This document shows positions 1-33,070 of a DNA stretch of 33,070 bases, piece after piece. The stretch is from an uncultured Clostridia bacterium. Lineage in GTDB: Bacteria > Bacillota > Clostridia > Lachnospirales > UBA5962. Position 1 is the stretch's first letter, and each line of letters opens with the position of its first letter. Made by a program: the position numbers and the translations under genes. The notes below the pieces were generated by a model that made no database searches, was not told the DNA's origin, and saw only the letters and a program-made list of their open reading frames with translations. The stretch is taken from assembly GCA_946481295.1 (NCBI GenBank), contig CAMLLW010000017.1, positions 1 to 33,070 on the forward strand, read 5' to 3'.

Positions 1-29
1 TTTACATATCGCCAAATAAATTTAAAAAT

Positions 30-2795
30 TTAAATTTTATATAAAATATATTTAGTAAATATTAAATAATATATAGAATATAAAATTATTATATTATTAT
101 CCTGTAAATTTAATTTAAAAAAGTGTGATATAATTTTAATATCATTTATATTAAATTTTAAAATATCATCATACTCTTTTAACATAAAATCCTTATCTAA
201 ATTTAAAATATCATTTTCTATTAAAGCTAAAGCATAATTATATTCATGTCTAAAATTAAAATTGTCATTTATTGCATTAATTTTATACTTGTTTAAATCA
301 AAATCAAAAATTTCTAAATACTTATAACAATTTAAAAAAGTATCTACTGTATCTTTATAATTTGTATTTTGATAAGAATAAAATACTATATTGCCATCTT
401 TTTTAATTTCTACCCCAGATTCATAAATACCTAACTTTAATCTTATATTATTATAGATGTAATCATTGATAATTTTTTCTACTACTAATAATTTACCAGA
501 ATAAGTTAAACCACTTTTTTCAAAACTTGAACATACTGAAATATCATTTATCTTCTTTTGCTTATTAATAAAAATATTATTTTTTTCTCTTATAAATATG
601 TAATTTTCATTTTTATAATTTTTTTTAGGGAATAAATTATAAATTTTTTTGGCTACATTTAAAATACATTCTTGATTTTGTATATTACTAATTAAATAAA
701 CTGTTAAATTATTTTGTGTAAAAATACTTTCTTTTAATTTAATTATATTGTTTTTCAAATTAGTTTTATGTTCATTATAATTAATTAAAAAATCTTCTAA
801 CCATTTTATAAAATTAAAACCAAAAATTTTGTCTTTTTTAAGTGCACTATTAAAAAAATATATTTCTGAAATATTTTTGACTATTTTTTTACTATAATAA
901 AAACTATTAGTTGTAATTTTATTTTTAAAATTATTTAATATTTCATATATTTCTTTTGTACTATTAAAATTAAAAGCTAATAATATATTATTAAATACTT
1001 CAAAAATAAAATTTGTATCATTTTTTAAAACTTTAAATTTAATTTCAAAAAATAAATCTTTTTTATAGTAATTTACATCAAATTGTGCCGATTCTAAAAT
1101 ATAATTATATTTTTCATCCATTTTATTATTAATTTCTTTTACTAATATTATAAATACACCTAAATATGGTAAATACTTTTCTTCTAAATTATTAATATTA
1201 AAATAAAAATTCATATAATTAATATCTTTTATAGCTATATTTATATATTTAAAATTATGATTAAAGACATTGATTGTCTCTATTTTAGAATTGTAATTTT
1301 CTAGTAATTGACAACTATTAATATTAGAATCTTTTATCAAATCATTCATTGTCTTTTTATCGTCATGTTTTTGAAATTTTTGTAATGCTAAATTTTCTTT
1401 TTTTATTATTTTTTTATCTTTTTCATTTGGCATATAATTATTTGTTTCAATTTCTTTATCGTTTTTTATATACAAATAAACAACATTTTTATTATTTATA
1501 AATTTATCTTTTATAGTTTTTTCAAATATATCTAAATTTTTTTTAATAAAATTAAGGTATTTAAATTTTTCAAAACCTTTTAATAAATCATCTTCTAAAA
1601 TAAAATTGTTAACTATTTCTAAATTGTAGATAAGTCCTTCAGGTTTATATCCATAATTTTTTTCTTTAATATTTAACTCATAAAGTTTTATTGATTTTAA
1701 TAATAATTCTTTATCTAATCCTTCTTTTAAAATTAAATGCCAAAAATCTTTAAGTGTATTTACTAAATGATTTAACTCTATATTATTTTTATTATCTAAA
1801 TAAAAGAATAAAACAGGCTCTGAAATATCTTTATCAAATTCATAAAAAATATTTGTATTGAAATTTGATTTTAAAAATTTAATTAAAGGAGAATTATTAA
1901 ATTTAAATAGATAATTAATTAAAATTTCAACACATGAAATTTCTAGTTCATTATTTGCCTTACACATAATTAATCCAACACATAAACAACTATTACTAAA
2001 ATAGTAAGTTTCATTAATTAACTTAGAAAAATATTTATTTTCAGATTTTGATAAATTAAAAGAATTTTTAGAAATACTTTTACTATATTTATGTATATAA
2101 TTAATATATATATAATTAAGATAAAACTCTATATCTAAATCACCGTATAAATAAATTAAAGAGTTATCCATAGTATAATATTCATTATAATATTCTAATA
2201 AATCTTCAAATTTAAGAATTTTTATGTATTTAGGATCACCTGCAGAATCAAACTTAATATTTTTATTATAAAATAAATATTTATATAATTTACGTTTTAT
2301 AATATAAGCCTTATCAGAATACATTCCTAACATCTCATTATATACTATGCCATTTGGTTTTAATTTCAAATTTTTTAATTCATATCTAAATCCTTCTTGC
2401 CAAAAGATTTCTTTTCTACTATTTAAGTTAGAATTATAAATAGCATCTAAATATACATCCATCATATCGAAAAAATCTTCTTTATTATAAGATGAAAATG
2501 GATAAACTGTTTTTTCATTAAAAGTTATAGCATTTAAATAAGTGTACATTTTTTTTGTAGCTAATGCATTAAATGTGTCTTTTATTGGATATTTATTTGA
2601 ACCAGTTAGTAAACAATGTTCTAAAATATGTGGTATACCTTTGTCATTAAGTGGTGGTGTCTTAAGACTTATTGAAAATACATTATTTAAATTTTTATTT
2701 TTAATATAAACAACTTTTGTACCTTCACTACATTGATAAAAATATCCTGTACTATCTATTTCATTTAATTTTCTAGTATTTTTTAATTCAAACAT
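30..2795 (-). CDS. M16 family zinc metallopeptidase, PreP/insulinase-like
   Basis: Predicted zinc peptidase of the M16C (presequence protease) family, 921 aa; members degrade short peptides inside a closed two-half chamber. The N-terminal half carries the inverted zinc motif HILEH (about residues 56-60), followed by family-typical TVYPFSS and MDVYLDAIY segments. The distal zinc-ligand glutamate lies in GIVYNEMLG (about residue 153). The C-terminal half is poorly conserved and very rich in Asn, Lys and Ile. The last 20 or so residues (ending KYILYKI) are hydrophobic and do not look like a typical PreP end, so an unusual or slightly altered C-terminus is possible. There is no signal peptide, so the protein is probably cytoplasmic. 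The ATG at 2795 has only a weak upstream AGAAAG. The gene follows the terminator of the valS unit; its own promoter was not recognised. Confidence 0.88.
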   Translation of the reverse strand: MFELKNTRKLNEIDSTGYFYQCSEGTKVVYIKNKNLNNVFSISLKTPPLNDKGIPHILEHCLLTGSNKYPIKDTFNALATKKMYTYLNAITFNEKTVYPFSSYNKEDFFDMMDVYLDAIYNSNLNSRKEIFWQEGFRYELKNLKLKPNGIVYNEMLGMYSDKAYIIKRKLYKYLFYNKNIKFDSAGDPKYIKILKFEDLLEYYNEYYTMDNSLIYLYGDLDIEFYLNYIYINYIHKYSKSISKNSFNLSKSENKYFSKLINETYYFSNSCLCVGLIMCKANNELEISCVEILINYLFKFNNSPLIKFLKSNFNTNIFYEFDKDISEPVLFFYLDNKNNIELNHLVNTLKDFWHLILKEGLDKELLLKSIKLYELNIKEKNYGYKPEGLIYNLEIVNNFILEDDLLKGFEKFKYLNFIKKNLDIFEKTIKDKFINNKNVVYLYIKNDKEIETNNYMPNEKDKKIIKKENLALQKFQKHDDKKTMNDLIKDSNINSCQLLENYNSKIETINVFNHNFKYINIAIKDINYMNFYFNINNLEEKYLPYLGVFIILVKEINNKMDEKYNYILESAQFDVNYYKKDLFFEIKFKVLKNDTNFIFEVFNNILLAFNFNSTKEIYEILNNFKNKITTNSFYYSKKIVKNISEIYFFNSALKKDKIFGFNFIKWLEDFLINYNEHKTNLKNNIIKLKESIFTQNNLTVYLISNIQNQECILNVAKKIYNLFPKKNYKNENYIFIREKNNIFINKQKKINDISVCSSFEKSGLTYSGKLLVVEKIINDYIYNNIRLKLGIYESGVEIKKDGNIVFYSYQNTNYKDTVDTFLNCYKYLEIFDFDLNKYKINAINDNFNFRHEYNYALALIENDILNLDKDFMLKEYDDILKFNINDIKIISHFFKLNLQDNNIIILYSIYYLIFTKYILYKI

Positions 2796-2834
2796 ATAAT
2801 TTAACTTCTTTCTATTTTACAATTTTAAAAAAAA

Positions 2835-2860
2835 TAAAAAACTTCCTTAGAAGTTTTTTA
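2835..2860 (-). terminator. Rho-independent terminator of the valS unit
   Basis: On the minus strand the stem AAAAAACTTC / GAAGTTTTTT with a short TAAG loop is followed by an A/T tract ending in a run of T. It lies directly after the TPR gene stop codon and before the M16 peptidase gene, so it most likely ends the valS-46aa-TPR transcript. Confidence 0.8.
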
Positions 2861-2861
2861 T

Positions 2862-4271
2862 TTATGAAAGTTCTTGTATTTTTGAATTAGCAATTTTTAC
2901 TCTATTAGAATTTGGATATTTATCTAATATAGTTTGATAATATGTTAATGCTAATTCATTCTCTTGATTTATTTCTGCTATTCTTGCTAAATAATAAGTA
3001 GCATCTGCTAAATATGGACTATCACTTAAACTATAAATAAATGATTTCTCAAACATATTTTTTGCATCGGCATAGTTCTTTTGATTAAATAATTTTATTG
3101 CTTGGCTATATGTTTTTCTTCCAGCCTCTTTATATACTTTACTTTTTGCATTTTCATACTTTTCTTTTACTTCTGGAGATAAATTTTCAGAATCTACGCT
3201 GTTAAGCATATATGCAGCATCTTCTGATTTTCCTTTTTTATTTAAATCAAAAGCACTTTGTATAATTTCTGTTACCTCTATTTCACTTGTTTGCTTCTTT
3301 AATTCATTATTTTCAGAATGTATTTTAGAATTCTCACTTTGTAGAAAACCTACTTTTTCTTCTAATTCTAAAATATTTTTCTTATAAGTTTTTTCTGATT
3401 TTTTAATTGTATTTTGTAATTCTTCTATTTTCATTTCTTTTTCATTTATAATACCAGGATTAATTAATGTTTTCATTAAAACAAAAACACAAATACCACC
3501 TATAACAAAACTAATAATTTCAGCTATATGAAAATTATTTCCAAACTTCTTTTTATTATCTTCAGGAGTAAGTCTAGTATATGACCCACTCTGACTATAA
3601 GATGTTTTTGCTTCTACTTTATTTATTATAACAGGTGCAGGTGCATCAGGCCTTTGTTTATCAGGAAATAATTCTCTATAATAATGTAAAGCTGTTTGAT
3701 TATTATAATCTATATTTAATACTTTTATAATTAAATCTTCTGCTTCTTTCTTTTTATTTTGAATTAAATAACAAAATGTAAGTAAATTTAATGCGTCTAC
3801 AAATTTAGGATTTATTTCTATAGCTTTCTTTAACTGTATGACTGCCATATCATCATTTTTTTGTTCTATATAAATAAGTGCTTGATTATATATTTCTATA
3901 TAATTATTAAATTCTTCTATTTGTTTAGGTTCTTTTTTTAAATCATTTATATATACATTAGCTAAATTATCTTCCACTTTTATAATTCTACTTGTATTCC
4001 ATTGTTTTATTGCTTCTCCAACTTGCCCTACTTCAAAATATATAAGCCCAAGTAAGTTTCTAGCATTATAATTATTTTTATTAAAATAAATACTTTTATT
4101 TAAATACTCTATAGAATTATATAAATCATTAGAATTTACACTATTAATAGCTTTATTATATAAAGAATTGGAAGCTAAATTTGCTTTTTCAAATAATGTT
4201 GGATCTATACCACAATTTGGACAAATTGTTTCTTTGTTTGAAAATTCAATCCCACAATTTGGACATTTCAT
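2862..4271 (-). CDS. Zinc-ribbon, TPR and coiled-coil single-pass membrane protein
   Basis: Predicted 469-aa protein. A zinc ribbon with two CPNC knuckles (residues 3-20) is followed by TPR-like helical repeats to about residue 205. A Pro-rich linker follows, then one membrane span near 249-269 (ISFVIGGICVFVLM). After it come a coiled coil (about 280-335) and a second set of TPR-like repeats to the C-terminus, similar to those of YbgF/BamD-type proteins. The N-terminal zinc ribbon and TPRs would be cytoplasmic and the C-terminal half outside, suggesting an envelope scaffold; the function is not known. A GTG at 4280 lies inside the ribosome binding site. The ATG at 4271 is preferred because GAGGAG sits 8 nt before it. 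It starts 16 bp after the 46-aa ORF and is probably cotranscribed with valS. Confidence 0.8.
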   Translation of the reverse strand: MKCPNCGIEFSNKETICPNCGIDPTLFEKANLASNSLYNKAINSVNSNDLYNSIEYLNKSIYFNKNNYNARNLLGLIYFEVGQVGEAIKQWNTSRIIKVEDNLANVYINDLKKEPKQIEEFNNYIEIYNQALIYIEQKNDDMAVIQLKKAIEINPKFVDALNLLTFCYLIQNKKKEAEDLIIKVLNIDYNNQTALHYYRELFPDKQRPDAPAPVIINKVEAKTSYSQSGSYTRLTPEDNKKKFGNNFHIAEIISFVIGGICVFVLMKTLINPGIINEKEMKIEELQNTIKKSEKTYKKNILELEEKVGFLQSENSKIHSENNELKKQTSEIEVTEIIQSAFDLNKKGKSEDAAYMLNSVDSENLSPEVKEKYENAKSKVYKEAGRKTYSQAIKLFNQKNYADAKNMFEKSFIYSLSDSPYLADATYYLARIAEINQENELALTYYQTILDKYPNSNRVKIANSKIQELS

Positions 4272-4287
4272 CTTTTTCACTCCTCTA

Positions 4288-4428
4288 CTAACTTTTAGGA
4301 ATATTGTTTATTATGTGCTGTAATAAATCCATTATGTCTAAAATTTCATCAGATTTTACTGTTTCATCTATATCATTTATACCAACAATAGGTTTATATT
4401 TTTCAATTTCTTTATTAAAGTCTATCAT
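4288..4428 (-). CDS. Small 46-aa hypothetical protein between valS and the TPR gene
   Basis: Short ORF of 46 codons, MIDFNKEIEKYKPIVGINDI at the start and INNIPKS at the end, with a strong GGGAGG ribosome binding site 6 nt before the ATG. It starts 39 bp after valS and stops just before the ribosome binding site of the TPR gene, so it fits a polycistronic valS unit. The peptide is acidic, soluble and probably helical in its second half (SDEILDIMDLLQHI). I recognise no family. The good ribosome binding site and tight packing are the main support for it being real. Confidence 0.65.
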   Translation of the reverse strand: MIDFNKEIEKYKPIVGINDIDETVKSDEILDIMDLLQHIINNIPKS

Positions 4429-4467
4429 AAAAACCTCCCAAAATATTTATTATAATTTAACTAAAAT

Positions 4468-7107
4468 TTATTTAGATAATCTTTTTATTTGTTCTAATAC
4501 TTCTTCTAAAGTTTTTTCATATTTTATTTGTTTTTCTTTCTCAGCTTCTATTAACTTTTGTGGTGCTTTACTTACAAATCCTTCATTTGATAATTTTTTA
4601 TTTACACGATTTACTTCAGATTCTAATTTTTCTTTTTCTTTATTTAAACGCAATAATTCTTTCTCAATATCTACAAGTTCTAAAAATGGCATGTAAATAG
4701 CTCCACCAGAAATAACTACAGAAACGTAATCATTATCTATTTGATCATTATTATCTTTAATAATTAATTCACTAGAATAAGCTAATGTTTTAAAGAAACT
4801 TTCACTATCTTTAAAAATATTACTTATATTTTCTTCTTGAGTTACAAGAATTGTTTTTACTTTTCTAGAAGGAACTACATTCATTTCTGCTCTTAAATAC
4901 CTTATATTTTTAACAGCAGTTTTTATGATTTCTATATCTTTTTCTTCTTTTTCGAAAACAAATTCCTTATTATATTTCGGCCAATTAGATAAAACAATTG
5001 TATCTTCTTCATCTTGAATAGAATTAAAAATTTCTTCTGTTATAAATGGTGCATATGGATGTAATAATTTTAATGAATTTATTAATACTTCTTTTAATGT
5101 CCATAAAGCAATATTTCTTGTAGGGTCATTTTTATTGTATAGTCTTGGTTTTACCATCTCTATATACCAATCACAATAATATTCCCAAATAAAATCATAT
5201 ATTTTTTGAATAGCTATTCCCAATTCATAATTATCTATTAAATTTGTAACTTCCATTATTAAGCTATTTAGTTTAGATAATATCCACTTGTCTGCAGGAG
5301 TTAAATCTTCTTTAGAATATTTTGGACTAGCTTCTTCTAAATTCATTAATATAAATCTTGTAGCGTTCCATACTTTATTTAAAAAGTTTCTATTTACTTC
5401 TACTTTTTCCCAATAAAATCTTTGATCATTTCCTGGGGAATTTCCGCCAATAAGTGTTAATCTTAGAGCATCTGTACCATATTTTTCAATTACATCTAAT
5501 GGGTTTATACCATTTCCTAAAGATTTACTCATTTTTCTTCCTTCAGAATCTCTCACTAAACCATGAATTAGTACATCTTTAAATGGTAATTGATTTGTTT
5601 GTTCTAAAGCTGAAAATACCATTCTTACAACCCAGAAGAAAATAATATCATATGCTGTTACTAAAACATCTGTAGGATAAAAATAATTTAAATCTTCTGT
5701 ATTTTCTGGCCAACCTAATGTTGAAAATGGCCATAGTGCAGAACTAAACCAAGTATCTAATGTATCTTCATCTTGTTTTATATTTGTTCCACCACATTTA
5801 CTACATTTTATAGGTTTTTCAGATGATACAATTATTTCATGACAATCATCACAATAATATGCAGGTATTCTATGACCCCACCATAATTGTCTAGATATAC
5901 ACCAATCATGCATATTTTCTAACCAATTCATATATATTTTGCCAAATCTATCTGGAATAAATCTTAAATTATTATTTTTAAATTCTTCTATTGCAGGCTT
6001 AACCATTTCATCCATTTTAACAAACCATTGTTCTTTTATTAAAGGTTCTATAACGCAATTGCATCTTTCATGGGTACCAACAGAATTTTTAATTTCCTCT
6101 TTTTTTACAAATAATCCTAAGTTTTTAAATTCTTCTACTATTTTTTCTCGTGCCTCATACCTGTCTAATCCTTTATATGCTTCACAGACATCATTTATGC
6201 TTCCATCATCATTCATAACATTTATAATAGGTAAATTATGTCTTTCTCCAACTTCAAAATCATTTGGGTCATGTGCTGGAGTAATTTTAACTACACCTGT
6301 TCCAAAATCCATTTCAACATAATCATCTGCTATTATAGGAATTACTCTATTAACTATAGGAACAGTAACTGTCATACCAATAAACTTTTTATATCTAATA
6401 TCATTAGGATTAACTGCTATTGATGTATCACCTAAAATAGTTTCAGGTCTAGTTGTAGCAAATGTTAAAAACTCATCTGTACCATTTATAGGATATTTAA
6501 AATACCAGAAATATCCTTCATTATCTATATAATTTACTTCTGCATCTGATATAGTAGTCTTACATTGTGGACACCAATTTACAAGTTTTTTACCCTTATA
6601 GATGTATCCTTTTTTATATAATTTAATAAAAACTTCTTCTACAGCTTTATTTAATCCACTGTCTAAAGTAAATCTTTGTCTACTCCAGTCACAAGAAATA
6701 CCCATCTTTTTAAATTGTTCTACTATTTTATTACCATAAGTTTCTTTCCAATCCCAAACATGTTTTAGAAATTCTTCTCTGCCTATATCTTCTTTTTTTA
6801 TACCCTCTTTTGCAAGTTTTTCTACTACTTTAACTTCTGTTGATATACTTGCATGATCTGTTCCAGGTAATAATAATGCATTATATCCTTGCATTCTTTT
6901 AGTTCTAATTAAAATATCTTGTATTGTACTATTTAATGCATGTCCCATGTGTAATTGACCAGTAATATTTGGTGGTGGCATAACAATTGTATAAGGTTTT
7001 TTTGCTTTATCTATTTTAACGTTAAAATATCCTTTGTTTAACCAATTTTTATAAATTCTATCTTCCGCCTCTGAAGGATTAAAATTTTTATCTAGTTCTT
7101 TTTTCAT
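4468..7107 (-). CDS. valS: Valyl-tRNA synthetase
   Basis: Class I aminoacyl-tRNA synthetase, 879 aa, charging tRNA-Val. It shows the HIGH-type motif in PPNITGQLHMGHAL (near residue 50), a large editing (CP1) insertion with TFATTRPETILGDT, a zinc-binding region (CDDCHEI and CSKCGG), the KMSKS motif in GRKMSKSLGNG (about residue 525), an anticodon-binding domain, and a C-terminal coiled-coil arm (KELLRLNKEKEKLESEVNRV) typical of ValRS. The chosen ATG at 7107 has AGGAGG just upstream; the frame is open further upstream, but that extension is hydrophobic and overlaps the preceding gene. It follows the T-box leader and a small membrane-protein gene, so its expression should respond to uncharged tRNA-Val. 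Confidence 0.98.
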   Translation of the reverse strand: MKKELDKNFNPSEAEDRIYKNWLNKGYFNVKIDKAKKPYTIVMPPPNITGQLHMGHALNSTIQDILIRTKRMQGYNALLLPGTDHASISTEVKVVEKLAKEGIKKEDIGREEFLKHVWDWKETYGNKIVEQFKKMGISCDWSRQRFTLDSGLNKAVEEVFIKLYKKGYIYKGKKLVNWCPQCKTTISDAEVNYIDNEGYFWYFKYPINGTDEFLTFATTRPETILGDTSIAVNPNDIRYKKFIGMTVTVPIVNRVIPIIADDYVEMDFGTGVVKITPAHDPNDFEVGERHNLPIINVMNDDGSINDVCEAYKGLDRYEAREKIVEEFKNLGLFVKKEEIKNSVGTHERCNCVIEPLIKEQWFVKMDEMVKPAIEEFKNNNLRFIPDRFGKIYMNWLENMHDWCISRQLWWGHRIPAYYCDDCHEIIVSSEKPIKCSKCGGTNIKQDEDTLDTWFSSALWPFSTLGWPENTEDLNYFYPTDVLVTAYDIIFFWVVRMVFSALEQTNQLPFKDVLIHGLVRDSEGRKMSKSLGNGINPLDVIEKYGTDALRLTLIGGNSPGNDQRFYWEKVEVNRNFLNKVWNATRFILMNLEEASPKYSKEDLTPADKWILSKLNSLIMEVTNLIDNYELGIAIQKIYDFIWEYYCDWYIEMVKPRLYNKNDPTRNIALWTLKEVLINSLKLLHPYAPFITEEIFNSIQDEEDTIVLSNWPKYNKEFVFEKEEKDIEIIKTAVKNIRYLRAEMNVVPSRKVKTILVTQEENISNIFKDSESFFKTLAYSSELIIKDNNDQIDNDYVSVVISGGAIYMPFLELVDIEKELLRLNKEKEKLESEVNRVNKKLSNEGFVSKAPQKLIEAEKEKQIKYEKTLEEVLEQIKRLSK

Positions 7108-7117
7108 GATTTTCCTC

Positions 7118-7366
7118 CTAAAAAATAATATATAATATAATTCCTGCAATAATAATGCAAGAACAAAAACCATAAACTAAAGTTTTTGTGAATTTTAATA
7201 TGTATAAAAAATCTTTATAATCATTTTCGTCTTTATTATTGTCATCATTTTCTGAAAAAAAATTCATATTTTTCATTTGTCTTTCAAGTAATTTAAATAT
7301 AAAAAAATAACTAAAAAGTGCTATGATAAAACCTGATATTATAACAATAATACCTATATTAAGCAT
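7118..7366 (-). CDS. Small two-helix membrane protein upstream of valS
   Basis: Predicted 82-aa protein with a hydrophobic segment at each end (about residues 4-23 and 62-80) and a charged, Asn/Asp-rich middle (ENDDNNKDENDYKD), consistent with a small hairpin membrane protein. The ATG at 7366 has GGAGGT upstream. The gene lies between the valine T-box terminator/antiterminator and valS (10 bp before the valS ATG), so it is under the same T-box control. I do not recognise the family. A link to valine transport or sensing would be only a guess. Confidence 0.7.
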   Translation of the reverse strand: MLNIGIIVIISGFIIALFSYFFIFKLLERQMKNMNFFSENDDNNKDENDYKDFLYILKFTKTLVYGFCSCIIIAGIILYIIF

Positions 7367-7380
7367 AAAACTACCTCCAC

Positions 7381-7652
7381 AAAATAAAAAGCCTTCGTCT
7401 ATTATAAGGACGAAAGCTTGTGGTACCACCTTAGTTTCTAAATTTACATTTTAGATTCTATGACTATAACATAAAGCCACCCGTTTATATTTTAAATTAT
7501 AATTTTTTAATTTAAAAGTGTTTATAAATGTAAAAAAGCTACCTCCAGCAATAATTTAAACTTAGATATTTTTCAGCCAAGAATATCTTTCTCTAAAAAG
7601 TATTTATTACTTACTCCTCTTTTCATATACATATATAATAATAAACTCATTT
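7381..7652 (-). promoter_or_regulatory. T-box leader (valine, GUA specifier) of the valS operon
   Basis: tRNA-sensing leader RNA. The conserved T-box AAGGTGGTACCACAAG lies at 7417-7432 (minus-strand reading). It is followed by the terminator hairpin with arms CTTTCGTC / GACGAAGG and a T-run (about 7384-7418). Stem I shows AGAGAAAG and GGCTG elements (about 7575-7595). A specifier loop can be drawn between basal helix AAAAG/CTTTT and upper helix AGTAAT/ATTGCT. In it, GGAG is followed by GTA at 7540-7542 and then G, fitting the usual spacing of a specifier codon. GUA is a valine codon, matching the downstream valS. Binding of uncharged tRNA-Val should favour antitermination. The specifier assignment is my manual fold. 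Confidence 0.9.
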
Positions 7653-9002
7653 TGACATATTATAGTTCATATTATCTGTATTGTCAATATTTACACTATC
7701 TATATTATTTAATATTTTATCTATTTCTTTGTTTAAATTTTCTAATTCTTCTTCATTTTCAAAATTAAAATTAATATTTGCTATATGTGATACTTCTTCT
7801 AAATATCTTTGTATAATTTTATCTATAACTTTATCTTCTGTTTTATCAAAATTATTTAAAATAGAAAGTTCATTCCAAATACTTAAGTGTTTTTCGTCTA
7901 ATTGTTTTAATCTAAGTTCTAAACGATTTAATTCTTTTTCTAGCTCTTTATAATAATTTCTTTTATCTTCTATATTTATAGTTTTAGCAAATTTCTCTGT
8001 AGTAATAGCAAAATTTGTTATGTTATTTTTCTTTAAAAAGAGTTCTATGTCATTTTCTGTCTTATATAAATTACCTTTTATAGCATCAAATCTTGTAGTA
8101 AGTTGTTTATAATTAGAATAGTCTTTAATATTTTGTTTTAATTTTTCTGAACTATTAATATTATATTTATTATATACAAAATCTACAAAATTAGTATAGT
8201 AAGCATATACTACATTTTTTTTATTTAATAATAGTATTGCTTTTTTCTGTTTTTTAGCATTTATTATTAATTCTTTTTTAATTTTATCATTTAATAGGTA
8301 TACAGTAGTAATTATTAAAATAAATAAAATACACATAAATGTAACTGGTATAAAAATACTTAGTTTTTTAAACATAGCAAAAAATACTAAGACTATAGAG
8401 CTAATACTAAATATAGTAACCATAAATACTGAAAATTTATTTAATAAACTTCTACCTGTTAATAACATTTCTCTTTGATATTTTAATTCAGAATTTTCAC
8501 CATCTAAATAATTTATATCATGTTTTAAAATTCTTTGATGTCTTTCTGCATCTTCTAAACTATTTAAAACTAATTTAGCATCTTTTCTAAAGTCTTCCAT
8601 ATTTATAAGACCTTTATCGTAACTTATAATTTTATGTCTTAATGCAGTTTTGTCTTTACTAAGAGATATAAATCTAGATAACATTTTTTTTAGTTCTTCG
8701 GTATCTTCTTCTGAAAGATTTTGATAACATTTTACATCTTCTAATTCATCATTTAATATTTGAATTTTTTGAGTTATAAATATTCTTTGATGAGCAATAT
8801 CAATAGCATTATCACAAAGTGAAATGACTTTTTTTATAATATCATATACTTCACTATCTGGATCTACTTCTAATAAAAAATCTTCAAATTTAGAATAACT
8901 TTTTATGATAGTATTGTCATTTTTTCTTTCTTTCAATTTACTTACAAAATTTAAGAACCTATCAAACATAGTTTTTTTAGATTTTATATTTTCTTCCTCC
9001 AT
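7647..9002 (-). CDS. Coiled-coil protein with a central two-helix membrane hairpin, unknown
   Basis: Predicted 451-aa protein of unknown function. Residues 1-185 are charged and helical (coiled coil). Two adjacent membrane spans follow at about 190-210 and 215-240 (VFMVTIFSISSIVLVFF and FIPVTFMCILFILIIT). A second long coiled coil runs from about 245 to 430 (LEKELNRLELRLKQLDEKHL). Both soluble ends should lie on the same side of the membrane, probably the cytoplasm. The ATG at 9002 has AAGGAG upstream. It is the last gene of the run that begins with uvrB, 56 bp after the 97-aa gene. The final codons contain the promoter of the valS T-box leader. Confidence 0.75.
   Translation of the reverse strand: MEEENIKSKKTMFDRFLNFVSKLKERKNDNTIIKSYSKFEDFLLEVDPDSEVYDIIKKVISLCDNAIDIAHQRIFITQKIQILNDELEDVKCYQNLSEEDTEELKKMLSRFISLSKDKTALRHKIISYDKGLINMEDFRKDAKLVLNSLEDAERHQRILKHDINYLDGENSELKYQREMLLTGRSLLNKFSVFMVTIFSISSIVLVFFAMFKKLSIFIPVTFMCILFILIITTVYLLNDKIKKELIINAKKQKKAILLLNKKNVVYAYYTNFVDFVYNKYNINSSEKLKQNIKDYSNYKQLTTRFDAIKGNLYKTENDIELFLKKNNITNFAITTEKFAKTINIEDKRNYYKELEKELNRLELRLKQLDEKHLSIWNELSILNNFDKTEDKVIDKIIQRYLEEVSHIANINFNFENEEELENLNKEIDKILNNIDSVNIDNTDNMNYNMSK
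7659..7687 (-). promoter_or_regulatory. Consensus sigma-A promoter for the T-box leader
   Basis: On the minus strand TTGACA (7682-7687), a 17-nt spacer and TATAAT (7659-7664) match the vegetative consensus at all 12 positions. It lies inside the last codons of the coiled-coil gene (stop at 7647), so transcription should start near 7652, just before the T-box stem I. Confidence 0.85.
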
Positions 9003-9058
9003 ACCATTACTCCTTAAAAGATAAAATTATATGTAATTATAATTTTATTTACATTTAT

Positions 9059-9352
9059 TTATGTATATTTTCTATTTTCATTTTTAAGAATAAATGCTAT
9101 TTTAACGCAGTCTATGGCAATAACCATAGTATAGTCTTCTTTTTCATAAATAAGAGGATTATTTTTTTTTCTAACAATTATAGAATCAATTTTTGTATTA
9201 TCATTCCAATAATTTAAAAAATATAATCCTTCATTATCATATATTCTCCAATCATAATTTTGCATATATCTTATAAAATAATCATCGTTACAATCGAAAA
9301 ATAACATAAGTTCATTTTTAGAATTTAAGTAGCTATTAACTATATCCTCCAT
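9059..9352 (-). CDS. Hypothetical 97-aa protein
   Basis: Small soluble protein rich in aromatic and acidic residues (ELMLFFDCNDDYFIRYMQNY near the N-terminus, FLNYWNDN in the middle), with beta-rich segments such as YTMVIAIDCVKIAFIL. No family recognised. The ATG at 9352 has GAGAGGG about 9 nt upstream. It sits 26 bp after dcd in the same direction, so it is probably cotranscribed. Confidence 0.6.
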   Translation of the reverse strand: MEDIVNSYLNSKNELMLFFDCNDDYFIRYMQNYDWRIYDNEGLYFLNYWNDNTKIDSIIVRKKNNPLIYEKEDYTMVIAIDCVKIAFILKNENRKYT

Positions 9353-9378
9353 ATACTAAAACCCTCTCTTTAATAATT

Positions 9379-9894
9379 TTATAGTTCTTTATACAATAAA
9401 CTAGGTTGTATACCTTTGTTATTTTGATATTTACCAGAAGAATAATTTTCATAATCTCCTTCTACAGTATGATAATAAATTTGACAAATTTGCACTCCTG
9501 GATATATTTTTATCGGTTCAACACAATGTATTTCTAAAGTCCAATATCCTTTAAATCCTAAATCTCCAAAGCCTGCTGTAACATGTATGTATAGGCCTAA
9601 ACGTCCAATAGATGAACGTCCTTCTAACATAGGCACGTAATTTTGAGTTTCTGTATATTCTACAGTTCTACCTAAATATAATTTTCCAGGTTGTAATAAT
9701 AACCCTTCTTCTGGAATTACTATAGTTTTAGTTTTATTTTCTGCCTTCATATCTAAATACATTTCGTCATATACCAAAAGTTCATTATGCAATTTTAAAT
9801 TATAACTGTTTGGATTTAATGCACTTTCAGAAAAAGGCTCTATTTTAATTTCTTTTCCTATTTTTTTTTTAATCTCTAATCCTGATAATATCAA
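9379..9894 (-). CDS. dcd: dCTP deaminase
   Basis: Trimeric dUTPase-fold enzyme, 171 aa, that deaminates dCTP to dUTP for dTTP synthesis. Family hallmarks are the N-terminus ILSGLEIKKKI, the nucleotide-binding EGRSSIGRLGLYIHVTAGFG block (about 90-110), GFKGYWTLEIHC with the catalytic Glu (about 120), and the C-terminal SSGKYQNNKGIQPS tail that closes over the triphosphate. The start is TTG at 9894, chosen because the family begins MILSG and an AAGGAAGTGG sequence lies upstream; no ATG is available there. It lies 32 bp after uvrA. Whether it also hydrolyses dUTP (bifunctional DCD-DUT type) cannot be decided here. Confidence 0.95.
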   Translation of the reverse strand: MILSGLEIKKKIGKEIKIEPFSESALNPNSYNLKLHNELLVYDEMYLDMKAENKTKTIVIPEEGLLLQPGKLYLGRTVEYTETQNYVPMLEGRSSIGRLGLYIHVTAGFGDLGFKGYWTLEIHCVEPIKIYPGVQICQIYYHTVEGDYENYSSGKYQNNKGIQPSLLYKEL

Positions 9895-9926
9895 AATATG
9901 TCCACTTCCTTAAAACACTTGATTTT

Positions 9927-12752
9927 TTATAACATAGGTTTAAGATATTTACCTGTGTATGATTCTTCTATAGTAGCAATTTCTTCTGGTGTACCACTAG
10001 CTACAACTGTACCACCTCTTAATCCACCTTCAGGTCCTATATCTATAATATAATCTGCTGTCTTTATAACATCTAAATTATGTTCTATAACTACTACACT
10101 ATTACCTCCATCTGTTAACCTCTGTAATATGTGTATAAGTTTATGAACATCATAAGTATGAAGTCCTGTTGTAGGTTCATCTAAAATATATATAGTTTTT
10201 CCTGTACTTCTTTTTGATAATTCTGTAGCTAATTTTACTCTTTGTGCTTCACCTCCAGATAAAGTTGTAGAAGACTGTCCTAATTTTAAATAGGATAATC
10301 CAACATCATATAAAGATTGCAATTTATCTTTAATTTTAGGAATATTTTCAAAGAAAGTTAAAGCTTCACTTACTGTCATATCTAAAACTTCTGATATATT
10401 TTTATCTTTATATTTTACTTCTAATGTTTCTCTATTATATCTTTTTCCATTACATACTTTACATGGTACAAATATATCAGGTAAAAAATGCATCTCTATT
10501 TTTATAATACCATCTCCACTACAAGCTTCACATCTACCTCCTTTAACATTAAAACTAAATCTACCTTTTTGATATCCTCTAACTTTAGCTTCAGATGTAT
10601 TTGCAAATACATCTCTTATTAAATCAAAAACGCCAGTATATGTTGCAGGATTACTTCTAGGAGTTCTACCTATTGGAGATTGATCTATATTTATAACCTT
10701 ATCTAATTTTTCTATTCCTATAATATCTTTATGTTTTCCTGGTTTGATTTTTGCACGATTTAAATCTCTCGCTAATCTTTTATATAATATTTGATTTACT
10801 AAAGAGCTTTTTCCAGAACCTGATACTCCCGTTACACAAGTAAAAACTCCAAGAGGTATAGTAACATCTATATTTTTCAAATTATTTTCATAAGCATCTT
10901 TTATAATTAAAACATTATCTTTATCTACAATTCTTCTTTGAGTAGGTACTTCTATTTTTTTCTTACCACTTAAATATTGTCCTGTTAAAGACTCTTCACA
11001 ATTTAAAATATCTTTTGGCTTACCAGCAAAAATAAGATCTCCTCCTAATTTACCAGCAAATGGACCAATATCTATAATGTAATCAGAGGCTAACATTGTA
11101 TCTGTATCATGCTCTACAACGATAAGAGTATTTCCTAAATCTCTTAAATATTTTAATGTTTTTAATAGTCTATCATTATCTCTTTGATGTAAACCTATAC
11201 TAGGTTCATCTAATATATATACAACACCTACTAAACCAGAACCTATTTGTGTGGCTAATCTTATCCTTTGAGATTCCCCTCCAGAAAGTGTACTTGCAAG
11301 TCTAGATAATGTTAAATAATCTAATCCAACATCTATTAAAAATGATAATCTTACATCTATTTCTACTAAAATCTGTTTTGCTATAAATTTTTCATGATCA
11401 TCTAAAGTTAAATCTTTAAAAAACTCTTTTGCTTTTAAAATTGTAAAATCTGTTAAACTAGAAATATCTATATCATTTACTGTTATAGCTAAAACTTCTG
11501 GTTTTAATTTTTTACCATGACAAGTTGGGCAATTACTATTTGTCATAAAACTTTCATAATCTTGTCTACTGCTTTCAGAACTACTCTCTTTATAGCGTCT
11601 ATTTAAATTCTCTATAACACCTTCAAAATTATAAGTAAAAGTTTTATTTTCTCCATCACTAGCATATTCAACAGATAATTTTTCACCTTTAGTACCATAC
11701 ATTATTACATCTTTAGCTTCATCAGAAAGATCTTCATATGGTGTATCTAAATCAAAATTATATTTTTTGGCTAATGCTTTAAAAATATTATTTGACATTC
11801 TATCTTTTACACCAATAGAAGTCCAACCAGTAGCTTGTATAGCACCTTCTGATAAGCTTAATTTTGGATTTGGAACTATTAATTCTGGATCAAATTTCAT
11901 TTGTATCCCAAGCCCTGTACAATCTGGACAAGCTCCTGCAGGGTTATTAAAAGAAAATAATCTAGGTTCAATTTTTTCTATACTTATCCCACATTTTTGG
12001 CATGCAAAGTTTTCACTGAAACTTAATTCTCCTTGATCTGTATTTGTATCTACAATTAATATTCCATCAGAAAGAGCCATAACAGTTTCTATAGATTCAG
12101 ATAATCTTTTATTTAATCCTTCTTTTATAATAAGTCTATCTACTACTATTTCTATGTTATGTTTCTTATTCTTTTCTACTTTTATATCTTCATCTAAATC
12201 ATAAATTTCTCCGTCTATTCGTATTCTTATATAACCACTCTTTTTGGCATTTGCAATTAATTTTGCATGTTCTCCTCTTTTACCTCTTACAACTGGTGCT
12301 AAAAGTTGAATTTTCGTACCTTCTGGAAGTGACATAACTTTATCTACTATTTCATCAATAGATTGCTTTTGGATTTTTTGTCCACAATTAGGACAGTGAG
12401 CTACACCTATTCTAGCATAAAGTAATCTTAAATAATCATATATTTCTGTTACTGTTCCTACAGTAGAACGAGGATTATGATTTGTTGTTTTTTGATCTAT
12501 AGAAATAGCAGGTGAAAGTCCCTCTATAAAATCTACATTTGGTTTTTCCATCTGTCCTAAAAACTGTCTTGCATAAGAACTTAAAGATTCCATATATCTT
12601 CTTTGTCCTTCTGCAAAAATAGTATCAAAAGCTAAAGATGATTTACCTGAGCCTGATACTCCAGTTATAACTACAAATTTATCTCTAGGAATTTCCACAC
12701 TAATATTTTTTAAGTTATTTTCTTTAGCACCTTTTATTTTAATATTTCCCAT
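9927..12752 (-). CDS. uvrA: Excinuclease ABC subunit A
   Basis: Damage-recognition ATPase of nucleotide excision repair, 941 aa (usual length). It has two ABC modules: Walker [15 protein letters not shown] (about 31-44) with signature [12 protein letters not shown], and Walker [14 protein letters not shown] (about 640) with signature [12 protein letters not shown]. Zinc modules CPNCGQK, CQKCG...[12 protein letters not shown] and CEACSGDG...[10 protein letters not shown] are complete. UvrA dimers load UvrB onto damaged DNA. The gene starts 23 bp after uvrB. The ribosome binding site before the ATG at 12752 is weak (AGAAAGATGTG), so it may rely on readthrough from uvrB. Confidence 0.98.
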
Positions 12753-12775
12753 TTATACACATCTTTCTAAAAATC

Positions 12776-14758
12776 TTATTTGTTTTCATACTCTTTTAAT
12801 ATTACAATTTGATCTCTTATATAAGCTGCTTGTTCAAATTGTAAATTAGTTGCAGCTTTTTTCATATCTTTATCTAATTTTTTTATTAAATCTTTTATTT
12901 CCTTTTTACTCATAGATTCTGGATCTTTTTCTAAACCAGTAATATCTTTTTCATTTTCAGCTTTTGTTATATGAATTACATCATGCACTTTTTTTACTAT
13001 TGTTTTTGGAACTATATCATTTATTTCATTATATTCTTCTTGTATACTACGTCTTCTATTTGTTTCTGATATAGCTTTTTGCATAGAATCTGTAATTCTA
13101 TCAGCATACATTATAACTCTACCGTTGGCATTTCTAGCAGCTCGCCCAATAGTTTGAATTAATGATGTTTCAGAACGTAAAAATCCTTCTTTATCTGCAT
13201 CTAAAATTATTACTAAAGAAACTTCTGGTATATCTAAACCTTCACGTAATAAATTTATTCCTACTAAAACATCAAATACATTTAATCTTAAATCTCTTAT
13301 AATTTCTAATCTTTCTAATGTATCTATATCAGAATGCAAATAATTTACTTTTATACCAACTTGGCTTAAATAATTTGTTAAATCTTCTGCCATTTTTTTT
13401 GTAAGAGTTGTAATTAAAACTTTTTCTCCTCTTGATTTTACTTTATTAACTTCTGATATTAAATCATCAATTTGATTATTTACTGGCTTAACATTTACTA
13501 ATGGATCAAGTAAACCTGTAGGCCTAATAAGTTGTTCTACTACTTGCAATGAATGATTAATTTCATAATCAGCTGGAGTAGCTGAAACAAACAATATTTG
13601 ATTAATTTTACTTTCAAATTCATCAAATTTAAGAGGTCTATTATCCATTGCTGATGGAAGTCTAAAACCATACTCTACTAAATTAGATTTTCTTGATTTA
13701 TCACCAGCATACATTCCCCTTATTTGAGGTATAGTAACATGAGATTCATCTATTATCATTAAGAAATCATCTGGGAAATAATCTATTAAAGTATGAGGCA
13801 TACTACCAGCCTCTCTTCCAGATAAATGTCTAGAATAATTTTCTATTCCAGTACAAAATCCCATTTCTTTCATCATTTCTATATCATAATTTGTTCTTTG
13901 TAATAACCTTTGAGCTTCCAAAAGTTTATCTTCTTTTTTAAGTTCTTCAATACGTTCATCTAATTCTTTTTGAATTCTTTCTATAGCAAAATCCATTTTT
14001 TCTTTTGCTATAACGTAATGAGAAGCAGGAAAAACTACTATATGAGATTTTGTCCCATAAATTTCTCCTGTTAAATAATTCATTTCTGTTATTTTTTCTA
14101 TTTCATCACCAAAAAATTCTATTCTATAAATTCTATCAGATGATATAACAGGAAAAATTTCTACAATATCTCCTCTTACTCTAAATGTACCTCTAGTAAA
14201 ATTTATATCGTTTCTAACATATTGAATATCAACTAATTTTCTTAAAACTTCGTCTCTATCTTTAATCATACCTGGTCTTAATGATAAAGACATTTGATTA
14301 TAATCTATAGGATCTCCTAATCCATATATACATGAAACACTAGATATTATTATTACATCTTTTCTTTCAAATAGTGCAGCAGTTGCAGAATGTCTTAATT
14401 GTTCAATTTCTTCATTTATAGATGAATCTTTTTCTATAAAAGTATCTGTAGATGCAACATATGCTTCTGGTTGATAATAATCATAATAACTTACAAAGTA
14501 TTCTACACTATTTTCAGGAAAAAATTCTTTAAATTCATCATAAAGTTGCGCAGCTAAAGTTTTATTATGCGCTATTATTAAGGTAGGTTTATTTAAATTT
14601 TTTATAATATTAGCCATTGTAAATGTCTTTCCAGAACCAGTTACCCCTAATAATGTTTGATAATTTTTACCCTTTTTAAAACCTTCAGACAATAAATTTA
14701 TTGCTGTTGGTTGATCTCCTGTAGGTTTAAAATTAGATACTATTTTAAAGTTAGACAT
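12776..14758 (-). CDS. uvrB: Excinuclease ABC subunit B
   Basis: Helicase-fold damage-verification subunit, 660 aa. It shows Walker [14 protein letters not shown] (about 39-51), the beta-hairpin region [16 protein letters not shown], the DEAD-like box [12 protein letters not shown], helicase motif VI ([18 protein letters not shown]), and a C-terminal UVR motif ([18 protein letters not shown]) that contacts UvrC. The ATG at 14758 has AGAGGGAGG just upstream. It heads the uvrB-uvrA-dcd run. The upstream region to 14967 is shared with the divergent yqxD gene. I looked for a GAAC-N4-GTTC type LexA site there and did not find one. Confidence 0.98.
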
Positions 14759-14967
14759 TTTATTAACCTCCCTCTAAAAAATCTATCTTTTGTAACAAGT
14801 ATCATAACATAATTTAAAACTTCATAAAAGGAATTATTAATGAATATTTTTAAAATTTATGGAAGTTTTTAAATTTTTATATAGATACTTTTTTGTATTA
14901 AAATAATATTTATTATAAAATATAAAATTATTGTGAAATATAAATTATTATTTTGGAGGTTTTAAAT

Positions 14968-15414
14968 ATGCAAATTATTGTAGATGCAGATGCTTGTCCA
15001 GTTAAAGATGTAATAGTAAAGATAGCAAAAAAATACAATATAAAAGTTACTATGGTTTGTAATACATCACATATAATAAATGACAATTATAGTGAAGTTA
15101 TTACTGTGGAAGAATATTCAGATTCTGCAGATTTTATGATATTAAGTTTAATTCAAAAAAATTTTATTCTTATTACTCAAGATTATGGTTTATCATCTAT
15201 AGCATTAGCTAAAAAAGCAATTGTTATAAGCCCAAGAGGATTTATATATACAGATAAAAATATTGATAGATTACTTTTTGAACGTCATATAAGTAAAAAG
15301 CAAAGACAGAGGGGAAAATACACTACTAAAATTAAAAAATTTTCTTTAAATGATAAAGAAAATTTTGAAAAAACTTTAGAAAAAATAATACAAAAAAATA
15401 ACTTTATTGCTTAG
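14968..15414 (+). CDS. yqxD: UPF0178 (YaiI/YqxD) family protein, putative PIN-like nuclease
   Basis: 148-aa member of the UPF0178 family (DUF188). It has the family N-terminus IIVDADACPVKD with conserved acidic residues, the SADFMIL and ITQDYGLSSIALAKKA segments, and a basic HISKKQRQRG motif. The acidic residues suggest a PIN-type metal-dependent nuclease fold, but the biochemical role is not established. The ATG at 14968 is chosen because GGAGG lies 8 nt upstream; the open frame to 14953 reads through this site. It is transcribed away from uvrB and its last 11 bp overlap the 3' end of topB on the opposite strand. Confidence 0.92.
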   Translation: MQIIVDADACPVKDVIVKIAKKYNIKVTMVCNTSHIINDNYSEVITVEEYSDSADFMILSLIQKNFILITQDYGLSSIALAKKAIVISPRGFIYTDKNIDRLLFERHISKKQRQRGKYTTKIKKFSLNDKENFEKTLEKIIQKNNFIA

Positions 15415-17407
15415 CTATATATTTTTTTATATCTGTTACTGTATATTTTATACCTAATTTATCTAAATCAGATTTCCATAATGTATATTTACATCCTGTT
15501 TTCCAGTTACTGCAGTAAAAGGCTTTTGAGTTTTCTAAAATAATACCTTTTTTACATTTTGGACAAATTCCAAAATTTGAAACTTTTAGTTTGCTTAAAT
15601 TATTTTCTTTAGGAAAATTAATATCTATAGAACTTTTTTTAGATTCATCAACAATATAATTTACATATCTTTTAATACTATTCATAAATCTTATATTTTC
15701 CATTTTACCTTTTGCTATAGCATTTAATCCTTTTTCCCATCTACCAGTTGTTTCTGCTGACTTAAGTTCTTTAGGAACAACTTCTATAAGTTTTATACCT
15801 TTTTCTGTTGGTATTAAAGATTTCTCAGAACGTTTAATATATCCTACACTTATAAGTCTTTCTATTATAGATGCTCTTGTAGCAGGTGTTCCTAAACCTG
15901 ACTCTTTTAGTTCATGTTTTATAGATTCATCTACTACAAATCGGCCTGCATTTTCCATAGCTTTAAGTAATGAAGCTTCTGTATAATTTTTTGGTGGTTT
16001 TGTTGTTTTTTCTTCAATATTTGTATTAATTATTTGTCTTATTTCATTTTTTTCTACTTTAGGGAGTTTTACTTCATCTTTATCTTCTTCTTTATCTATA
16101 CTATTAGATTTATAAAGTTGTTTCCACCCTAAACTTACTATACTATTTCCCTTAGAAATAAAAAATTCATCTTCGGTAGTTGTTATTATTGTACAAATAT
16201 TATAAATATAATTAGGTAAAAAAACAGCTATAAATCTTCTTACTATTAAATCATATACATTAAATTCATCTTTATCTAAGCTATTAACTTTAAAAACCTT
16301 TTCTGTAGGTATTATTGCATGATGATCTGTTATTTTAGAATTATCTACAATTCTTTTTGTTATATGTAAATTTCCTAAATTATTTATATATTCTTTATAT
16401 TTATCTATAGATATTCTATTTAAAATAAATTTTAAATTTGGAATCATATCTGAAGATAAATACTGACTATCGGTTCTTGGATATGTTATTAATTTTCTTT
16501 TTTCATATAAATTTTGCGCTATATTTAATGTTTTTTGCGCTGAATATCCGAACTTTTTATTACAATCTCTTTGTAACTCAGTTAAATCATATAAAAGTGG
16601 AGGTGCTTGTTGCTTTTCTTCTAATTTTACACTGTGTACAGATACTGATTTATTTTTTATTTTATTTTCTATTTTTTCTGCTTGATCTTTTAATAATTTA
16701 TTACTTTTTGATTTTAAATCTATCCATAAAGCATCAAAATCTTTATATTTTAATTTAAGTTCATAATATTTTTCTGGTTTAAAATTTTCTATTTCTTTAT
16801 ATCTATTAACAATTATAGATAATGTAGGAGTCTGTACTCTTCCAATACTTAATAATGTATTATATTTTAAAGTATATGCTCTTGTAGCATTTATACCTAC
16901 AATCCAATCTGCTTCAGATCTACATTTTGCAGAATAGAATAAATTATCATATTCTTTACTAGGTTTTAAGTTTTCAAATCCATTTTTTATAGCAGTATTA
17001 GTCATACTAGAAATCCATAGTCTTTGAAATTCTTTTTTACATTTTACAAATTGGTATATATATCTAAAAATTAATTCTCCTTCTCTTCCGCTATCTGTTG
17101 CACAAATAATTTTTTCTACATCTTGAGAATTCATTAATTTTTTTAATATATTTAATTGTGCTTTAGTTTTCTTAGTAGCTTTTAATTTAATAGTATCTGG
17201 AATAATAGGTAAAGTGTTAAACTGCCAACTTTTTAATTTAACATCATAATCTTCAGGATCACATAATGATACTAAATGTCCTATCGCCCAAGAAACTATA
17301 TATATCTCTGAATAAAAATAACCTTCTCCCTTTTTTTTGCATTCTAATACTTTTGCTATGTCTTGTGCTACTGAAGGTTTTTCAGCTATAACTAATATTT
17401 TTTTCAA
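15404..17407 (-). CDS. topB: DNA topoisomerase III (type IA)
   Basis: Type IA topoisomerase, 667 aa, which relaxes or decatenates DNA through a 5'-phosphotyrosine link. The TOPRIM domain starts KKILVIAEKPSVAQDIA and has the acidic cluster region ATDSGREGELIFRY (about 100-115). The active-site tyrosine is in LITYPRTDSQYL (about 310). The C-terminus carries one C4 zinc ribbon (CPKCKKG...CSNWKTGCKY). The start is taken as TTG at 17407, 8 nt after GGAG; the GTG at 17416 would overlap that site. It converges on yqxD with an 11-bp overlap and no terminator was seen there. Confidence 0.95.
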   Translation of the reverse strand: MKKILVIAEKPSVAQDIAKVLECKKKGEGYFYSEIYIVSWAIGHLVSLCDPEDYDVKLKSWQFNTLPIIPDTIKLKATKKTKAQLNILKKLMNSQDVEKIICATDSGREGELIFRYIYQFVKCKKEFQRLWISSMTNTAIKNGFENLKPSKEYDNLFYSAKCRSEADWIVGINATRAYTLKYNTLLSIGRVQTPTLSIIVNRYKEIENFKPEKYYELKLKYKDFDALWIDLKSKSNKLLKDQAEKIENKIKNKSVSVHSVKLEEKQQAPPLLYDLTELQRDCNKKFGYSAQKTLNIAQNLYEKRKLITYPRTDSQYLSSDMIPNLKFILNRISIDKYKEYINNLGNLHITKRIVDNSKITDHHAIIPTEKVFKVNSLDKDEFNVYDLIVRRFIAVFLPNYIYNICTIITTTEDEFFISKGNSIVSLGWKQLYKSNSIDKEEDKDEVKLPKVEKNEIRQIINTNIEEKTTKPPKNYTEASLLKAMENAGRFVVDESIKHELKESGLGTPATRASIIERLISVGYIKRSEKSLIPTEKGIKLIEVVPKELKSAETTGRWEKGLNAIAKGKMENIRFMNSIKRYVNYIVDESKKSSIDINFPKENNLSKLKVSNFGICPKCKKGIILENSKAFYCSNWKTGCKYTLWKSDLDKLGIKYTVTDIKKYIAKQ

Positions 17408-17513
17408 ATTTAACACTCCAATAGAATAATTTAAAATAAAAATTTATTATATAAATTTTTATTTTAAATTATACAATAAATTCTTACTTAAATAAAATTT
17501 TATATTTGCATAA

Positions 17514-17542
17514 TTGTTAAAATATCATTTTTTTGCTATACT
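17514..17542 (+). promoter_or_regulatory. Promoter of the degV-family gene
   Basis: TTGTTA (17514-17519), 17-nt spacer, then TATACT (17537-17542) preceded by TGC, an extended -10 form. Transcription would start near 17549, leaving a leader of about 134 nt before the ATG. The rest of the 17408-17682 gap is A/T-rich and should also hold the topB promoter, which I could not define. Confidence 0.65.
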
Positions 17543-17577
17543 ATAAATAATATTTAATTACTAGAATATGTTATTAT

Positions 17578-17643
17578 ATGTACAGAAGAATATTAAATTA
17601 AATTTAAGTTAACAAATGTATATATCATAAAACTTCTGTATAT
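17578..17643 (+). repeat. Inverted repeat in the degV-gene leader
   Basis: Arms ATGTACAGAAG (17578-17588) and CTTCTGTATAT (17633-17643) can pair over 11 bp with one G-U pair, closing a loop of 44 nt inside the predicted 5' untranslated region. It could be an RNA structure or a DNA site; no known riboswitch was recognised. Confidence 0.4.
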
Positions 17644-17682
17644 TACTAAATGTATCCAATATTATGAATTATGGAGGAACTT

Positions 17683-18561
17683 ATGACTAAATATAAAATC
17701 ATATCAGACAGTGCTTGTGATTTAGATAAAACTTTGTTAGAAAAAAATGATATAGATGTTGTACCTTTTTATGTCACTTTTAATGAAAAAGATTATTTAA
17801 AAGAATATGTAGATATAAATATAAATGAGTTTTATGAAAAATTATTAAATAATTCTGATATTACAGTAAAGACATCTTTACCATCTGTGCATGATTACAT
17901 AGATAAATTTACACCTTATTTAAAAAATGGTGAAGATATTCTATGTTGTTGTTTAAATTCTAATTTTAGTGGTTCTTATCAAAGTGCATTAACAGCTAGC
18001 AATATTTTAAAAGAAGAATTCCCTAATAATAAAATAATTGTAATTGATACAAAACAAGCCACAGGTTCTCAAGGTTTATTCGTATTACAAGCTGTACGAT
18101 TAAGAGATGCTGGATATTCTATTGAACAATCCTTAGAAAAATTAAATGAAATTATAGATTACGGTTTTATTATTTTTGTAGTTGATACTTTAGAATATTT
18201 ACAAAAAGGCGGCAGAATAGGTAAAGTTTCTGCATTTGCTGGTACATTACTTAATATAAAACCTATAATAGTATTAAAAGATTCTGAATTATTGCCATAT
18301 ACTAAAGCAAGAGGACGTAAAAAAGCTATTTCAATAGTATATGAAACATTTATAAAAAATTATAAAGATAAATTAGATGACTATGAATTTGCTATTACTC
18401 AATCTGTTTCAGAAGAAGAATGTATTAAATTAAAAGAATTATTAAAAAAAGAACATTCTATAGAATGTACAAATCCATTTATAGATATAGGGCCAACTAT
18501 TGGCTCTCATATAGGTCCAAATGTTTTAGGTATATCTTGCATAAAAAAAGTAAATATATAA
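17683..18561 (+). CDS. DegV (FakB-like) family fatty-acid-binding protein
   Basis: 292-aa DegV-family protein. FakB proteins of this fold bind a fatty acid and present it to the kinase FakA. Family signatures are KIISDSACDLD at the N-terminus, TSLPSVHDYIDKF, the ligand-contacting SSNFSGSYQSA-like segment (NSNFSGSYQSA), DTKQATGSQG, and the hallmark DTLEYLQKGGRIGK. The ATG at 17683 has GGAGG 5 nt upstream. It is a single-gene unit flanked by its own promoter and a bidirectional terminator. No fakA lies in the window, so the fatty-acid role is inferred from the family only. Confidence 0.92.
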   Translation: MTKYKIISDSACDLDKTLLEKNDIDVVPFYVTFNEKDYLKEYVDININEFYEKLLNNSDITVKTSLPSVHDYIDKFTPYLKNGEDILCCCLNSNFSGSYQSALTASNILKEEFPNNKIIVIDTKQATGSQGLFVLQAVRLRDAGYSIEQSLEKLNEIIDYGFIIFVVDTLEYLQKGGRIGKVSAFAGTLLNIKPIIVLKDSELLPYTKARGRKKAISIVYETFIKNYKDKLDDYEFAITQSVSEEECIKLKELLKKEHSIECTNPFIDIGPTIGSHIGPNVLGISCIKKVNI

Positions 18562-18597
18562 ATATATTTACTTAAAATAAATTTAATTTGGACTTTT

Positions 18598-18643
18598 AAA
18601 AAATAAGTAGTAATATTAAAAATTATATTGCTACTTATTTTTT
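18598..18643. terminator. Bidirectional terminator between degV-family gene and NlpC/P60 gene
   Basis: Arms AAAAAATAAGTAG (18598-18610) and CTACTTATTTTTT (18631-18643) give a 13-bp stem with A-runs and T-runs on both sides. It lies between two convergent genes and can end transcripts from either direction. Confidence 0.85.
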
Positions 18644-18653
18644 ATATTATTTA

Positions 18654-19454
18654 TTAAAATATACTTCCTAATTTAATTATAGAATTATAATGTTTTTCAT
18701 TAAAATTTTCTTTATTTCTATTTAAACTATTAATATCTACTTTCCCATTTGCATTTGAACAATGAATATAATAACTATTACCTATATATATACCCACATG
18801 TCCAGGAAAAAATAATAAATCACTCTTATCTAAATCTTTTATACTTATTTCATTTATATATTTATTATTAAATTTAGCATCTCTATAAATTATTGCGCCA
18901 TTTAAATAATAAGACATAAAAGATAAACCTGAGCAATCTATACCTAAAGCACTTTTCCCACCCCATTTATACTGTGTATTCATATAACTTAATGCAGTAC
19001 TAACAATATTTCGTCTTATGTAAAGTTCATTATAATCTTTATAATTTATAATAGGTTTATCCAAAAATTTTGTTCTTATAAAACCTTCTTTACCAGATAA
19101 TAATATAATTTTTGTCCAATTTTCTTCTTCTTCAAATTTGCTACCTACTATATCACCTTTTACAAGATTACATAAAATATTGCTTTTTATATCTGGTTTT
19201 TCACTTACACTTATGTAATTATGAACAACAATTAACTTTTCTAACTTACTCCAATAATTATAATATTCATTATTATTTTCTATATAATCTTTTAAAATAT
19301 ACCCTTCATAATTATAAAAAGTCTTTATCTTAAAAAAATCTTTATACTCATCTAATATTTCTACACTTGTTCCATAAATACCTTCATCTATTAAATTTCC
19401 ATAAATATCATCTAATATTGGTGATAAACTTTTTTTAATAAATCCATTTTCCAC
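18654..19454 (-). CDS. NlpC/P60 cysteine peptidase with SH3-like domains (YkfC-like)
   Basis: 266-aa peptidase of the NlpC/P60 family, which cuts gamma-D-Glu to diamino-acid bonds in peptidoglycan peptides. Two SH3-like segments occupy about residues 20-135 (FIRTKFLD ends the second). The catalytic domain has Cys in IDCSGLSFMSYY (about 174), His in PGHVGIYIG (about 219) and a polar residue region YIHCSN (about 231). No signal peptide is seen, which suits an intracellular recycling enzyme of the YkfC type more than a secreted autolysin. The start is GTG at 19454 with AGAGGTG upstream. It lies 17 bp after the S66 carboxypeptidase gene, the same pairing as ykfA-ykfC. Confidence 0.88.
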   Translation of the reverse strand: MENGFIKKSLSPILDDIYGNLIDEGIYGTSVEILDEYKDFFKIKTFYNYEGYILKDYIENNNEYYNYWSKLEKLIVVHNYISVSEKPDIKSNILCNLVKGDIVGSKFEEEENWTKIILLSGKEGFIRTKFLDKPIINYKDYNELYIRRNIVSTALSYMNTQYKWGGKSALGIDCSGLSFMSYYLNGAIIYRDAKFNNKYINEISIKDLDKSDLLFFPGHVGIYIGNSYYIHCSNANGKVDINSLNRNKENFNEKHYNSIIKLGSIF

Positions 19455-19471
19455 ATTTTCACCTCTAAATA

Positions 19472-20362
19472 TTAATTAGCAATATTTATATTAGCTCCTA
19501 ATGGTATAGTTATATTTGGCAAATCATGTCCACATTTTATTTTAGCTATACAAGGTTTCTTTATAGACTTAAAAAAATCATATAAAACTTGATTAACATT
19601 AAAACTATCTTTTATAGAAGAATTACAATTTGTCCAATATCCTAAAATTACACCTTTTATTTTATCTAGTTTTTTTGCATTTTTTAATTGATTTAATTTT
19701 CTATCTATTTTATATGGTTCTTCTCCTATATCTTCTAAAAATAAAACTTTATTATCAGTACAAATTTCATAGTCTGTACCTAAAGAAGAAGTTATTACAG
19801 ATAAATTTCCTCCTGTTAATACTCCAGAAATATTTCCTTTAACTATTGTTTCTATATCACATTTATTTAAATCTAAATTAAAACGACTTTTAGGATTTAA
19901 AAATACATAGTGAAAAAAACTTTCCAATGTAAGAAGATCTAAATCAGGTTTACAAAATTCCACACCAAGCATAGGAGAATGATATGTTATAAAACCACAT
20001 TTTTGATTAATCATATTATGAATAACTGTTATATCACTATAACCCATAAATAATTTTGGATTTGTTTTAATAATATCCCAATTAATTTTATCAATTATTC
20101 TTTGAGAGCCATAACCTCCTCTTATACAAAAAATACCTCTAACAATTTTTTCTTTAAACATAAAATTAATATCTTCCGCTCTAGTACAGTCTTCCCCTGC
20201 AAAATAACCATATTTTTCATAACAACTTTGTCCTATAATAGGTTTGAGCCCTAACATATTTATTCCCTGTACAGCTAATTCGAACTTTGTATTATTAATA
20301 CATCCTGAAGGTGCAATAAGACCTACATAATCTCCTAATTTTAAACTTTCTGGATATATCAT
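19472..20362 (-). CDS. LD-carboxypeptidase, S66 family (LdcA/YkfA-like)
   Basis: 296-aa serine peptidase of family S66, which removes the terminal D-Ala from tetrapeptides during wall recycling (MccF-like members also exist). The N-terminus has GDYVGLIAPSG. The nucleophile Ser lies in the elbow GYSDITVIHN (about 113-122), preceded by GIFCIRGGYGSQRI. The other catalytic residues lie in LFLEDIGEEPYKIDR (Glu) and KCGHDLPNITIPLG (His). No signal peptide is present. The ATG at 20362 has AAGGAG upstream. It is cotranscribed with the NlpC/P60 gene, supporting a muropeptide-salvage role. Confidence 0.93.
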   Translation of the reverse strand: MIYPESLKLGDYVGLIAPSGCINNTKFELAVQGINMLGLKPIIGQSCYEKYGYFAGEDCTRAEDINFMFKEKIVRGIFCIRGGYGSQRIIDKINWDIIKTNPKLFMGYSDITVIHNMINQKCGFITYHSPMLGVEFCKPDLDLLTLESFFHYVFLNPKSRFNLDLNKCDIETIVKGNISGVLTGGNLSVITSSLGTDYEICTDNKVLFLEDIGEEPYKIDRKLNQLKNAKKLDKIKGVILGYWTNCNSSIKDSFNVNQVLYDFFKSIKKPCIAKIKCGHDLPNITIPLGANINIAN

Positions 20363-20453
20363 ATAGTCTTCTCCTTAAAATAGAGTTTAATATTATTATA
20401 AGTTAAAAAATTTTTTTAGTGTCTGTACAGAATTTTTATAATTAAATATAATA

Positions 20454-20491
20454 AAAAAGTAGTCTTGCATATTATAGCAAGACTACTTTTT
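20454..20491 (-). terminator. Terminator of the nrdDG operon
   Basis: Perfect 15-bp stem AAAAAGTAGTCTTGC / GCAAGACTACTTTTT with an 8-nt loop, followed on the minus strand by a T-rich run. It starts at the stop codon of nrdG exon 2 (20490-20492). Confidence 0.88.
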
Positions 20492-20716
20492 ATAATTTAT
20501 AAAGTAATATTTTATTATGTTTTAAACTTTCTTCTACATCTATAATTCTTTGATTCGTAGATCCTCTAAATCTTAAAGTTTCATCTTTATTTTCTATCTC
20601 AAATTTTCCATCAACTAAAACATTTATATTATATAAAAGATCTCTTTTAGACTTACTTGAAGAATTAATTAATTCTTCAAAAGTATATCCTGTATAGCAC
20701 CATATGTTTATATTAT
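20490..20716 (-). CDS. nrdG: Anaerobic RNR activase NrdG, exon 2
   Basis: 3' exon of nrdG. Joined to exon 1 across the group II intron, codon 93 becomes AAT and the frame reads NNINIWCYTGYTFEEL, the conserved NrdG segment. It ends with the family-typical LRFRGSTNQRIIDVEESL and stops at TAA 20490-20492. The joined protein is 167 aa, a normal NrdG length. Without splicing, exon 2 would not be translated because the frame stops in the intron 10 codons after the exon border. This exon lacks its own start and ribosome binding site, so it should not be called as a separate gene. Confidence 0.9.
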
Positions 20717-21648
20717 ATAGCGATAGGTAAATCTTTGAAATTATCTACAATTTTTCCCCCGCTTCACACCGTACGTGAAGCTTTTACTTCATACGGCGTT
20801 CCATCAATTAATAATTATTTAATAATACAATATATAATAAAAATTATCATAAGTTTTTAAGCTATCTTCAAAGACAATAATTGATTTTAAAATTTATATT
20901 TTATATTGCTATATTTTTATATAAATTATATGTTGTAATAAATATAATTAAATTTTTTGTATCAATAATTAATTATTTAATTGACTAGTGGCTATCCCTC
21001 CACAGCTTATTATCACTGCTTCATAAGTACTGTGCCACCACTCTCACTAACATTAATATTAGTTATAGTTTAACTTTTCCTAATAAACGTTTCTTAACAT
21101 AGCAAGATGTTTATTCATAAACGTTGTTAGCTTTCAACGTTCCGATAATATTTTCTTTCTATATCCTTAGATCCTTTCTATATGCCTGTTTGCTTGATAC
21201 TGCCTTTAACAGTATAAGGACTTTCCTAAGAAAAAATTGTACTTATCCTCACATACTATACAATAAAGTATATAATAGCATTTCTACTAATAATTAATAT
21301 AGACATGTACATTCGAAAGTTCGTCAGTATTTACATTCTAATCATAGATATATTACGATTATTTTAAAATATTTATCTTTAAATAATCAATGACTCCCGG
21401 CCTATAAATCTCTTGACCACCTCTGATTCACATTTCCTCAGCTTTAACTGTTAGGGAGAAATCCTAGCCGTCTTTACCGAGCTTCATACATATATACCTT
21501 GCTATATATACGCATGTCGGAGTATTAGAGAGAACCCTTTAGAACGTTACTTCTTCATTTGATTCTAAATATTATCAGTTCTCATAAATAGCTTATTTCT
21601 ATTTATGGTCTATCCTTTATTTTATTTTAAGATAGAAACGTTTCACAC
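20717..21648 (-). mobile_element. Group II intron without an ORF, inserted in nrdG (932 nt)
   Basis: Read on the minus strand it starts GTGTGAAACG and ends CTATCGCTAT (3' AY end). A 34-nt domain V lies at 20766-20799. It pairs fully with a CGC triad, a matching C-G pair and an AAAA terminal loop; a GGGGGAAAA joiner and a domain VI follow. EBS1 TTTTCT (21229-21234) pairs 6 of 6 with the last six exon bases AGAAAA, and EBS2 TTAATT (21292-21297) pairs 6 of 6 with the preceding AATTAA. Domain IV (about 20800-20980) is about 140 nt longer than in the nrdD intron, A/T-rich, closed by an inverted repeat (TCAATTAA / TTAATTGA), and has no maturase sequence. Excision restores nrdG exactly. It resembles bacterial class B / IIB introns; the class is my judgement. 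Confidence 0.93.
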
Positions 21649-21925
21649 TTTTCTTTAATTCATATGCCATATATGCAAAACTTTCACTCTGAAAAAATGG
21701 ATCTCCTCCAGAAAAAGTTACACCTTTTAACATTGGATTTTCTAAAACATCTTTTACAAGATCATCTACATCAAATACTTTACCAGAATTCATATCATGA
21801 CTTTCTGGGCTAAAACAGCCTTTACAATTATGTTTACAGCCTTGTGCAAAAAAAACTCTTCTAAGTCCAACACCATTTACTAAACTTTCTGGTAACATAC
21901 CATATAAATTCACAAATTTTTTCAT
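21649..21925 (-). CDS. nrdG: Anaerobic RNR activase NrdG (radical SAM), exon 1
   Basis: 5' exon coding residues 1-92 plus one base of codon 93. It holds the radical-SAM iron-sulfur motif CKHNCKGC (CX3CX2C, residues 30-37) and the SAM-binding VTFSGGDPFFQ. NrdG uses SAM to create the glycyl radical on NrdD. The ATG at 21925 is one base after the nrdD stop codon, with an AAGGAT-like site inside the end of nrdD, so the two genes are translationally linked. The reading frame runs ten codons into the intron and stops at 21617. That 102-aa product would lack the conserved C-terminal third, so splicing is needed for a full protein. Confidence 0.93.
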
Positions 21926-21926
21926 A

Positions 21927-23692
21927 TTAAAGATCCTTATATACGTTTTTTCCTGTAATATGAGATAATCTATCTCTTCTTTCAGCTACTTTTCCTTCAC
22001 CAAAACGTTCATCTAAAGATAAGTATCCTGTTACTCTAGATATACCTTGAATATTTGAACTATTACATTTTGGACATACATTTTCACCATGTAAATATGT
22101 ACCACAATCTTTGCAATATCTTATATGAAAATTTATACCAACATAACTTATATTAGTATTAGAATAAGCATAGTCTAAAATATTAAATACTACATCTTCA
22201 TCAGGATAATCATCAAGTTCTATATAACTTATATGTCCACCGTTACAAATTTCATGATATGGAGCTTCTATATTTATTTTTTCTTTTATAGAAATATTAC
22301 ATCCAACAGGTACATGATAAGAATTTGTATAGTAATCTTTATCTGTTACTCCTTTTATTTCTCCAAAAACTAATTTATCTTTTATAGTAAATTTATTACT
22401 AAGACCTTCTGCAGGTGTAGCATAACAACTCCAATTTAAACTAGTTTCCTTTGTAAGTTTATCAGTGTAATCTCTTATTCTTTTTACAATTTTTAAACCT
22501 AATTCTCTAGCTTCTTCACTTTCACCATGATGTTTTCCTATTAAACCTACTAAAGTTTCAGCTAACCCTATAAATCCAATTGCCCATGTACCTTGTTTTA
22601 AAATAGGCTCTATACTGTCATTTGCATCTAAATTTTCAGAACCTTTTAAAAGTTTTTCTCCACCAACAAATGGTAAATCTTTAATCTTTAGATTTTTTAA
22701 TGTATCATATCTATGCATTAAAGATTTTCTAGCTAAATCTAAATTTTCATCTAATAATTCAAAAAATTTATCTATATTTTTTTTCGCTCTTAAAGATATA
22801 CGTGGTAAATTTATTGTTACAGGTGCTATATTTCCACGCCCTGTAGGTTCAGATTTTCCATTTACATTAGAAGCAACATAAGTTCTACATCCCATTGTAG
22901 ATGGTATAATACCTTGATCATATATTTTTTTATTGAAACTTGAATCTATATTCATAAATGTAGGATTCATTCTTTTAGAGGCTACTCGACAAGCTAATCT
23001 AAATAAATAATAATACTTATCTTCTTTATTTCTATTTACCCCTTCTTTAACTCTAAATATTATATTAGGGAATATAGGTTGTTCAGAATTACCTAAACCT
23101 TTTTCGTATTCTAATAAAAATACTTCACATATTAAACTAGCATCTTCGTTTTCAGGTATTCCAATATTTATGGAACTAAATGGTACTTGTGATCCTGCTC
23201 TAGAATGCATAGTATTTAAATTATATATTATACCTTGCATAGATTGGTGAAGAACTTTTAATAATTTCTTTTCAGCAAATTCTTTAGCATTTTCTTCTGG
23301 TATTCCTAAATCTAAGTATTCTTTTATAATTTCTTGTCTAGTTCTATCTACATATATAGATAAATCATTATCAAAATTTGGATGAGATTGTCCTCCAAAC
23401 ATATCATTTTGAGTAGATTGTAATAATATACATGATAGTTCTGCTGCAGACTCTATTCTTTTTGGTGGTCTTATATAACCATACCCTGTATTAAATCCTC
23501 TTTCTAAAACTTGTCTAGTTGGAATATGTAAACAATTTATACTTAAATTATATGAATCTAAATCATGATAATATAAATCTCCATTTTCATGTGCCTTAGA
23601 TAAGTTTTTAGGCATATTGGCTAAATTGTGCCATTTATTAGATTCACTAGCTATTCTTAATAATTTTGCACTATAATTATTTCCTACATTAG
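21927..23692 (-). CDS. nrdD: Anaerobic ribonucleoside-triphosphate reductase NrdD, exon 2 (catalytic and glycyl-radical domains)
   Basis: 3' exon of class III RNR, which reduces NTPs to dNTPs without oxygen. Joined to exon 1 it restores a GCT alanine codon and reads on as NVGNNYSAKLLRIASESNKW, conserved NrdD sequence found upstream of the first in-frame ATG (23615). Seen in this exon are NCLHIPTRQV with an active-site Cys candidate, the LNTMHSRAGSQVPFSSINIG block, a C-terminal zinc site (CKDCGTYLHGENVCPKC) and the glycyl-radical loop RVTGYLSLDERF. The full joined protein is 702 aa, a normal length. A start at the internal ATG 23615 would omit conserved residues and has no clear ribosome binding site. 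Confidence 0.95.
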
Positions 23693-24485
23693 ATAGCGAT
23701 AGGTAAGTATTTGAAATAATCTCTAACTTTTCCCCCGCTCCAAACCGTACATGAAACTTTCACCTCATACGGCTTTCCACCAAATTTAAATTTGGCTAGT
23801 GGCTATCCCTCCACAGTTTATTATCACTGTTTCATAAGTACTGTGCCACCGCTCTCACTGACATTAATGTAAGTTATAGATTTCTTTTCCTTACAAACGT
23901 TTTATACATAACAAGATGCTTATTAATTTTACGTTGCCAGCTTTCAACGTTCCAATAATATCCTCATTCTATATCCTTAGGTTCTTTCTCTGTGCCTGTT
24001 TGCTTGATACTACCAATTATAGTATAAGGATTTTCCTAATAATGATTTGTACTAATCCTCACAAACTAATATAAAATTTAGCATTTCTACTAATATAGAG
24101 TTTAGACACGTACATTCAAAAGTTCGTCAGTATTTAAAATACATTCTAACCATAGATATATTATGTTATTATATTTATTATTTCTACCTAAAATTATATT
24201 TTAAACAGAAATAATAAATATAAAACAATGACCCCCAGTCCATATACTTCTCGATTATCTCTAATTCGCATTTCCTCAGCATTATCTGTTAGGGAAGTAA
24301 CAAAACTGACTTTACCGAGCTTCATACATATATACCTTGTTATATATATGCATGTCGGAGTATTAGGGAGAACCTTTCAGGACGTTACTCCATCATTCGA
24401 TTCTAGATATTATTAGTTCTAGTAAATTTATATTTACTGTCTACTCTTTTTAATATTTAAACATTAAAGTAGAAACGTTTCGCAC
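23693..24485 (-). mobile_element. Group II intron without an ORF, inserted in nrdD (793 nt)
   Basis: Read on the minus strand it starts GTGCGAAACG and ends CTATCGCTAT. Domain V is 34 nt (23742-23775) with AGC triad, paired lower stem and GAAA loop; the GGGGGAAAAG joiner and domain VI follow. EBS1 CATTAT (24039-24044) pairs 6 of 6 with the last exon bases ATAATG, and EBS2 CTCTAT (24095-24100) pairs 6 of 6 with the preceding ATAGAG. Domain IV is reduced to a short A/T stem (AAATTTAAATTT region), so there is no room for a maturase. Many blocks match the nrdG intron (for example GGAGGGATAGCCACTAG and AATACTCCGACATGC). Excision restores nrdD in frame. It is probably class B / IIB. Confidence 0.95.
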
Positions 24486-24828
24486 CATTATCTCTATCAG
24501 TCTCTATTCCTATTTTATTAATTGCCTTCATTAAATCTGATTTTATTTCTCTTACTCTATTTCTTTCATTTCTATAATTAGAATAACTTTTACCAATTTT
24601 TATATAGTCGTTTTTCATTAAAACTTCTTCTACTATATTTTGAATTTCTTCTACTTCTATTTCTAAAATATTTCTAGAATTAATTTTTTCTATAACATCA
24701 TTAGTTAAATTAGAAAGTTCAGTTTCATTTAACTCTGAGTCTAAATCTAAAGATGATTTTCTAATAGCATTAGTTATTTTTATAGAATTAAAATCAACTT
24801 TTCTTCCGTCTCTTTTTATAACATACAT
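24486..24828 (-). CDS. nrdD: Anaerobic RNR NrdD, exon 1 (ATP-cone)
   Basis: 5' exon coding residues 1-114 plus the first base of codon 115. It contains an ATP-cone allosteric domain (MYVIKRDGRKVDFNSIKITN onward, about residues 1-90), which senses dATP/ATP. It ends in IGIETDRDN, the segment that in NrdD homologues runs directly into ANVGNN. The ATG at 24828 is used because AGGAGTG lies just upstream; the ATG at 24861 overlaps the predicted -10 box. Unspliced, translation would run nine codons into the intron and stop at 24457. Confidence 0.94.
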
Positions 24829-24859
24829 TATAATCACTCCTAAAGTGTATTCTTTTTTC

Positions 24860-24888
24860 ATTATATCATACTATCTCTATATTGTATA
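24860..24888 (-). promoter_or_regulatory. Promoter of nrdDG
   Basis: Minus strand: -35 TATACA (24883-24888), 17-nt spacer, -10 TATAAT (24860-24865). The start would be near 24853, giving a leader of about 25 nt before the nrdD ATG. The -35 and most of the spacer are covered by the proximal NrdR-like box. Confidence 0.7.
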
Positions 24889-24918
24889 TATAACAATAAG
24901 GGATACTATATATAGTAT
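24872..24918 (-). promoter_or_regulatory. Tandem NrdR boxes within a 30-bp palindrome and the -35 region
   Basis: Box 1 is ATACTATATATAGTAT (24903-24918), close to the published NrdR-box pattern acaCwATATATwGtgt. Box 2 is ATACAATATAGAGATA on the minus strand (24872-24887), weaker in its second half. They are 15 bp apart (31 bp centre to centre), the usual NrdR tandem arrangement on one DNA face. Box 1 sits at the centre of a perfect 30-bp palindrome with no spacer (24896-24925). NrdR-dATP binding here would block the -35 region. Confidence 0.72.
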
Positions 24919-25059
24919 CCCTTATCACTTTTTAGTTATATTTTAGTATTGTAATTTGCTTTTAATAAATAATTTTTTAAGAAGTTTTATATAAATTAAT
25001 TTTAAAATTATATAGTCTATATTATTTATAGCTAAAAATAATTTTTTTTAAAAATTATT

Positions 25060-25593
25060 TTATAAATAATCTAGTAAATCGTCTCCTTTTGAACATAAAA
25101 ATTGTAAACTTAATATTATTTCTTCTTGAATGTTTACCATACTTAAAAATAAATTATTGATAGAATATATAGTATCGCTATCTTCTAAACAATCTAATTT
25201 TAAGTCTATATTGTAGATAATATTTTTTAAATCTTCTATATTATCTATTATAAAACTATTTTCAAAACTATAATTATTATTGTATTTTTCTATCTCTTTC
25301 ATAATATCATCATTTAGTAATATTTTTTTTTCTATATTTAAATCAATCTTAAGTTTTAAGTCATCTATTATTCTATTTTTATATAATATTAAGGATTTTA
25401 TAACATTATCATTTATAGTTAATAATTTCAATAAAATTTGTAATTTTTCACAATCTGAATTTAATTTAACTTTATCTAGCTCTTTTTGTAAACTGTTATT
25501 TAATTTTTCTATTTTTTCAGAAATAAGATTTATATTAAAGCTTTCAGGTTTAACTAGTATAGATATAGCTACTGGTTGATATATAATTTTCAT
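25060..25593 (-). CDS. Hypothetical 177-aa protein between nrdD and nrdR
   Basis: Soluble, mainly helical protein beginning MKIIYQPVAISILVKPESFN, rich in Leu, Ile, Asn and Lys, with likely coiled-coil stretches (IEKLNNSLQKELDKVKL and KLKIDLNIEKKILLND). No family recognised. The ATG at 25593 is chosen because GGAGG lies 8 nt before it; the TTG at 25608 falls inside that site. A/T-rich non-coding sequence (24926-25059) separates it from the nrdD operator. It could be expressed with the small Gly/Met-rich gene upstream only by readthrough of the terminator at 25715. Confidence 0.65.
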   Translation of the reverse strand: MKIIYQPVAISILVKPESFNINLISEKIEKLNNSLQKELDKVKLNSDCEKLQILLKLLTINDNVIKSLILYKNRIIDDLKLKIDLNIEKKILLNDDIMKEIEKYNNNYSFENSFIIDNIEDLKNIIYNIDLKLDCLEDSDTIYSINNLFLSMVNIQEEIILSLQFLCSKGDDLLDYL

Positions 25594-25714
25594 AATAAAA
25601 TCCTCCAAATTTGCGTATATTTTATTCTTTGTCTATAATTGATTAAAAATTTATATATAATATTTCTATGCTAATAAATCCAATTTATTAATTATATTTT
25701 TAAATAATTAAATT

Positions 25715-25744
25715 AAAATGGTAGATTTATTTATCTACCATTTT
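25715..25744 (-). terminator. Terminator after the 58-aa gene
   Basis: 12-bp stem AAAATGGTAGAT / ATCTACCATTTT with a 6-nt loop and a T-rich tail on the minus strand, 10 bp after the stop codon of the small gene. Confidence 0.82.
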
Positions 25745-25754
25745 ATTTTACTAT

Positions 25755-25931
25755 TTAACAAACAGGTCCTCCACCCATTAATAATAGTAACAATATAATA
25801 AACATTATATTATTTCCTCCGCCACAACCACAGCCGCCTGGTCCTCCAATAAACCCTGGACATAAAAGCATTAAGAGTATAAGCATCATAATCATGTCGT
25901 TATTTCCATATCCACTAAATCCTGGCATCAT
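25755..25931 (-). CDS. Small Gly/Met/Cys-rich hydrophobic protein (58 aa)
   Basis: 58-codon ORF with a strong AAGGAGG ribosome binding site 9 nt before the ATG at 25931 and its own terminator. The peptide starts MMPGFSGYGNN, has a hydrophobic stretch MIMMLILLMLLCPGFIGG, a Gly/Cys linker PGGCGCGGGNN and a second stretch IMFIILLLLLMGGGPVC. Two short hydrophobic segments joined by a GCGCG-type turn recall the small YjcZ-type sporulation peptides of Firmicutes, but I cannot assign it to that family. The neighbouring nrdR and ymxH genes do not fix a function. It was found by direct translation of the gap between 25608 and 26088. Confidence 0.75.
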   Translation of the reverse strand: MMPGFSGYGNNDMIMMLILLMLLCPGFIGGPGGCGCGGGNNIMFIILLLLLMGGGPVC

Positions 25932-26052
25932 AATTAAAGTCCTCCTTAAAATAATTCACTAAAATTAAAATAATGAACTTTGGTAGCGCTTATAGTTACA
26001 TATTATGATTTAAGATTTTTTTAGTGTATGTACTTATTGATCCATAATATAA

Positions 26053-26089
26053 AAAAAATTCTTATGGCTTACGCTTATAAGAATTTTTT
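26053..26089 (-). terminator. Terminator after nrdR
   Basis: 13-bp stem AAAAAATTCTTAT / ATAAGAATTTTTT with an 11-nt loop and a T-run on the minus strand. It overlaps the first two positions of the nrdR stop codon region. Confidence 0.83.
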
Positions 26090-26552
26090 AATTAAATTTA
26101 TTTTCTTTCATTAAAAGATGTAATTCATTCATAAAAGAATCTATATCTTCAAATTGTCTATATACAGATGCAAATCTTACATAAGCAACTTGATCAATTT
26201 CTTTTAATCTTCTTAAAGTAATTTCTCCAATATTAGTACTTTCTATCTCTTTATTTGGTGAATTTTTAATAATATTTTCAATTTCTAGTACTATATCTTC
26301 CATTTGTTTTCTACTTATTTGTCGCTTATTACAGGATTTTAATATGCCATTAAACAATTTATCTTTGTTAAATGGTTCTCTTGTTTTATTTCGTTTAACA
26401 ACAGTTAAAACTGTAGTTTCTATTCTTTCATATGTAGTAAATCGCTCATTACATTCTTCACAACTTCTTCTTCTTCTAATGCTATTACCATTTTCTACAA
26501 CACGGCTATCAGTTACTTTAGTTTCTATATTACCGCAGTATGGACATTTCAT
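26088..26552 (-). CDS. nrdR: Transcriptional repressor NrdR
   Basis: 154-aa nucleotide-sensing repressor of ribonucleotide reductase genes. The N-terminal zinc ribbon (MKCPYCGNIETKVTDSR ... CEECNERF, Cys 3, 6, 31, 34) binds DNA; an RRRRSCEEC basic stretch lies between the knuckles. The rest is an ATP-cone (VKRNKTREPFNKDKLFNGIL to VRFASVYRQFEDIDSF) that binds ATP or dATP. The ATG at 26552 has AAAGGTG upstream. It lies 48 bp after ymxH, probably in one transcript, and ends at a strong terminator. Its likely target in this window is the nrdDG promoter at 24860-24918. Confidence 0.97.
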   Translation of the reverse strand: MKCPYCGNIETKVTDSRVVENGNSIRRRRSCEECNERFTTYERIETTVLTVVKRNKTREPFNKDKLFNGILKSCNKRQISRKQMEDIVLEIENIIKNSPNKEIESTNIGEITLRRLKEIDQVAYVRFASVYRQFEDIDSFMNELHLLMKENKFN

Positions 26553-26600
26553 ATTTACACCTTTTTCATGCTTTTTAATTATTATATAAACATTTTTTTC

Positions 26601-26867
26601 TTATGTCAAATCACAATCAACACAAACATCATTCATATTAACATCAACTAGTATTATATCATTTCCTATTTGTTTAACAGAATCCCAAGGAATTTTATAC
26701 TCTTTTTCTCTGCCAAAAATTCCAAGCACTTTTCCTTCACATGGAACAATTATATTTTTAATAGAACCTTCTTCTATATCAATTTCTACATCGCAAATAT
26801 AACCAAATCTACCACCATCTGATATATTAATAACTTCTTTTTGACGCATTTCATAAATTCTAACCAT
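26601..26867 (-). CDS. ymxH: YlmC/YmxH family sporulation protein (PRC-barrel)
   Basis: 88-aa single PRC-barrel protein of the YlmC/YmxH family: RQKEVINISDGGRFGYICDVEID and GKVLGIFGREKEYKIPWDSVKQIGNDIILVD are typical. These proteins are common in spore-forming clostridia and bacilli, where the molecular role is not well defined. The C-terminus adds a Cys pair (VCVDCDLT). The ATG at 26867 has AGGTGAT upstream and is preferred over the upstream ATG at 26879. Adjacency to nrdR is common in clostridia, from general knowledge. Confidence 0.9.
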   Translation of the reverse strand: MVRIYEMRQKEVINISDGGRFGYICDVEIDIEEGSIKNIIVPCEGKVLGIFGREKEYKIPWDSVKQIGNDIILVDVNMNDVCVDCDLT

Positions 26868-26981
26868 ATAAATTATCACCTAATTCTTTTTTATTATTAT
26901 ATGATTGTATTTTTTAAAAATGTATTTAAATTGTACAATATATATTAGATAAAATAAATTATACTTAATTTTAAAATATAA

Positions 26982-27018
26982 AAGCCTTGCCATATTTATT
27001 AAAAATATGACAAAGCTT
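26982..27018 (-). terminator. Terminator after the substrate-binding protein gene
   Basis: On minus-strand RNA, arms 27003-27018 and 26982-26997 form a 16-bp stem (AAGCTTTGTCATATTT with AAATATGGCAAGGCTT) with two G-U pairs and a 5-nt loop, followed by T/A-rich sequence. The G-U pairs form only in the minus-strand transcript, which shows its direction. Confidence 0.8.
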
Positions 27019-27030
27019 ATAATAAAATAT

Positions 27031-28617
27031 TTAATAAGTCCAATTATTTATACCGTAATATATATTATTTTTTCTAGGGCTTATATCTCCTTTTATACTA
27101 GGATCCAATAATAATATATTTTGTCTAAAAGCTATACTAATAAAAGGTATATCATCTAAAACTGCTTGTTGTAACTGATTTAAATTAACTAAATATTCTT
27201 CTGAATTAGCTGAATGTTTTAAATTTGACAATAGTTCATCTACATAATTATTGCTATAGTAAAAATAATTATTCCCATTTGATGATCCTAAAAGAAAATC
27301 AAAGTCTGGATAATTAGAAAAATTAACTCCACCTAAAAATAAATCAAAATCATGTGATTGTAACATACGAGAATAAGTATCAAAATCTACAACAACTAAA
27401 TCTATAGTTATTCCTATACTTTCTAAATTAGTTTTTAAAACATGTGCTATTTTAACTCTTTCACTATTTTCTTCATTTACTATAACTTTAAATTTTAAAT
27501 CTGTTGCAACTCCAGATACTACTTTTTGTAGTTTTTTAGTTTGATCATTAAATTTATAATTTGATTGTAAAAATAGTTGTCTTGCTTGCTTTAAATTATA
27601 ATTATATGCACCTAATTCTTTATTATATAACCAAGATTTTGGATTTATAAAAGATTCTGTTATTAATCCTTGTCCTAAATATGCATCATTTACAAGTTTT
27701 TCTTTATTTAAAGAAATTGCTATAGCTTCTCTAACTTTAACATCTTGTAAGATATAATTTCTAAAGTTAAATCCAATAAAATCAAAATAATTAGTAAGTA
27801 CACTATTATAACTTACTTTTCTAGATCCTCCAAATTTACCCCAATCTGTTAATGATTCTTCAAGTGCACCTGTAATACCTTGATCAAATGAATAAAAATC
27901 TGTTTCATCATCAGAACTAATTATTACATTTATATCTTTAATAGAAGGTTGATTTTTAAAATATGAACTATTAGTAGTTAAATTCATCTCTTTAACTGTA
28001 ACATAATTTTGAAATTCAAAAGGTCCATTTCCAATTGGTTTCATATTTTGTGTTGAATTTAAACTAAGTCCATTTTTATAATAATGTTCTGGAATAATAG
28101 GAAAACAGAGTTCATATCCCAGTGCTCCATTAGAATTGTAAAAATTTATTTTTACAGTACTATTATCTATAGCGCTATAACCACTTATATTACTAACAAT
28201 TTCTTTATATATAGTACTTCCACTTGCACTTTTTATTACATTTAAAGAAAATATAACATCCTCTGCACTTAAACTAGTCCCATCTGACCAACTTATACCT
28301 TGATTAAGGTGTATTATTGCTGATCTTCCATTATCTAAATATTCTATGCTACTAGCTAAATTTGGTATAGGTTTTAATTTATTATCTAACGTAAACAAAG
28401 GCTCAAAAATTAATTTTAAAACATTATCTACTGTTACATCTTGGTTTATAAGTGGATTTAATGTTTTAGGAGGTCTCATTGAAATAGATAATTTTCCAGT
28501 ATTATTAGGTATATACGTAATTTCATTTTTTTCTTCATTAATTTGTATATCATCTTCTCTATTATTACACCCAACTAAAATAAAAATTAATAATAATAGT
28601 AGTGCTCTTTTGTTCAT
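27031..28617 (-). CDS. Peptide-type ABC transporter substrate-binding lipoprotein (SBP family 5)
   Basis: 528-aa extracellular lipoprotein. The signal peptide MNKRALLLLLIFILVGCNN has a lipobox ending LVGC (Cys at 17). The mature part is SBP_bac_5-like: LNPLINQDVTVDNVLKLIFEPL, the YLDNGRSAIIHLNQGISWSDG segment, and VREAIAISLNKEKLVNDAYLGQG. It probably binds oligopeptides, though the ligand cannot be told from sequence. No permease or ATPase genes lie alongside, so it is an orphan that must share a transporter or act as a receptor. The ATG at 28617 overlaps the stop codon of the transglycosylase gene (ATGA), with GGAGG upstream, indicating coupled translation. Confidence 0.9.
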   Translation of the reverse strand: MNKRALLLLLIFILVGCNNREDDIQINEEKNEITYIPNNTGKLSISMRPPKTLNPLINQDVTVDNVLKLIFEPLFTLDNKLKPIPNLASSIEYLDNGRSAIIHLNQGISWSDGTSLSAEDVIFSLNVIKSASGSTIYKEIVSNISGYSAIDNSTVKINFYNSNGALGYELCFPIIPEHYYKNGLSLNSTQNMKPIGNGPFEFQNYVTVKEMNLTTNSSYFKNQPSIKDINVIISSDDETDFYSFDQGITGALEESLTDWGKFGGSRKVSYNSVLTNYFDFIGFNFRNYILQDVKVREAIAISLNKEKLVNDAYLGQGLITESFINPKSWLYNKELGAYNYNLKQARQLFLQSNYKFNDQTKKLQKVVSGVATDLKFKVIVNEENSERVKIAHVLKTNLESIGITIDLVVVDFDTYSRMLQSHDFDLFLGGVNFSNYPDFDFLLGSSNGNNYFYYSNNYVDELLSNLKHSANSEEYLVNLNQLQQAVLDDIPFISIAFRQNILLLDPSIKGDISPRKNNIYYGINNWTY

Positions 28618-29183
28618 TTCATCCTCCAAGACATAAATTTATAAATTTTCATATTACGTTTTATTTTATTTATGTACCTTTCTGATTCTTTAAATGGTAT
28701 TTTATGCAAATTTTCACCATCTAAAGAGTATTTATAATTTTTAAGCCATTTAGATACATTGCCACTTCCAGCATTATATGCTACTAATGCTATATTAATA
28801 TCGTTATTATATTGATTTAATAATTTACTTATATACCATGTTCCTATCATAATATTAATATCTGGTTCACAAATTTTACTATAATCATAATCTACTATTC
28901 CTATTTCATTTGCTGCCCAATCAGCAGTCATTCTTCTTATTTGCATTAGTCCTCTGGCATCTTTTGGTGATATAGCATCTTTTTTAAAATTACTTTCAAC
29001 ATTTATCATAGAAGTTACTAAAATAGGATCCACATTATATATATTGGAATATTTTTCTATTATTCCATAATATTTAACAGGATATCTAACAAAAAGTAAA
29101 AAATTAAGTATGCTTAAAAATGCTATAAATACTAAAAATATTATAAATATTCGCCTTTTATTTATTTTAAACACATAAAACAT
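28614..29183 (-). CDS. Membrane-anchored lytic transglycosylase (SLT domain)
   Basis: 189-aa protein with an N-terminal membrane anchor (about residues 11-31, IFIIFLVFIAFLSILNFLLF) and an Slt70-type soluble-lytic-transglycosylase domain outside the cell. Visible motifs are ILVTSMINVESNFKKDAISP with the catalytic Glu (about 63), ARGLMQIRRMTADW and IALVAYNAGSGNVSKWL. It cleaves peptidoglycan glycan strands, forming 1,6-anhydromuropeptides. It lies 30 bp after coaE and overlaps the substrate-binding lipoprotein by 4 bp. The ribosome binding site (AGAGAGAAAGG) is further from the ATG at 29183 than usual. Confidence 0.93.
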   Translation of the reverse strand: MFYVFKINKRRIFIIFLVFIAFLSILNFLLFVRYPVKYYGIIEKYSNIYNVDPILVTSMINVESNFKKDAISPKDARGLMQIRRMTADWAANEIGIVDYDYSKICEPDINIMIGTWYISKLLNQYNNDINIALVAYNAGSGNVSKWLKNYKYSLDGENLHKIPFKESERYINKIKRNMKIYKFMSWRMK

Positions 29184-29213
29184 AATTATAATAAAACCTT
29201 TCTCTCTTATCTT

Positions 29214-29804
29214 TTATAAATTATCTAATAATTTTATTATTTGTTCCTGTAATTCTTTAAGTGTAATATTATTATTATTTTCTATTATAAAATCTGCATA
29301 TTTTTTTATTTCTTCAAAAGATGTTTGACTATTTAATCTATTTATTATTTCATCTCTAGATTTATTATCTCTTTTTAATAATCTTTCAACTCTTGTATTA
29401 AAATCAGCATAAACAATAAAAATATAGTCACATAATTTATGCAAATTTGTTTCAATTAATAAAGGAGCATCTATCACTATTAATTCAAATTTATTTTTAT
29501 TATTTTCTATTGTTTTTTTAATATCTTCTATAATATAGTAATGAGTTATATTATTTAATTCTTCTAATTTTAATTTATCTTTAAAAACAATTTTGCCAAG
29601 TTCCTTTCTATTTACAAAACCATTTTCTTCTATTACATTTAACCCAAAACTTTTTTTTATTTTATTGATCATTTCATTATTATACATCAAATTTTGATGT
29701 GCTATATCATCTGCATTTATAATAAAAGCACCATATTCTGAGATTATTTCACTTATAAGTGTTTTTCCTGTTCCACTTCCTCCAGTTAGTCCTATAACTT
29801 TCAT
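29214..29804 (-). CDS. coaE: Dephospho-CoA kinase
   Basis: 196-aa P-loop kinase for the last step of coenzyme A synthesis. It shows Walker A GLTGGSGTGKTLISE (residues 5-19), the NADDIAHQ motif (about 30-37), VIDAPLLIETNLHKLCDY with the DxPLL-type substrate motif, and RVERLLKRDNKSRDEIINRL in the lid region. It begins 9 bp after polA, an order (polA-coaE) common in Firmicutes. Confidence 0.97.
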   Translation of the reverse strand: MKVIGLTGGSGTGKTLISEIISEYGAFIINADDIAHQNLMYNNEMINKIKKSFGLNVIEENGFVNRKELGKIVFKDKLKLEELNNITHYYIIEDIKKTIENNKNKFELIVIDAPLLIETNLHKLCDYIFIVYADFNTRVERLLKRDNKSRDEIINRLNSQTSFEEIKKYADFIIENNNNITLKELQEQIIKLLDNL

Positions 29805-29813
29805 AAATATCTC

Positions 29814-32483
29814 CTATTTCGCTTCAAACCAATTTTTGCCTTCGTGCATATCTATATCTAATGGTACAATAAGTTGTACACAATTTTCCATTTCTTGTTT
29901 TAATATTTGTTTCACAATATCTAATTCATCTTTTTTAACTTCTAAAAGTAATTCATCATGAACTTGTAAAATTATTTTAGAATCTAAATTATTTTCTTTT
30001 AATTTTTTATATACTTTTACCATTGCAATTTTTATAATATCAGCAGCACTTCCCTGTATAGGCATATTCATAGCTGCTCTTTCTCCAAATGATCTTTGTA
30101 TAAAATTTGAAGAAAATAATTCTTTTATTTCTCTTCTTCTATTAAATATAGTTTCTGCATATCCTTTTTCTTTTGCAATCTTTACTGAATTATCTAAGTA
30201 TTCTTTAATATTAGAATATCTTTGAAAATATGCATCTATATATTCTTGAGCTTCTTTTTTACTTATGCCTAAATCCTGACTTAAACTAAAACTACTTATT
30301 CCATATATTATACCAAAATTTATAGCTTTAGCACTATTTCTTTGAAACTCAGTTACTTTAGAAGGTTCTATTTTTAGAACTTGACTTGCTGTTATTCTAT
30401 GAATATCTTCACCATTTTTATAAGCATTTATCATAGTTTCATCTTGAGACATATGTGCAAGAATTCTTAATTCTATTTGGCTATAATCACTATCTACAAA
30501 AATATGATCATCATCAGATGGAATAAAAACTTTTCTTAATTCTTTACCTATTTCCATTTTTATAGGTATATTTTGCAAATTTGGTTCTGTACTAGAAATT
30601 CTTCCAGTTGTAGTTACAAATTGATTAAAAGTAGAATGTACTTTATTAGTATTACTATCTATAACATTAAATAATCCTTCACAATACGTAGATTTTAATT
30701 TTACTAAAGTTCTATATTCTAATATTCTAGATACTATAGGATGGCTAAATTTTATTTTTTCTAATACATCTGCTGATGTAGAATAACCCCTTTTTGTTTT
30801 TTTACTTCCTTTTAAATTAAGTTTTTCAAACAATATACTTCCTAACTGTATAGGAGAATTAATATTAAATTCTTCTCCTGCTAGATTGTAAATTTCATTT
30901 GTTAAAACATCTATAACTTGAGAAATATTATCTTCATATTCTTTTAAAGCTTTTACATCTACTTTTATACCTTCTATTTCCATACTAACTAAAACATCAA
31001 TAAGAGGTAACTCTATATCAAAATATAAGTTTTTTTGATTGTTTTCTATTATTTTGTCGTACATTAACTTATAAGAATTAAATATTATTAAAGATTGATT
31101 GCATCCATACTCTAATTGAACATTAGATTCTAAATCTTCAAATTTTTGTTTATTTTTTCCTTTTCCTATTAATTCTTCTTCTGAAATATATGAAGCTTGT
31201 AAAAAATCTTTTGCTATATCATTATAATTATAAGTATCTTTAGAAGAATTTAGTATATATCCAGCTAAAACAGAATCAAAAATAACATTTTTTATTTCAA
31301 TATTATGTTCTTTTAAATATAATTTATCTTTTTTAGAGTCTAATAAAATTTTATTTTTATTGGATTCTAAAAATTCTTTTAAAATATTTAAAACTATTTC
31401 TTCATTTAATATATTAAAATTTATAAAATACCCTGTATCTTTTTCAAATGTTAAACTTATACCTACATTAATCTTATTAAATTTTACTATATTAAATGCA
31501 ATTATATCACTATTATTTAATTTATTTAAAATATCTAATATTTTTTCTTCTGTGTCTAATAAAATGTAATTATAATTATTATTATTAGAAATATCATTAA
31601 TTTTATCATTATTAAATTCAATAAATCTTGATTCTAATTTTTTAAAATCTAGTCTTTTTATTTCTTGAAATGCAATATCATTGAACATATCTTTTTTAGT
31701 TATTTTATTTTTAGGAATTTCTAAAGATATATCTGTAACTATTGTAACTAATTCTTTACTTAAAATAGCCATATCTTTATACTTTTCTATATTTTCAGCT
31801 ACTCTTTTAGGCTTTATATTTTGAACATTTTCTATTGCGTTTTCAACAGTTTTATATTCTTTAATAATTTTTAATGCTGTTTTTTCTCCTATACCTAAAA
31901 CACCTGGTATATTATCTGAGCTATCACCCATTAATGCTTTAACATCTATGTACTCTATTGGTGTAACTCCTATTTTTTCTATAACATCTTTCATAAAATA
32001 ATTTTCTATTTCTGTTTTTCCAGATTTAGTTTTTGGTATTCTTATTTTTGTAGTTTCAGAAGCTATTTGTAATAAATCTCTATCCCCTGAAACTAAAACA
32101 ACATCTATTCCTTCTTTTTCACATTTTTTAGCAATACTACCTAAAATATCGTCAGCTTCAAAACCTTCTTTTTCATATATATTTATATTCATTTTTAAAA
32201 GTAATTTTTTTAGTTCATCTATTTGAGGTCTTAATTCTTCAGGCATTCCCTTTCGGTGTCCTTTATATGAGTCATATTTTTTATGTCTAAAAGTTGGTGA
32301 TGGTAAATCAAATGCAACTCCTATATAATCTGGTAATTCTTCATCGTATAATTTAAAAAAAATATTTAAAAATCCATATATTCCATTTGTATATTCACCA
32401 TCTTTATTTGTTAAAATAGGTATTGCATAAAATGCTCTATTTATGATACTATTACCATCTATTAACATAATTTTATTTGGCAT
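29814..32483 (-). CDS. polA: DNA polymerase I
   Basis: 889-aa family A polymerase for Okazaki fragment processing and repair. The N-terminal 5'-nuclease domain (to about residue 295) has MLIDGNSIINRAFYA, KKEGFEADDILGSI-type GFEADDILG and VSGDRDLLQIAS motifs. The middle 3'-5' exonuclease-like domain (about 300-470) lacks the DxE metal site: IIAFNIVKFNKINVGI stands where FDTET is expected, so proofreading is probably lost. The polymerase domain has motif A (DSDYSQIELRILAHMSQD), the O-helix RNSAKAINFGIIYGIS and motif C (QVHDELLLEV). The ATG at 32483 has AGGAGAAG upstream. Confidence 0.98.
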   Translation of the reverse strand: MPNKIMLIDGNSIINRAFYAIPILTNKDGEYTNGIYGFLNIFFKLYDEELPDYIGVAFDLPSPTFRHKKYDSYKGHRKGMPEELRPQIDELKKLLLKMNINIYEKEGFEADDILGSIAKKCEKEGIDVVLVSGDRDLLQIASETTKIRIPKTKSGKTEIENYFMKDVIEKIGVTPIEYIDVKALMGDSSDNIPGVLGIGEKTALKIIKEYKTVENAIENVQNIKPKRVAENIEKYKDMAILSKELVTIVTDISLEIPKNKITKKDMFNDIAFQEIKRLDFKKLESRFIEFNNDKINDISNNNNYNYILLDTEEKILDILNKLNNSDIIAFNIVKFNKINVGISLTFEKDTGYFINFNILNEEIVLNILKEFLESNKNKILLDSKKDKLYLKEHNIEIKNVIFDSVLAGYILNSSKDTYNYNDIAKDFLQASYISEEELIGKGKNKQKFEDLESNVQLEYGCNQSLIIFNSYKLMYDKIIENNQKNLYFDIELPLIDVLVSMEIEGIKVDVKALKEYEDNISQVIDVLTNEIYNLAGEEFNINSPIQLGSILFEKLNLKGSKKTKRGYSTSADVLEKIKFSHPIVSRILEYRTLVKLKSTYCEGLFNVIDSNTNKVHSTFNQFVTTTGRISSTEPNLQNIPIKMEIGKELRKVFIPSDDDHIFVDSDYSQIELRILAHMSQDETMINAYKNGEDIHRITASQVLKIEPSKVTEFQRNSAKAINFGIIYGISSFSLSQDLGISKKEAQEYIDAYFQRYSNIKEYLDNSVKIAKEKGYAETIFNRRREIKELFSSNFIQRSFGERAAMNMPIQGSAADIIKIAMVKVYKKLKENNLDSKIILQVHDELLLEVKKDELDIVKQILKQEMENCVQLIVPLDIDMHEGKNWFEAK

Positions 32484-32614
32484 AAAAATCTTCTCCTAAA
32501 ATATAAGTATAATTTTATAAATATAAGCAATAATATTTATATATTATTAATATTAAACTAAAAATATAAATAAATAAAGTTTTTTTATTTAATAATAAAA
32601 AGTAAAACTTTTTG

Positions 32615-32642
32615 TTGACTTTTTTAATATTTATGCTATAAT
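32615..32642 (+). promoter_or_regulatory. Promoter of the rubredoxin-like gene
   Basis: TTGACT (32615-32620), 16-nt spacer, TATAAT (32637-32642). The start would be near 32649, giving a leader of about 210 nt before the ATG. The A/T-rich 32484-32614 segment must hold the divergent polA promoter, which could not be defined. The leader 32679-32860 has no gene; ATACTCA (32754-32760) and TGAGTAT (32785-32791) could form a hairpin. Confidence 0.75.
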
Positions 32643-32644
32643 TA

Positions 32645-32678
32645 TTTAGTAATCGGTACTAAATGATAATTACTATTA
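32645..32678 (+). promoter_or_regulatory. Operator candidates: inverted repeat plus Fur-like box
   Basis: Just after the -10 box, TTTAGTA (32645-32651) and TACTAAA (32657-32663) form a 7-bp inverted repeat around ATCGG, spanning the predicted start site. Directly adjacent, TGATAATTACTATTA (32664-32678) matches the Fur 7-1-7 pattern TGATAATNATTATCA at 12 of 14 positions. A Fur-family (Fur or PerR) metal or peroxide regulator would fit a rubredoxin-type gene, but no regulator gene is in the window. Confidence 0.5.
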
Positions 32679-32860
32679 TATAGTATTTATTATTAGTTTT
32701 AAGATGAATAGTTATACAAAGTTTATTTAAGTCATAAAATCATAAAAAGTATAATACTCAATATAAATAATGCCCTGTTTAGAGTGAGTATATTCTAATA
32801 TAATAATTAAACTTCTATAGCTTAAAACTAAAAATTTAAAATTTTAAGGAGGATATAATT

Positions 32861-33070
32861 ATGAAAAAATTCGTTTGTTCAGTATGTGGTCACGTATTTG
32901 AAGGAGAAAAAGCTCCAGATAAATGCCCAATTTGTGGAGCAGAAGGTTGCAAAATAATAGAACAAAAAGATGGTGAAGAAGTTAAATCTTGTCACAAATC
33001 TGCTTGTCATAAAGATGAAAAACCTTCTTGCCATAAAGAAGAAAAACCTTCTTGTCATAAAGAAGAAAAA
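32861..33070 (+). CDS. Rubredoxin-like domain protein with Cys-His repeat tail (partial)
   Basis: 70 codons are visible; the gene runs off the right edge. Residues 1-37 form a rubredoxin-like/zinc-ribbon domain of the rubrerythrin C-terminal type: MKKFVCSVCGHVFEGEKAPD, then KCPICGAEGCK, with four metal-ligand cysteines (6, 9, 25, 28) for iron or zinc. From about residue 46 a low-complexity tail begins: SCHKSACHKDEK followed by at least two copies of PSCHKEEK. The CHK units could bind metal or be redox-active, which is not established. The ATG has AAGGAGG 8 nt upstream. The gene may be a rubredoxin-like electron carrier for oxidative-stress defence in an anaerobe, or the start of a longer protein. 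Confidence 0.82.
   Translation, partial: MKKFVCSVCGHVFEGEKAPDKCPICGAEGCKIIEQKDGEEVKSCHKSACHKDEKPSCHKEEKPSCHKEEK
33023..33070 (+). repeat. 24-bp tandem repeat coding PSCHKEEK
   Basis: Two direct copies of a 24-bp unit (33023-33046 and 33047-33070) differ by one base (ttgCcat versus ttgTcat). A shorter, degenerate unit precedes them. The array continues to the window edge, so the total copy number is unknown. It keeps frame and adds eight residues with one Cys and one His each time. Confidence 0.85.

Follow-up and report, generated by a model that had tools for sequence, protein, structure and literature searches.

ORF-less group II introns, predicted to be self-splicing, interrupt both genes of a clostridial nrdDG operon as members of a family of about ten

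The nrdDG operon and its two insertions

The window analyzed here, a stretch of 33,070 nucleotides, is contig C17 of a 1,524,470-base assembly (G000) that consists of 59 contigs and is 93.5% complete. On its minus strand lie nrdD (24828-21927) and nrdG (21925-20490), broken by group II introns of 793 nt and 932 nt, respectively. The 5' exon of nrdD (24486-24828) encodes the ATP-cone domain and stops one base into codon 115, and its 3' exon (21927-23692) encodes the catalytic domain, with the Cys4 site and the glycyl-radical motif RVTGY (PF13597, 602.9 bits). The radical-SAM motif CxxxCxxC of NrdG is encoded by the 5' exon (21649-21925), which is followed, beyond the intron, by a 3' exon at 20490-20716. 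Both insertions separate the first base of a codon from the other two, and all frames of unspliced nrdD and nrdG are closed, in agreement with an earlier note on this DNA, which held that neither could be translated through.

Removal of the insertions gives stop-free frames of 702 aa for NrdD and 167 aa for NrdG, running through conserved sequence as that note had described, and the strings it quoted, including DRDN-A-NVGNN, are correct. Spliced NrdD matches NF005497 with 1049.5 bits (cut-off 764) and TIGR02487 with 653 bits, and shows a Pfam layout of an ATP cone (PF03477) at residues 1-90 and NRDD at 113-692; spliced NrdG matches TIGR02491 with 159.3 bits (cut-off 126.1). Once spliced, the two genes therefore encode full-length NrdD and NrdG at family-level scores, which identifies a class III ribonucleotide reductase. 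Neither frameshifts nor stops were found in the exons of either gene. The number of fragments expected from standard gene callers had been put at four and needs correction: with start codons, three of at least 60 aa are obtained, as the 3' exon of nrdG yields no ORF of that length.

We compared the junctions with intron-free clostridial homologues that align across the insertion sites. For NrdD the set consisted of 80 named clostridial genes from the GTDB collection, all of them continuous, and 80 of 80 are gapless within 8 aa of the junction; the same holds for 38 of 38 NrdG homologues. The continuity of these homologues indicates that relatives are intron-free at both sites and that splicing restores the expected codon exactly. 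We also considered introns at the same site in members of the family, and rejected them in the genomes G001 and G003, whose nrdD homologues are unbroken across it. nrdD itself shares up to 75% identity with Clostridium homologues, and 46-49%, over the catalytic part, with those of G001 and G003, which represent two genera of its own family. This greater closeness to Clostridium suggests that acquisition of the operon may have preceded the entry of the introns. A search of the genome found nrdD as a single copy in the assembly, so that a second copy elsewhere, which the earlier note had named as grounds for regarding the broken genes as pseudogenes, is absent from that assembly.

The covariance search that had been proposed for group II models was run over the whole window using every Rfam family at its curated threshold. 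It returned exactly two families, RF02004 and RF00029, each twice and each time inside the two insertions. The nrdD intron (23693-24485) has a match of 145 bits to RF02004 (domains 1-4) at 24421-24224 and one of 65.5 bits to RF00029 (domains 5 and 6) at 23693-23777, where a bulged A lies 8 nt before the 3' end. The corresponding matches of the nrdG intron (20717-21648) are at 21583-21386 (139.4 bits) and 20717-20801 (55.2 bits). All four lie on the minus strand. The RF02004 matches cover the full model length, and those to RF00029 exceed the gathering score in both introns and end exactly at the proposed 3' splice sites. The nrdD intron starts with GUGCG at 24485, the nrdG intron with GUGUG at 21648, and both end in AU; the boundaries originally proposed are thus exact to the base. 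Their longest stop-free stretches are 74 codons (nrdD intron) and 58 codons (nrdG intron).

Splice-site pairing fits in both introns. In the nrdD intron, EBS1 (CAUUAU, 24039-24044) forms six of six pairs with IBS1 AUAAUG at 24491-24486, and EBS3 (G23990) pairs with C23692, with which the 3' exon begins. In the nrdG intron, EBS1 (UUUUCU, 21229-21234) likewise forms six of six pairs with IBS1 AGAAAA at 21654-21649, and EBS3 (U21180) pairs with A20716, again the first base of the 3' exon.

A family of ten introns in protein genes

When the whole genome was searched family by family, 11 matches to RF00029 and 10 to RF02004 were found, all of which could be assigned to ten introns of about 740-932 nt. 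All ten lie inside protein genes and all are in phase 1. Their hosts are nrdD, nrdG, obgE (two introns, separated by a 270-nt exon), a Toprim/DnaB-type primase-helicase (also two), rlmB, spoVB, comF and a dihydroorotase-like (pyrC-like) gene, the last truncated by a contig end. The ten start with GUGCG or GUGUG and end in AU, and none is protein-coding, the longest stop-free stretches ranging from 49 to 79 codons. An eleventh intron was considered and rejected, because the extra RF00029 match is best read as the continuation, on another contig, of the second helicase intron, whose 3' end it would represent. We infer that this intron is joined across two contigs: its exons on the two join to an intact DnaB-type end, and the overlapping tails differ at one base. 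With every intron half assigned and no orphan half at contig ends, no broken protein-coding intron is hidden there; this genome is unlike that of the relative G005, in which many domain 5 matches lie at contig ends.

Among the other hosts, ObgE after splicing (582.5 bits, cut-off 406) and RlmB (256.7 bits, cut-off 160) are equivalog matches; the score of spliced SpoVB is slightly under its cut-off, and that of the ComF product against the ComF family likewise does not reach the cut-off. The earlier note regarded two introns in one operon as unusual; both nrdDG genes are indeed split, and the case was understated, given about ten introns in the genome and no detected maturase.

Identity among the ten introns is 71-90%, and they group as a single clade (100/99 support) when compared with the best matches among 392 genomes of the order. 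Their exon flanks share a distal motif, G-19 (8/10), T-16 (8/10) and T-14 (9/10), and the stretch paired with EBS1 varies from site to site. A fixed distal motif around a changeable EBS1 match is the footprint expected of retrohoming, where protein reads the distal bases and RNA the rest, and it suggests that a maturase probably once drove the spread of this family. The motif also has a bearing on the phase of insertion. In the coding sequences of this genome, positions with G-19 and T-14 are in phase 1 in 66-74% of cases, which explains most of the phase-1 bias. For this reason, we rejected the phase-1 insertion of all ten as a sign of selected split translation. The mark of a mobile element, a reverse transcriptase/maturase in domain 4, is lacking in all ten.

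Evidence for maintained splicing ability, and the search for a maturase

The alignment of the ten introns allowed us to ask how well each fits its own exons. EBS1 is one aligned hexamer that pairs with the six exon bases before the 5' splice site of the intron concerned, and 59 of 60 positions are paired across the family, the one mismatch being in the comF intron; shuffled partners give a mean of 29, and none of 200,000 shuffles was as good. EBS3 is the sole alignment column, with G, U or A as needed, that can pair in 10/10 with the base that opens the 3' exon. The consensus fold of the nine complete introns has 209 pairs, of which 53 show at least one double compensatory change; a pair at the foot of domain 5, for instance, is C-G in eight introns and A-U in that of nrdD. 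The fold also leaves an A bulged, 8 nt before the 3' end (column 1044 unpaired, 1043 and 1045 paired). The family thus has the domain 5/6 core with a bulged branch-point A, the domain 1-4 scaffold and the GUGYG / AY ends of group II introns, and its EBS1-IBS1 and EBS3-IBS3 contacts are splice-site pairings of group IIB. For EBS2-IBS2, no stretch covarying with exon positions -14 to -6 was found in a test that a fixed-sequence pairing would escape. Pairings and structure kept through compensatory change, unlike what is expected of dead insertions, argue that the splicing ability of the ten introns has been maintained.

The proteins that assist such introns were searched for in the assembly. Neither RVT_1 nor TIGR04416 (group II reverse transcriptase/maturase) gave a candidate in G000 at E <= 10, and the RVT_1 search detected reverse transcriptases in 12 of 16 relatives, such that a hidden maturase in the assembly was rejected. 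A maturase gene, or a plasmid bearing one, may fall in the approximately 6.5% that is absent from this 93.5% complete, 59-contig assembly, and the organism itself may therefore carry one.

We favor, with a probability of about 0.87, the reading that structurally complete group II ribozymes excise themselves from the nrdDG transcript. The two insertions would cut themselves out, with their exons joined and NrdD and NrdG restored, and all of the about ten ORF-less introns would descend from one retroelement. Retrohoming, dependent on a reverse transcriptase/maturase supplied in trans, would have spread them, and they would now persist as splicing-only introns, helped at present by a maturase absent from the assembly, by host factors, or by nothing. 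The parts of this scheme read directly from sequence are domains 1-6, the exact ends, the fit of EBS1 and EBS3 to each host exon, the compensatory changes, the spliced frames and the common ancestor.

It could be argued instead that nrdD and nrdG are pseudogenes broken by dead intron copies, with dNTPs provided by a class I ribonucleotide reductase. The genome does encode nrdA and nrdB, such that loss of nrdDG would be tolerable where some oxygen is present. Class I enzymes are normally oxygen-dependent, and the nrdDG operon is probably needed only in the absence of oxygen, which weakens the earlier argument that an anaerobe requires both of its proteins. However, the exons lack frameshifts and stops, NrdD and NrdG score well above their equivalog cut-offs, and the introns have matched EBS1 and EBS3 and a structure preserved through compensatory change. 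Moreover, two introns of the same family split obgE, and since Obg is essential in B. subtilis and E. coli, the family must splice in this organism; two-intron obgE is thus a stronger argument for dependence than nrdDG, and we consider loss of the two genes very unlikely. Even less credible is a scenario without splicing, in which each gene would yield a two-part protein, formed by the upstream exon with a short intron-encoded tail and by a downstream part restarted at TTG or GTG in domain 6. All ten introns are in phase 1, read-in stops after 8-16 codons, the last 9-37 intron codons are open into the 3' exon, and several introns have an in-frame start within that open end. Yet the 3' exons of nrdD and nrdG have no in-frame start inside the intron upstream, the target motif accounts for most of the phase bias, a split in the ObgE G domain or in NrdG would hardly be tolerable, and the EBS/IBS pairing would decay if splicing were irrelevant.

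Within the favored reading, that of introns that splice, there is about an even chance that the situation is the ordinary one, as in Thermosynechococcus: one or more full maturase-encoding introns, located in an assembly gap or on a plasmid, would splice and move the ORF-less copies in trans. Such help is the rule for bacterial ORF-less introns (PMC4424553; PMC2882425), and ten copies that share a target motif imply that a driver protein once existed. Some 6.5% of the genome is missing from the assembly, and intron-rich relatives in the order carry few reverse transcriptase genes, G090 for example having 16 domain-5 matches and three reverse transcriptase matches. Against this stand the lack of any kind of reverse transcriptase and of orphan intron halves at contig ends in G000, and the case of the relative G052, which at 98% completeness has one ORF-less intron at a different nrdD site (L152) and no reverse transcriptase found either. 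The other possibility, somewhat less probable and to be taken as tentative, is an organelle-like bacterium, with about ten splicing-only introns, including both of those in obgE, fixed in conserved genes, no reverse transcriptase/maturase in the genome, and growth that depends on unaided or host-protein-aided splicing.

Comparison with known introns and implications

ORF-less introns have been described as rare in bacteria and nearly always accompanied by a related IEP, the one known exception being C.te.I1 of C. tetani (PMC4424553). In a later survey, 281 of 2,381 introns in representative genomes had no IEP (PMC8919778), so that they are less rare than was previously believed. Bacterial introns are mostly located outside housekeeping genes (PMC4424553, PMC6003770), and more than ten per genome are seldom found (PMC8919778). 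Class B introns are common in Clostridium (PMC3919590), which makes the bacterial class B lineage no more than a lead for this family, as there is no cognate intron-encoded protein to place in the class B clade.

Three known systems resemble the one reported here in part. C.te.I1 (PMC3919590) is likewise an ORF-less group II intron without an IEP in the genome, but it occupies one locus, which combines repeated domain 5/6 motifs with alternative splicing in surface-layer genes, whereas the present family consists of ten separate introns that lie in ordinary genes and have individual EBS1 sequences. In the TeI3/TeI4 families of Thermosynechococcus elongatus, as here, a single retroelement gave rise to numerous related ORF-less introns whose EBS sequences have diversified to fit new sites (PMC2882425); that genome, however, keeps several functional maturase genes and has few introns inside genes, whereas in ours all ten are in genes and no maturase gene was found. 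The group II introns of plant and Euglena organelles are also splicing-only, ORF-less and located in housekeeping genes (PMC4424553), but they rely on nucleus-encoded splicing factors, in contrast to the free bacterial genome studied here, whose intron RNA structures are well conserved and not degenerate. ORF-less introns in ordinary genes without a maturase are familiar from chloroplasts and very rare in bacteria. The kind of element is known, and the state of this genome looks new.

Self-splicing introns are well known from ribonucleotide reductase genes. In the literature searched, we found no report of an operon with group II introns in nrdD as well as in nrdG, and nothing relevant on group II introns in nrdD or on ORF-less ones in Lachnospiraceae.

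In practical terms, gene callers will break obgE, nrdD, nrdG, rlmB and other genes in this genome, and it will be a mistake to infer from such genomes that genes are missing. For the biology of these elements, the genome provides a test of whether group II introns can be kept in essential bacterial genes without a protein of their own. It equally provides a test of how a cell avoids the re-attack on its own mRNA reported for Ll.LtrB, which has been proposed as the reason why such introns avoid essential genes (PMC6003770). With ten ORF-less introns in ordinary genes, several of them paired in one transcript, and no maturase found, this small clostridial genome would represent a bacterial counterpart of the organelle state that is thought to have preceded the spliceosome.

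Host genes in the source genome

The gene obgE, which lies on the minus strand of contig C10 (locus L014, 9595 to about 6690), is interrupted twice, by introns at 8826-7999 and 7728-6915 on the same strand, with an exon of 270 nt between them. Since these two introns share 88% identity, skipping of the middle exon is conceivable from their sequences, and its prevention would have to come from differences in EBS1, the intron hexamer that pairs with its own 5' exon. Another host is a dihydroorotase-like gene on contig C19 (locus L015, 6991-8830). Active dihydroorotases carry a metal site of the GLIDxHxHxREPG type. Because GLIDTNCRICEPG occupies this position in the encoded protein, the gene may represent an inactive or altered paralogue.

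Ribonucleotide reductases and the window edge

Alongside the split class III operon, the source genome holds an intron-free class I ribonucleotide reductase, encoded on the minus strand of contig C28 (locus L158) by nrdA (1453-3990; 845 aa) and nrdB (382-1425; 347 aa). Separately, at 32861-33070 in the window, a repeat of KPSCHKEE comes after a rubredoxin-like protein, in the same frame, and continues past the window edge.

Open frames at the intron 3' ends

A short read-in tail, AKRSYLSA followed by a stop, recurs with variants in the ten phase-1 introns. In most of them, the 3' end forms an open frame into the next exon, sometimes including a TTG or GTG start 3' of a G-rich stretch. Examples of this pattern are L018 7794-7827 and L019 7579-7612.

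Related introns in the order

Other ordinary genes are split by related introns in relatives G043, G123, G163, G139 and G090 (loci L145, L146, L147, L148 and L157); some of these introns have an IEP and others lack one. The hosts, as judged by eye from translations, include a PcrA/UvrD-like helicase, a GyrB/ParE-like gene and a sensor-kinase-like gene. A further relative, G005, yielded about 20 very similar domain 5/6 matches, many of them at contig ends, and these matches point to a different group II intron that has recently multiplied within the same family.
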